Assembly: GCA_945861155.1 (NCBI GenBank)
Contig: CAMATN010000002.1
Location: forward strand, 1-64,000
Direction of reading: 5' to 3'
Source of the DNA: Rhizobium sp. Q54
GTDB taxonomy: Bacteria > Pseudomonadota > Alphaproteobacteria > ATCC43930 > CGMCC-115725
DNA: 64,000 nt
Shown piece after piece: positions 1 to 64,000 of this stretch. A model generated the notes under the pieces. That model did no database searches. It had not been told where the DNA came from and saw only the letters and a list, made by a program, of their open reading frames with translations. The position numbers and the translations under genes are program-made. Within the stretch, counting starts at the first letter, position 1, and each line of letters opens with the position of its first letter.

Positions 1-1
1 C

Positions 2-964
2 CGCAATCCGGATTACTGGAAGCCGGGCCGGCCCTATCTCGACGGGATCGAGTGGACGATGATGCCCAACCCGTCGACCGCGATCCTCGCCTTCACCGCC
101 GGGAAGTTCGATCGCTATGCCCAGGGCATCCTGTCGATCCCGTTGATGAAGCAGATCAAGACCCAGCAACCGGCGGCGATGTGCGAAATGGTGCCGTGGA
201 ACATTCCGCGCCAGCTTATCGTCAACCGCGACAAGCCGCCCTTCGACAATGCCGAATTGCGCCGGGCAATGGTGCTGACTCTCGACCGCAAGGCGTTCAT
301 CGACATTCTCGGCGACGGCGAGGGCTCGGTCGGCGGGGCGATGATGCCGCCGCCGGCCGGAAGCTGGGGCATGCCGCCGGAAGTGCTGCAAACGATGGCG
401 GGGTATGGGACCGATGTCGCGCAGAACCGGTCCGCCGCCCGCGACATCATGAAAAAGCTCGGCTATGGGCCCGACAAGCGGCTGTCGATCGCGGTGACGA
501 CCCGCAACACCCCGGCCTATCGCGACCCGGCGGTGTTGCTGATCGATCAGCTGAAGGAGATCTATATCGACGGGACGCTCAACGCGATCGATACGACGCA
601 ATGGTATCCGACCGTCATGCGCAAGGACTATGCCGTCGGCCTGACCGTCAGCGAAAACGGGCTCGACGACCCCGACCAGCAATTCTATGAGAATTTCGTC
701 TGCGGCGCCGAGCGCAATTACACCGGATATTGCAGCGCCGAGGTCGACAAACTCGTCGACCAGCAATCGGCGGAGCCCAATACCGAAAAACGCCGCAAGA
801 TCGTCTGGGAGATCGAGCGCAAGCTGGCCGATGACGGCGCGCGACCGATCATCTTCTACCCGGTTTCGGGGGCGTGCTGGCAACCGCACTTCAAGGGCCA
901 CACCATGATGGTCAACGGCAATTACAACGGCTGGCGTTTCGAGGACGCCTGGCTTGACCGCTAA
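2..964 (+). CDS. ABC transporter substrate-binding protein, family 5 (peptide/nickel type), 5' truncated by window edge
   Basis: Frame is open from base 2 (RNPDYWKPGRPYLDGIEW...) to TAA at 964; SBP_bac_5-like C-terminus; followed by two permeases and two ATPases. Confidence 0.9.
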   Translation, partial: RNPDYWKPGRPYLDGIEWTMMPNPSTAILAFTAGKFDRYAQGILSIPLMKQIKTQQPAAMCEMVPWNIPRQLIVNRDKPPFDNAELRRAMVLTLDRKAFIDILGDGEGSVGGAMMPPPAGSWGMPPEVLQTMAGYGTDVAQNRSAARDIMKKLGYGPDKRLSIAVTTRNTPAYRDPAVLLIDQLKEIYIDGTLNAIDTTQWYPTVMRKDYAVGLTVSENGLDDPDQQFYENFVCGAERNYTGYCSAEVDKLVDQQSAEPNTEKRRKIVWEIERKLADDGARPIIFYPVSGACWQPHFKGHTMMVNGNYNGWRFEDAWLDR

Positions 965-1160
965 GTCCGCGTGGCCGCCCAATCCGGCCCCGCGCTTAGT
1001 GTTCTGCGCCTGATGTGTTAGTCTTGCTGCGTTGAGCGGCGAGATCGCTGAAAGGGACTCGTCTTACGCCGAAACAGCCTCTACAAGGGCGGGCGCTTCA
1101 ACGGCCGGCGGTGCGCTCGGGAGAGCGTCGGGCGACGGCACAGAGCGGGGGGAGGAAGCC

Positions 1161-2108
1161 TTGGGAGCCTATATGGTGCGGCGCTTCGGGTTGATGATGC
1201 TGACCCTGTTCGGCATTTCGATCATCATCTTCGTCCTGCTGCGGCTGACACCCGGCAACATTGCCGACATCCTGTTCGACGCCGGCGGCTTCGTCGATCC
1301 GGTCGACAAGAAGCGGATCGAGGCCGATCTCGGGCTCGACAAACCGCTGCCGGTGCAATATTACCGCTGGATCAGCGGCTTGGCGGTTGGCGATCTCGGC
1401 ATCTCGTACCAGACCGAGCGGCCGGCGATCCAGGAGATCCTGCCGCGCATCCCGATAACGGCGAAGATCGCGTCGTTGGCGCTGATAATCTCGGTGGTGC
1501 TCGGGGTGCCGTTCGGCGTGATCAGCGCGGTCAAGCAGAATACAAGGCTCGACTACATCTTGCGGGTGGTCACCCTGTCCGGGCTGTCGATGCCGTCGTT
1601 TTGGCTCGGCCTCTTGATCCTGATGGGGTTTGTCCACTTTTTCGGAACCATCCCGATCTACAGTTCCGAACCTACCGGGTTCTGGAACACCCTCTTGATG
1701 TACGCCGTGCCGGCGGCGGCGGTCGGTTTCCGCAGCTCCGCGCTGCTGATGCGGCTCACCCGCTCCTCGATGCTCGAAGTGATGCGGCAGGATTACATCC
1801 GCACCGCCCGTTCGAAGGGCGCCTCCGAGACCACCATCAATTACTACCACGCGCTGAAGAACGCGATGCTGCCGGTGGTTACCGAGATCGGCATCGAGGC
1901 CGCGTTTCTGTTCGGCGGGCTGATCGTCATCGAGACCGTGTTCAACATCCCCGGCGTCGCGCGGTTCCTCGTCGAGGCGGTCCGCTGGCGCGACTATCCG
2001 ATGGTGCAAAACCTCGTGATGTTCATCGCGATCGTCGTCGTGACGGTCAATTTCATTGTCGACATGATATACGCGGCGCTAGACCCGCGGATCAAATACT
2101 CCGACTAG
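1161..2108 (+). CDS. Peptide ABC transporter permease, DppB-like
   Basis: MVRRFGLMMLTLFGISIIIFVLLRLTPGN and C-terminal LDPRIKYSD; TTG at 1161 preceded by ggggggaggaa; longer ORF from 1032 less likely. Confidence 0.9.
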   Translation: MGAYMVRRFGLMMLTLFGISIIIFVLLRLTPGNIADILFDAGGFVDPVDKKRIEADLGLDKPLPVQYYRWISGLAVGDLGISYQTERPAIQEILPRIPITAKIASLALIISVVLGVPFGVISAVKQNTRLDYILRVVTLSGLSMPSFWLGLLILMGFVHFFGTIPIYSSEPTGFWNTLLMYAVPAAAVGFRSSALLMRLTRSSMLEVMRQDYIRTARSKGASETTINYYHALKNAMLPVVTEIGIEAAFLFGGLIVIETVFNIPGVARFLVEAVRWRDYPMVQNLVMFIAIVVVTVNFIVDMIYAALDPRIKYSD

Positions 2109-2142
2109 GACAGGAAATGCCTCACGATCGGGAGATCGGACA

Positions 2143-3036
2143 GTGAGCACGATCGATTTTCAAACCGAACTGACCGCGGCGGGCGCCAATGTCAAGAGCC
2201 GCTGGGGCGCCGTCCGCTTCTTCGTGCGCCGCTATCCGCTGGGCGCGGGTGGCGCGGTCATCATCGCCATGATGGTCTTCGCCGCGCTGTTTGCACCCTA
2301 CATCACGATGTACGACCCGCTGTCGACCAACGCCGCCGCTTCGCTGGCGCGGCCGAGCGCGGCGCATTGGCTCGGCTGCGACTTCATGGGCCGGGACCTC
2401 TTCGCCCGCATCGTCTATGGGGCGCGGCTCTCGCTGATCGTGGCCGTCTGCTCGGTGACGCTCGGCTGCACGGTCGGGGTCTCGATCGGGCTCCTGGGGG
2501 GCTATCTGGGCGGCTGGTTCGACCTGATAACCCAGCGTTTTCTCGAAATGATGCAATCCCTGCCGCTGTTGGTCATGGCGATCGTCATGGCCGCCGCCCT
2601 CGGACCCTCGCTGCCCAACACGATCCTCGCGATCGCCTTTGTGCTGGTGCCCACCGTCGCCCGCGTCATTCGCGCCAACGTCCTGAGCCTGCGCGAGCGA
2701 CCCTTTGTCGAGGCGGCCAAGGCGATCGGCATGTCGGAGCGGCGCATCGCGATCCGGCATGTGTTGCCCAACACGCTGGCCCCGTTGATCGTGCTGGCGA
2801 CCGCCCAGTTCGGCTCGACGATCCTGATCGAAGCGGCGCTCTCCTTCCTCGGGCTGGGTGTTCCCGAACCGCACCCGTCCTGGGGCCGGATGCTGTCGGA
2901 ATCGGCCGCCGAGTATGTGCGGACGGCGCCCTGGCTGGTGATCTTCCCGGGATTGGCGATCAGCTTTGTCGTGTTCGGCATCAATCTGTTGGGCGATGCC
3001 TTGCGCGACATGCTCGATCCGCGTCAACGCAGCTAA
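2143..3036 (+). CDS. Peptide ABC transporter permease, DppC-like
   Basis: DppC-type sequence ([56 protein letters not shown]). Confidence 0.92.
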
Positions 3037-3142
3037 AAGCCCCGGGCAAGCTAAAAGCCCCGGGCCGCCAACAGCCCTGAAAAGAAAACAGGGCCTGGAG
3101 CGAAAACAGGGTTTCCAGCACAAGGACATTAGGAGGGATCAC

Positions 3143-4196
<1,054 letters not shown>

Positions 4197-4204
<8 letters not shown>

Positions 4205-5222
4205 GGCCGCCACGATGGACCGCGCCGCGGTGACCGCGAGGCCCGGCCACAACCGGCCGCCGGTGATCGAGGCCATCAACCTGAAAAAGCATTTCCCGGT
4301 CAAGAAGGGGATATTGCGGCGCACGGTTGGCCAGGTCTACGCGGTCGACGACATCACCTTCTCGGTCGGCGAGGGTGAGACGCTTGGCCTCGTCGGCGAA
4401 AGCGGCTGCGGCAAGTCGACGGTCGCGCGTACGGTATTGCGCCTGATCGAGCCGACCGCTGGCACGATCCGCCTCGACGGGCACGACGTGACGCGGCTTG
4501 GCAAGGCCGAATTGCGGCCCTACCGCCGCCAGATGCAGATGATCTTTCAGGACCCGTTCTCCTCGCTCAACCCGCGCATGTCGGCGGGCGACATCGTCGG
4601 CGAGCCGCTGCAGGTTCACGGGCTCGCGTCCGGCAAGGAGAAGCACGAACAGGTCTGCGAGATTTTCGACCAGGTCGGTCTGCGGCGCAGCCAGATGAAC
4701 GCCTTTCCGCACGAGTTTTCCGGCGGTCAGCGCCAACGCATCTCGATCGCCCGCGCTCTGGCGCTCAACCCCAAGCTGATTGTCGCCGACGAGCCGGTGT
4801 CGGCGCTCGACGTGTCGATCCAGGCGCAGGTCATCAACCTGATGATGGATCTGCAGCGCGAGAAGGGGTTGTCCTACCTGTTCATCGCGCACGATCTTGC
4901 CGTCGTCGAACACATCAGCCACCGCATCGCGGTCATGTATCTCGGCAAGATCGTCGAATACGCCGACAAGCGCACCCTGTTCACCAACCCGCAGCACCCC
5001 TATACCGAGGCGCTCCTGTCGGCGGTGCCGGTGCCCAACCCGAAGCTGAAGCGCGCCAAGCGGCTGTTGCAGGGCGACGTGCCGAGCCCGATCAACCCGC
5101 CGTCCGGCTGCGCCTTCCACACCCGCTGCCCCTATGCCGAGGCGCGCTGCAAGGTCGACACCCCGAAACTGGTCGAGATCAGCCCCGGCCACGGGGTCTC
5201 GTGCCTCCTCCGGACGAATTGA
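4197..5222 (+). CDS. Peptide ABC transporter ATP-binding protein, DppF-like
   Basis: Walker [36 protein letters not shown]; overlaps the upstream ATPase gene by 8 bp. Confidence 0.92.
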
Positions 5223-5309
5223 TCTGCTGGCGAAGGCCGAGGTTCGGGGGTTAGAGGCGCGTCGCGGGCTCGACGACATCGCGCGCCATCGCTGCGAGAA
5301 GGAGCCACC

Positions 5310-5693
5310 ATGGCCGACCCGATCACCGTGATCCAGGAAGCCGAGCGCCCGCTGGTCGACTTTGTCGGCGGCGCGACCTATCGCGCCATCATCGGCGACG
5401 ATACCGGCGCCGGCGTGCCGATCCGCACCGGCATCCAGAATTCGCCACCGGGTTATCAGACGCGCGTGCACTCGCACCCCTATGTCGAGACCTTGACCGT
5501 GATCGAGGGGCGCGGCGAAGCTTGGCTCGACGGCGAGCCCGGCCGGGTCGTGCTCGAACCGGGGGTCACGGTGGTGCTGCCGGCGAACCGGCCGCACGCG
5601 TCCCGGGTGATCGGCGATCGACCGCTGGTCACGCTCGGGGTTCACACCTTCGGCAAGCGCATCGTCAATTACAAAGACGCAGCCGCGTCGTGA
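5310..5693 (+). CDS. Cupin domain protein
   Basis: Cupin pattern TRVHSHPYVETLTVIEGRGEAWLDGEPGRVVLEPGVTVVLPANRPH; RBS aaggag. Confidence 0.85.
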   Translation: MADPITVIQEAERPLVDFVGGATYRAIIGDDTGAGVPIRTGIQNSPPGYQTRVHSHPYVETLTVIEGRGEAWLDGEPGRVVLEPGVTVVLPANRPHASRVIGDRPLVTLGVHTFGKRIVNYKDAAAS

Positions 5694-5796
5694 CCGCGCC
5701 GGCCGGCGAGACCTGATCCGCGACCGAGGCCCTTCCCTTCGCGAACCGGTCGGGCCACACTGTCCGACGATTATTGCAGCAAGGGAGGGTAATTCC

Positions 5797-6159
5797 ATGG
5801 CCGACATTCGCCGCATCGACGTGACCGAGCCGCCGGGCGTCCGCATGAGCCGCTGCGTCGTGCGCGGCGACAACGTCTATTTGTGCGGCTTGACGGCGGC
5901 CGATACGACCCAGGACATCACCGGCCAGACCAAGCAGATCCTCGCGCGCATCGACGATTATCTGGGTCAGGCCGGCACCACCAAATCAAACCTGCTGACG
6001 GCCAATCTGTGGATCAAGGACATGGCGATGTTTCGCGACATGAACGCGGTGTGGAACGAGTGGGTCGACCCCGCCAACCCGCCGGCGCGGGCCTGCGTGC
6101 GGGCCGATCTGGCGCGCCCCGAGGTGCTGGTCGAGATCATGGTCACCGCGGTGAAATAA
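5797..6159 (+). CDS. RidA/YjgF family protein
   Basis: About 120 aa with YLCGLTA, QTKQILARIDDYLGQAGTTKSNLL, RACVRADLARPEVLVEIMVTA. Confidence 0.9.
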   Translation: MADIRRIDVTEPPGVRMSRCVVRGDNVYLCGLTAADTTQDITGQTKQILARIDDYLGQAGTTKSNLLTANLWIKDMAMFRDMNAVWNEWVDPANPPARACVRADLARPEVLVEIMVTAVK

Positions 6160-6186
6160 CCGCCGGACGCCGCATCGGCAGAAATA

Positions 6187-7428
6187 GTGACCGACACAGA
6201 TCAGGCGGAGGGCGGCGGCTGGGCCGGGCCGCTGCAGGGGCTCCGCGTCGTCGATTTGACGCGGGTTCTGGCCGGCCCGTTCGCGACCCAGAGCCTCGGC
6301 GACCTCGGCGCCGAGGTGCTGAAGATCGAGCCGCCGGGCGGCGGCGACGAGACCCGCCGGTTTCCGCCCTTTATCGCTGGCGAGAGCCACTATTTCCTCG
6401 GCATCAACCGCAACAAGAAAAGCCTCGTCATCGACCTGCAACAGCCGGCCGGCGCCGATATCCTGCGCCGGCTCGTCGCCCGGGCGGACATTCTGGTCGA
6501 GAACTACCGCCCGGGCGTGATGGGCCGGCTCGGGCTCGGCTATGACCGGCTCGCCGAGATCAACCCGCGCTTGATCTACTGCGCGATTACCGGCTTCGGC
6601 CTGACCGGCCCGCTCAGCGACAAGCCATCCTTCGACATCGTCACCCAGGCCTTGACCGGGGCGCTCAGCATCAACGGCGAACGCGGCCATATGCCGGTCA
6701 AGCTCGGCATCCCATTGGGCGACATGGTCGGCGGCGTTTTCGGGCCGATGGCGATCCTCGCCGCGCTGCACGAGCGCACGCAGACGGGCCGCGGCCGCCT
6801 CATAGACATCAGCCTCTATGACGGGCTGATCGGCATGCTCGGCTATTTCACCCAACTCGCCTTTCTGACCGGCGAGGATCCGCCGCCGATGGGTTCGAGC
6901 CACCCGAACATCGTGCCCTATGGCAGTTTTCCGGCGTCCGACGGCTCGATCATCATCGCAATCCTGTCGGAGAGTTTCTGGGGCAAGCTGTGCGACGCGC
7001 TGGAGCGGCCCGATCTGGCTGCCGACCCGCGCTTTGCGACCCCGCTCGGGCGGCGCGACCATCGCGACGAGGTCGACCGCATAATCTCGGAGGTGACCCT
7101 CACGCGCAGCGTCGCCGAGTGGCAGGAGCGGCTCGCCGCCTTCGATGTGCCGCATGCACCGGTGCTCGGGGTCACGGCCGCGCTGGCCCACCCGCAGGCA
7201 ATCGCGCGCGAGATGGTGGTCAACGCGCAACACCCGACCGCCGGCGAGTTGCGCCTCGCGGGTCGACCGATCAAGTTTCCCGGCGCGCCGCAGCGCAAAT
7301 CGACCGCGCCGCCGATTTTAGGCCAGCATACAGCCGAGGTCCTGCGCGACGAACTCGGCTACAGCGATGCCGAAATCGCCGCGCTGCGCCGCGACGGGGT
7401 GATCGATCGGCTGACCGCTCGCGGCTAA
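6187..7428 (+). CDS. CaiB/BaiF (family III) CoA-transferase
   Basis: GLRVVDLTRVLAGPFATQSLGDLGAEVLKIEPPGGGDETR...NKKSLVIDL. Confidence 0.95.
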   Translation: MTDTDQAEGGGWAGPLQGLRVVDLTRVLAGPFATQSLGDLGAEVLKIEPPGGGDETRRFPPFIAGESHYFLGINRNKKSLVIDLQQPAGADILRRLVARADILVENYRPGVMGRLGLGYDRLAEINPRLIYCAITGFGLTGPLSDKPSFDIVTQALTGALSINGERGHMPVKLGIPLGDMVGGVFGPMAILAALHERTQTGRGRLIDISLYDGLIGMLGYFTQLAFLTGEDPPPMGSSHPNIVPYGSFPASDGSIIIAILSESFWGKLCDALERPDLAADPRFATPLGRRDHRDEVDRIISEVTLTRSVAEWQERLAAFDVPHAPVLGVTAALAHPQAIAREMVVNAQHPTAGELRLAGRPIKFPGAPQRKSTAPPILGQHTAEVLRDELGYSDAEIAALRRDGVIDRLTARG

Positions 7429-7442
7429 AGCCGCCTTTAGCC
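7423..7442 (+). terminator. Hairpin overlapping the stop codon of the CoA-transferase gene (GGCTAAAG-CCGC-CTTTAGCC)
   Basis: Perfect 8 bp stem with 4 nt loop containing TAA 7426-7428; no U-tract, so terminator function uncertain. Confidence 0.35.
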
Positions 7443-7668
7443 AAGCGGGTCGCCGGCGGGTCTATCCCAAACAAACGGGTTTATCCCAAACAAAAAGGTA
7501 TGCCGCGCGGTTATTTGTTTTTTAACCACCCCGCCCCATGATACTTAGACAATCAACCAGGACCCCAAGACCAACCGGTTCTGCGTTTTTGTCTTCCGCC
7601 GCGACGGCTCGCCGCTGACGGTTGAAAACGCGGCGCAGCCGCTTGGCCGGAGGTTGACGCCACTCATC

Positions 7669-8169
7669 ATGACGCTGCACCCCCACCTCGCACTTACGGT
7701 GTTTACGGTCGTCATGGTTGCCGCCGCGTTCGAGGATTTCAGGCGACTGGTCATTCCCAACCTGCTGCCGATCCTGTTGTGTCTGTTGTGGCCGGTTTAC
7801 TTTGCCGGCGAGCCGAGCCTGTCTGGCGCGCTTGCCGCGGTCGGCTGCGCGCTGGCGGTATTTGTCGTCGGCGCGATCTTGTTCGCGCGCGGCTATCTCG
7901 GTGGCGGCGATGTCAAGCTCTTGAGCGCCGCGACGCTGTGGGCCGGCCCGGCCGGAACGCCGGCGCTCTTGATGCTGACCGGCGTCTTTGGCGGCGCGCT
8001 GGCCCTTTTTCTGCTGCTGCCGTTTGGCAATCAGATCGCCGCCGCGGCCCGCTTCATGCTGGGCCAGCCGGCCCTTCCGCCAAAGCGCGGGCTGGCAATT
8101 CCGGTGCCGTATGGCATCGCCATTGCGGGAGCCGCGCTGGTCGTTGTCCTCTCTCCTCATTTTGGTTGA
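7669..8169 (+). CDS. cpaA: Prepilin peptidase CpaA-like (A24 family)
   Basis: FEDFRRLVIPN and GYLGGGDVKLLSA motifs; first gene of the cpa cluster; ATG 7669 or TTG 7654. Confidence 0.85.
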   Translation: MTLHPHLALTVFTVVMVAAAFEDFRRLVIPNLLPILLCLLWPVYFAGEPSLSGALAAVGCALAVFVVGAILFARGYLGGGDVKLLSAATLWAGPAGTPALLMLTGVFGGALALFLLLPFGNQIAAAARFMLGQPALPPKRGLAIPVPYGIAIAGAALVVVLSPHFG

Positions 8170-8175
8170 AACGCC

Positions 8176-9165
8176 ATGCGCGCGCGCACCTTGCTTTTGC
8201 TGTTTCTCGCCATCGTGCTCGCCGGCAGCACGGCGATGCTCGCTCGCTCCTGGCTCCAGGCGCAGCGCTCGAACCAGATCGCCGACGCCGCGCCGGTGGC
8301 GCAGTCGAAGCCGGCCCGATCGGTGCTGGTGGCGCGGCTCGACCTCAAGCGCGGGCAGATCCTGCGGCCCGACGACATGGTCTGGCAGGTCTGGCCCGAG
8401 GGCGGCGTCGACAAGACCTATATCGTGATGGGCGGCGAGCGCACGCCGGACCAGCTTGCCGGCTGGGTCGCCAAGAACCCGATCGCCAGCGGCGAGCCGA
8501 TCACCGAGTCCCGCCCCGATCAAGTAGGTAAGATCATCAAGCCGGGCGATCGCGGCTTCCTCGCGGCGGTGCTGCGGCCGGGCATGCGCGCGATCTCGGT
8601 GCCGGTAACGGTGACCTCGGGAATTTCCGGGTTTATCTTCCCGGGCGACCAGGTCGATCTGCTGCTCAGCTATCCGATCCCGGCGCCCACGCCGCCCGCC
8701 GGCAGCGAGGCCAACAAACCGACCTATGAACACAAGGCGTCGCAGACCGTGCTCAGCAACATCCGGGTGATCGCGATCGATCAGCGGCTCGAGAGCAAGG
8801 TCGGCGAAGCCGTCGTCGCCCACACCGCGACCTTCGAGGTGACGCCAAAGCAGAGCGAGATCATCGCCCTGGCGACCGAGATCGGCAAGGTGTCGCTCGC
8901 CCTGCGCAGCCTTGTGTCCACGGTGCAGGAGCAGGAACAGGCCGCCAAGCTGGCCGAGGCGGTGGGCGCAGGAGCACCCGATTCGCCGATCGCGGCGACG
9001 GCAACCTATACGATCGACAGCGAAATCAGCCCCTTGCTGCCGAAACGGGCCAGCACTCCCGCTGACGGAAAGGAAACGCTGGCGACCGGCGTGGTCACGA
9101 TCTTGCGCGGAAGTGGGAAACCGAGCGAGTCTAAGCCATCTGAACCTGCTCCCAAGGGGTCGTGA
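8176..9165 (+). CDS. cpaB: Flp pilus assembly protein CpaB (RcpC)
   Basis: SAF domain plus RcpC pattern (GMRAISVPVTVTSGISGFIFPGDQVDLLLSY); position in locus. Confidence 0.9.
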   Translation: MRARTLLLLFLAIVLAGSTAMLARSWLQAQRSNQIADAAPVAQSKPARSVLVARLDLKRGQILRPDDMVWQVWPEGGVDKTYIVMGGERTPDQLAGWVAKNPIASGEPITESRPDQVGKIIKPGDRGFLAAVLRPGMRAISVPVTVTSGISGFIFPGDQVDLLLSYPIPAPTPPAGSEANKPTYEHKASQTVLSNIRVIAIDQRLESKVGEAVVAHTATFEVTPKQSEIIALATEIGKVSLALRSLVSTVQEQEQAAKLAEAVGAGAPDSPIAATATYTIDSEISPLLPKRASTPADGKETLATGVVTILRGSGKPSESKPSEPAPKGS

Positions 9166-10673
9166 TGCGCAAATTCCTGGCTCTCGCGGCGGTGGCGTCG
9201 GGGCTCGGCCTTAGCCCGGGCCTGAGCCTCGGGCTGAGCCCCGGCCTCCAGGCCGCCGAGCCCCTTACCCCAGGTGGCGTCCGACGCGCCGCTCCGGACG
9301 CGGCGGCTTCCATCGCGCAGCCGCCGACGATCGTCATGCCGGCTCCGAGCGATCCCAATCGGCCGGCCCGGGTAACCACGGTGCCGCCGAGCGGTCCCAC
9401 GGTCGCGCTTGAGGCCGGCAAGGGGATGCTGATCCGCCTGCCGCGCGCCGCCAGCACGGTGTTTATCGCCAATCCCGACGTCGCCGACGTGCAGATCAAA
9501 TCGCCGTCGCTGATCTACGTCACGGCCAAGGCGCCGGGGCAAACCGCGCTCTACGCGGTCGATTCCGACGATCGGGTTCTGTTGAACGCGCCGGTGCGGG
9601 TCGAGCACGATTTGTCGCGGGTGCGCCAGTCGCTGGGCACGGTCGCCCCTGGTGAGAACGTCTCGGTCAGTTCGGTCGACAATTCGCTGGTGTTGAGCGG
9701 CAACATTTCGAGCGCCGGCCGCGCCGAAAAGGTGCGCAGCCTCGCTGCCTCGATCGCCAGCGAGACCAAGGGAAACGTCGTCAACCGGCTCTCGGTCGCC
9801 ACCCCGAACCAGGTCAATATCCGGGTCAAGGTCGCCGAGGTGAACCGCAGCGTCTTGAAGTCGATCGGCGTCAACTGGAGCAAGCTCGCCGGCAATATCA
9901 CATTTCTGACTGACAACCCGACGGTCGGCGGCGCGATCTCGAACCAGAACATCCTGAATCTCGCGCTGGGCGGCAACAACGCCCGGATGCTGGCGACGAT
10001 CGAGGCTCTGGCGCAGGAGGGGTTGCTGACCACGCTGGCCGAGCCGAACCTGACCGCCACCAACGGGCAGCCCGCCTCGTTCCTCGCCGGCGGCGAATTC
10101 CCGGTCCCGGTCGCGGCCAGCTCGGTCGGAGGCGTGTCGACGGTAACGATCGAGTTCAAAAAGTTCGGCGTGTCGCTCGACGTAACCCCGACGATCATCG
10201 ATGCCGATCATCTGATCCTGCGCATCCGGCCGGAGGTCAGCCAGCTGACCACCAACGGCGCGGTCAACCTGGCCGGGTTCACGATTCCCGCCCTGTCGGT
10301 CCGCCGCGCCGAAACAACGGTCGAATTGGGCAGCGGGCAAAGCTTCATGCTGGCGGGCCTCCTCAGCAGCAACTCGACCCAGAACATCTCCAAGCTCCCC
10401 GGGCTGGGCGACATCCCGATCATCGGGCAGCTGTTCCGGTCCGAACGGTTCGAACGGGGCGAAACCGAACTCGTCATCATCGTGACCCCGTATCTCGTCA
10501 AGCCGACCCTGACGACCCTGGCGGCGCCAACCGACGGCTTCAGACTTCCCCACGACGCACAGCGGGTCATGCATGGCGACGTCTATCGCCAAACTTTGCC
10601 TGGCCCCGCCAAGGGTCCGGTCGGCGCCGGCGGCCAAGGACCGGTCGGGCCGGTCGGCTTTCGTCTGGATTAA
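9162..10673 (+). CDS. cpaC: Tad secretin CpaC (RcpA)
   Basis: Secretin domain (LLTTLAEPNLTATNGQPASFLAGGEFPVPV; GLGDIPIIGQLFRS); 4 bp overlap with cpaB. Confidence 0.93.
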   Translation: MMRKFLALAAVASGLGLSPGLSLGLSPGLQAAEPLTPGGVRRAAPDAAASIAQPPTIVMPAPSDPNRPARVTTVPPSGPTVALEAGKGMLIRLPRAASTVFIANPDVADVQIKSPSLIYVTAKAPGQTALYAVDSDDRVLLNAPVRVEHDLSRVRQSLGTVAPGENVSVSSVDNSLVLSGNISSAGRAEKVRSLAASIASETKGNVVNRLSVATPNQVNIRVKVAEVNRSVLKSIGVNWSKLAGNITFLTDNPTVGGAISNQNILNLALGGNNARMLATIEALAQEGLLTTLAEPNLTATNGQPASFLAGGEFPVPVAASSVGGVSTVTIEFKKFGVSLDVTPTIIDADHLILRIRPEVSQLTTNGAVNLAGFTIPALSVRRAETTVELGSGQSFMLAGLLSSNSTQNISKLPGLGDIPIIGQLFRSERFERGETELVIIVTPYLVKPTLTTLAAPTDGFRLPHDAQRVMHGDVYRQTLPGPAKGPVGAGGQGPVGPVGFRLD

Positions 10674-10688
10674 GGGGAGGGAGGGGCC

Positions 10689-11381
10689 ATGAAGCTGCAT
10701 CCTAGCCTGGTCGCCGGCGCGCTCTTGTTGGCGTTGGCCGCGTGCCGCCCCGGCGCCGCGGAATACACTGAGAGCGAGGCGCCCAAGCACCTGACTCTCG
10801 ACAACGCCAGCACCCACACCGATCTGCGCTTCGCGCCGGGATCGAGTCGGCTTCTTGCCGGCGAGGTCGCGCGGCTGCGGGCGCTGGCGGCAACCGGAGC
10901 GATCGCGCCGTCGGACCGCGTCAGGGTCGCGGTCGCCTCTGCCGGTAGCCCGGCCCTCGCCGCGGCCCGTTTCGAGACGATCGCCGCCGAATTGCTGCGC
11001 TACCGCATCGCGGCAAGCGCCCGGCCGCTCGCCGCGCTGGCGCCCAATCGCGCGCTGATCGAGAGCGAACGATACCTGGTCAGCGCGCCGCCCTGCCCCA
11101 ACTGGAGCAAGCAGAGCTCGCTCGATTTCACCAACACCCTGTCCAGCAATCACGGGTGCGCCAACGCGGTCAATCTCGGGCAGATCGTGGCCACTCCGGC
11201 CGATCTGGCCGAGGGGCGTCCGGTCGGGCTGGCGATGGGCCAGCCCGCCGCCGCCGCCGTGCGACGTTACCTCAACGACGAGGTCAAACTTCCGACAGCA
11301 ACCGTTGTCGGCCCGATTGGGGCACCGTCCAGTCAAGCACCTGGCGCCGGCGGCGCCGGGGACGCCGGGAGCAAACCATGA
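10689..11381 (+). CDS. cpaD: Pilus assembly lipoprotein CpaD
   Basis: Lipobox LALAAC; CPNWSKQSSLDFTNTLSSNHGCANAVNLGQIVATPADL typical of CpaD. Confidence 0.9.
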   Translation: MKLHPSLVAGALLLALAACRPGAAEYTESEAPKHLTLDNASTHTDLRFAPGSSRLLAGEVARLRALAATGAIAPSDRVRVAVASAGSPALAAARFETIAAELLRYRIAASARPLAALAPNRALIESERYLVSAPPCPNWSKQSSLDFTNTLSSNHGCANAVNLGQIVATPADLAEGRPVGLAMGQPAAAAVRRYLNDEVKLPTATVVGPIGAPSSQAPGAGGAGDAGSKP

Positions 11382-12588
11382 GAGCAAGCAGCGCCGTCAG
11401 CGCCGCCCCCCCAGCCGCGAAAAAACCCGATCGCGAGGGCGTTCTCGCCGTCCTTCAGGACCAGCCGACGCTCGACCGCGTCCAGGGCATCATCCGCGAA
11501 CTGCAGCTCGAAGACGAGCTGACCCTCGAGCCGACCCTCGACGCCGCGCTGCGGCGCATTCGCGAGGGCGGAAGCCCGCGCGTTCTCATTCTCGATCTGT
11601 CGGACTCGACCGCGCCGATTGCCGAACTCAGCGCGGCGCGCTCGGTCGGCGGCGGCGATTTGAAGATACTGGCGCTCGGAACGGTCAACGATGTCGGGCT
11701 GTTCCGCGATCTCTTGTCCGCCGGCGCGTCGGATTACCTGGTCAAGCCGATCAGCCGCGAAGCGCTCGCGATCGGCCTCGAAAAACGCAACACCGGGTCG
11801 GGCGGCGGCGGGCCCGGCGCCGGGCTCGGCCAAGTCGTCGCCTTCATCGGCAGCCGGGGCGGCGTCGGCACGACGACCGCGGCGGTGGCCTGCGCCTGGC
11901 TGCTGGCCGAAAAGCATAAAGAAAACACGGTGCTGCTCGACCTCGATCTGCATTTCGGCACCGTCGCGCTTAACCTCGATACCGATCCCGGCGGCGGGTT
12001 GTGCGAAGCCCTGGAGCAGCCCTCGCGCATCGACGCGCTGTTCGTCGACCGCGCGACGGTCAAGGTTTCGGACACGTTGCGGATCCTCGCCTCGGAAGCG
12101 GCGGTCGCCGAGACGCTGATGATCGACGCCGGCGCGATCGACGTGCTGCTCTACGAGCTGCGCCGCAAATTCGCCTGGGTCGTCATCGACCTGCCGCGCT
12201 GGGTGACGCCGACCCAACGGGTCGTCCTGGGCGCGGCGAGTCGGGTGGTAATCCTGTGCGAGCGCAGCCTCGCCGGGTTGCGCGACTCGATCCGGCTGCA
12301 AACCCTGATGCGCGAGCACGCGCCGCAAACCCAGGTACTGCTGATCGATGCCGGCGCCAGCGGCGAGCGCGCCACGGTCGGCAAGTCCGAATTCGAAAAG
12401 GCCGTCGGAAAATCGCTTGACGCCAGCCTGTCGCACGACTCCAAATCGGCTGGCGCGGCGACCAACGCCGGTCAGCCGCTACCGGTAGCGGCACCCCGCA
12501 GCCCGGTGGTGCGCGAAATCGAGCAGCTGATCACCACCCTCGCCGGTAGCGCCGAAACGCAAAAACGCAAAATGTTCGGATTCTCGAG

Positions 12589-12595
<7 letters not shown>
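11378..12595 (+). CDS. cpaE: Pilus assembly ATPase CpaE/TadZ
   Basis: Receiver-like N-terminus plus ParA/MinD-like GSRGGVGTTTAAVACAWLLA; ATGA overlap with cpaD. Confidence 0.9.
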
Positions 12596-14259
<1,664 letters not shown>

Positions 14260-14262
14260 ACC

Positions 14263-15252
14263 ATGCTTGGACTCATGGACCCGGCGACCGAGATCGCTCT
14301 CTTAATTGGCGCGATGAGCGGGATAACGATGCTGCTGCTGGTCGCGGCTTTCGCGGGCGGCAGCACGCGGCGGTTCACCCGCCGATTGCAGGAAGTCACG
14401 ATCCACAAGACGCTGGACCGCCGCGGCAACGTTCCGACGCGCTCGCTGTCGCGCCGCGGCAGCGCCACGCCCGGCATCGACCGCATCTTCCGGCTGTTGC
14501 CCCGGCGCGAGGCCCTCGTCGAGCGGCTGGCCAAAAGCGGGCGCGTGATCAGCGTCGGGCAATACATGCTGGTGATGCTCGGCGCGGTCCTCGTTCTGAG
14601 CGCGTTATTGATGATCTTCGGCGGGTTTAGCCTGCTGGCGAGCCTGCTGTTCGGTATGGCAGTCGGTGTCTTCATCCCGCATTACATCATCGGTCGCATG
14701 GGACGGCGCCGCGTCCAGCGGTTTATCGCCTTGTTCCCCGAGGCGATCGACTTGATGGTCCGCGCGTTGCGCGCGGGTTTGCCGGTCACCGAGGCCATCA
14801 TCAATGCGGGCCAGGAGATCGGCGACCCGGTCGGCACCGAATTCCGCGGCATCGAGGCCGGCATGCGCCTCGGCCGCGACCTCGACAGCCTCCTTTGGGA
14901 CATCGCCAAGCGCATCACCGCGCCCGAGTTCCGCTTCTTTATCATCGCGTTGAGCGTGCAACGCGAGACCGGCGGCAATTTGGCCGAGACGTTGAACAAC
15001 CTCTCCGACGTCCTGCGCCGCCGCCGGGCAATGCGCGCCAAGGCCCGGGCGATGGCCAGCGAGGCGCGGGCCAGCACGATGATCCTCGGCTCGTTGCCGA
15101 TCCTTGTGACGGTGATCCTCAGCATAACCTCGCCGGTCTACATCGCGCCGTTGTTCAGCGACATTCGCGGGCTGATGCTGGTCGGCGTCGCGGTCGGAAT
15201 GCTGCTGACCGGGGTCGCGGTCATGGTCAAGATGGCGCGCTTCGAAATTTGA
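14263..15252 (+). CDS. tadB: Tad inner-membrane protein TadB
   Basis: T2SSF domain (ALRAGLPVTEAIINAGQEIGDPVG; RFFIIALSVQRETGGNLAETLNNLSDVLRRR). Confidence 0.92.
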   Translation: MLGLMDPATEIALLIGAMSGITMLLLVAAFAGGSTRRFTRRLQEVTIHKTLDRRGNVPTRSLSRRGSATPGIDRIFRLLPRREALVERLAKSGRVISVGQYMLVMLGAVLVLSALLMIFGGFSLLASLLFGMAVGVFIPHYIIGRMGRRRVQRFIALFPEAIDLMVRALRAGLPVTEAIINAGQEIGDPVGTEFRGIEAGMRLGRDLDSLLWDIAKRITAPEFRFFIIALSVQRETGGNLAETLNNLSDVLRRRRAMRAKARAMASEARASTMILGSLPILVTVILSITSPVYIAPLFSDIRGLMLVGVAVGMLLTGVAVMVKMARFEI

Positions 15253-15265
15253 CGCGATTTGAGAC

Positions 15266-16381
15266 ATGCAAAGCACCCGCGTAGAAGATTTCAAGCTCGA
15301 AAGCTGGCTGCCGTATTGGCTGAGCGCCGATGATTTGATCGCCGGGCTGGCCGCGCTGGCCGTATTGATCGCCGCCGTGGCGATATGGCAGGCGTTGCGC
15401 GGCCGTAACCCGTTCGAGCGCCGCTACACCGAGATCGCGCTGCGCCGCGAGAGCCTGCGCGCCGAGGCGCTGGGCACCAGGCGCGGACGCCAGAGGATTA
15501 CCGCGGCAAGCTTGATGAGCCAGGTTGTGACCCGCCTCAACCTGTTGCGCTCGCAGCACGCGCACGAGGCCCGCCTGCTGCTGGCGCAGGCCGGCATGCG
15601 CTCGAACGAGGTGATGATCCGGTATCTGTTCGCGCGCGTCGCGATGCCGTTTGTCTTCGGCGCGGTCGTCGTGTCGGATACCTACGGCGCGCAAATGCTT
15701 CCAATCCCGGATAAATTTCGCATGTTCGCCGCGCTCGGCGCCGCCGTGCTGGGCTTTTTCGCGCCCGACCTCTTTATCAAGAACCTCGTCAAGAAGCGCT
15801 CCCATCAGATGGAGCTGGGACTGCCCGACGCGCTCGACCTCCTGGTCATTTGCGCCGAAGCGGGGCTCAGCCTCGACGCCGCGCTGATCCGCGTGTCGCG
15901 GGAACTCGAGCAGACCTGGCCCGAGCTCAGCGAGGAATTCGGCATGACCGCGGCCGAACTGACCTATCTTCCCGAGCGCAAGGCCGCGTTTGAGAACCTC
16001 AACGCCCGGACCAACATGTCGTCGATTCGCGGCGTCGTGAACACCTTGTTGCAAACCGCTCGCTTCGGTACGCCGCTCGCGCAGTCGCTGCGCATCCTGG
16101 CAGCCGAATTCCGCGAGGCGCGCATCACCCGCGCCGAGGAAAAGGCGGCGCGGCTGCCGGCCATGCTGACCGTGCCGATGATCCTGTTTATTCTGCCGAC
16201 GCTGTTTATCGTGCTGCTCGGCCCGGCGGTGCTCAGCATCGCCGATACGTTCTCGAAGAAGAACACGGCGCCGGCATCGACGGTCTCGCGCACCGGACCG
16301 CGCGGCGGCAACGAGCCCGCCCCGCGCAGCACCGTCACCGAGCGCCCGAGCGAACCGGCCAGGAGCGCAGCGCCGCCCTAA
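15266..16381 (+). CDS. tadC: Tad inner-membrane protein TadC
   Basis: T2SSF domain (LPDALDLLVICAEAGLSLDAALIRVSRELEQTWPELSEEF; AEEKAARLPAMLTVPMILFILPTLFIVLLGPA). Confidence 0.92.
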   Translation: MQSTRVEDFKLESWLPYWLSADDLIAGLAALAVLIAAVAIWQALRGRNPFERRYTEIALRRESLRAEALGTRRGRQRITAASLMSQVVTRLNLLRSQHAHEARLLLAQAGMRSNEVMIRYLFARVAMPFVFGAVVVSDTYGAQMLPIPDKFRMFAALGAAVLGFFAPDLFIKNLVKKRSHQMELGLPDALDLLVICAEAGLSLDAALIRVSRELEQTWPELSEEFGMTAAELTYLPERKAAFENLNARTNMSSIRGVVNTLLQTARFGTPLAQSLRILAAEFREARITRAEEKAARLPAMLTVPMILFILPTLFIVLLGPAVLSIADTFSKKNTAPASTVSRTGPRGGNEPAPRSTVTERPSEPARSAAPP

Positions 16382-16402
16382 AGGCGTAATCCGGGGCAAG
16401 CT

Positions 16403-16433
16403 GTGCTGGACCCCTGCTTTCGCGGGGGTGACG
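16403..16433. repeat. REP-like fragment (GGACCCCTGCTTTCGCGGGGGTGACG)
   Basis: Intergenic; CCCCTGC-TTTC-GCGGGGG stem; similar to revcomp of 57638-57657. Confidence 0.45.
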
Positions 16434-16635
16434 TATCGAGGGTGCTTCGACCTTAAATGATCGTGCTCTAAACGCTACCGGGCGAGGCGTCGATCGTGCT
16501 GGGTCGAACAAAACTGCGCGCCGGCGAACTGATCACCGTCGATATCGGCGCGCGGGCGTTGCGTTCTGGCTCAGCGCCGGGCGAGCCGAATTAGATGGGT
16601 TTTCCGCCAGACGGGGAACGACCGGGGAACGACGG

Positions 16636-17493
16636 TCAGGTCAGGACGCACGCGCCTCGCCGCCGGAGTGCGTTGTCAGCGACTGGATCGCGGGCCCGCG
16701 CTTCCGGGGACAGCCGCCTCAGGCTTTCGTAATATGCCAGATTACGTTGCACCGCTTGCGGATCGAGGTCGAGCCGGGCCATGCGCTCGGCCTCGCGGTG
16801 ATTGCCCTGCAGCCCGAAAATCAGCGCCATGGTCTGGCGCTCACGCGGCGAGGAGGTCACGGCCACCGCTATTGGGCCGAGGATCGCGACGGCCTCGGCA
16901 TAATTCGCGGTCAGCGCCAAGGATAGCGCAAGGTTAAGCGACAGCGCGGGATCCCGCGGCAGCAATTCGAGGCCGCGACGATACCTGGCCTGGGCTTCTT
17001 CGTGCTGTCCGGCAAAATCGTCCGCCACCCCAATCAACTGCAGCAGTTTGGGATCGTCAGGCGTTTGCTTAAAGGCAACAGCGAGCGGCTGGCCCGCGAG
17101 TTCGGGCTTGCCGGTCAGCAAATAGGCTCGGGCCAACCCGCGCAATGCCTCGCCATCGTTTTCGGTGCGGGCCAGCGCCGAGTTGTAGGCGACGATCGCC
17201 TCGTTGACCTGTCGCATTTCCAGTAGCGTGTTGCCGGCCGCAACAAAGGGCGCAGCGTGGCGCGGCTCAATCGCGGCGGCCCGGCGGTAGATCCCGACGG
17301 CAGTGGCCAAATCGCCGCCGGCATGTGCCGCGGCGCCGAGCCGCATCAACGTTGGGTAGCCGACCGGCATCCCGCCGCCGTCGCGGCCATGCGTTGCGAG
17401 CGGATCGAGATGCCAAGGGGCATCTTCGCATCCGGGTAGCGCAATCAGGCTGAGCGCGACGAGAACCGACGCCGCCACGTCGAAGCGTTTCAT
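16636..17493 (-). CDS. TPR-repeat lipoprotein, TadD-like
   Basis: MKRFDVAASVLVALSLIALPGC lipobox then TPRs; adjacent to the tad locus on the opposite strand. Confidence 0.8.
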   Translation of the reverse strand: MKRFDVAASVLVALSLIALPGCEDAPWHLDPLATHGRDGGGMPVGYPTLMRLGAAAHAGGDLATAVGIYRRAAAIEPRHAAPFVAAGNTLLEMRQVNEAIVAYNSALARTENDGEALRGLARAYLLTGKPELAGQPLAVAFKQTPDDPKLLQLIGVADDFAGQHEEAQARYRRGLELLPRDPALSLNLALSLALTANYAEAVAILGPIAVAVTSSPRERQTMALIFGLQGNHREAERMARLDLDPQAVQRNLAYYESLRRLSPEARARDPVADNALRRRGACVLT

Positions 17494-17699
17494 CCTGTGC
17501 GCACCGACCCCCTTCTGCGGCAGGCCGTCGGACCCCCCGCACCGCTGCCGTCGTGATGATGCGATGCCGCGGCGACGGCGTCGAGGTTCATCAATTTCTG
17601 GTTGAAATACAGGGCGTTGCGGCGCAGCGCAACGGGTCGCCTGGTCGCTTTCGCGCAACCGTCCGACGAATCATCGGAAGGCAGGGCACAATTCGCGGA

Positions 17700-20501
<2,802 letters not shown>

Positions 20502-20679
20502 GGAACGATTTGTGGGCACCGGGCGGCGTTGTTCAAGGGGAAAGGCTTGAGAAAAGACCGTCGGAGCACGAAGCTGCCCCGCGCGCCTGTCATAGGCCAA
20601 CCCGCCCGGCCGACCAGATCGCGGGTGAGGGGCGAGCGGTGCGCCGGCCACCGGCGCAACGGCCACCGGGGCACGGGCC

Positions 20680-22206
20680 TCACTCCGGCGTATCGGCCGG
20701 GACGACCAGCGTGGCGATCGGGGCGGCGTCGACGATCGGGCGGGCGGCGGCGATGCGGATTGCGGTGCCGGTCACGCGATAATGCACCTCCAACCCGCTC
20801 GCCGCGGCGATCCGACGCGCTGTTGCCGATTCGTACCCTTGCACGAAATAGACGACCGCGTCGGGTAGCGCGGTACCGCGCCCTTGCACCGTCTCGCTCC
20901 AGGAGAAGCCGTCGGGCGCCAGCGCGACGACGCTGCCATCCACCGCGACCGCGCCGAGGAATGGCTTGGAGCGGACCAGCTCAGCCACGGCACGCTCGGT
21001 CAAGGCCTGCCGAAGCGGAGCGGGCGGGACCAAAAAGCCTGTGGCCAAATCGACCTGCCCGGGATTGTATTGCTGCGTCAGCGCGACAAACGAGGCGGCG
21101 GTCATCGCCGCGAAAGAGAGCACCGCGGGCGCGGCCCTACCCTCGATGCCGCGACGGCGCCAATCGAGCAGCACGCCGACCAGCGGCCAGCAGCTCGCGA
21201 TCATGAACGGGAAGGCATAGTAGCCGGAAAGGGTCCCGGCAATGTCGCTGTGCGCAACCAGGTGCAACAGCCCCCAGGGCAGGAACGCGACATACCCGAC
21301 GAGGATATAGGGATTGCGCGTCCGGATCGCCCAGAGCGCCGCGATCAGCGCCGGCAGCACAAGATAGGCGCGATGGGTGCCATACCCGAGCAGACGTTCG
21401 AGAATGGTTTCGGCGGTAAATTTTGCGAAAGGCGGGTCGCCGAGATAGATCCGCATAAAGGCCGACGGGCCGGTCGCTATCGTCAGCTGCACCGCGAGCG
21501 CGGCGAGGCTGCACGTCAGCGCGATCACGGCAAAGGCGATCTCGGCTCGCTGGTCCCGCCACGGAAGGCCGCGCCAGCGGTTCAAGGCAATCAGCACGCA
21601 GAGGATCGCGAACAAATGGAACCCGGAATCCTCGCGCGTCGCCAGGGCGAGCGCGAAACAGATAGCGGCTGCAATGAGGGAACGTTGGACCAACGCCACC
21701 GCGAACAGGATCACGCTTCCGACGATCAGGATCTCGTAATGCGGGTAGCGCGCGATCGCCAGCGACAGGCCGTTGAATGCGAACGCGATTGCGGCGAGCG
21801 CCGCCGTTAAGATGCCGCCGCCGCCGCGCAATCGGAAGCCCGCGCGCAGCACCCAGTACACGCCAAGCGCGGGCAATGCATGGCAGACACCGATAAAGCC
21901 GGCAAAGAACTGCGCGTCTGAAACCGGCAAGCCGCGTCTGACAAGGGCGGTTGCGAGGAAGATCGGTGAAATATGGACGGCGAAAAAGCTGCCGCCGCCG
22001 AGCGATAGCGGGTTCGGCAGACGCGGATCGGCGACCGACATAACGTAGGCGAACCAGCCGGCGTCGAGCAGGAAGCTGCCCTTCACATAAAACTGATGGA
22101 GGACAAGCCCGGTAAAAAACGCGAACGGCACGCCGAACGCCGCCGCGCCGGCCAATACCCCTAACCACGGCTCCGCTCGCGGCGACGGCCTAACCGGCGC
22201 GATCAT
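20680..22206 (-). CDS. DUF2079-like polytopic membrane protein
   Basis: [46 protein letters not shown]; many TM segments. Confidence 0.75.
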
Positions 22207-22221
22207 GGCCTGCCCGGCGTG

Positions 22222-23730
22222 TCAGCGGACCGCCGGGTCGGTGCGCCGGTGGATGACCGCTCGATCGTCGGCATGAACCCGCTCCCATCCGGGCAGGCGG
22301 TCCATCACCCCGGCGGCGCCCGATCGGGGCAACAGCAACGTCCAGCCGATCCGGTGGCGGGCGAGCAGCTGTTGGAGCACCGGCTCGCTGCCGCTCTCAG
22401 CCGCCACATGCCGGGCCAGAAAGTCGTTGCCGTACAACTCGATGCGGCCATCGATAAAGCTCGGTACGCCGCTAAATATCAGATAACCGCCGAACGACTG
22501 GCTGTTGAGGACCGGGCCGGCGAGCGCGAGGCGCTGGGCCGCGGCGAGGCCGGCGGCCGGGGTTATCGCGTCGTCGGTGCGGACAATCGGGCGCAGCACG
22601 GTGGGCAGGGTCAACGCGACCGCGATCGCGACCGTCAGCGCCGCGGCCGGGCTGCCGGACGGACGGGCGAGCCGGGTCATCCAGGTTGCGAGCCGCGACG
22701 GAACCGGCGACCGGGTGAGCGCGAGAAGACCGGGACCGAGTGGCGCGGCCACGGCCAGCGGGCCGACGATCGCCAGAATGTCGGCGTGGCGGACGTGCTG
22801 CAGCATCATGTGAATGAGCCCGAGCAGCAGCAACAGCCGCATCGGCGGTAGGCGGATCCCGGTTGCAAAGCCGACGAACACCGCGCCCAGGACCCACAAT
22901 TCGAGCCCCGGCGATTGCTGAAAATTGGGGCTCAGCCATTCGCTGAAGGTCGTTTGCAACGCCGGCATCGACAAGAGCCGGATCGGTTGCACGATACCGC
23001 CGAGGCCATGCGGCGTCAGCAGCGCGGCGGCGATCGCGGCAAGGACGAAGACGCTCCATCGTCGCGCCTCGGCCGCGCGTGAGCGGGAGCCGGGTTGGAG
23101 CCCGGGGCTTAGCACCGCCTCGACGGCAAGAAAGGCCGCGAAGGCGAGCCCGAACAGAAAGCTGCCGTGCAGGTTGGTCCACAGCGCCATCAGGGGCAGG
23201 ACCGCAAACGGTGGCGCGCGCCCGGCGTCGCGCGCGGCCAGCAACGCGGCCGACCACAGCACCAGCACCGGCAACGCCAAAACGTGCGGCCGGGCCAGGC
23301 AATGGGGCTCCAACAGGACGACGGACGCGGCGACCGCGATCAGGGCGGGCAGCGGCGGCACGCGGCGCAGCAGGAAATGTGTCAGCAGGCCGACCGCGAC
23401 CGCGACGCTCGCCGCGGTGAGCACGATGATGCCGCGCCAGCCGAACTGGTCATAAACAGCGGCCAGGACGATCTGCGCCACCCACTCCGACGAGACCCAT
23501 TCCGCTCCCGGCATGCTGTGCGAGAACGGGTCGTGCAGCGGCAGCGCCCGATGCACCAGGATCCAACGGCCGGCGGCGATGTGCAGATAGGTATCGGGAT
23601 CGTTGAGCAGCGCCATGCGCTCGGCGAGCAGCCGCCCGTATACCGCCAGTCCGGCCAGCAGCGGCCAGCAGGGGATCATCCGATCCCACGCAAATTCGGC
23701 GGCGAGCCGGCTTCTGTCGGCCCGGACCAC
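22222..23730 (-). CDS. Polytopic membrane protein of unknown function (glycosyltransferase-39-like topology)
   Basis: Multiple TM helices, N-terminal loop NDPDTYLHIAAGRWILVHRALPLHDPFSHS. Confidence 0.7.
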   Translation of the reverse strand: MVRADRSRLAAEFAWDRMIPCWPLLAGLAVYGRLLAERMALLNDPDTYLHIAAGRWILVHRALPLHDPFSHSMPGAEWVSSEWVAQIVLAAVYDQFGWRGIIVLTAASVAVAVGLLTHFLLRRVPPLPALIAVAASVVLLEPHCLARPHVLALPVLVLWSAALLAARDAGRAPPFAVLPLMALWTNLHGSFLFGLAFAAFLAVEAVLSPGLQPGSRSRAAEARRWSVFVLAAIAAALLTPHGLGGIVQPIRLLSMPALQTTFSEWLSPNFQQSPGLELWVLGAVFVGFATGIRLPPMRLLLLLGLIHMMLQHVRHADILAIVGPLAVAAPLGPGLLALTRSPVPSRLATWMTRLARPSGSPAAALTVAIAVALTLPTVLRPIVRTDDAITPAAGLAAAQRLALAGPVLNSQSFGGYLIFSGVPSFIDGRIELYGNDFLARHVAAESGSEPVLQQLLARHRIGWTLLLPRSGAAGVMDRLPGWERVHADDRAVIHRRTDPAVR

Positions 23731-23770
23731 GCGCCCGTTTCCGTCCGGCGGCCGCGAAACCCGCTCGGGT

Positions 23771-24841
23771 CTACTCTTCCTCGGTGGTAATTTCGCCGGG
23801 TGAGGCCATCATCGCCTCGGCCACGAGCCCGGCGTTGCCGCGGATCGCGCGCTCGACCAGTTCGGCGAGCTCGGGATGCTCCTTCAGATAGGTCTTGGCG
23901 TTTTCGCGCCCCTGTCCGATCCGCTGACCGTCATGGGAAAACCACGAGCCCGATTTCTCGACGACGCCGGCCTGCACGCCAAGGTCGATCAGCTCGCCGC
24001 GTTTGGAGATCCCCTGGCCGTACATGATGTCGAAATCGACGACCTTGAACGGCGGCGCCATCTTGTTCTTGACGACCTTGACGCGGGTCTGGTTGCCGGT
24101 CACCTGGTCGCGGTCCTTGATCGAGCCGACGCGGCGGATGTCGAGCCGGACCGAAGCATAGAATTTGAGCGCGTTGCCGCCGGTCGTGGTCTCCGGGTTG
24201 CCGAACATGACCCCGATCTTGAAGCGGATCTGGTTGATGAAGATGACCATCGTGCGCGAGCGCGAGATCGACCCGGTCAGCTTGCGCAGGGCCTGGCTCA
24301 TCAGGCGGGCGTGCAGCCCCATATGGGTGTCGCCCATCTCGCCTTCGAGTTCGGCGCGCGGCACCAGCGCGGCGACCGAATCGATGACGAGGACGTCGAT
24401 CGCGCCGGAGCGCACCAGCGTGTCGGCGATCTCCAGCGCCTGCTCGCCGGCATCGGGCTGCGAGATCAATAGATTATCGATATCGACCCCGAGCTTTTTG
24501 GCATAGGGCGGGTCGAGCGCATGCTCGGCGTCGATAAACGCACAGGTGCCGCCGCCCTTCTGCGCCTCGGCGATGACATGCAGGGCAAGGGTGGTTTTGC
24601 CGGAGCTTTCCGGGCCGTAGATCTCGACGACCCGGCCGCGCGGCAGACCGCCGATGCCGAGCGCGATGTCGAGGCCGAGCGAGCCCGTTGAGATCACGTC
24701 GATATCCGATGCCGCATCGCGCGAGCCGAGCTTCATGATCGAGCCCTTGCCGAAGGCGCGCTCGATCTGCCCGAGGGCGGCATCCAAGGCCCGCTGCTTG
24801 TCCATCATGTCCTTGTCCAAAAGGCGCAATGCGGTCTGCAT
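23771..24841 (-). CDS. recA: Recombinase RecA
   Basis: [45 protein letters not shown] at 24841. Confidence 0.98.
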
Positions 24842-24898
24842 GTTCCCCTCCTTATTCCACACCGGGCAGGGCCGCGCAACGGACGGCGGGAATAGAAT

Positions 24899-24913
24899 GT
24901 ACATGATTTGTTC
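24899..24913. promoter_or_regulatory. Candidate LexA/SOS box upstream of recA (GTAC-N7-GTTC)
   Basis: One mismatch to the alphaproteobacterial GTTC-N7-GTTC consensus, 58 bp upstream of the recA start. Confidence 0.55.
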
Positions 24914-25108
24914 CAAAGTCAACGATTGATCGCGGCCCCGCAATATCGAACGGGCGTCGCCGCAGTTCCGGGCTTGCCCGTGCGACCAACGCGCCCTATG
25001 GGCCGCGCTGGGGTGCTGGGCCGGTTCCGGGCGGGGTTGATTCGTCGCCGCGACGCCCCATGCTTAAGACGCTAGTTATCGTATAGATCATTGCGCGGAG
25101 CCGCCTCG

Positions 25109-25663
25109 ATGTTCATCCAGACCGAGCAGACGCCGAACCCGGCCACGCTGAAATTTCTGCCCGGCTGCACCGTTATCGAATCGGGGACCGCCAATTTTCC
25201 CGAGCGCGGCGCCGCTTCCCGCTCTCCGCTCGCCGAACGCCTGTTCGAGCTACCCGAAGTCACCGGTGTTTTTCTGGGCGCGGATTTCATCACCGTCACC
25301 AAGATCGGCGACAGCGAATGGCATCAGCTGAAGCCAGCGGTGCTCGCCGCGATCATGGAGCATTTCACCGCCGGGCGGCCGGTCGTGATCGGCGACCCGG
25401 ACGGCGCGGCAGAAGCGGCCCCGGCAGACGAGGACAACGAGATCGTCGCCCAGATCAAGGAGCTATTGGAAACCCGGGTGCGCCCGGCGGTCGCCATGGA
25501 CGGCGGCGACATCACCTTTGAGGATTTCGAGGACGGCATCGTCTATCTGCACATGCAGGGCTCGTGCGCGGGATGCCCGAGTTCGACCGCCACTCTGAAA
25601 GCCGGCATCGAGAACATGTTGCGGCATTATATCCCCGAAGTCGTCGAGGTCCGCGCCATCTGA
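25109..25663 (+). CDS. NifU-like Fe-S scaffold protein (Nfu family)
   Basis: MFIQTEQTPNPATLKFLPG N-domain; C-terminal MDGGDITFEDFEDGIVYLHMQGSCAGCPSSTATLKAGIENML. Confidence 0.95.
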   Translation: MFIQTEQTPNPATLKFLPGCTVIESGTANFPERGAASRSPLAERLFELPEVTGVFLGADFITVTKIGDSEWHQLKPAVLAAIMEHFTAGRPVVIGDPDGAAEAAPADEDNEIVAQIKELLETRVRPAVAMDGGDITFEDFEDGIVYLHMQGSCAGCPSSTATLKAGIENMLRHYIPEVVEVRAI

Positions 25664-25671
25664 CAGGGTCT

Positions 25672-26442
25672 GTGACGACGCCGGTCGAAGGCAACCCGGC
25701 AACAACGCTGCTCGCGATTGAGACCGCAGGCTCGGGCTGCTCGGCCGCCGTGGCGCGCGGGGTGGAGGTGCTGGCAGCCGAGCGCAGGCCGCTGCGACAC
25801 GGGCATGCCGAGGCGCTGCTGCCGATGGTCGAGCGGGTGATGGAAGCGGCCGGGCTGGCGCCGGCTCAGCTGGAAATCGTCGCTGCCGCGATCGGGCCGG
25901 GCGGGTTTACCGGGATACGAGCGGGGCTCGCCGCGGCGCACGGCATTGCGCTCGCGCTGGGGGCGCGTCTGGTCGGCGTCAGCAGCTTCGTCGCGGTCGC
26001 TGCCGGATTGAGCGCGACAGGGCTGGCCGCCACCGGGCTGGCCGCCACCCGGCACGGCGACTGCCGGACGCTGCTGGTCGCGCTGGACAGCCGGCGGGCC
26101 GATCTATACGTGCAGCTTTTCGCGCTTGATGGGCAGCTTTTCGCGCGTGATGGATTGGCGCCATTGGACGCGCCGCAAGCCATCCTGCCCGATCGCCTCG
26201 CCGCGTATGTTGGACGCCTCCTATCGCGGCGTCGCGGCACGGTGCTGATCGCGGGCGATGCCGTAGCGACCGCGGCAGGCGCGCTCGATCGACATTTCGC
26301 GGTCGCCATCGCCGCCGATTCGGCGCCTGACGCGCGGAGTGTCGCCGCCGCCGCGCTGGTGCAGCTCCAAAGCGGCGCCGCGGCCGGGCCGGCACGCCCC
26401 TTCTATCTGCGAGCGCCCGACGTGACCCTGCCCCCGACGTGA
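25672..26442 (+). CDS. tsaB: tRNA threonylcarbamoyladenosine biosynthesis protein TsaB
   Basis: TLLAIETAGSGCSAAVARG, GPGGFTGIRAGLAAAHGIALALGARLVGVSS; GTG start 25672; C-terminus affected by a 17 bp duplication. Confidence 0.93.
   Translation: MTTPVEGNPATTLLAIETAGSGCSAAVARGVEVLAAERRPLRHGHAEALLPMVERVMEAAGLAPAQLEIVAAAIGPGGFTGIRAGLAAAHGIALALGARLVGVSSFVAVAAGLSATGLAATGLAATRHGDCRTLLVALDSRRADLYVQLFALDGQLFARDGLAPLDAPQAILPDRLAAYVGRLLSRRRGTVLIAGDAVATAAGALDRHFAVAIAADSAPDARSVAAAALVQLQSGAAAGPARPFYLRAPDVTLPPT
26005..26049 (+). repeat. In-frame 15 bp tandem repeat in tsaB (GL(S/A)AT x3)
   Basis: GGGCTGGCCGCCACC perfect at 26020-26034 and 26035-26049, preceded by a diverged unit. Confidence 0.85.
26113..26154 (+). 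repeat. In-frame 21 bp tandem duplication in tsaB (QLFALDG/QLFARDG)
   Basis: CAGCTTTTCGCGCTTGATGGG / CAGCTTTTCGCGCGTGATGGA, 19/21 identical. Confidence 0.9.
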
Positions 26443-26449
26443 CCCTGCC
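26416..26449 (+). repeat. Perfect 17 bp tandem duplication at the tsaB 3' end (CCCGACGTGACCCTGCC x2)
   Basis: 26416-26432 and 26433-26449 identical; not a multiple of 3. Confidence 0.97.
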
Positions 26450-26482
26450 CAAGCCGCGCGACGCGGGTTCGGCCTCGCCGCC

Positions 26483-27070
26483 GTGAACGGACAGACCCCG
26501 CCGCGTCCGGCGGGGGCCGCCTTGCCGCTGTCGGGCGGCGCCCTGTCAGTCGTCCCCCTGTCAGTCGTCCCCCTGTCAGTCGTCCCCCTGCCGGTCGTCC
26601 CCCTGGCGGTCGCGGCCCTGTCGGCCGTGCCGCTCTCGGTCATGCATCGAGCTTGTTTTCCGGACGATCCGTGGGATGCGGCCGCGTTCGAGCGGCTCCT
26701 CGTGCTGTCCGGCGTGTTCGGTCATGTCGCCTGGCAAGGCGGCGACCCGGCCGGCTTCATCCTGGCGCGCGACCTCGGCGAGGAAGCGGAAATCTTGTCG
26801 GTCGGCGTGTTGCCCCTGTATCGCCGGCGGGGCGTCGGGCGGGCTTTGATCGAAACCGTTGTCGCCGACGCCAAGGACCGCCCGATCGCGTCCATCGTCC
26901 TTGAAGTCGCAAGCGACAACGAGCCGGCGCGCCGGCTCTACGCCACCTTGGGGTTTACCCAAGTTGGCCGGCGACCGCGCTATTATCGCCGCGAAACCGG
27001 AATCGCCGATGGATTGATCCTGCGCCGTGGCATTGACCGCGGCATTACAGGCGAAATCTCGCTCCGCTAA
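26483..27070 (+). CDS. rimI: Ribosomal-protein-alanine N-acetyltransferase RimI-like (GNAT) with repeat-expanded N-terminus
   Basis: [72 protein letters not shown] start 26483. Confidence 0.9.
26541..26645 (+). repeat. 15 bp tandem repeat array in rimI 5' end (7 units, first 3 identical)
   Basis: CCCTGTCAGTCGTCC x3 followed by four diverged 15 bp units; encodes (LSVVP)n. Confidence 0.95.
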
Positions 27071-27291
27071 AATGGTTTCGGAAATTTTGCTGGATCGCCG
27101 CGGTCAGACGCCCACGGGAGCGACCATCCGAGCCGGTTTTCGCCCCGTCTGTACTCGATTTTTCTGCGATTGGCGCGTTCGGGAACTTGCCGCATCTGAC
27201 GCCAGGCACAAATTCATGCCTAAATCCCGTATTGCGTTGCGATCGGCGATTATTTATATTTTCCGATCAATCGAATACCAGGAAGAGCGTT

Positions 27292-27708
27292 ATGGATAAC
27301 AGTGAGCAAGCGAACGACTTGCTAACCTTGACCACGGAAATCGTGGCCGCGCACGTGTCCAACAACTCGGTGGCTCTGAACGATCTGCCGCAGCTGATCA
27401 ATCAAGTCTACTATTCGCTTGCCAATATCGGCGTCGCCCCGGCCGTGCCTGCGGTGCGCCCGCAACCCGCGGTCAGCGTCAAGAAATCGGTCCAGCCCGA
27501 TTACATCGTCTGTCTCGAAGACGGCAAGAAGCTCAAGATGCTGAAGCGGCATCTGAAGACCTCTTACAACATGTCGCCCGAGGCGTACCGCGATCGCTGG
27601 GGCCTGGCGCCGGATTATCCGATGGTCGCGCCGAATTACGCCCAGCAGCGCAGCCGGCTGGCCAAGGAGATCGGCCTCGGCACGCGGGCGCGACGCGCGC
27701 GGGTCTGA
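27292..27708 (+). CDS. MucR/Ros family transcriptional regulator
   Basis: [64 protein letters not shown]. Confidence 0.97.
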
Positions 27709-27841
27709 GTGCTGCCGATTTTGGCGGGAGTCTCGGTAGTGTCTCAGTTTGATGGGACACTCCCAGGGTCTCGGGGGCATAGGCTGGTTGGCTGGGTTCG
27801 GCTATAGTGGCGGCGGTATGCTCCGCCCGGATCGCGAGTCG

Positions 27842-28273
27842 ATGACTTCCCGCCTCGAGCAAATATGTCTCGACAAAGGGTTAAGGATGACTGAGCAACG
27901 CCGCGTCATCGCGCGCGTGCTGTCCGATTCGGCCGACCATCCCGATGTCGAGCAGGTCTATCGGCGCGCCACCGAAATTGATCCGCGGATCAGCATCGCC
28001 ACGGTCTATCGCACCGTGCGGCTGTTCGAGGAGGCGAACATTCTCGCGCGCCACGATTTCGGCGACGGCCGAGCGCGCTATGAGGAAATGCCGAGCGCGC
28101 ATCACGACCATCTGATCGATCTGCAAAGCGGCCGGGTCGTCGAGTTCCGCAACGAGGAGATCGAAAAGCTGCAGGAAATCATCGCCGACAAGCTCGGCTA
28201 CGAGCTGGTTGGCCACCGTCTCGAACTCTACGCCGTGCCCCGGCGCGGCAAGCAACGACCGGACGAGGTATGA
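27842..28273 (+). CDS. Fur family transcriptional regulator
   Basis: MTSRLEQICLDKGLRMTEQRRVIARVLSDSADHPDVEQVYRRA...ATVYRTVRLFEEANI; AHHDHLID. Confidence 0.93.
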   Translation: MTSRLEQICLDKGLRMTEQRRVIARVLSDSADHPDVEQVYRRATEIDPRISIATVYRTVRLFEEANILARHDFGDGRARYEEMPSAHHDHLIDLQSGRVVEFRNEEIEKLQEIIADKLGYELVGHRLELYAVPRRGKQRPDEV

Positions 28274-28307
28274 TGCCACACCCGCGCCGAATGCAGGGTC
28301 GGCTCGC

Positions 28308-29186
28308 GTGATCGCCGCTAGTGCTGCCCAGCGGCCGATCCCGCCGATCGATCCGGCGCCCACGCTGCCGGAGGCGGACGGCGCCGCCGGCCGGATCGTC
28401 GATATCGTCTCGGGCTCGCTGCAGGTGCGTCTCGCGGAAAACGCCGCGGACATCGATGCCGCGCTGGCTCTGCGCTACCGCATCTTTTACGAGATCATGG
28501 GCGCGAAGCCGCTGCCCGGGACCGAGCAGCACCGCCGCGACCGTGACGGCTACGACCAGATCTGCGATCACCTGCTGGTGCTCGACCATAGCCGCGGCAG
28601 CGGCGCCGAGGCGGTCGTCGGGACCTATCGGCTGATCCGGCGCGACGCGGCGTCGCGTCTGGGCGCATTCTACTCGGCCGCCGAATACGACATCGCGCCG
28701 CTGATCGCCTATCCCGGCGAAATACTCGAGCTCGGCCGGTCCTGCGTCGACGCCGGATACCGGGCGCGGCCGGTCATGCAACTGCTGTGGAGCGGCATCG
28801 CATCCTATGTCTATCGCTATGAAATCGCACTGATGTTCGGCTGCGCCAGCCTGCCCGGCACCGATCCTGAAGCGCTGGCCTTACCGCTCTCCTATCTCTA
28901 CCACCACCATTTGGCTCCGCCGGCGCTGCGGGCGCGCGCCTTGCCCGAGCGGTTCGTCGACATGCGCCTTTTGGATCCGGCGACGCTCGATCCGCCGCGC
29001 AACCTTGCGGCGCTGCCGCCGTTGATAAAAGGCTATTTGCGCCTCGGCGGCTTTGTCGGCGACGGGGCGGTGATCGACCACCAATTCAACACCACCGATG
29101 TCTGCATCGTCGTAAAAACCGACCTCGTCGCCGAAAAATATTCGCGGCATTACGAACGGCAATCGAAAGAGACATGGGCGGCGTAG
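28308..29186 (+). CDS. GNAT/OlsB-like N-acyltransferase (ornithine-acyl-ACP acyltransferase family)
   Basis: LQVRLAENAADIDAALALRYRIFYEIMGAKPLPG...RDRDGYDQICDHLLVLD; followed by PlsC-like gene. Confidence 0.82.
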   Translation: MIAASAAQRPIPPIDPAPTLPEADGAAGRIVDIVSGSLQVRLAENAADIDAALALRYRIFYEIMGAKPLPGTEQHRRDRDGYDQICDHLLVLDHSRGSGAEAVVGTYRLIRRDAASRLGAFYSAAEYDIAPLIAYPGEILELGRSCVDAGYRARPVMQLLWSGIASYVYRYEIALMFGCASLPGTDPEALALPLSYLYHHHLAPPALRARALPERFVDMRLLDPATLDPPRNLAALPPLIKGYLRLGGFVGDGAVIDHQFNTTDVCIVVKTDLVAEKYSRHYERQSKETWAA

Positions 29187-30052
29187 ATCGCATGGGCTCG
29201 CCGGCGCTGCGGGCCTCCCGGCTGGCGGTCTATCTTGCCTGGACGCTGCTGTTGATGCCGGTGCAGGCCGGCGGCCTGTTGTTGCGGCGACCCTGGGTGG
29301 CGCGCTTTCCGCGCTTCTATCACCGAAGCTGCTGCCGCATGCTGGGCTTGCGGGTCCGTTCGATCGGGCGGCCGGTGACGGCCCGCCCGGTGCTGTTCGC
29401 CGCCAACCATGTCTCCTATCTCGACATCACGGTCTTCGGGTCGCTGCTCGCGGCTTCGTTCATTGCCAAGCACGAGGTCGCCGGCTGGCCGCTCTTCGGC
29501 TGGCTCGCGCGGCTGCAGCGATCAGTCTTCATCGATCGCCGGGTGCGCAGCACGGCGCACCAGCGCGACAGCATCGCCGGTCGGCTCGCCGCCAGGGAGG
29601 CGCTGATCCTGTTTCCCGAGGGAACGAGCGGCGACGGCAACCGGGTGCTGCCGTTCAAGAGCGCGCTATTCAGCGTCGCCGACCACTCGGCGACCGGACC
29701 GGTGACCGTCCAGCCCGTGTCGATCGCCTATACCAAACTCGACGGAATGCCGATCGGGCGCCGGTTGCGGCCGTTATTCTGCTGGTACGGCTCGATGTCC
29801 CTGGCGCCGCATTTGTGGCGGATGTTGGGCATGGGCACGGTCGAGGTCGTCGTCGAATTCCATCCGCCGACGACGCTGGCCGATTGCGGCTCGCGCAAGA
29901 TGCTGGCGCGCTATTGTCAGGAGCGCGTCATCAGCGGCGTCGCCAATGCGTTGAGCGGCCGGCATGAGCCTTCCGACGACGCGCCATCGGGGCCGCAGCG
30001 CCGGCCGGCCGGCGCCGATGCCCGGCGCTCGGATGGCCCGGCGCTCGCATGA
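29174..30052 (+). CDS. 1-acyl-glycerol-3-phosphate acyltransferase family (PlsC/OlsA-like)
   Basis: NHVSYLDI (NHxxxxD) and FPEGTSGDG motifs; overlaps the upstream acyltransferase gene. Confidence 0.9.
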   Translation: MGGVDRMGSPALRASRLAVYLAWTLLLMPVQAGGLLLRRPWVARFPRFYHRSCCRMLGLRVRSIGRPVTARPVLFAANHVSYLDITVFGSLLAASFIAKHEVAGWPLFGWLARLQRSVFIDRRVRSTAHQRDSIAGRLAAREALILFPEGTSGDGNRVLPFKSALFSVADHSATGPVTVQPVSIAYTKLDGMPIGRRLRPLFCWYGSMSLAPHLWRMLGMGTVEVVVEFHPPTTLADCGSRKMLARYCQERVISGVANALSGRHEPSDDAPSGPQRRPAGADARRSDGPALA

Positions 30053-30083
30053 CCCGGCTCGTTTGCCACCCGCCTAGGTGCCC

Positions 30084-31481
30084 ATGACAAAACACCTTTT
30101 TATCAAGACCTACGGCTGCCAGATGAATGTGTACGATTCGGCGCGCATGGCCGAGTTGATGACGCCGTTGGGCTATGCGCTGGCGGCGAGCCCCGAGGGC
30201 GCCGATTTGGTGATCCTCAATACCTGCCATATCCGCGACAAGGCGGCCGAGAAGGTGTTTTCCGAACTCGGCACGATCCGCCGGCTGAAAGAGGCGCGCG
30301 CACGACAGGGCGGCCGCATGATCGTCGCGGTCGCCGGCTGCGTCGCCCAGGCCGAAGGCGCCGAGATTTTCGAACGCGCGCCCTTTGTCGACCTCGTGTT
30401 CGGGCCTCAGACCTATCACAATCTGCCCGAGATGGTGGCGCGGGCGAGCCGCGCCGCCGGCGAGCGGGTGCTCGATACGAGCTTTCCGGCGGAACCCAAA
30501 TTCGATTTCCTGCCGCCGACCACGACCGCGCCGGGCGTCAGTGCGTTCTTGACCGTGCAGGAGGGGTGCGACAAGTTCTGCACCTTCTGCGTCGTGCCCT
30601 ATACGCGGGGCGCCGAGTACTCCCGCCCGGCGGCCGAGATCATCGCCGAGGCGCGCCTGCTGGTCGCGGGCGGCGCGCGCGAGATCACGCTGCTGGGCCA
30701 GAACGTCAACGCCTATCACGGCCATGCCCCGCCAGATGGACCAAATGGGGGCGAGTGGCGCCTCGGTGAACTGATCCGCGCCCTCGCCCGGATTCCCGGG
30801 CTCGCCCGCCTGCGCTACACGACGTCGCACCCGCGCGATGTCGATGACGGGCTCGTCGCGGCGCATCGCGACGTGCCGGAATTGATGCCGTTCCTGCATC
30901 TGCCGGTGCAGAGCGGCTCCGACCGGGTGCTCGCGGCGATGAACCGGCGGCACACCGCCGACCAATACCGCCAGACCGTCGGCCGGCTGCGCGGCGCCCG
31001 TCCGGATCTCGCTCTGTCGTCCGATTTCATCGTCGGCTTTCCGGGCGAAAGCGCGGCCGATTTCCAGGCGACCCTCGATCTGGTTGGCGAGATCGGATTC
31101 GCCCAGGCCTTCTCGTTCAAATACTCGCCGCGTCCCGGCACCCCGGCCGCGAGCGCCGGGGACCAGGTGCCGGAGCCGGTCAAGACCGAGCGGCTGGCCG
31201 CCTTGCAGGCCCTGCTGCGGGAGCAGCAGCGCGCGTTCGGCCAATCCTCGATCGGCCGAACCCTGCCGGTACTGTTCGAAAAGCCTGGCCGCCATCCGGG
31301 ACAGCTGGTCGGCCGCAGCCCCTATTCGCAAAGCGTCCATGCCGAAGCCGGGGCAGAGCGGATCGGCGATATCGTGCCGGTGACGATCCTCGATGCGCAG
31401 CCCAACAGCCTCGCCGGCGCGATCGAGCCGGAACCTCGTTCGTTGGCGGAGCCTCGTTTGCTGGCGGAGCACCGGGCGTGA
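30084..31481 (+). CDS. miaB: tRNA-2-methylthio-N6-dimethylallyladenosine synthase MiaB
   Basis: [37 protein letters not shown]. Confidence 0.97.
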
Positions 31482-32497
31482 GCGCGGTGCCGCCGCAGAT
31501 CGAGGCCGACCCCGCGGCCGCCGGGCGTGCCCAGCTCGAATTCGACGACAATCTGCTGCTGCCGGCGCTTTATGGCGAGCGCGACCAGCACCTCGACCGC
31601 ATCGAGCGCCAGCTCGGCGTCTCGCTGATGTCGCGCGGCAACCGGCTGTCGATCGCCGGGCCGGCCTCGGCGACCGAGGTGGCGCGGCTCGCCCTGACCC
31701 GGCTCTACGACCGGCTGAAGCACGGCCAGGAGATCGACCTCGCTGCGGTCGACGCGGCGATGCGGCTGGCCCAGGCGGGGGTCGAGGATAAGAGCCCCAG
31801 CCTGTGGCGCGAGGATGCCGGGTTCCGCACCAGGAAGCGCCGCGTCGCGCCGCGCTCGGCGGCGCAGGCCGACTATGTCAGGGCGATGCGCGAGCACGAG
31901 CTGGTGTTCGGCCTGGGGCCCGCCGGCACCGGCAAGACCTATCTCGCGGTGGCCGCCGCGATCGATCTGCTGATGGCCGGCAAGGTCGAGCGGATCATCC
32001 TGTCGCGCCCCGCGGTCGAGGCCGGCGAGCGGCTCGGCTTCCTGCCCGGCGATCTGCGCGACAAGGTCGATCCCTATCTGCGGCCGATCTTCGACGCGCT
32101 CAACGACATGATGCCGGCCGACCAGCTCGCCAAGCGCCTCGCCAGCACCGAGATCGAGGTGGCGCCGATCGCGTTCATGCGCGGGCGCACGCTGGCGCAC
32201 GCTTTCGTGATCCTCGACGAGGCGCAGAATACGACGCCGGTGCAGATGAAGATGTTCCTGACCCGGCTCGGCGAGGGCTCGCGCATGGTCGTCACCGGCG
32301 ACCCGACCCAGGTCGATCTGCCGATCGGGAGCCGTTCGGGCCTCGCCGACGCGCTCGAGGCGCTGCGCGGGATCGAGGATATCGGGATCGTGCGCTTTAC
32401 CGAAAAGGATGTGGTGCGCCATCCGATGGTGGCGCGTATCGTCGGCGCCTACGAGGCGCGCGACCGCGCCGCGCGCGGCGCCGAGTCGCCAGGCTAG
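31478..32497 (+). CDS. PhoH-like ATPase
   Basis: [76 protein letters not shown]. Confidence 0.96.
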
Positions 32498-32502
32498 CAA
32501 GG

Positions 32503-33012
32503 ATGAGCACCGCATCGGCGCAGGCATTTTCGATCGAGGTCTCGGTGTCCTGCGATGCCTGGCTGACCCTCTGTCCCGATGCGGAAGGGCTTGCCGAGAG
32601 CGCCGCGCGCGCTACGCTGGCGGATGCCATGGATCAGGCGAGCGCACCGCTGCTGATCGGCGTTATCCTGACCGACGACGCGGAGCAGCGCGAGCTGAAC
32701 CGCACCTATCGCGGCAAGGATGCGCCGACGAATGTTCTCTCCTTTGCGATTGCCGACCCCGCCGTCGCGCCTCCGCCCGGCGCGCCGATCCTGCTGGGCG
32801 ACGTCGTTCTCGCCTGCGAGACGATCGCGCGCGAGGCCGCCGAGCAGAACAAGCCCCTGCCCGACCATCTGCGCCACCTCGTCGTGCACGGCGTCCTGCA
32901 TTTGCTCGGGCTCGACCATCAGAGCGAGGCGGACGCCGCGATCATGGAAACGCGCGAGGTTGAGATATTGGCCCGCCTGGGGGTGCCAACCCCCTACCGC
33001 GACACGGTTTGA
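32503..33012 (+). CDS. ybeY: Endoribonuclease YbeY
   Basis: LNRTYRGKDAPTNVLSF and HLVVHGVLHLLGLDH. Confidence 0.96.
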   Translation: MSTASAQAFSIEVSVSCDAWLTLCPDAEGLAESAARATLADAMDQASAPLLIGVILTDDAEQRELNRTYRGKDAPTNVLSFAIADPAVAPPPGAPILLGDVVLACETIAREAAEQNKPLPDHLRHLVVHGVLHLLGLDHQSEADAAIMETREVEILARLGVPTPYRDTV

Positions 33013-33038
33013 CCCTGTAACCTGGACCGTCATCCTCG

Positions 33039-33989
33039 ATGAGCGACAGTGCGCCGCCCGATAGCGACGGCCGGCCTCGATACCATCCGCCGAAATCCAA
33101 CCACCCAAAAAACGGGGGAGGATCGCTGTCGCCGCTGCGCAAATTTCTGCGCCTGTTGCGCGGGTCGCGCGGGCCGCGGGACGCGCAGGCGACGATGGAC
33201 GCGCTGATCGCGGCCGCCGCGCTCGACGGCGACACGCCGATCACGCCGCAGGAGCGGTTCCTGATCGGGAACATCCTCAAGGTTCACGAATCCAACGCCG
33301 CCGACGTCATGGTGCCGCGGGTCGACATCGTCGCCCTCGACATCGACCAGCCCTTTGCCGAAGTCGTCAAATGCATGGTCGAGAACGGCCATTCGCGCGT
33401 TCCGGTCTATCGCGAGACGCTCGACGACGTGATCGGCTTTATCCATGTCAAGGATGTGCTGGCCCCGGTCGCCGACCGCCGTCCGGCCCGGCTGGAACGC
33501 CTGTTGCGCAAGGTCCTCTATGTCGCGCCCTCGGTGCCGATCCTCGATCTGCTGGTGCAGATGCGTCAGGCGCGAACCCATATCGCGATGGTGGTCGACG
33601 AGTTCGGCGGGATCGACGGGCTGGTCACGATCGAGGATTTGATCGAGGAGATCGTCGGCGATATCGAGGACGAGCACGATGTGCCCGAGACGCCGACGCT
33701 GATCGAGCGCCCCGACGGCAGCGTCATCGCCGACGCCCGGCTCCCGATCGAGGCGCTCGAGGAACTGCGCGGGTTGCGGTTGCGCCCGGGGAGCGACCAG
33801 GAATCGGTCGACACGCTGGGCGGCCTCGTTTTCACGCTGGCCGGCCGGGTGCCAAAGCGCGGCGAGGTGATCACCCATCCCGACGGCATCGAGTTCGAGG
33901 TGCTCGATGCCGACCCGCGGCGCGCCAAGCGCCTGCGGATACGCGGTCTGCCGGCGTCGATCGGCGGCAAAGGCGCGGCGAGTGCCTGA
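33039..33989 (+). CDS. CBS-domain CorC/HlyC-like transporter-associated protein
   Basis: VMVPRVDIVALDIDQPFAEV, RTHIAMVVDEFGGIDGLVTIEDLIEEIVGDIEDEHD. Confidence 0.94.
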   Translation: MSDSAPPDSDGRPRYHPPKSNHPKNGGGSLSPLRKFLRLLRGSRGPRDAQATMDALIAAAALDGDTPITPQERFLIGNILKVHESNAADVMVPRVDIVALDIDQPFAEVVKCMVENGHSRVPVYRETLDDVIGFIHVKDVLAPVADRRPARLERLLRKVLYVAPSVPILDLLVQMRQARTHIAMVVDEFGGIDGLVTIEDLIEEIVGDIEDEHDVPETPTLIERPDGSVIADARLPIEALEELRGLRLRPGSDQESVDTLGGLVFTLAGRVPKRGEVITHPDGIEFEVLDADPRRAKRLRIRGLPASIGGKGAASA

Positions 33990-35604
33990 AACCTCGCTGC
34001 TGCGCGCGCAGCCCGGCGCCCGGATCGAGACCGGATTGTGCCGGGTGGCGCACGAGCTTGCGGCGCTGACCGGGTGGCGGCGTTACGGGCTCGGCTTCCT
34101 GTGCGGCGCGCTGCTCGCCGGCGCGCTGCCGCCGGTCGATCTGACGCCGCTGATCTTTATCGCGTTCCCGGCCCTGCTGTGGCTCGACGAGGGCAGCGCG
34201 GGGCCGTCGGCTTCGGCCCGGCTCGGTTACGCGTTCGGGCTCGGTTTTTTCGTCGCCGGCCTCTATTGGATCGCGGCGGCGCTGTTTGTCGACATCGACC
34301 GGTTCTGGTGGGCGTTGCCGTTTGCGGTCGTCGGCTTGCCGGCGCTGCTGGCGTTGTTCCCGGCCGCCGCTCTTGGCGTCACCGGCTTCCTCGCGACGCG
34401 GCTGCGTCTCGCGCCCGCCGCGCGCGTGTGCCTGTTCGCGGTGGCGTGGAGCGCGGCCGAGTGGGCGCGCGGGCATTTCTTCACCGGCTTTCCGTGGAAC
34501 CTCGTCGGCTATGTCTGGTCGGGCGGTTTTCCGGGCGCCATCGCGATGTTGCAGAGCACCGCCTGGCTCGGCATTTACGGGCTGAGTTTTATGACGGTGC
34601 TCGCCGCCGCGCTGCCGGCGTTGCTGGGCGCCGCGTCGCTGCGGCCGCTGACGCCGGCGCGGCGCGCGGCGCCGGCGCTCGCCGCCGCCCTGCTGATCAT
34701 CGTCCCCGCGGTCGCCGGCATGATCCGGCTCGAGCAGCTTCCGACCCGAATGACCGGCGCCTGGGTGCGCTTGGTTCAGCCGGCAATTCCGCAATCGTTG
34801 AAATGGGACCCCGAGGCCGCGGAAAAAAACTTCCGACTGCTGATCGAGTTGAGCGGCGCGCCGGCGAAGCGGGCGCTTGCCGCGGTGCTGTGGCCGGAGG
34901 CGGCGGCGACCTTCCTGCTCGAACGCGACCCGGCGCGGCGGGCCGAGATCGCCGCGGTCGCGCCGAAGAACGGGTATGTGGTCACCGGCGCGCTGCGGGC
35001 TAATCCACCGCCCGCGCGGCCGACCCAAATCTGGAACAGTGTCGAGGCGATCGACCCGGCGGGTGCGATCCGCGCCCATTACGATAAGGCGCATCTCGTG
35101 CCGTTCGGCGAGTACGTTCCGTTCGGCAGCGTTCTGCCGATGACGAAAATAACCGCGGGCAGCATCAATCTGAGCCCTGGTCCGGGACCGCGGACGATGA
35201 CGCTTCCGGGGCTGCCCGCCTTTTCTCCGACGATCTGCTACGAGGCGATTTTCCCCGGCGCGGTTATCGACAGGGCGGCGCGCCCCGCCTGGATCTTCAA
35301 TGTCACGAATGACGCTTGGTACGGCAGGAGCTCGGGACCCTACCAGCATCTCGCGATCGCCCGGACCCGCGCCATCGAGGAGGGCCTGCCGCTGATCCGT
35401 GTCGCCAATAACGGCCTGAGCGCGGTGATTGACCCGGCCGGCCGGATTCTTGCCGGGATGGCTCTCGACACGATCGGGCATTTGGACACGGCGCTGCCGG
35501 CCGAAGCTGGGGCAACGCTATATGCGACCCTCGGCGATTGGATCCTGGTCGCGATGCTGGGGCTCGGCCTCGCTCCGGTATTGTTGCTGCCGCGCGCTCG
35601 CTGA
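33982..35604 (+). CDS. lnt: Apolipoprotein N-acyltransferase
   Basis: Polytopic N-terminus, nitrilase domain (YDKAHLVPFGEYVPF; TNDAWYGRSSGPYQHLAIARTRAIEEGLPLIRVANNG); GTG 33982. Confidence 0.95.
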   Translation: MPETSLLRAQPGARIETGLCRVAHELAALTGWRRYGLGFLCGALLAGALPPVDLTPLIFIAFPALLWLDEGSAGPSASARLGYAFGLGFFVAGLYWIAAALFVDIDRFWWALPFAVVGLPALLALFPAAALGVTGFLATRLRLAPAARVCLFAVAWSAAEWARGHFFTGFPWNLVGYVWSGGFPGAIAMLQSTAWLGIYGLSFMTVLAAALPALLGAASLRPLTPARRAAPALAAALLIIVPAVAGMIRLEQLPTRMTGAWVRLVQPAIPQSLKWDPEAAEKNFRLLIELSGAPAKRALAAVLWPEAAATFLLERDPARRAEIAAVAPKNGYVVTGALRANPPPARPTQIWNSVEAIDPAGAIRAHYDKAHLVPFGEYVPFGSVLPMTKITAGSINLSPGPGPRTMTLPGLPAFSPTICYEAIFPGAVIDRAARPAWIFNVTNDAWYGRSSGPYQHLAIARTRAIEEGLPLIRVANNGLSAVIDPAGRILAGMALDTIGHLDTALPAEAGATLYATLGDWILVAMLGLGLAPVLLLPRAR

Positions 35605-35672
35605 GCCGGGCCGGCGCAGATCGCGATCGGGGCGCATCTCACCTATTGCAAGTTGCGGCCCGACGTTGACGA

Positions 35673-35686
35673 CATACTATTGTATG
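35673..35686. promoter_or_regulatory. Small palindrome CATAC-TATT-GTATG upstream of the XRE regulator
   Basis: AT-rich inverted repeat 36 bp upstream of the XRE ORF, next to TTGACG. Confidence 0.35.
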
Positions 35687-35721
35687 CGCTATGACCACTC
35701 CGCTGATCAGCGCGGGGGTGT

Positions 35722-36228
35722 ATGGCGACATCGCAAATCATTCGGCGGCCGGGCCGGCCGAAATCAGACCAACCGAACCCGATCGACGTGCAGGTCGGGG
35801 CGCGGGTCCGGTTGCGCCGCAACATGCTCGGGCTCAGCCAGGAAAAGCTCGGCGAGGCGATCGGTCTGACCTTTCAGCAGGTCCAGAAATACGAGCGCGG
35901 CGCCAACCGCATCGGCGCCAGCCGGCTGCACGAGCTGAGCCGGGTGCTCGATGTGCCGGTCTCGTTCTTTTTCGACGACATGGACCCGGTGCGCGCGCCG
36001 GCCATCCCCGGCGGCTTCGCCGAGCCCCCGGCGGAGGCGTTCGAATCCGACCCGCTGCGCAAACGCGAGACGATCGAGCTGATCGAGGCCTATTTCGCGA
36101 TCGACGATGCGACCGTGCGCCGCCGCCTGTTCGAATTGGCCAAGGTGCTCGCCGCGGAGGGTGTGCGCGCGCTCGAAAAAGCGCGGGAGAGGCCAACGAA
36201 ACGGGGCCGGCGACAAGATCCCGCTTGA
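35722..36228 (+). CDS. XRE-family HTH transcriptional regulator
   Basis: VGARVRLRRNMLGLSQEKLGEAIGLTFQQVQKYERGANRIGASRLHELSRVLDVPVSFFF. Confidence 0.95.
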   Translation: MATSQIIRRPGRPKSDQPNPIDVQVGARVRLRRNMLGLSQEKLGEAIGLTFQQVQKYERGANRIGASRLHELSRVLDVPVSFFFDDMDPVRAPAIPGGFAEPPAEAFESDPLRKRETIELIEAYFAIDDATVRRRLFELAKVLAAEGVRALEKARERPTKRGRRQDPA

Positions 36229-36341
36229 CGCTTTTGCCGCGCCATTCGACAACGTGCCTCGCAGACGGGGGCACGGTCGCCGTCATCACCCATCCGACCG
36301 CGCCCGGTATTTGGCGGAAGCCGATTTAGGGAGATTGCCCG

Positions 36342-37502
<1,161 letters not shown>

Positions 37503-37521
37503 GCGGCCGCGCGGGGATCGT

Positions 37522-37549
37522 TTGACTGACGCGGCTTGACCGACGCGGG
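37522..37549 (+). repeat. 14 bp tandem duplication of the trmB start region
   Basis: TTGACTGACGCGGC (37522-37535) / TTGACCGACGCGGG (37536-37549). Confidence 0.9.
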
Positions 37550-38237
37550 AGCGCCCGAGAATCGCCGGGTTTACGGCCGCCGGCGCGGGCGCCCGCTACG
37601 GCAGGGCCGGCAGCGTCTGACGGAAACGCTGCTGCCGCGCGTCGCGATTACCCTCGGCGACGAGGGGCGGCTCGATCCGAGCAGCCTGTTCGCTGACTCC
37701 GCGTCGGCGGTCTGGCTCGAAATCGGTTTCGGCGGCGGCGAACATCTCGCCGACCAGGCCGAAACCCATCCCGATATCGGATTTATCGGCTGCGAGGTGT
37801 TCGAGAACGGCATCGCCCGGCTGGTCGGCGAAATGGAGCGCCGCGCGCTTGGCAATATCCGCGTTTTCGCCGACGATGCGCGGCTGCTGCTCGATCGCCT
37901 GCCGCCCTCGTCGATCGGGCGGGTGTTTATCCTGTTTCCCGATCCCTGGCCGAAACAGCGCCACCACAAGCGTCGTCTGATCGCCCGTGAAACGCTCGAC
38001 GGCCTCGCCACGATCATGCCGCCGGGGGCCGAACTGCGCCTCGCGACCGACGACCGCGATTATCTGGTCTGGATGCTGGAGCACATGACGGCGCATCCGG
38101 GGTTCGCGTGGACCGCACGCAGGCCGGCGGATTGGCGCGAGCGCCCGCCCGACTGGCCGCCGACACGCTATGAGGACAAGGCCCGTGCGGCCGGGCGCGT
38201 TCCGGTGTTCTTGCGGTTTGTCCGCCGGCCCTGCTGA
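37536..38237 (+). CDS. trmB: tRNA (guanine-N7-)-methyltransferase TrmB
   Basis: WLEIGFGGGEHLADQAETHPDIGFIGCEVFENGIARLV, FILFPDPWPKQRHHKRRLI; TTG start. Confidence 0.95.
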   Translation: MTDAGAPENRRVYGRRRGRPLRQGRQRLTETLLPRVAITLGDEGRLDPSSLFADSASAVWLEIGFGGGEHLADQAETHPDIGFIGCEVFENGIARLVGEMERRALGNIRVFADDARLLLDRLPPSSIGRVFILFPDPWPKQRHHKRRLIARETLDGLATIMPPGAELRLATDDRDYLVWMLEHMTAHPGFAWTARRPADWRERPPDWPPTRYEDKARAAGRVPVFLRFVRRPC

Positions 38238-38364
38238 CATGTCGCCATTGCGTCTTTTTTCGCTTTCGCCTTGCCGGGGGCGACGCATTGACTGTATTTT
38301 GGCCGCAAAAGTCCCATAGGTTCTGCCTGGGCGATCAAGCTTTGGCCGGGCCGGGTTGTTGGAG

Positions 38365-38385
38365 TGGGCCGGACGGCCCATTTTT
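38365..38385 (+). terminator. Terminator-like hairpin in the rimP leader (TGGGCC-GGAC-GGCCCA-TTTTT)
   Basis: Perfect 6 bp GC-rich stem, 4 nt loop, T5 tract, ending 37 bp before rimP. Confidence 0.65.
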
Positions 38386-38422
38386 CGTTTGCGCATTCAT
38401 CGTCTTGCCGGGATAGGAACAT

Positions 38423-38923
38423 TTGTCGATCGACACGAACGAGATTGCCCGCATCGTCGAGCCCTCGCTGGAGGCGATGGGGTATCGCGTGGTGCGCATC
38501 GCCCTGACCGGGGTGCAGAGAGCGACGCTTCAGATCATGGCCGAACGCCGCGACGAGGCGGCGATGACGGTTGAGGATTGCGCCGATATCAGCCGCTCGG
38601 TGTCGGCGCTCCTCGATGTGGCCGACCCGATCGCCGGCGCCTATACGCTCGAGGTCAGTTCTCCGGGGATCGATCGCCCGCTGGTCCGGCCGGAAGATTA
38701 CGACCGTTTCGCCGGGTTCGAAGCCCGGATCGAATTGTCGGAGCCGCACGGCGGCCGCAAGCGCTTTCGTGGGCGGCTGCTCGGGCGGGTTGACGACCAG
38801 ATCCGCCTCTCCGACGAAACCGGCGAAATCCGCTTGCCGATCGCCGCCGTCACCCGGGCCAAGCTCGTGTTGACCGACGACCTTCTCGCGCTGGCCCAAC
38901 GAAAGCCGGCGCAGACTCATTGA
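38423..38923 (+). CDS. rimP: Ribosome maturation factor RimP
   Basis: Position before nusA; VEPSLEAMGYRVVRIALTG, YTLEVSSPGIDRPLVRPEDYDRFAG. Confidence 0.95.
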   Translation: MSIDTNEIARIVEPSLEAMGYRVVRIALTGVQRATLQIMAERRDEAAMTVEDCADISRSVSALLDVADPIAGAYTLEVSSPGIDRPLVRPEDYDRFAGFEARIELSEPHGGRKRFRGRLLGRVDDQIRLSDETGEIRLPIAAVTRAKLVLTDDLLALAQRKPAQTH

Positions 38924-38937
38924 GGCACGGGAATACC

Positions 38938-40512
38938 ATGGAGACCACGACCGCTTACGCCCGCCCCGAGCTGTTGCAGGTTGCCGATACGGTGGCCCGC
39001 GACAAAGGCATCGACAAGGATGAGGTGCTCGAGGCGATGGAGCAGGCCATCCAGAAAGCCGGGCGCTCGAAATACGGCCAGGAATACGACATCCGGGCGG
39101 AGATCGACCGGCGCAGCGGCGAGATCCGGCTGCTGCGCTTTCGCGAGGTCGTCGACGCGATCGAGAACGAGGCGACGCAGATCGCGCTCGAAGCAGCCCA
39201 GCGCCTCAATCTCGAAGCGGAGATCGGCGATTTCATCACCGATCCGCTGCCGCCCATCGATTTCGGTCGGATCGCGGCGCAGACCGCCAAGCAGGTGATC
39301 GTGCAGAAGGTGCGCGACGCCGAGCGCCAGCGCCAATTCAACGAGTTCAAGGACCGGGTCGGCGAGATCGTCAACGGGCTCGTCAAGCGGGTCGAATTCG
39401 GCAATGTCGTCGTCGATCTCGGCCGCGCCGAGGCGATGCTGCGGCGCGACGAATTGTTGCCGCGCGAGAGCTTCCGCCAGGGCGAGCGGGTGCGGGCGTA
39501 CATCTATGATGTCCGCCCGGAGACGCGCGGACCGCAGATTTTCCTGTCGCGCACCCATCCGCAATTCATGGCCAAACTGTTCGCGCAGGAAGTGCCGGAA
39601 ATCTATGACGGCATCATCGAGATCAAGGCAGTGGCGCGCGATCCCGGCAGCCGCGCCAAGATCGCGGTAATCTCGCGCGACAGCAGCGTCGATCCGGTCG
39701 GCGCCTGCGTCGGCATGCGCGGCAGCCGCGTCCAGGCGGTGGTCGGCGAATTGCAGGGCGAGAAGATCGACATCATCCCGTGGTCGTCCGACCCCGCCAC
39801 TTTCGTCGTCAACGCGCTGGCCCCGGCCGAGGTCAGCAAGGTGGTGATGGACGAGGAGCAGCGGCGGATCGAGGTCGTCGTGCCCGACGATCAGCTGAGC
39901 CTGGCGATCGGCCGGCGCGGCCAGAATGTGCGCCTCGCCTCGCAACTGACCGGCTGGGACATCGACATTTTGACCGAGGCCGAGGAGTCGGAGCGGCGCA
40001 CCGAAGAATTCCGCACCCGCAGCCAGCTGTTCATCGACGCGCTCGACATCGACGAAGTGATTGCCCATCTGCTGGTGACCGAAGGGTTCGGCTCGCTCGA
40101 GGAAATTGCTTTCGTGGCGGTCGAGGATCTGGCGGAGATCGAGGGGTTCGATACCGATGTCGCCGCCGAATTGCAGGAGCGGGCGCGCAATGCGCTGGAG
40201 CGCCGCGACCGCGAATATGAGGAGCGATACCGCGAGCTCGGTGTCGCCGACGATTTGATCGCGCTCGACGCCTTGACCCCCGGCATGCTGGTCACGCTCG
40301 GCGAGAACGGGGTCAAAACCCTCGACGACTTCGCCGATCTCGCCGGCGACGAGCTGGTCGAGCTGCTGGCCGGCTCCGACAAGGGCGGCGCGAAGCTCGA
40401 ACTCGACGACGCCAACGCGCTGATCATGGCGGCTCGCGCGCATTGGTTCGACGAGGCGGACGCGGATGCGGCGGTCCCGGCGCCCGCGTCGGCGCCAGCC
40501 GGCAAGGAGTAA
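38938..40512 (+). CDS. nusA: Transcription termination/antitermination factor NusA
   Basis: GACVGMRGSRVQAVVGELQGEKIDIIPWSSDPATFVVNALAPAEV and C-terminal acidic repeats. Confidence 0.97.
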   Translation: METTTAYARPELLQVADTVARDKGIDKDEVLEAMEQAIQKAGRSKYGQEYDIRAEIDRRSGEIRLLRFREVVDAIENEATQIALEAAQRLNLEAEIGDFITDPLPPIDFGRIAAQTAKQVIVQKVRDAERQRQFNEFKDRVGEIVNGLVKRVEFGNVVVDLGRAEAMLRRDELLPRESFRQGERVRAYIYDVRPETRGPQIFLSRTHPQFMAKLFAQEVPEIYDGIIEIKAVARDPGSRAKIAVISRDSSVDPVGACVGMRGSRVQAVVGELQGEKIDIIPWSSDPATFVVNALAPAEVSKVVMDEEQRRIEVVVPDDQLSLAIGRRGQNVRLASQLTGWDIDILTEAEESERRTEEFRTRSQLFIDALDIDEVIAHLLVTEGFGSLEEIAFVAVEDLAEIEGFDTDVAAELQERARNALERRDREYEERYRELGVADDLIALDALTPGMLVTLGENGVKTLDDFADLAGDELVELLAGSDKGGAKLELDDANALIMAARAHWFDEADADAAVPAPASAPAGKE

Positions 40513-40514
40513 AG

Positions 40515-41255
40515 CTGACGGCTACCATCGAGCAGCCAGGGCCACCATCTGAAGAGGCGCCGACCGGTGCGCTTTCGCCCCTTCGCCGCTGCATCGTGAC
40601 CGGCGAAATCCGCGATCGGGCCACGCTGTTGCGCTTTGTCGTGGGGCCGGACGGCGTCATTGTGCCGGATATGGAGGCGCGGCTTCCCGGACGGGGTTTG
40701 TGGTTGATGCCGCGCCGCGATATAGTGGAACGTGCGCTCGCAAAGCGGGTTTTCGCGCGCGCCGCGCGGCGGCCGGTCACGGCCCCGCCCGAGTTGGCCG
40801 ACCGTATCGACAGCCTCCTGGCGCGGCGGTGTTGCGATGCGTTGGGTCTCGCCCGCCGGGCCGGGCTCGCCGTCGCCGGGTTCGACCGGGTCAGCGAGGC
40901 GGTGCGGCACGGACGGGCCGCGCTATTGTTGTGCGCGCTGGACGGCGCCGAAGCGGGGCGGCGCAAGCTGGCCGGGCTTGGGCGCGATCTGCCGGCGGCT
41001 CAGGTGCTGAGTGCGGGCGAACTGGGCGCGGCGTTTGGCCGCGAACGGATCGTGCACGCGGCGGTTGGCGGCGGCCGACTGAGCGGACGTCTGCTGCTCG
41101 ATCTGACGCGGCTGGCCGGCTTGCGGGAAGCGGCGTCGGTCGATCAAAGGGCTGCGGCTCAGGGCGCCCGGGATCAAGGCGCCCGGGATCAAAGAACGGA
41201 TTTCGTGCCGGCGGTGCCGGCGGCAGAGGATGGTGGTACTCAAGCGCATGACTGA
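40515..41255 (+). CDS. YlxR/DUF448 RNA-binding protein with L7Ae-like C-terminus; probable CTG start
   Basis: [47 protein letters not shown] at 40504-40509, CTG at 40515; only ATG is 40443, inside nusA. Confidence 0.85.
41163..41192 (+). repeat. Perfect 15 bp tandem duplication near the ylxR 3' end
   Basis: GGCGCCCGGGATCAA x2 (encodes [10 protein letters not shown]). Confidence 0.95.
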
Positions 41256-43908
41256 AGCGAACGAGCAAGAAGCCAACGAGCAAGAGCAGAAGCGGCCTTT
41301 GACCCTGGGCCACGGCGGCACCAGGCTTGAGCTGCGGCGGAACGTCGAAGCCGGGCAGGTCCGCCAGAGCTTTTCGCACGGCCGTTCGAAGACGGTCACG
41401 GTCGAGGTGCGCAAGAAGCGCATGGTGGCGCCGGGCAGTGCGCCGGAGCCCGTCCGCGGCGAGTCGGCGGCGACGCCCACCGTCGCGCGCGGCCAGCCGG
41501 CGGCGCCGGTTGTCGGGCGCATCCAGCCGACGGCGCCGACCGCCGAGCCGGTCCGCCGTCCGGTAACCATGCCCCGCGCGCTGACCGAGGAGGAGCGAGC
41601 CGGCCGCGTGCGCGCCCTCCAGGACGCGCGCAAGCTCGATGACGAGCAGCGCAAGCTGGCCCTCCTGGCCGAAGCCGATCAGCGGCGTGAGCAGGAGGAG
41701 CGCGCCGCTGATGAGGCGCGTCAGCGCGCCGAGGAAGACGCTCGCCGGCGAACCGATGAAGAGGAGAACCGCAAGCGCACCGACGAGGAGACGAAAAAGC
41801 GCGCCGAAGACGAGGAAGCGCGCCGCCGCGAGGAAGAATCGCGCCGCGAAGTCGCCGAACGCGCCGGCAAGGCCGCCGCCGCCAAGGTCGCCGCGCTGAC
41901 CGCCGCCGGCAAGATGGCCGTGCCGGCCGAGGAAGAGGAAGAGCCGGCCACCGCGCTGCGCCCCGGCCGCCGCCCCGAGATCAAGCGTCCGGCCGCCCCG
42001 GTGCGCCGCGACGAGCAGCGTCGACGGGGCAAACTGACCGTGACCCGCGCCCTCGACGACGAGGCTGGCGAGCGCATGCGCAGCCTCGCCTCGGTGCGCC
42101 GCGCCCGCGAGCGCGAGCGCCAGCGGATGCTCCAGCAGGAGCAGACCAAGATCGTGCGCGAGGTGGTCGTTCCCGAGACGATTACGATCCAGGAACTGGC
42201 GAACCGCATGGCTGAGCGCGCCGGGGATGTCATCAAATCATTGATGCGCATGGGCGTGATGGCGACGATCAACCAGGTCATCGACGCCGATACGGCCGAG
42301 TTGATCGTGACCGAATTCGGCCACCGGCTGCGGCGCGTCGCGGAGTCGGATGTCGAGATCGGTCTGCGCGGCGAGGTCGACGAGCCCGAGATGCTGGAGC
42401 CGCGCGCTCCGGTCGTGACCATCATGGGCCATGTCGACCACGGCAAGACATCGCTCCTCGACGCGTTGCGGGCGACCGATGTCGCCGGCGGCGAGGCGGG
42501 CGGCATCACCCAGCATATCGGCGCCTATCGGGTGACGCTCGAAAACGGCAAGCAGGTCACCTTCATCGACACGCCGGGCCATCAGGCCTTTACCGCGATG
42601 CGGGCCCGCGGCGCCAACATCACCGACATCGTCGTCTTGGTGGTCGCCGCCGATGACGGCATCATGGAGCAGACGATCGAGGCGATCCGCCATGCAAGGG
42701 CCGCCAACGTGCCGGTCATCGTCGCGATCAACAAGATGGACCGGGCCGACGCCAAGCCCGAGCGGGTGCGCCAGGAATTGTTGCAGCACGAGCTCGTTGT
42801 CGAAGAACTCGGCGGCGAGGTCCTCGATGTCGAGGTGTCGGCCCTCAAGAAGACCAACCTCGACAAGCTCGTCGAGGCGATCCTGCTACAGGCCGAACTG
42901 CTTGACCTGAGCGCCAACCCGAACCGCGCGGCCGAGGGGGTCGTGATCGAAGCGAAACTCGAACGCGGCCGCGGCCCGGTCGCCACCGTGCTGGTGCAGC
43001 GCGGGACCCTCGAAGTCGGCGACATCTTTGTCGCCGGCGGCGAATGGGGGCGGGTGCGCGCGCTGGTCGACGAGCGCGGCCAGAGCCTGCGCGAGGCCGG
43101 TCCCTCGACCCCGGTCGAGGTGCTCGGCCTCAACGGGTTGCCGCTCGCCGGCGACGATTTCATCGTGGCCGATAACGAGAGCCGGGCCCGTGAGGTCGCC
43201 GATTTCCGCCAGCGGCGCCGGCGCGACGTCGCCGCCGCCACGGGTGGCCGCGGCACTTTGGAGCAGATGTTCTCGAAAATCGCGTCGGGCTCCGCCAAAG
43301 AGCTGCCGATCGTTGTCAAATCCGACGTCCAGGGCTCGCTCGAGGCGATCGTCGGCTCGCTCCAAAAGCTGTCTACCGACGAGGTCGCCGTGCGCGCGCT
43401 GCATTCGGCGGTCGGCGGGATCAACGAAAGCGATGTGATCCTCGCCAAGGCGACCGGCGCGATCATCATCGGGTTCAACGTCCGGGCCAACCCGCAGGCG
43501 CGCGAGCTGGCAACCCGCGACGGCGTCGAGATCCGCTATTACGCGATCATCTACGATCTGATCGACGACGTGCGCAACGCGCTGTCCGGCATGCTGTCGC
43601 CGAGCCTGCGCGAGCGTTTCCTCGGCAACGCGGCGATCCGCGAAGTCTTCAACATCACCAAGGTCGGCAAGGTGGCCGGCTGCATGGTCACCGACGGGAC
43701 GGTACGGCGCGGCGCCAAGGTGCGCCTGTTGCGCGACAATGTCGTCGTGCATGAAGGTGCGCTGAAGACATTGAAGCGCTTCAAGGACGAGGTCCGCGAG
43801 GTCCGCGAGGGCTATGAATGCGGCATGGCCTTCGAGAACTACGAGAACGTTCAGATCGGGGACGTGATCGAGTGCTTCGAGATCGAGGAAGTCACCCGCA
43901 CGCTGTAG
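41248..43908 (+). CDS. infB: Translation initiation factor IF-2
   Basis: [47 protein letters not shown]; charged N-terminal domain. Confidence 0.98.
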
Positions 43909-43942
43909 GCGCGGCCTCGTCGGCAGGTGTGCTTATAGGCTC

Positions 43943-44422
43943 ATGCGCAAGCGGCGCGATCACGATTACGCGGCGGGGCCGGGGCTGGTTGCTGGGCCAC
44001 GGCCCGTCAGTCAGCGGCAATTGCGGGTCGGCGAAGAGCTGCGCCATGTGCTGGCGCAGCTGTTGCGGCCGGGCGAATTGCGCGACCCGGCCCTGCGCGA
44101 CGCCAATGTCACGGTGACCGAGGTGCGGGTCAGTCCCGATCTGCGCAACGCCACCGCCTTTGTGATGCCGCTCGCCGGCGGCAATGCCGACGAAATCATG
44201 GCCGGGCTGCGGCGCTGCGCGCCTTTCCTGAAGAGCCGGGTCGCGCGCACGGTCGAATTGCGGCAGGCGCCGAACATCAAATTCGCCTTCGACGACGCGT
44301 TCGACAATGCCGCGCGGATTTCGGCCCTGCTCGCCAGACCGGAGGTCGAGCGCGATCTCGGTCCTGCTGATCCCGGTTCGGCTCCGGCGGCCGATCCGGA
44401 GCCCGATGACCCGGCCGGATGA
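43943..44422 (+). CDS. rbfA: Ribosome-binding factor A
   Basis: RQLRVGEELRHVLAQLL, VTVTEVRVSPDLRNATAFVMPL; between infB and truB. Confidence 0.95.
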   Translation: MRKRRDHDYAAGPGLVAGPRPVSQRQLRVGEELRHVLAQLLRPGELRDPALRDANVTVTEVRVSPDLRNATAFVMPLAGGNADEIMAGLRRCAPFLKSRVARTVELRQAPNIKFAFDDAFDNAARISALLARPEVERDLGPADPGSAPAADPEPDDPAG

Positions 44423-45320
44423 CGCGGGGCCGCACGGCTGGCTGGTCATCGACAAGCCCTATGGGATGAGTTCGGCCCGGGCGGTCGCCCTGATCAAGCG
44501 CAGCACCGGGGCAAAGACCGGCCATGCCGGCACCCTTGACCCGCTCGCGACCGGGGTATTGCCGCTGGCCTTGGGCGAAGCGACCAAAACAGTGCAATTC
44601 GCCACCGCCGGGCGCAAGCGCTACCGCTTTCGGGTCTGCTGGGGCGCGGCGCGCGACACGCTTGACCGCGAGGGCGCGATCATTGCCGAAACCGGCGTTC
44701 GCCCCGATGCGGCGGCGATCCGGGCGGCGCTGCCCGCTTTCATTGGCACGATACTGCAACGGCCGCCGGCCTATTCGGCGATCAAGATCGCCGGGCGGCG
44801 GGCTTATGCGTTGGCCCGCGCCGGAAGCCCACCCGAAATGGCCACCCGCCCGATCGAGATCGCCGAACTCAGGCTGCTCGCGACGCCGGACCCGGACCAC
44901 GCCGATTTCGAGGCCGTTGTCGGCGCGGGCGCCTATATCCGCTCGCTCGCCCGCGACCTGGCGGAGGCGCTCGGCACCCTCGGCCATATCGCCGAATTGC
45001 GCCGGCTGGCGGTCGGTCGCTTCAGCGAAGCCCAGGCGATTTCGCTGGATTGCGCGGTGGCGCTTGGGCATAGTCTGGCCGCTTCCGAGCATCTGTTGCC
45101 GATCGAGACGGCGCTGGACGACATCCCGGCGCTCGCCTTATCGGCAGAAGAAGCGGCCCGGCTGCGCCATGGTCAGCGGGTCGCGCCGCGCGATGCGGGC
45201 GAGCGTCTCGATCATATCGAGGATGGCGCGCTGGTTGGCGCGCGGCACGACCGGCTGCTTGTTGCTCTGGCGCGGTTCGAGGGTGGAAGTCTTCGGCCGG
45301 TTCGAATCATCAATCGTTGA
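44406..45320 (+). CDS. truB: tRNA pseudouridine(55) synthase TruB
   Basis: HGWLVIDKPYGMSSARAVALIKR, KTGHAGTLDPLATGVLPLALGEATK. Confidence 0.97.
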   Translation: MTRPDDAGPHGWLVIDKPYGMSSARAVALIKRSTGAKTGHAGTLDPLATGVLPLALGEATKTVQFATAGRKRYRFRVCWGAARDTLDREGAIIAETGVRPDAAAIRAALPAFIGTILQRPPAYSAIKIAGRRAYALARAGSPPEMATRPIEIAELRLLATPDPDHADFEAVVGAGAYIRSLARDLAEALGTLGHIAELRRLAVGRFSEAQAISLDCAVALGHSLAASEHLLPIETALDDIPALALSAEEAARLRHGQRVAPRDAGERLDHIEDGALVGARHDRLLVALARFEGGSLRPVRIINR

Positions 45321-45332
45321 AGGGACAACCCG

Positions 45333-45602
45333 ATGTCGATTACTCCCGAGCGCAAGCAGGCGGTTATTGGCGAATATGCCGTCAAAACCGGCGATACCGG
45401 ATCGCCGGAGGTCCAGGTCGCGATCCTGTCCGAGCGCATCCGCAATCTGACCGACCACCTCGGCACGCATAAAAAGGATTTTCACTCGCGCCGCGGCTTG
45501 TTGGTCATGGTCGGCCTGCGCCGCCGCCTCCTCGATTACCTGAAGCGATCGGATTCGAGCCGCTACACGACCCTGATCGGTCGTCTCGGCCTGCGCCGCT
45601 GA
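45333..45602 (+). CDS. rpsO: 30S ribosomal protein S15
   Basis: [43 protein letters not shown]. Confidence 0.98.
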
Positions 45603-45683
45603 CCTCCCGGTGAGTGACAGGGGCCGGTGACAGGGGCCGCGCTCCCGGCCGAATGCGACGGCCGGATTGCGGCCGGCGCAAAA

Positions 45684-45775
45684 ATCGCCATATGCGTGGC
45701 GATATGATGTCAACACGATATCGCGGCGCTGTACGCCGCGGGCCAGCGCTCCGGAGGATGGCCTCCGGCGGCGCT
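45684..45775 (+). promoter_or_regulatory. rpsO-pnp intergenic leader with three consecutive hairpins
   Basis: ATCGCCA-6nt-TGGCGAT (45684-45703); GCGGCG-5nt-CGCCGC (45723-45739); AGCGC/CCGGAGG-CCTCCGG/GCGCT (45745-45775). Confidence 0.6.
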
Positions 45776-45801
45776 GTCGGTCTGTTTGGAAGGAAGAACG
45801 G

Positions 45802-47940
<2,139 letters not shown>

Positions 47941-47974
47941 CCGCGCGGCGCGGAGCCGGTCGGGAGGCGCTCGC

Positions 47975-48778
47975 TTGCCCGCTGCGCCCTCGCCGCTCGC
48001 CGCTCGCCTGGCGATGGTCATCGGCCATCGCGGCGCCGCGGCGCGGGCCCCGGAAAACACGATGGCCGGGTTGCGACGGGCCAAGGCGCTCGGTTGTGCC
48101 TGGGTCGAGTTCGACGTCCGGCTGACCGCCGACGGGATGCCCGTCTTGTGTCACGATTCGCGGCTCGATCGCACGACCAGCGGCAGCGGGCGGGTGTCCG
48201 ACCAGACCGCGGCGGCGGTCCGGCGCTGCGATGCCGGGACATGGTTCGCCCCGGCCTTTGCCGGCGAGAAGGTGCCAACCCTCGACGAGGCGCTGGCGCT
48301 GGCGGCCGACCTCGACCTCGGCGCCAATATCGAGATCAAATCCGATCGCGGCCGCGAATACGCCACCGCGGCGGCAGTGGCCGGGGCGGTTGCGCGGTTG
48401 CGCGACCGCATCCCGTCTTTCGCGGCACCGGCCCTGCTGGTGTCGAGCTTTCTGTACCCCGCGCTCGCCGCCTTGCAGCATCTGGCGCCGCAGGTGCCGC
48501 GCGGGGTTCTGTTCCGGCTGGTGCCGCGCGGCTGGGCGCAGATCGCGCGGCGGCTTGGCGTCGTGATGATCGGCGCCGACCATCGCCGCTTGCGCCCGCG
48601 TCGCATCGCCGCGATCCGCGCCGCCGGCTACGAACTGGCGGCCTTTACCGTCAATGATCCGGCGCGGGCTCGTCGGCTGTTTGCCTGGGGCGTTACTTCC
48701 GTCTTCTCAGACGCGCCGGATACACTTATTAAGGTTAACGCGGCGTACGGCGCGGCGCGGCAGGGAGCGATTCGGTGA
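47975..48778 (+). CDS. Glycerophosphodiester phosphodiesterase family protein
   Basis: VIGHRGAAARAPENTMAGLRRAKALGCAWVEFDVRLTADGMPVLCHDSRLDRTTSG. Confidence 0.94.
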   Translation: MPAAPSPLAARLAMVIGHRGAAARAPENTMAGLRRAKALGCAWVEFDVRLTADGMPVLCHDSRLDRTTSGSGRVSDQTAAAVRRCDAGTWFAPAFAGEKVPTLDEALALAADLDLGANIEIKSDRGREYATAAAVAGAVARLRDRIPSFAAPALLVSSFLYPALAALQHLAPQVPRGVLFRLVPRGWAQIARRLGVVMIGADHRRLRPRRIAAIRAAGYELAAFTVNDPARARRLFAWGVTSVFSDAPDTLIKVNAAYGAARQGAIR

Positions 48779-50172
48779 AGCCGCTCAATCCGATTGTGGT
48801 TTCTGGCGTCGAGGTGCTGCCGCTCGTCGAGGGCGGCAAGGGCATTTCGATTTCGAATGGCGAGAGTTCGGGCGCGTGGGCCGCCTCGGGCGCGGTCGGC
48901 ACGTTTTCGGGCGTCAATGCGGACAGCTACAACGAAGCGGGCGAATTGATCCCGCAGGTCTATTTCGGCCGCACAAGGCGCGAGCGCCACGAGGAACTCG
49001 TCGCCTATGCGATCGACGGGGGCATTCAGCAGGCGCGCGTCGCCTATGAGCGCTCGAACGGCCAGGGCCGCGTCCACATGAACGTGCTGTGGGAAATGGC
49101 GGCGGCCGAGCGGGTATTGCACGGCGTGCTCGAAGGGGCGCGCGGGATGATCCACGGCGTCACCTGCGGCGCCGGCATGCCCTACCGGATCGCCGAGATC
49201 TCGGCCAGCTACGGCGTCTATTATTATCCGATCGTGTCGTCCGCCCGCGCCTTTCGGGCGCTATGGAAGCGGGCCTATCACAAATTTTGCGACTGGCTGG
49301 GCGGCGTCGTCTACGAGGATCCATGGCTCGCCGGGGGTCACAACGGCCTGACCAACAGCGAGGACCCCGAGCGGCCGGAGCCGGCCTATCCGCGGGTGCG
49401 CGAGCTGCGCACCCTGATGAGCGAATTCGGCTTGCACCAAACGCCGATCTTCATGGCCGGCGGGGTCTGGCGCCTGCACGACTGGGCCGATTGGATCGAC
49501 AATCCCGAGCTCGGCCCGGTTGCCTTCCAGTTCGGGACGCGGCCGTTGCTGACCCGCGAAAGCCCGATTTCGGACGCCTGGAAGCGCCGGCTCCTGACCC
49601 TTCAAGAGGGCGATGTCCTGCTCAATCGGTTCAGCCCGACCGGGTTCTATTCCTCCGCGGTCCACAACGATTTTCTGAAAGAGTTGCAGCAGCGTTCCGA
49701 GCATCAGGTCGCCTATACGGTCGAGCCGATCGGCGAGCATGTCGCGCCGTTCAATGTCGGGGCGCGCGGCCGCCTGGTCTATCTGACCTCGCACGATCGC
49801 GATTCGGCGCGGCGCTGGGTCGCCGACGGCTTTACCGAGGCGCTGCGCACCCCGGATTCGACGCTGATCCTGGTCACCCCGGCCAAGGCGCTCGAAATCC
49901 ACACCGACCAGATCAACTGCATGGGTTGCCTGAGCGCCTGCCAGTTCTCGAACTGGGCGCAGAACGAAAATGCCACGACCGGCAAAAAAGCGGACCCGCG
50001 CAGTTATTGCATTCAAAAGACGCTCCAGGCGATCCGCCACTCCGACGATGTCGAATTCCAGTTGATGTTCGCCGGGCACAACGCCTATCGCTTCGCCTCC
50101 GACCCGTTTTACGCGAACGGATACGTGCCTAGCGTCAAAGAATTGGTCGACCGGCTGCAAACCGGCGATTGA
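48775..50172 (+). CDS. Nitronate monooxygenase-like flavoprotein with C-terminal Cys motif
   Basis: VSGVEVLPLVEGGKGISISNGESSGAWAASGAVGTFSG; FMAGGVWRLHDWADWIDNPELGPVAFQFGTRPLLT; C-terminal CMGCLSACQFSNWAQ; GTGA overlap with upstream gene. Confidence 0.8.
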   Translation: MKPLNPIVVSGVEVLPLVEGGKGISISNGESSGAWAASGAVGTFSGVNADSYNEAGELIPQVYFGRTRRERHEELVAYAIDGGIQQARVAYERSNGQGRVHMNVLWEMAAAERVLHGVLEGARGMIHGVTCGAGMPYRIAEISASYGVYYYPIVSSARAFRALWKRAYHKFCDWLGGVVYEDPWLAGGHNGLTNSEDPERPEPAYPRVRELRTLMSEFGLHQTPIFMAGGVWRLHDWADWIDNPELGPVAFQFGTRPLLTRESPISDAWKRRLLTLQEGDVLLNRFSPTGFYSSAVHNDFLKELQQRSEHQVAYTVEPIGEHVAPFNVGARGRLVYLTSHDRDSARRWVADGFTEALRTPDSTLILVTPAKALEIHTDQINCMGCLSACQFSNWAQNENATTGKKADPRSYCIQKTLQAIRHSDDVEFQLMFAGHNAYRFASDPFYANGYVPSVKELVDRLQTGD

Positions 50173-50247
50173 TCCGATTTTCCCTAATGCAGCTCTTCTT
50201 GATACGGCGTACTTTGTTTTCGCCAGCACCGCGCTTATATCTGCGTC

Positions 50248-50670
50248 ATGGAATTGACGCCGTCCTGTCCTGACCTCCTCGGGCGCCTGCGCGCGGTGGG
50301 TCTGCGGCCCACGCGCCAGCGGCTCGCGCTCGCCCGGCTGCTGTTCGACGCCGGCGACCGGCATGTCACCGCCGAGCATTTGCACGGACAGGCGCTGGCC
50401 AGCGCGATCCGGGTGTCGCTCGCGACGGTCTACAATACGCTGCATCAATTCACCGCCGCCGGGCTGCTGCGCGAGGTCGTGGTCGAGCCGGGGCGCTCGT
50501 ATTTCGATACCAACATCGACGACCACCACCATTTCTTTTGCGAATCGATCGGCACGCTGCAGGACATACCGGGTCAAGGCGTGGTGGTCAGCGGACTCCC
50601 GCTTCCTCCCCCCGGCACCGAGATCCGCCGGGTAGAGGTCATCGTTCGCATTGGGCCGGAAAGCCGCTGA
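50248..50670 (+). CDS. irr: Fur family iron response regulator, Irr-like
   Basis: LRAVGLRPTRQRLALARLLF, VSLATVYNTLHQFTAAGLLREV, FDTNIDDHHHFFCES typical of Irr. Confidence 0.85.
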   Translation: MELTPSCPDLLGRLRAVGLRPTRQRLALARLLFDAGDRHVTAEHLHGQALASAIRVSLATVYNTLHQFTAAGLLREVVVEPGRSYFDTNIDDHHHFFCESIGTLQDIPGQGVVVSGLPLPPPGTEIRRVEVIVRIGPESR

Positions 50671-50949
50671 TCGCGGCGTTCAACTACCTCCGTAGTTTGG
50701 AACTTTTCTGATCTGTTGACTCAGGTCTCCGGCTGATCCTAAATCTGTCGATCGTAGCGGCTCGGCCGGGTTCCGCGACCACCCGTTCCCAAAAGCGTTG
50801 GGGGACGGATAGCGTGTTCGGAGAATCGACAGGCCGAAGCGCTAGCCGGGAATGATTTTGGCGAGGCGGAAGACGGTCACTATCGGCATCGATTGCGCAA
50901 CACGACCGCGCAACACGATGCCTCATCATTAATCGGAGGAGGCCCGAGG

Positions 50950-52356
50950 ATGGCACACCAAGACGACATCGCTCTGATGGCACACCTGATGCGACGTGCG
51001 GGCTTCGGAGCAGGCCGCGACGAACTCGAAGCGCGCGTGGCCAAGGGCTACGAGGCTACGGTTGAGGAATTGCTGCACCGTGAGGCGCAGCCCCCGGTCG
51101 ATGCCTATACGCTGCTGCGCTATCAGCCGGCGTCATTGTTGCCGGGCGGACAGCCGCCAATGGGCAACCTCAATTGGATGTACTACCTGGTCAACACCAA
51201 GCGGCCGCTCGAAGAGAAGACGGCCCTGTTCTGGCACCATGTCTTTGCCACCGGTAATTCGAAGGTGGACAATTACGATCAGCTGCTGGAGCAGATTGAA
51301 ATCTTCCGGCAGCGCGGCCTGGGCAGTTATCGCGATCTGCTGCTCGAGATGGCCAAAAACCCGACGATGATTTTCTGGCTGGACAACAACCAGAACCACG
51401 GCAAGGCGGTCAACGAGAACTGGGGCCGCGAGCTGCTCGAACTGTTCAGCCTGGGCGCCGGCAACTACACCGAGAAGGATGTGCGGGAATCGTCCCGCGC
51501 CTTCACCGGCTGGACCTTCGAGACCAAGATCCCGCGCGCACCTTATGGCCGGTTTCCCTGGAAGTTTGAGTATCGCCCCGAAGATCACGATGACGGCGAG
51601 AAAGAATTCCTCGGGCATAAGGGCCGGTTCAACGGCGAGGACATCATCAACATCATCGTGCAGCAGCCGGCTTGCGCTCGCTTCATCTGCCGGCACCTGT
51701 ACAATTTCTTCGTCGCCGATGAGGCTCAGGTGCCTGCCTGGCCGATTGAGCAGCCGCGCGACCCGAAGGCGATCGACACCCTCGCGGGAACCTTCAAGGA
51801 CTCGAATTTCGACATGACCGCCACGCTGCGGGTGTTGTTCAATTCGGATTTCTTCAAGAACGCCCGCTTCCAGCACATGAAATCGCCCGCCGAGGTGGTG
51901 GTCGGCACACTCCGGCTGGTCGGTGGCCATGAGCTCCCGCGACCGGGGTACGGCGAGCTGTCGATGAACACCGCCTATATGGGTCAAGATCTGCTCAACC
52001 CGCCATCGGTGGAAGGGTGGCACACCGGTAAGGAATGGATCAACAGCGGCTCGTTGATGGCCCGCGTCAACTTCTGCGCCGAAAAAATCGGCGATCCGGC
52101 GTTGCCCGGGGTTCGCGCCATCATCAACCGGCTGAAGGCGAAAGGCACGCTGAGCCCGGATCAGTTGGTCGATGGGTGCCTTGACCTGCTGGGCCCGGTG
52201 GAAATCGGTGCCGACACCAGGAAGGAGCTGGCCGCGCAGGCCACCGCGTGGGGCCAGACCAGCTGGGATAACGACAGCAATGCCAAGCTCGCCGACCTGC
52301 ACACCAGCCAGATGCTGCAATTGATCGTCGCGACGAGAGAGTATCAGTTCGCGTAA
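50950..52356 (+). CDS. DUF1800 family protein without obvious signal peptide
   Basis: AHLMRRAGFGAGRDELEARVAKGYEATVEELL; NENWGRELLELFSLGAGNYTEKDVRESSRAFTGWTF. Confidence 0.88.
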   Translation: MAHQDDIALMAHLMRRAGFGAGRDELEARVAKGYEATVEELLHREAQPPVDAYTLLRYQPASLLPGGQPPMGNLNWMYYLVNTKRPLEEKTALFWHHVFATGNSKVDNYDQLLEQIEIFRQRGLGSYRDLLLEMAKNPTMIFWLDNNQNHGKAVNENWGRELLELFSLGAGNYTEKDVRESSRAFTGWTFETKIPRAPYGRFPWKFEYRPEDHDDGEKEFLGHKGRFNGEDIINIIVQQPACARFICRHLYNFFVADEAQVPAWPIEQPRDPKAIDTLAGTFKDSNFDMTATLRVLFNSDFFKNARFQHMKSPAEVVVGTLRLVGGHELPRPGYGELSMNTAYMGQDLLNPPSVEGWHTGKEWINSGSLMARVNFCAEKIGDPALPGVRAIINRLKAKGTLSPDQLVDGCLDLLGPVEIGADTRKELAAQATAWGQTSWDNDSNAKLADLHTSQMLQLIVATREYQFA

Positions 52357-52388
52357 CAACTGACACTCATCAGACAAGGAGGAATACG

Positions 52389-53519
52389 ATGCCAGCGACT
52401 GAAAAAGACCCCGTAGTAGTCGTACTGCAACTCACCGGCGGGAACGATTATCTGAACACGGTGATTCCCTATAACAATCCGCTGTACCGCGATGGCCGGG
52501 CAGCGGTGGGGATCCCCGACAACCAGATCATGCACCTCGACAAGGACTATGGCATCCCGCATTACATGGCCCCACTGAAGCAGTTCTGGGATGAAGACAA
52601 GCTCGCCATCCTGCACGGCGTCGGCTACCCCAATTCGCCGCGCTCGCATTTCCGCTCGATGGACATCTGGCATACCTGCGAGCCGGAAAAGGTCGGGACC
52701 GAGGGTTGGCTGGGCCGGGTGGCGCGCGAATTCGACCCCAACAAAGAGAACGTCGTCACCACCGTAAACTTCGGGCCATGCCTGCCTCGCTCTCTGGTGG
52801 TACAGGATGTTCCGGTGGCGTGCGTGGCCGGCGCATTGGAAAAGTACGGCTTCCTGCCGACCATCCAGGGTGAGCAGCGCCTGCAGGTGCTCAATCGATT
52901 CTCGCAGATGTACCAGCCGGCGTTGGGCACCGGTCCGGTGATGGATTATCTCGGGACCACCGGCCTGGATTCTCTGAAGGGCGAGGACATCCTCAAGGTG
53001 GCGCCGCTGAAGTATTCGTCGACGGTGACGTATCCCAATACCTCGATCGCGCGCAAACTCAAGGGTATCGCCCAGGTGCATTTCGCCGATTTGGGCAGCC
53101 GGATCTTCTACTGCGATCACGGCACCTTTGACACGCATGCCGGGCAGAACCCCGGGCACGGCAATTTGTGGAGCGCGGTGACAGAGGGTCTCGACGCCTT
53201 CATGAAAGACCTTCGCGAGCACAATCACGCGGACAACGTCATCGTCCTGATGTTCTCGGAGTTCGGTCGCCGCGTGCAGGATAACGGCTCCGGCACGGAT
53301 CACGGCGCCGGTGGCGTGGCCTTTGTGCTCGGCGAGAAGGTCAAAGGCGGCCATTACGGCGAGATGCCCTCCCTGAAGCCGGAACATTTGGTTCAGGGCG
53401 ACCTCAACCCGAATATGGACTTCCGCAGCGTCTACTCGACGATCCTCGACAAATGGCTGAAGGTGAACCCAGCACCGATCGTCAACGGCACATTTGAGCA
53501 GCCGGCCTTCCTCAATTAA
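52389..53519 (+). CDS. DUF1501 family protein (sulfatase/alkaline phosphatase-like fold) without Tat signal
   Basis: VVVVLQLTGGNDYLNTVIPYNNPLYRDGR; NSPRSHFRSMDIWHT; FGRRVQDNGSGTDHGAGGVAFVLG. Confidence 0.88.
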   Translation: MPATEKDPVVVVLQLTGGNDYLNTVIPYNNPLYRDGRAAVGIPDNQIMHLDKDYGIPHYMAPLKQFWDEDKLAILHGVGYPNSPRSHFRSMDIWHTCEPEKVGTEGWLGRVAREFDPNKENVVTTVNFGPCLPRSLVVQDVPVACVAGALEKYGFLPTIQGEQRLQVLNRFSQMYQPALGTGPVMDYLGTTGLDSLKGEDILKVAPLKYSSTVTYPNTSIARKLKGIAQVHFADLGSRIFYCDHGTFDTHAGQNPGHGNLWSAVTEGLDAFMKDLREHNHADNVIVLMFSEFGRRVQDNGSGTDHGAGGVAFVLGEKVKGGHYGEMPSLKPEHLVQGDLNPNMDFRSVYSTILDKWLKVNPAPIVNGTFEQPAFLN

Positions 53520-53539
53520 CCGGAAGGCCGTCGGCTATC

Positions 53540-53577
53540 GCCCTCTTTCCCGTGGCACAGACCATGGGAAGGAGGGC
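53540..53577 (+). other. Strong intergenic hairpin (16 bp stem with G-U pairs, 6 nt loop)
   Basis: GCCCTCTTTCCCGTGG-CACAGA-CCATGGGAAGGAGGGC. Confidence 0.8.
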
Positions 53578-53652
53578 CCATGCCGAGGCAGCGTAAAGCG
53601 AACGCCTCCCGGATGCCGGAAGGCCGACAAGTGATTTGGATAGGAGCAAGCT

Positions 53653-54756
53653 ATGCCGCTGACAACGGTCGCGAGTGGACGCGTCTATGATTGGAGCCAT
53701 GCCGTCGGGCGCGGCGCGGCGCGGGGCACGGGGTTCAATTATCCGCAGACAATGTGCCTGGGTAAAGGTGGCATCGTCTACACCGCCAATCGGGGCAACG
53801 AAAACAATTTCGGGATGCACGTCAATAAAGTGAAACTCGGCGGTCCAGGCGAAGAAGAATTGCTCGCCGACTTTTTCGATTATGGCGAAGGGGACGGGCA
53901 TAGCACTTGGCCGTTTGGCGTCGCCACCGACGACCAGGACCATGTCTACGTCTCGGATGAATGGGAGAACTCGATCTCGGTGTTCGACACCAGCGGCAAG
54001 TTCCTGCGCAAATGGGGAACGACAGGCAGCGGCGATGGCGAGCTGCTGCGCCCCGCCGGTCTCGCGGTCGAGAAAAACGGCAATGTCATCGTCGTCGACA
54101 GCGGCAACAATCGCCTGCAAGTCTTCAGCCCCGAGGGGAAGTTTGTCGGGAAATGCGGCAAGGCTGGCAGCGGCCCCGGTGAGTTCAACCAGCCTTGGGG
54201 GATCACCCTCGATAAGGACGGCAACATCTTCGTCGCCGACTGGAAGAACCACCGCGTGCAAAAGCTGACCAACCAGGGCAAGCCGCTGATGAGCATCGGG
54301 GAATACGGCGCGATTGAAGCGCCCGAGGATTCCTATGCGGTGACCTACATGGGTCCGTTCATCGCCGCGGCCTCGGAGAAGGCGGGCAATCCCAGCCCCG
54401 GCAAGTTCAATCATCCGACCGATGTCGCGGTGGACAGCGATGGCGACATCTACGTCGCTGATTGGGGCAACCATCGGGTCTGCGTCTTCGATTCGGCTGG
54501 AAACCCGATTACCAGCCTGGTCGGCGATGCCCACGTGCTGTCCAAATGGGGCCAGCAGAGCATCGACGCCAACCCCGACATGATGAAAGCGCGGCGTCGG
54601 GTAAAGAGCCTCGAGCCGCAATGGCGTTTCTGCTTCCCGACCGCGGTCGATTTTGATCCGGAGACCGATACGGTCATCGTCGCCGACAGCCAGCGTAACC
54701 GCCTGCAGATCTACAAAAAGGTGCGCGACTACACCGATTTCCAGGCGAACCTGTAA
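53653..54756 (+). CDS. NHL-repeat (6-bladed beta-propeller) protein
   Basis: Repeated GxFxxPxGxAVDxxGxIYVADxxNHRVxxF units, e.g. GKFNHPTDVAVDSDGDIYVADWGNHRVCVFD. Confidence 0.92.
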   Translation: MPLTTVASGRVYDWSHAVGRGAARGTGFNYPQTMCLGKGGIVYTANRGNENNFGMHVNKVKLGGPGEEELLADFFDYGEGDGHSTWPFGVATDDQDHVYVSDEWENSISVFDTSGKFLRKWGTTGSGDGELLRPAGLAVEKNGNVIVVDSGNNRLQVFSPEGKFVGKCGKAGSGPGEFNQPWGITLDKDGNIFVADWKNHRVQKLTNQGKPLMSIGEYGAIEAPEDSYAVTYMGPFIAAASEKAGNPSPGKFNHPTDVAVDSDGDIYVADWGNHRVCVFDSAGNPITSLVGDAHVLSKWGQQSIDANPDMMKARRRVKSLEPQWRFCFPTAVDFDPETDTVIVADSQRNRLQIYKKVRDYTDFQANL

Positions 54757-54802
54757 CAGCTGCCGGACCGGGTGCCGCCACCGGCGCCCGGCGTAAGTCT
54801 TT

Positions 54803-54846
54803 CCGCTCTTTCCCGCCTTGCTTTGTGCGTCGGCGGGAAGGAGCGG
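54803..54846 (+). other. Second strong intergenic hairpin, sequence-related to 53540-53577
   Basis: CCGCTCTTTCCCGCC-14nt-GGCGGGAAGGAGCGG; 15 bp stem with one G-U. Confidence 0.8.
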
Positions 54847-54988
54847 TTTGCGTTAAAGCCCCCCACCGCCCACTCCCGCGAGCCGCTCCGGCAGCCCGGT
54901 TGCGTACGACAGGCGCGCATCACAGGCGCTGAATGCCTCGCGCCCGTGGTGCGCGCTCGCCGCCAGCGTCGGGCGCGCAATGGCATAG

Positions 54989-55005
54989 TTTAGAAATGCT
55001 CTAAT
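54989..55005. promoter_or_regulatory. Candidate Irr box/ICE (TTTAGAA-ATG-CTCTAAT) upstream of rubrerythrin
   Basis: Two mismatches to TTTAGAA-N3-TTCTAAA; immediately upstream of -35-like TTGACT (55009-55014) and -10-like CATATC (55031-55036). Confidence 0.5.
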
Positions 55006-55099
55006 CTATTGACTGGTCCGTCCGCCGACCCATATCGAAGCCATCCGTCGGGCGAGCCGCCCAACCGCGGCCACCTGTCCTGTGTCATAGGAGTGAAGG

Positions 55100-55519
55100 A
55101 TGGCGTCTCTTAAGAATTCCAAGACCGAGGACAATCTGAAGGAAGCGTTTTCCGGCGAAAGCCAAGCCAACCGCCGCTACCTGTATTTCGCGCAGAAGGC
55201 CGACGTTGAGGGCTTTAACGACGTCTCGGCCGTGTTCCGCTCGACTGCGGAGGGCGAGACCGGCCACGCCCATGGCCACCTCGAATTCCTCGAGGAAGTC
55301 GGCGACCCGACGACCGGAAAGCCGATCGGCCGTACCGGCGACAATCTGCGCGCCGCGATCGCCGGCGAAACCCATGAATACACCGATATGTATCCGGGCA
55401 TGGCGCGCACCGCCCGCGACGAAGGCTTCGACGAGATCGCCGATTGGTTCGAGACGCTGGCCAAGGCCGAGAAATCGCATGCCGGCCGCTTCCAGCGGGC
55501 GCTCGACACATTGGCCTGA
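55100..55519 (+). CDS. Rubrerythrin
   Basis: DNLKEAFSGESQANRRYLYFAQKADVEG...FRSTAEGETGHAHGHLEFL. Confidence 0.96.
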   Translation: MASLKNSKTEDNLKEAFSGESQANRRYLYFAQKADVEGFNDVSAVFRSTAEGETGHAHGHLEFLEEVGDPTTGKPIGRTGDNLRAAIAGETHEYTDMYPGMARTARDEGFDEIADWFETLAKAEKSHAGRFQRALDTLA

Positions 55520-55624
55520 TCCGACGCTGATCCGGGTGAACTAACGGGGGGTGCGGAGCATCGGCTGCTGCGCCCTTCTTCCATTTTGACCAGGCCGGGA
55601 CCATTCCGGCGATGAGGTGACCGG

Positions 55625-57001
55625 ATGCGGGAAGGCAGTCTGGACGCACCGACGCGTCATGTAATCCGGTGGGAAGACCCCGATTTCACCGACCGGGACA
55701 AGACCGAAGCGGAGATGCGGCGGATTTTCGATATCTGCCACGGCTGCCGGCGCTGCTTCAATCTGTGCGATTCGTTTCCGCGCCTGTTCGACCTGATCGA
55801 CAATTCGGCAACCGGCGAAGTTGACGGGGTCGCGGCGGCCGATTACCGGCAGGTCGCCGATGCCTGCACGCTCTGCGACATGTGCTTCATGACGAAATGC
55901 CCCTATGTGCCGCCGCACGAGTTCAACCTCGATTTCCCGCACGTGATGCTGCGCTACCGCGCCGTCGAACATAAGGAAGGGCTGGTGCCGTGGGCGCGCA
56001 CCGAGCTCGGCAAGACCGACCGCAACGGCCCACTCGCCCGCTTTGTCGCGCCGCTGGCAAATTGGGGGAGCGAGCGCCACAACCGGCTGACCCGGCCGGT
56101 GCTGGAAAAAACGGCTCGGGTCCATCGCGACGCCGAACTGCCCAAATATCACGGCACCACTTTCGCGATGCGGGCGCGCCGCGCGCCGCCGCCCGTCGAT
56201 TCGAGTGCTCCGGCGGCGGGCCGCAAGGCCGTGCTCTACGCGACCTGCTTCGTCAACTACAACAATCCGAGCATCGGCGAGGCGGCGCAGGCGGTGCTCG
56301 CGAAGAACGGGGTGGCGACCGAAATCGTCTACCCGCAATGCTGCCAGATGCCGCAACTCGAGGCCGGCGATCTCGCCAAGGTCGCGGCCGGCGCGCGGCA
56401 CGTCGCGGCGACGCTCGCGCCCTATATCGACCGGGGCTACGACATCATCGCGCTGGTGCCGTCGTGTGCGTTGATGCTGAAATTCGAATGGCCATTGATC
56501 GTGCCGGACGATCCGGCGGTCGAGAAGCTGGCGGGCGCGACCTTCGACATCGCCGAGTACATCGTCGGCATCGCCAAGAAGGAGGGGCTGGCGCCCGGGC
56601 TGCGGCCGCTCGACGGCGGCGTCACGCTGCACATCGCCTGCCATGCCCGGGCTCAGAACATGGGGCAGAAATCGGCCGAGATGCTGCGCCTGATACCCGA
56701 GGCGCAAATCGGCGTGATCGAGCGCTGCTCCGGCCATGGCGGCTCCTGGGGCGTGCTGAAGGAGAATTTCGAGACCGCGCTCAAGGTCGGAAAGCCGGTG
56801 GCGCGCCAGGCAATGCGCGCTCCGACGCCGTTCCTCGCGTCGGAATGCCCGCTCGCCGGGTTGCACATCCTGCAAGGGATGGAGCTGCTTGCCCAAGGCG
56901 AGAGCCTGCCCGACCGCTCGCTGCACCCGATCGAGCTGATCGCGCGCGCCTACGGCATCGCCATTAGCGCGCCGGAGCCCGGCACGAGGACGGCGCCATG
57001 A
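55625..57001 (+). CDS. CCG-domain/4Fe-4S heterodisulfide-reductase-related protein (GlpC-like)
   Basis: CHGCRRCFNLCDSFP, CTLCDMCFMTKCPYVPPHEF, YPQCCQMPQLE, CSGHGGSWG. Confidence 0.92.
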   Translation: MREGSLDAPTRHVIRWEDPDFTDRDKTEAEMRRIFDICHGCRRCFNLCDSFPRLFDLIDNSATGEVDGVAAADYRQVADACTLCDMCFMTKCPYVPPHEFNLDFPHVMLRYRAVEHKEGLVPWARTELGKTDRNGPLARFVAPLANWGSERHNRLTRPVLEKTARVHRDAELPKYHGTTFAMRARRAPPPVDSSAPAAGRKAVLYATCFVNYNNPSIGEAAQAVLAKNGVATEIVYPQCCQMPQLEAGDLAKVAAGARHVAATLAPYIDRGYDIIALVPSCALMLKFEWPLIVPDDPAVEKLAGATFDIAEYIVGIAKKEGLAPGLRPLDGGVTLHIACHARAQNMGQKSAEMLRLIPEAQIGVIERCSGHGGSWGVLKENFETALKVGKPVARQAMRAPTPFLASECPLAGLHILQGMELLAQGESLPDRSLHPIELIARAYGIAISAPEPGTRTAP

Positions 57002-57606
57002 CCGCGCCGCCATCGCGCGCCCGGCGCCAGCTCAGCCGCGCCGATATCCTGCCGATCGAGGAATACGTCAAAATCCGGCGCCAGCGCCGCAGCGAAATCT
57101 CCGAACTCAAGAAGCGCCGCCGGATCGAGATCGGCCCGTTCGCGACCTTCTATTTCGAGAATTTCGACACGATGTGGCAGCAGGTCCACGAGATGCTCTA
57201 CATCGAGAAGGGGGGCGAGGCGCAGATCGCGGACGAGCTGGCGGCCTACAACCCGCTCATTCCGCAAGGCGGCGAACTGGTGGCCACGGTCATGTTCGAG
57301 ATCGCCGACCCGACCCGGCGCGCCCGTGCGCTGGCGCAGCTCGGCGGGCTCGAGAACCATGCGATGATCGAATGCGCCATCGGGGGCGGGCGGGTCCGCG
57401 GCGAAGCGGACCCGACGCGCGAGAATACCAGCCCCGAGGGCAAGGCGTCGGCCGTGCAGTTCATCCGCTTTGCGCTCGCCCCGCAGCAGGTTGCCGCCTT
57501 CAAGGCGCCGGGCGGCCGGATCGTCGTCGGCTTCGACCATCCGCAATATGGCCATATGGCGACATTGCCCGAAACCGTCCGCGCCGCCCTCGCCGAGGAT
57601 CTATAA
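56998..57606 (+). CDS. DUF3501 family protein
   Basis: LSRADILPIEEYVKIRRQRRSEISELKKRRRIEIGPFATFYFENFDTMWQQVHEMLYIEKGG; ATGA overlap with the CCG gene. Confidence 0.9.
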   Translation: MTAPPSRARRQLSRADILPIEEYVKIRRQRRSEISELKKRRRIEIGPFATFYFENFDTMWQQVHEMLYIEKGGEAQIADELAAYNPLIPQGGELVATVMFEIADPTRRARALAQLGGLENHAMIECAIGGGRVRGEADPTRENTSPEGKASAVQFIRFALAPQQVAAFKAPGGRIVVGFDHPQYGHMATLPETVRAALAEDL

Positions 57607-57637
57607 CCAGCCACCATGGATCGCGGGACCGCCGCTG

Positions 57638-57657
57638 CGCCCCCGCGAAAGCGCAGG
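57638..57657. repeat. REP-like fragment (revcomp CCTGCGCTTTCGCGGGGGCG)
   Basis: Similar to 16403-16433. Confidence 0.4.
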
Positions 57658-57722
57658 TTGTCCGGTTAACCTCGGAAGCGCGGTGGTGAGAAGGGTTTAC
57701 AGCTAAATTGTCTCAGAAAAAT

Positions 57723-57817
57723 CCCCTTGGCCGGGCTTGTCCCGGCCATCCACGTCGTGAAACGCCCGTGAAGTGTCCAGGAAGACGTGGATGGCCGGGA
57801 CAAGCCCGGCCAAGGGG
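57723..57817. repeat. Intergenic element with perfect 34 bp inverted repeats
   Basis: CCCCTTGGCCGGGCTTGTCCCGGCCATCCACGTC (57723-57756) and its exact reverse complement (57784-57817), 27 bp spacer. Confidence 0.95.
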
Positions 57818-57941
57818 GGATCTGTGGTTGTGGCTGTGTACTTCCTTGCAACCGCATTGGTGTCTCCGGCAGCCCTGCGGCTTTTCGCGGGGTGACGAAC
57901 GCGGGAGACCGAGCGCCGCGTAAAATGCTATTGCGTGCGCG

Positions 57942-59774
57942 ATGCCGCCGCCCTTGCTTCTGCTACAGGATATCACCCTTACCTTTGGGGTCACGCCGCT
58001 CCTGTCCGGCGCGGAACTTGCCGTAGCCGCCGGCGACCGGCTCTGCCTGGTCGGGCGCAACTGCTCGGGCAAATCCACGCTGCTGCGCATTGCCGCCGGC
58101 CTCGTACAGCCTGACAGCGGGCGCCGCTTCGCCCAGCCCGGCGCCACGATCCGCTACCTGCCGCAGGAGCCCGACCTCTCCGGGTTCGCCACCGCGCTCG
58201 CCTATGTCGAGGACGGGCTCGATCCCGAGGCGGCCGAGAGTCGTCCCCCGGATCGCCACCGGGCGCTTTATCTGCTCAAGGAACTCGGCCTCACCGGCGC
58301 CGAAAACCCGGAATCGCTGTCGGGCGGCGAGGCTCGTCGCGCCGCGCTCGCCCGGGCGCTCGCCCCCTCGCCCGACATCCTCCTGCTCGACGAGCCGACC
58401 AACCATCTCGACCTGCCCGGCATCGAATGGCTGGAGCGCGAGCTGGCGGGCATGCGCTCGGGCATCGTGCTGATCAGCCACGACCGCCGGCTGCTCGAAC
58501 GCATTTCCCGCGGCACGGTCTGGCTCGACCGCGGCATCACCCGCACCCTCGACGAGGGTTTCACCGCGTTCGAGCCCTGGCGCGATACGGTGCTCGAGCA
58601 GGAAGAGACCGAGTTTCACAAGCTCGGCCGCAAGATCGCGATGGAGGAGGATTGGCTGCGCTACGGCGTTTCCGCCCGGCGCACCCGCAACCAGCGCCGA
58701 CTCGCCGATCTGTTTGCGCTGCGCCGCAAACGCAAGGAACAACGCGGCGCGCAGGGCATGGTCCGGCTCGACGCGGCGCAAGCCGATCTGTCCGGCCGGC
58801 TGGTTGCAGCGGCGCAAGGGATCGCGAAATCCTATGGGGGCCGCCCGGTCGTGCGCGATTTCTCGACCCGGATCATGCGCGGCGACCGGGTCGGCATTGT
58901 CGGCCCCAACGGCGCCGGCAAGACGACGTTGCTGAACCTGCTGACCGGCGCGCTCGCGCCCGATGCGGGCGAGGTCCGGCTCGGGACCAACCTCGCGCAG
59001 GTGACGCTCGACCAGCGCCGCGAGACCCTCGACCCGCAACAGACCCTGAGCGACGCGCTGACCGGCGGCGGCGGCGACAATGTCACGGTCGGCGGCCAGA
59101 CCCGGCATGTCGTCGGCTACATGAAAGACTATCTGTTCCGCCCCGAGCAGGCCCGCACCCCGGTCGGCGTCCTGTCCGGCGGCGAGCGCGCCCGGCTGAC
59201 CCTGGCACGCGCCTTCGCCCTTCCCTCCAACCTCTTGGCGCTCGACGAGCCGACCAACGATCTCGATCTCGAAACCCTCGATTTGTTGCAGGAGAAGCTG
59301 GCCGAGTATCCCGGCACGGTGCTGCTGGTCAGCCACGACCGCGATTTCCTCGACCGCGTCGTGGTCGCCACCATCGCCACCGAAGGGAACGGGCGCTGGA
59401 CCGAATACGCCGGCGGCTACACCGACATGCTGGCCCAGCGCGGAACGGCGCCGGCAACGGCCGCGGTGGCAAAGCGACCGCGTGCGGTGACTGAGGCCGG
59501 CGCACAGCCAGCCGCCCGCTCCCGCCGGATGAGTTTCAACGATCGACACGCGCTGGAGACATTGCCGGCCCGGATCGCGGCGTTACAGACGCAGATCGCC
59601 GGGCTGAATGCCGTCCTCGCCGACCCGGATTTGTACGCCAGCGATCCCGGACGGTTCAGCAAAACGACAGCGTCGCTCGCCACAGCACGGGACCAACTGG
59701 CCGCAGCCGAGGAACAGTGGCTGACCCTGGAAATGCAGCGCGAGGAGATCGAGGCGCTCGAACCAAAAACCTGA
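57942..59774 (+). CDS. ABC-F family ATPase (Uup-like)
   Basis: Two ABC modules: LVGRNCSGKSTLLR, LSGGEARRAALARALAPSPDILLLDEPTNHLD, GPNGAGKTTLLNLLTG, LSGGERARLTLARAF...ALDEPTNDLD. Confidence 0.95.
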   Translation: MPPPLLLLQDITLTFGVTPLLSGAELAVAAGDRLCLVGRNCSGKSTLLRIAAGLVQPDSGRRFAQPGATIRYLPQEPDLSGFATALAYVEDGLDPEAAESRPPDRHRALYLLKELGLTGAENPESLSGGEARRAALARALAPSPDILLLDEPTNHLDLPGIEWLERELAGMRSGIVLISHDRRLLERISRGTVWLDRGITRTLDEGFTAFEPWRDTVLEQEETEFHKLGRKIAMEEDWLRYGVSARRTRNQRRLADLFALRRKRKEQRGAQGMVRLDAAQADLSGRLVAAAQGIAKSYGGRPVVRDFSTRIMRGDRVGIVGPNGAGKTTLLNLLTGALAPDAGEVRLGTNLAQVTLDQRRETLDPQQTLSDALTGGGGDNVTVGGQTRHVVGYMKDYLFRPEQARTPVGVLSGGERARLTLARAFALPSNLLALDEPTNDLDLETLDLLQEKLAEYPGTVLLVSHDRDFLDRVVVATIATEGNGRWTEYAGGYTDMLAQRGTAPATAAVAKRPRAVTEAGAQPAARSRRMSFNDRHALETLPARIAALQTQIAGLNAVLADPDLYASDPGRFSKTTASLATARDQLAAAEEQWLTLEMQREEIEALEPKT

Positions 59775-59912
59775 TTCGCCTGATCATCGACGCCAGCTAT
59801 AGGTGGCAAGCGATCGCCCGATCCAGCACCGTACATGGACGGAATGCGCCAATAACAGATGCTGCTACGGCACCGCCTTGCGCACGGATGAGCGCGCCCT
59901 GAGATTAGAAGA

Positions 59913-61313
59913 ATGACCCCGACCGCTACCCAGCTCAAATTTCGCCTGGATCAGCGCCGCCGTTGGTTCGATAATGAATGGCTTTTCAAATGGCACCACA
60001 TTGGCGGTCAGCGCGTCGTCGAGATTGATATGTTCGACGGGCGGCAGGCACGATACGCCGGCATCAAATTTGACGGCAGTTCTCGTGACGTGTTTTGGGA
60101 TGCCGTCGCACGCGGGGTTCGGAAGGAGGTCATTGAACAGTTCGCCTGGGTAGAGGAGCGCGTTCGTGTCTATGCGCGCACGCAGACCGAGGTGGCGGTC
60201 GACGAGTGCGCGGGCTTATTGGCGGCCTTCGCCCAATCTGTGCGCTATGCCGCAGTCCAGAAGGACAGAATCCTCCGCGGCGACGGTCTTAACTTTCCGC
60301 CCCAGCAGGACGCCGGTATCTGGGTCGACGTGTCCGCCGGCGACATCGCTCGCCAAGCCGCGGCGCTCAAAGCGGCGCTGTTCCCACCGCAAACGGGTGT
60401 CCCGACCGGGGCAGTTCCGACGGTCCGCACCGCAACTGAAAGCGACAAACCCATTCCTGCCTACCAGGTCGCCCTATCATTTGCCGGTGAGCAGCGCGAA
60501 TACGTGGAGGCTGTCGCTCGCGCGCTGCATGCGCGTGGGATCGCGGTCTTCTATGATCGCTTCGAGCCCGTCACTCTCTGGGGCAAGGATGGGGCTGAAT
60601 TCTTCCATCAGTTGTTCGCGGCCGACACCGCCTACGTCGTGATGTTCATCTCCAGGGATTATGTCGCCAAGAAATGGACTCGCCACGAACGGCGCGCGGC
60701 GCTGAGTCGCGTGATCGCAGAGGAAGGCGAGTACGTTTTGCCCGTCCGATTCGACGACAGCATCGTCCCTGGCCTGCCCGATACGGTTCAGTATCTGAGG
60801 ACACAGGACTATGACCCGGCGGCCCTCGCCGCTCTGATTTCAGAGAAAATTGGCGTCCCTCCACTCACTGCCAAGGCATCCGACGTGCCCCCGCCTCAGG
60901 TCAGCTCGCTCGCGGGCGAGATCGCGTTCGACTACAGCGCGTTCAATGGCCGCTTCATCATCGGCTCAGGGGTGCGGCAATTTGAGACGATGTGGTCGAA
61001 GTCGAGCGACACGAGCATCACGCTTTACAACGACCCGCCGTCGATCAACGGGATTGCCGTGGTGCGGGGCGCAACTCGCATCGCCGATGTCTCCGATGCG
61101 TCGGTCTACGATTACACGTCGCGGACGCGGCGGCCGCAGCTCGGCGAAATAGCCGTACTGCGGAATATCCAAGGCTTCTATGCCGCGATTCATATTCTCC
61201 GTATCGACGACGACACGCGCGGCGCCGATCGCGACGAGATCCGGATCCGGTTTGCGATTCAGCCTGACGGTTCACCGTCGTTTTCCGCCTATACGGACGA
61301 CGCAATGACATGA
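59913..61313 (+). CDS. TIR-domain protein with uncharacterised N- and C-terminal domains
   Basis: Central YQVALSFAGEQREYVEAVARALHARGIAVFYDRFEPVTLWGKDGAEFFHQLFAADTAYVVMFISRDYVAKKWTRHERRAAL; candidate catalytic Glu259 in WTRHE. Confidence 0.85.
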   Translation: MTPTATQLKFRLDQRRRWFDNEWLFKWHHIGGQRVVEIDMFDGRQARYAGIKFDGSSRDVFWDAVARGVRKEVIEQFAWVEERVRVYARTQTEVAVDECAGLLAAFAQSVRYAAVQKDRILRGDGLNFPPQQDAGIWVDVSAGDIARQAAALKAALFPPQTGVPTGAVPTVRTATESDKPIPAYQVALSFAGEQREYVEAVARALHARGIAVFYDRFEPVTLWGKDGAEFFHQLFAADTAYVVMFISRDYVAKKWTRHERRAALSRVIAEEGEYVLPVRFDDSIVPGLPDTVQYLRTQDYDPAALAALISEKIGVPPLTAKASDVPPPQVSSLAGEIAFDYSAFNGRFIIGSGVRQFETMWSKSSDTSITLYNDPPSINGIAVVRGATRIADVSDASVYDYTSRTRRPQLGEIAVLRNIQGFYAAIHILRIDDDTRGADRDEIRIRFAIQPDGSPSFSAYTDDAMT

Positions 61314-61419
61314 GCTCCCTTAGCAAGAGACCTCCTGTGCGGATTCCAGAGCGCTCATTAGTCACGACCTTCACAACTGGTGCATGGCCTGCTGAGGCCG
61401 GCATATTGAGGATCACGAG

Positions 61420-62436
61420 ATGAGAGCCTATCGCATCGATCGCTTTGGCGGCGTTGACGGCATCGTACTCGGGTCGCGCGACGATCCGCTTCCGGGCGCT
61501 GGGCAAATCCTGCTTCGGGTGCGCGCGACGTCGCTGAATTACCGCGATCTGATGGTGCTGAAGGGCGGCGGACGCGGTCCGACCAGGCTCGGGGTGGTGC
61601 CGCTGAGCGACGGCGCGGGAGAGGTCGCGGCGGTCGGGGAGGGGGTCGGCCGGGTGGCGGTCGGCGACCGGGTCATCGGCTGCTTCCATCCGCGCTGGTT
61701 CGGCGGGCCGATCCGCCCCGAATACCTGACCGACCGCCTCGGCGCCAATCTCGACGGCATGCTGGCCGAATACGCGATCGTCAGCGAGGAAGCGGTTGTC
61801 AGGCTGCCGGGCGATTTGTCGTTTGAGGAGGCCGCGACCCTGCCCTGCGCCGCGGTGACCGCGTGGGTGGCGCTGACCGGCCATCGACGGGTCACCGCCG
61901 GTGACACGGTGTTGACGCAAGGCTCCGGCGGCGTCTCGATCTTCGCGCTGCAATTCGCGCGGCTGCTTGGCGCCCGGGTCATCGCGACGACATCGTCGGC
62001 CGCAAAGGCCGAGCGGCTGACGGCGCTCGGCGCCGCGGCGGTCATCAACTATGTCGAGACCCCGGAGTGGCACGAAGAGGTGGCCCGGCTGACCGACGGC
62101 CAGGGCGCCGATTGCGTCGTCGAGATCGGCGGGCCGGGCACGCTGGCGCATTCGATCAAATCGCTCGCGGTCGGCGGCCATATCAGCCTGATCGGCTCCA
62201 GCCTGTCGCGCTCGGGGATCGCGCTCGACCCGCTGCTGCTGGGCGGGCGGGGCATGACGCTCGGGTCGATCAGCGTCGGCAGCCGGGCCGATTTCGAGGC
62301 GATGAACCGGGCGATCGCACAGCATCGCCTGCGGCCGGTCATCGATCGGGTCTTCCCGTTCGCCGAGGCGGCAGAGGCCTACCGCTATTTCGAGAGAAGG
62401 GCACATTTCGGCAAGGTCGTGATAAGCCACGGCTGA
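61420..62436 (+). CDS. NAD(P)-dependent alcohol dehydrogenase (MDR, quinone-oxidoreductase-like)
   Basis: SLNYRDLMVLKGGG, VLTQGSGGVSIFALQFARLLGARVIATTSSAAKAERL. Confidence 0.94.
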   Translation: MRAYRIDRFGGVDGIVLGSRDDPLPGAGQILLRVRATSLNYRDLMVLKGGGRGPTRLGVVPLSDGAGEVAAVGEGVGRVAVGDRVIGCFHPRWFGGPIRPEYLTDRLGANLDGMLAEYAIVSEEAVVRLPGDLSFEEAATLPCAAVTAWVALTGHRRVTAGDTVLTQGSGGVSIFALQFARLLGARVIATTSSAAKAERLTALGAAAVINYVETPEWHEEVARLTDGQGADCVVEIGGPGTLAHSIKSLAVGGHISLIGSSLSRSGIALDPLLLGGRGMTLGSISVGSRADFEAMNRAIAQHRLRPVIDRVFPFAEAAEAYRYFERRAHFGKVVISHG

Positions 62437-62461
62437 TGTCCGGACAAACCAGGAGAAAACG

Positions 62462-63319
62462 ATGAACTGGACCGATCGGCGCCGGAAATTCCGCGCCATC
62501 CTGAAGGGCGAGCGCTGCTATCACCCGGCCTCGGTGTTCGATCCGCTATCGGCGCGGATCGCCCAGGATCTCGGGTTCGAGGTCGGCATGTTCGCCGGCT
62601 CGACCGCCTCGCTGACGGTGCTCGGCGCGCCCGATCTAATTCTGCTGACGCTTAGCGAGTTCGCCGCGCAGGCCTATCGCATCAACAGCGCCTTCGAGGT
62701 GCCGCTGCTGGTCGATGCCGACCACGGCTATGGCAATGCGCTCAACGTGATGCGCACGGTGCGGGAGCTGGAAACCGCCGGTGTGTCGGCGCTGACGATC
62801 GAGGACACGGCGCTGCCGCGCGGATACGGGGCTGGCGCCGGCGGCCTGATCTCGATCGAGGAGGGCGCCGCCAAGATGCGCGCGGCGCTCGCGGCGCGGC
62901 AGGACCCGGATCTGGTGATCGTCGGCCGCACCATCGCGATGGGGCTGACCAGCACCGAGGACGCCATCGCGCGCGCCAAGGCCTACGCGGCGGCCGGGGT
63001 GGACGCGTTCTTTTTTGTCGGGATGCAAACGCGCGCGCAACTCGAAGCCGCGGCGGCGGCGATCGACATCCCGATCATCATCGGCGGCGGTGCGGAGTTG
63101 ACCGATCTGGATTATCTCGGCTCAAAGCGGGTGCGCGTCGCGCTGCAAGGGCACCAGCCGATCATGGCGGCGGCGCAGGCGGTCCACGACACGCTGAAGG
63201 CGTTGCGCGACGGCGTGAAGCCGAAGGATCTGACGGGCGTGCCGTCAGCCGCGTTCATGGCGAAAGCGACCCGCGATGCCGACTATCAGCGCTGGACCAA
63301 CGAATTCCTCGGCGGCTGA
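62462..63319 (+). CDS. Isocitrate lyase/PEP mutase family protein, oxaloacetate-decarboxylase-like
   Basis: VLGAPDLILLTLSEFAAQAYRI, PLLVDADHGYGNALNVMRTVRELETAGVSALTIEDT. Confidence 0.92.
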   Translation: MNWTDRRRKFRAILKGERCYHPASVFDPLSARIAQDLGFEVGMFAGSTASLTVLGAPDLILLTLSEFAAQAYRINSAFEVPLLVDADHGYGNALNVMRTVRELETAGVSALTIEDTALPRGYGAGAGGLISIEEGAAKMRAALAARQDPDLVIVGRTIAMGLTSTEDAIARAKAYAAAGVDAFFFVGMQTRAQLEAAAAAIDIPIIIGGGAELTDLDYLGSKRVRVALQGHQPIMAAAQAVHDTLKALRDGVKPKDLTGVPSAAFMAKATRDADYQRWTNEFLGG

Positions 63320-63339
63320 CGCGGCAGCCAAGTGAGAGC

Positions 63340-64000
63340 CTAAGTGACCTGGAAGCGGTGGTCGTCGTCGCTCGCCATGTCGTGCACGAGATTGATCTCC
63401 CAGGCGAGGTATTCGCGCATCGCCGCTTCCCGGTCCTGACCCCGCTCGCGCGCCGAGAGAACGACATCGTCGGGCTCGCCGGCCATGCGGGTCGCACCGG
63501 TTTCCAGCGGGAAGCCGGTTCGGACCCACGCCTGCGTTCCGCCCGACAGCACCATGACCGGGACCCTCCCGGCGCCGGCGATGTCGGAAGCGGCGAGGCG
63601 CGCCAGCGCATCGTCCGGCGACGTCAGTACGACCGTTTCCGCCTTTGGGAGCGCCGCCAGGGCCTCGGGGAGCCGCGAGCGGACCGCGAACCAGGCGCCC
63701 GGAATATGGCCCTGGGCATAGCGCCGGCTGGTGTCGAGATCGATGATTGCGGCAGTGCCGGCCGCCAGCTGCTCGCGCAATCCGGCCGGCTCGATGGTCG
63801 TTACGGTAACGCCATCCAACCCGAGCGCGCGCGGCGCGTGAGGTCCGCTGACCCAGTCGTCCTCCGCCCAGCCGCCTTCTGCCGCATTGGCGGCGAGCAC
63901 CGCGACCTCGGTCCAGCCCATCTGCTTCAGCCACGACGCGGTTATCGTCGCCCGGACGCCGTCATTATCGACCAGCACGATCCGCGCGCCCCAAATCGCG
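63340..64000 (-). CDS. Rhodanese-domain sulfurtransferase, truncated at the window edge
   Basis: Open to base 64000 (AIWGARIVLVDNDGVRATITASWLKQMGW...; AAIIDLDTSRRYAQGHIPGAW). Confidence 0.88.
   Translation of the reverse strand, partial: AIWGARIVLVDNDGVRATITASWLKQMGWTEVAVLAANAAEGGWAEDDWVSGPHAPRALGLDGVTVTTIEPAGLREQLAAGTAAIIDLDTSRRYAQGHIPGAWFAVRSRLPEALAALPKAETVVLTSPDDALARLAASDIAGAGRVPVMVLSGGTQAWVRTGFPLETGATRMAGEPDDVVLSARERGQDREAAMREYLAWEINLVHDMASDDDHRFQVT

Follow-up and report, generated by a model that had tools for sequence, protein, structure and literature searches.

A TIR protein of Rhizobium sp. Q54 with a portable C-terminal module, perhaps a shared trigger for single-gene phage defences

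Architecture, TIR domain and genomic setting

The DNA analysed here, referred to as the window, comprises the first 64,000 nucleotides of contig CAMATN010000002.1 of Rhizobium sp. Q54. An intact open reading frame with an ATG start lies on the forward strand at 59913..61313, exactly where the first-pass annotation had placed it, and encodes a 466-aa protein in three parts, each of which has relatives that were found separately. An N-terminal module (N-module; aa 1-182, 59913..60458) is followed by a TIR domain with its linker (aa 183-330, 60459..60902) and by a C-terminal module (C-module; aa 331-466 with a core of about 334-450, 60903..61310), a portable all-beta domain that is proposed here to act as the sensor. 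All three parts are encoded on the + strand.

The Pfam TIR_2 model covers aa 186-308 (E 5.5e-17) and is the sole Pfam match at a sensible threshold. Consistent with this, a sequence search of the PDB matched the TIR region to bacterial TIR NADase structures, and the predicted fold is closest to that of AbTir (Foldseek, 7uxu, TM 0.81). Glu259 (codon 60687..60689, + strand), which lies within KKWTRHERR, is aligned over the glutamate of the AbTir WTNYEL motif, and its equivalent is conserved in three homologues that combine TIR and C-module (TIR-C proteins), namely those of genome G606, Rhodothermales (L069) and Marinobacterium (L047). The clear TIR domain and the glutamate at the NADase position that had been read from the sequence at the outset are therefore sound assignments. 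This is likely to be an NAD-destroying domain, with Glu259 as the putative catalytic residue of a putative NADase. Elsewhere, a Priestia megaterium plasmid (L089:1499-3411) carries two TIR genes side by side, close to one for a DNA cytosine methyltransferase; in the second the TIR domain is C-terminal and 42% identical to that of the window.

The neighbouring genes encode an ABC-F ATPase, a zinc-binding dehydrogenase (ADH) and a PEP-mutase-like protein, in agreement with the ABC-F and metabolic neighbours first described. These flanks are of housekeeping type, and no defence gene adjoins the window copy. The GC3 of the reading frame is 0.725, whereas 42 window ORFs average 0.83 (sd 0.065); the less GC-rich composition noted earlier is real in direction, but at about 1.6 sd the deviation is modest. 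No tRNA was found within 50000-64000, and no direct repeat of at least 8 bp links the two flanks of the gene.

No relative of the gene was found in the 42 other genomes of the order that were searched, which include seven congeners. The nearest TIR-C homologues come from a different family of the same class, from Rhodothermales and from Marinobacterium. The contig itself is host-like: two congeners carry versions of its ABC-F gene with 75-76% identity. What follows ABC-F is a different gene in each congener, and the TIR gene is absent there. Since no examined relative keeps the ABC-F/ADH junction, an empty site is not demonstrable, and the gene-sized insertion proposed at first pass, for which an empty junction in close relatives had been suggested as a check, stands on its absence from those 42 genomes and not on a vacant locus. 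The neighbouring dehydrogenase gene (61420-62436) has an 86% paralogue in the same genome (L011, G000:C113:9124-10137), preceded by a sugar-epimerase-like ORF rather than by TIR, which leaves the insertion unsettled; the best congener matches to this dehydrogenase are 42% or less.

The absence from these 42 genomes indicates that the gene is sporadic and was probably acquired horizontally. It also bears on the reading that this is a housekeeping protein of the lineage that merely resembles defence TIRs. The housekeeping-type neighbours and the mildly deviant composition are what such a protein would have, but its distribution contradicts this: no counterpart was found in the 42 other genomes of the order, and the nearest homologues lie in another family of the class, in Rhodothermales and in Marinobacterium, which makes the housekeeping explanation highly improbable.

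An exchangeable N-module and a widespread C-module

Neither flanking module could be assigned when the gene was first described, and on its own neither matches a model in Pfam, NCBIfam or PADLOC. Comparison with the 467-aa homologue in G606, which belongs to a different family of the class, separates the two. The TIR domains are 70% and the C-modules 59% identical, whereas the N-terminal regions align no better than chance (score 30; shuffled sequences average 29.7). Moreover, the Rhodothermales and Marinobacterium TIR-C proteins have no N-module. The window N-module instead resembles the start of an Acetobacter plasmid protein (37% over 153 aa; score 294 against 30 for shuffled sequences), the C-terminal part of which differs from that of the window protein. 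That plasmid gene (L025:1551-11374) is flanked by one gene for a TPR protein and one for a protein with a CHAT domain, a setting that recalls conflict systems. The N-module is predicted to be mostly helical, with low confidence (low pLDDT), and a PDB match to a Crp/Fnr regulator (E 0.18) was taken as chance. As judged from these sequence comparisons, the conserved unit is TIR plus C-module and the N-module is an exchangeable add-on. The original description of a single-gene sensor-TIR effector thus survives in its tripartite layout, its sporadic occurrence and its likely C-terminal sensor, but had missed both the exchangeability of the N-module and the TIR plus C-module unit.

The C-module (aa ~331-458) is a genuine domain. 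Searches of plasmids were the first to match aa 333-458 to proteins with different N-terminal halves. A scan of genome contigs with the whole protein found no relative, but a scan with a three-row alignment of the C-module gave 39 loci; together with plasmid and phage-record copies, 43 copies were aligned. According to record titles these come from about 13 phyla, namely Pseudomonadota, Bacteroidota, Rhodothermota, Gemmatimonadota, Nitrospirota, Binatota, Spirochaetota, Campylobacterota, Bacillota, Cyanobacteriota, Verrucomicrobiota, Patescibacteria and Actinomycetota. Some of the source genomes are MAGs, and the label 'Bacillus sp. 2B10' may be wrong, as its copy is very like that of Croceicoccus. 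The frequency is ~1% of genomes sampled across the phylum (4/399, the window's own included). On a Rhizobium sp. T1473 plasmid, a 346-aa ORF (L091:3953-4993) that is unannotated in the record table has a divergent C-module first, followed by an unassigned part.

The window C-module is 24-55% identical to the other 42 members, carries the family signature (FDYSxxNG, IGxG, FETxWSK, SSRxR) and matches the family profile with E 1.4e-55, although that profile includes the window copy. No model for it was found in Pfam, NCBIfam, PHROGs or PADLOC, and isolated C-modules, including that of the window, did not match the PADLOC bSEFIR model. A search of the open-access literature returned no description of it. 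The module therefore appears to be unnamed in the libraries and literature searched. Viral contigs scanned with the C-module, the N-module and TIR-C gave nothing convincing; the sole match (L072) was rejected for its low similarity and small ORF, and viral fold matches of the C-module were weak and uninformative. A Serratia SEFIR-C gene had no DNA relative in E. coli genomes.

The AlphaFold model of the C-module is mostly beta, with a mean pLDDT of 94.2. Its best PDB matches (Foldseek) are members of the HmuY family, namely BfrB (8b6a; E 6e-4, prob 1.0, TM 0.53 by query), HmuY (3h8t, 6ewm) and BVU_2192 (3u22), and the full-length model recovers the same match to 8b6a. However, the 8b6a superposition is poor (rmsd about 8 Å, 14% identity) and the other matches are weaker. 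HmuY proteins are secreted haem binders. The C-module differs in that it has no Pfam HmuY match and no conserved histidine as haem ligand. The resemblance weakly suggests, as a hint from a predicted model and as proof of neither family nor haem, that the module may hold a small ligand.

Residues Phe339, Asp340, Tyr341, Ser342, Asn345, Gly346, Gly351, Phe357, Ser403, Arg406 and Asn418 are invariant in the folding set, and the polar residues among them suggest a conserved ligand. Direct recognition of a conserved phage protein by the C-module, as is known for other TIR defences (PMC12847820, PMC12578639), is distinctly unlikely here, as the same residues in about 13 phyla would need one surface to be conserved across very different phages. 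It is tentatively possible, from the comparative pattern, that the module is a receptor for one conserved infection signal, used by stand-alone proteins in those phyla without a linked signal-making gene.

Partner domains, neighbourhoods and mobility

The most frequent partner among the 43 copies is SEFIR (23), followed by transmembrane (TM) parts (5), TIR (3), PIN-like (3), DUF4062 (2), wHTH (2), AbiH (1) and TM plus coil (1); one copy stands alone, and in two the C-module comes first and a TM part follows. The SEFIR, TIR, DUF4062 and AbiH partners are backed by Pfam, whereas the PIN-like and TM labels are readings of the sequences, PIN without Pfam confirmation. The partners include six or more kinds of putative cell-killing domain. 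A tree of the C-modules requires 12 changes of partner label; the PIN-like copies form a group on a single branch, and so do the wHTH copies. The window copy and the TIR copy of Rhodothermales form a pair (98/95), and the Marinobacterium TIR copy lies apart with weak support.

A single module kept constant beside many alternative killing domains is what one would expect of a receptor, and the constancy of the C-module makes it the likely sensor. The main rival, which we consider unlikely, holds that the C-module is a scaffold or oligomerisation domain, with recognition of the trigger left to the N-module or to an unlinked protein. In its favour, homologues that are otherwise close differ in their N-modules, and such variation is common in recognition parts. 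However, most C-module proteins, among them the TIR-C proteins L069 and L047 and the SEFIR-C cassettes, lack an N-module, so that a scaffold role would leave most relatives sensorless; moreover, polar residues that are invariant across phyla are more readily explained by a conserved ligand than by assembly alone.

At 38 C-module loci the two closest genes on either flank were inspected, giving 136 ORFs called by a simple script. They matched LmuA/LmuB (Lamassu), GajB (Gabija), type I specificity, type IIG restriction, Lit, SoFic, Tmn and DrmMI models, as well as HEPN proteins, integrases, transposases and ArdC. Defence genes therefore adjoin C-module relatives, an association that carries no p-value and no matched background loci. 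As to the enrichment in defence islands that had been proposed as a check, defence genes were seen beside relatives, but not beside the window copy with its housekeeping-type flanks. Directly upstream of the closest TIR-C relative, that of Rhodothermales (L069:6383-7504), lies a SoFic-like Fic gene, with a T5orf172-type helicase protein encoded downstream. On a short, unverified phage-labelled contig (L030:781-4354), a gene resembling a type III restriction helicase precedes one that encodes TM plus C-module.

Two relatives are cassettes of integrons. The SEFIR-C gene of Xanthomonas LMG 31884 (L052:7361-8445) has an attC copy on either side, two of the nine in its array, and the TIR-C gene of Marinobacterium (L047:498-2277) is embedded in a series of attC-like repeats. 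Those in Colwellia (L035) and Synechococcus (L055) look like similar cassettes. A lone cassette implies that a fixed partner gene is not needed. The occurrence of several relatives on plasmids and in cassettes would also suit a toxin-like or stress-response TIR protein, such as a plasmid-stability or growth-arrest factor unrelated to phage. This reading is improbable: there is no conserved antitoxin partner, and the SEFIR, AbiH and DUF4062 partners have reported antiphage roles (PADLOC models; for DUF4062, PMC13174449).

Proposed mechanism and relation to known systems

With the architecture, the TIR fold and its glutamate, the C-module family, the swapping of its partners and the mobility of its relatives established, we infer three functions: that the C-module senses, that the TIR domain acts as an NADase and that the protein defends against phage. 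The preferred reading, to which a probability of roughly 57% is given, is that of a single-gene abortive-infection TIR effector, probably acquired horizontally, in which the C-module serves as a portable receptor. The TIR domain would stay inactive until triggered. An infection-borne trigger, either a small molecule or something conserved that phage or host produces, would bind the C-module and cause the protein to assemble, whereupon the assembled TIR domain, via Glu259, would break down NAD+ or make an ADP-ribose signal. Growth of the cell would then stop before the phage could spread. The N-module would be an interchangeable extra that helps with localisation or assembly or adds specificity.

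Few of the known single-gene TIR defences have an established trigger. As many unrelated killing domains share the conserved C-module, which may act as their common trigger, the question can be put a single time for the whole set: what does the module bind? It also provides a search handle for unannotated defence genes, including those in integron cassettes.

The window locus differs from the multi-gene TIR systems in its neighbours. No ThsA effector gene, as in Thoeris, lies beside the TIR gene, which is flanked by the ABC-F and zinc dehydrogenase genes; no nucleotide cyclase of CBASS or Pycsar was found among the flanking genes, and there is no short Argonaute neighbour as in SPARTA (TIR-APAZ), Foldseek matches to SPARTA having TM of about 0.26 and a high rmsd beyond the TIR domain. 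CARF and SAVED are familiar receptors joined to many effectors. The C-module resembles CARF, SAVED and STING in pairing a constant sensor with many effector types, as an analogy of architecture only, and differs in that no conserved signal-making enzyme is linked to it; it has no PADLOC or Pfam match to these families. If it is indeed an undescribed receptor for one conserved infection signal, the C-module would play the CARF/SAVED/STING role for TIR, SEFIR, PIN-like, membrane, DUF4062 and AbiH proteins.

Among individual proteins, AbTir shares the TIR fold and the aligned glutamate, but has no C-module, and the identity is about 21%. SpbK, a single-gene TIR NADase that is fused to another domain and acts by abortive infection, recognises the phage protein YonE (PMC12847820); it is alike in being one gene with such a fusion, and differs, by its description in that source, in that no C-module or N-module of the window's kind is reported. 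Staphylococcal Thoeris TIR proteins recognise virion proteins (PMC12578639). DUF4062 was newly reported as an antiphage NADase family, Swarozyc; this killing domain is also found on two C-module proteins (L060, L067), but the Swarozyc auxiliary domain is an HTH/winged-helix and not a C-module (PMC13174449).

Another close likeness is to bSEFIR (PADLOC PDLC03957). SEFIR plus C-module is the commonest C-module architecture, and those proteins match bSEFIR strongly. The window protein differs in having TIR in place of SEFIR, together with an added N-module; it has no SEFIR by Pfam, and the bSEFIR model matches it with E 0.048 on the TIR domain only. The PADLOC model spans mainly the SEFIR half, with a single case in which it extends into the C-module, and bSEFIR, a known system, may already contain this module.
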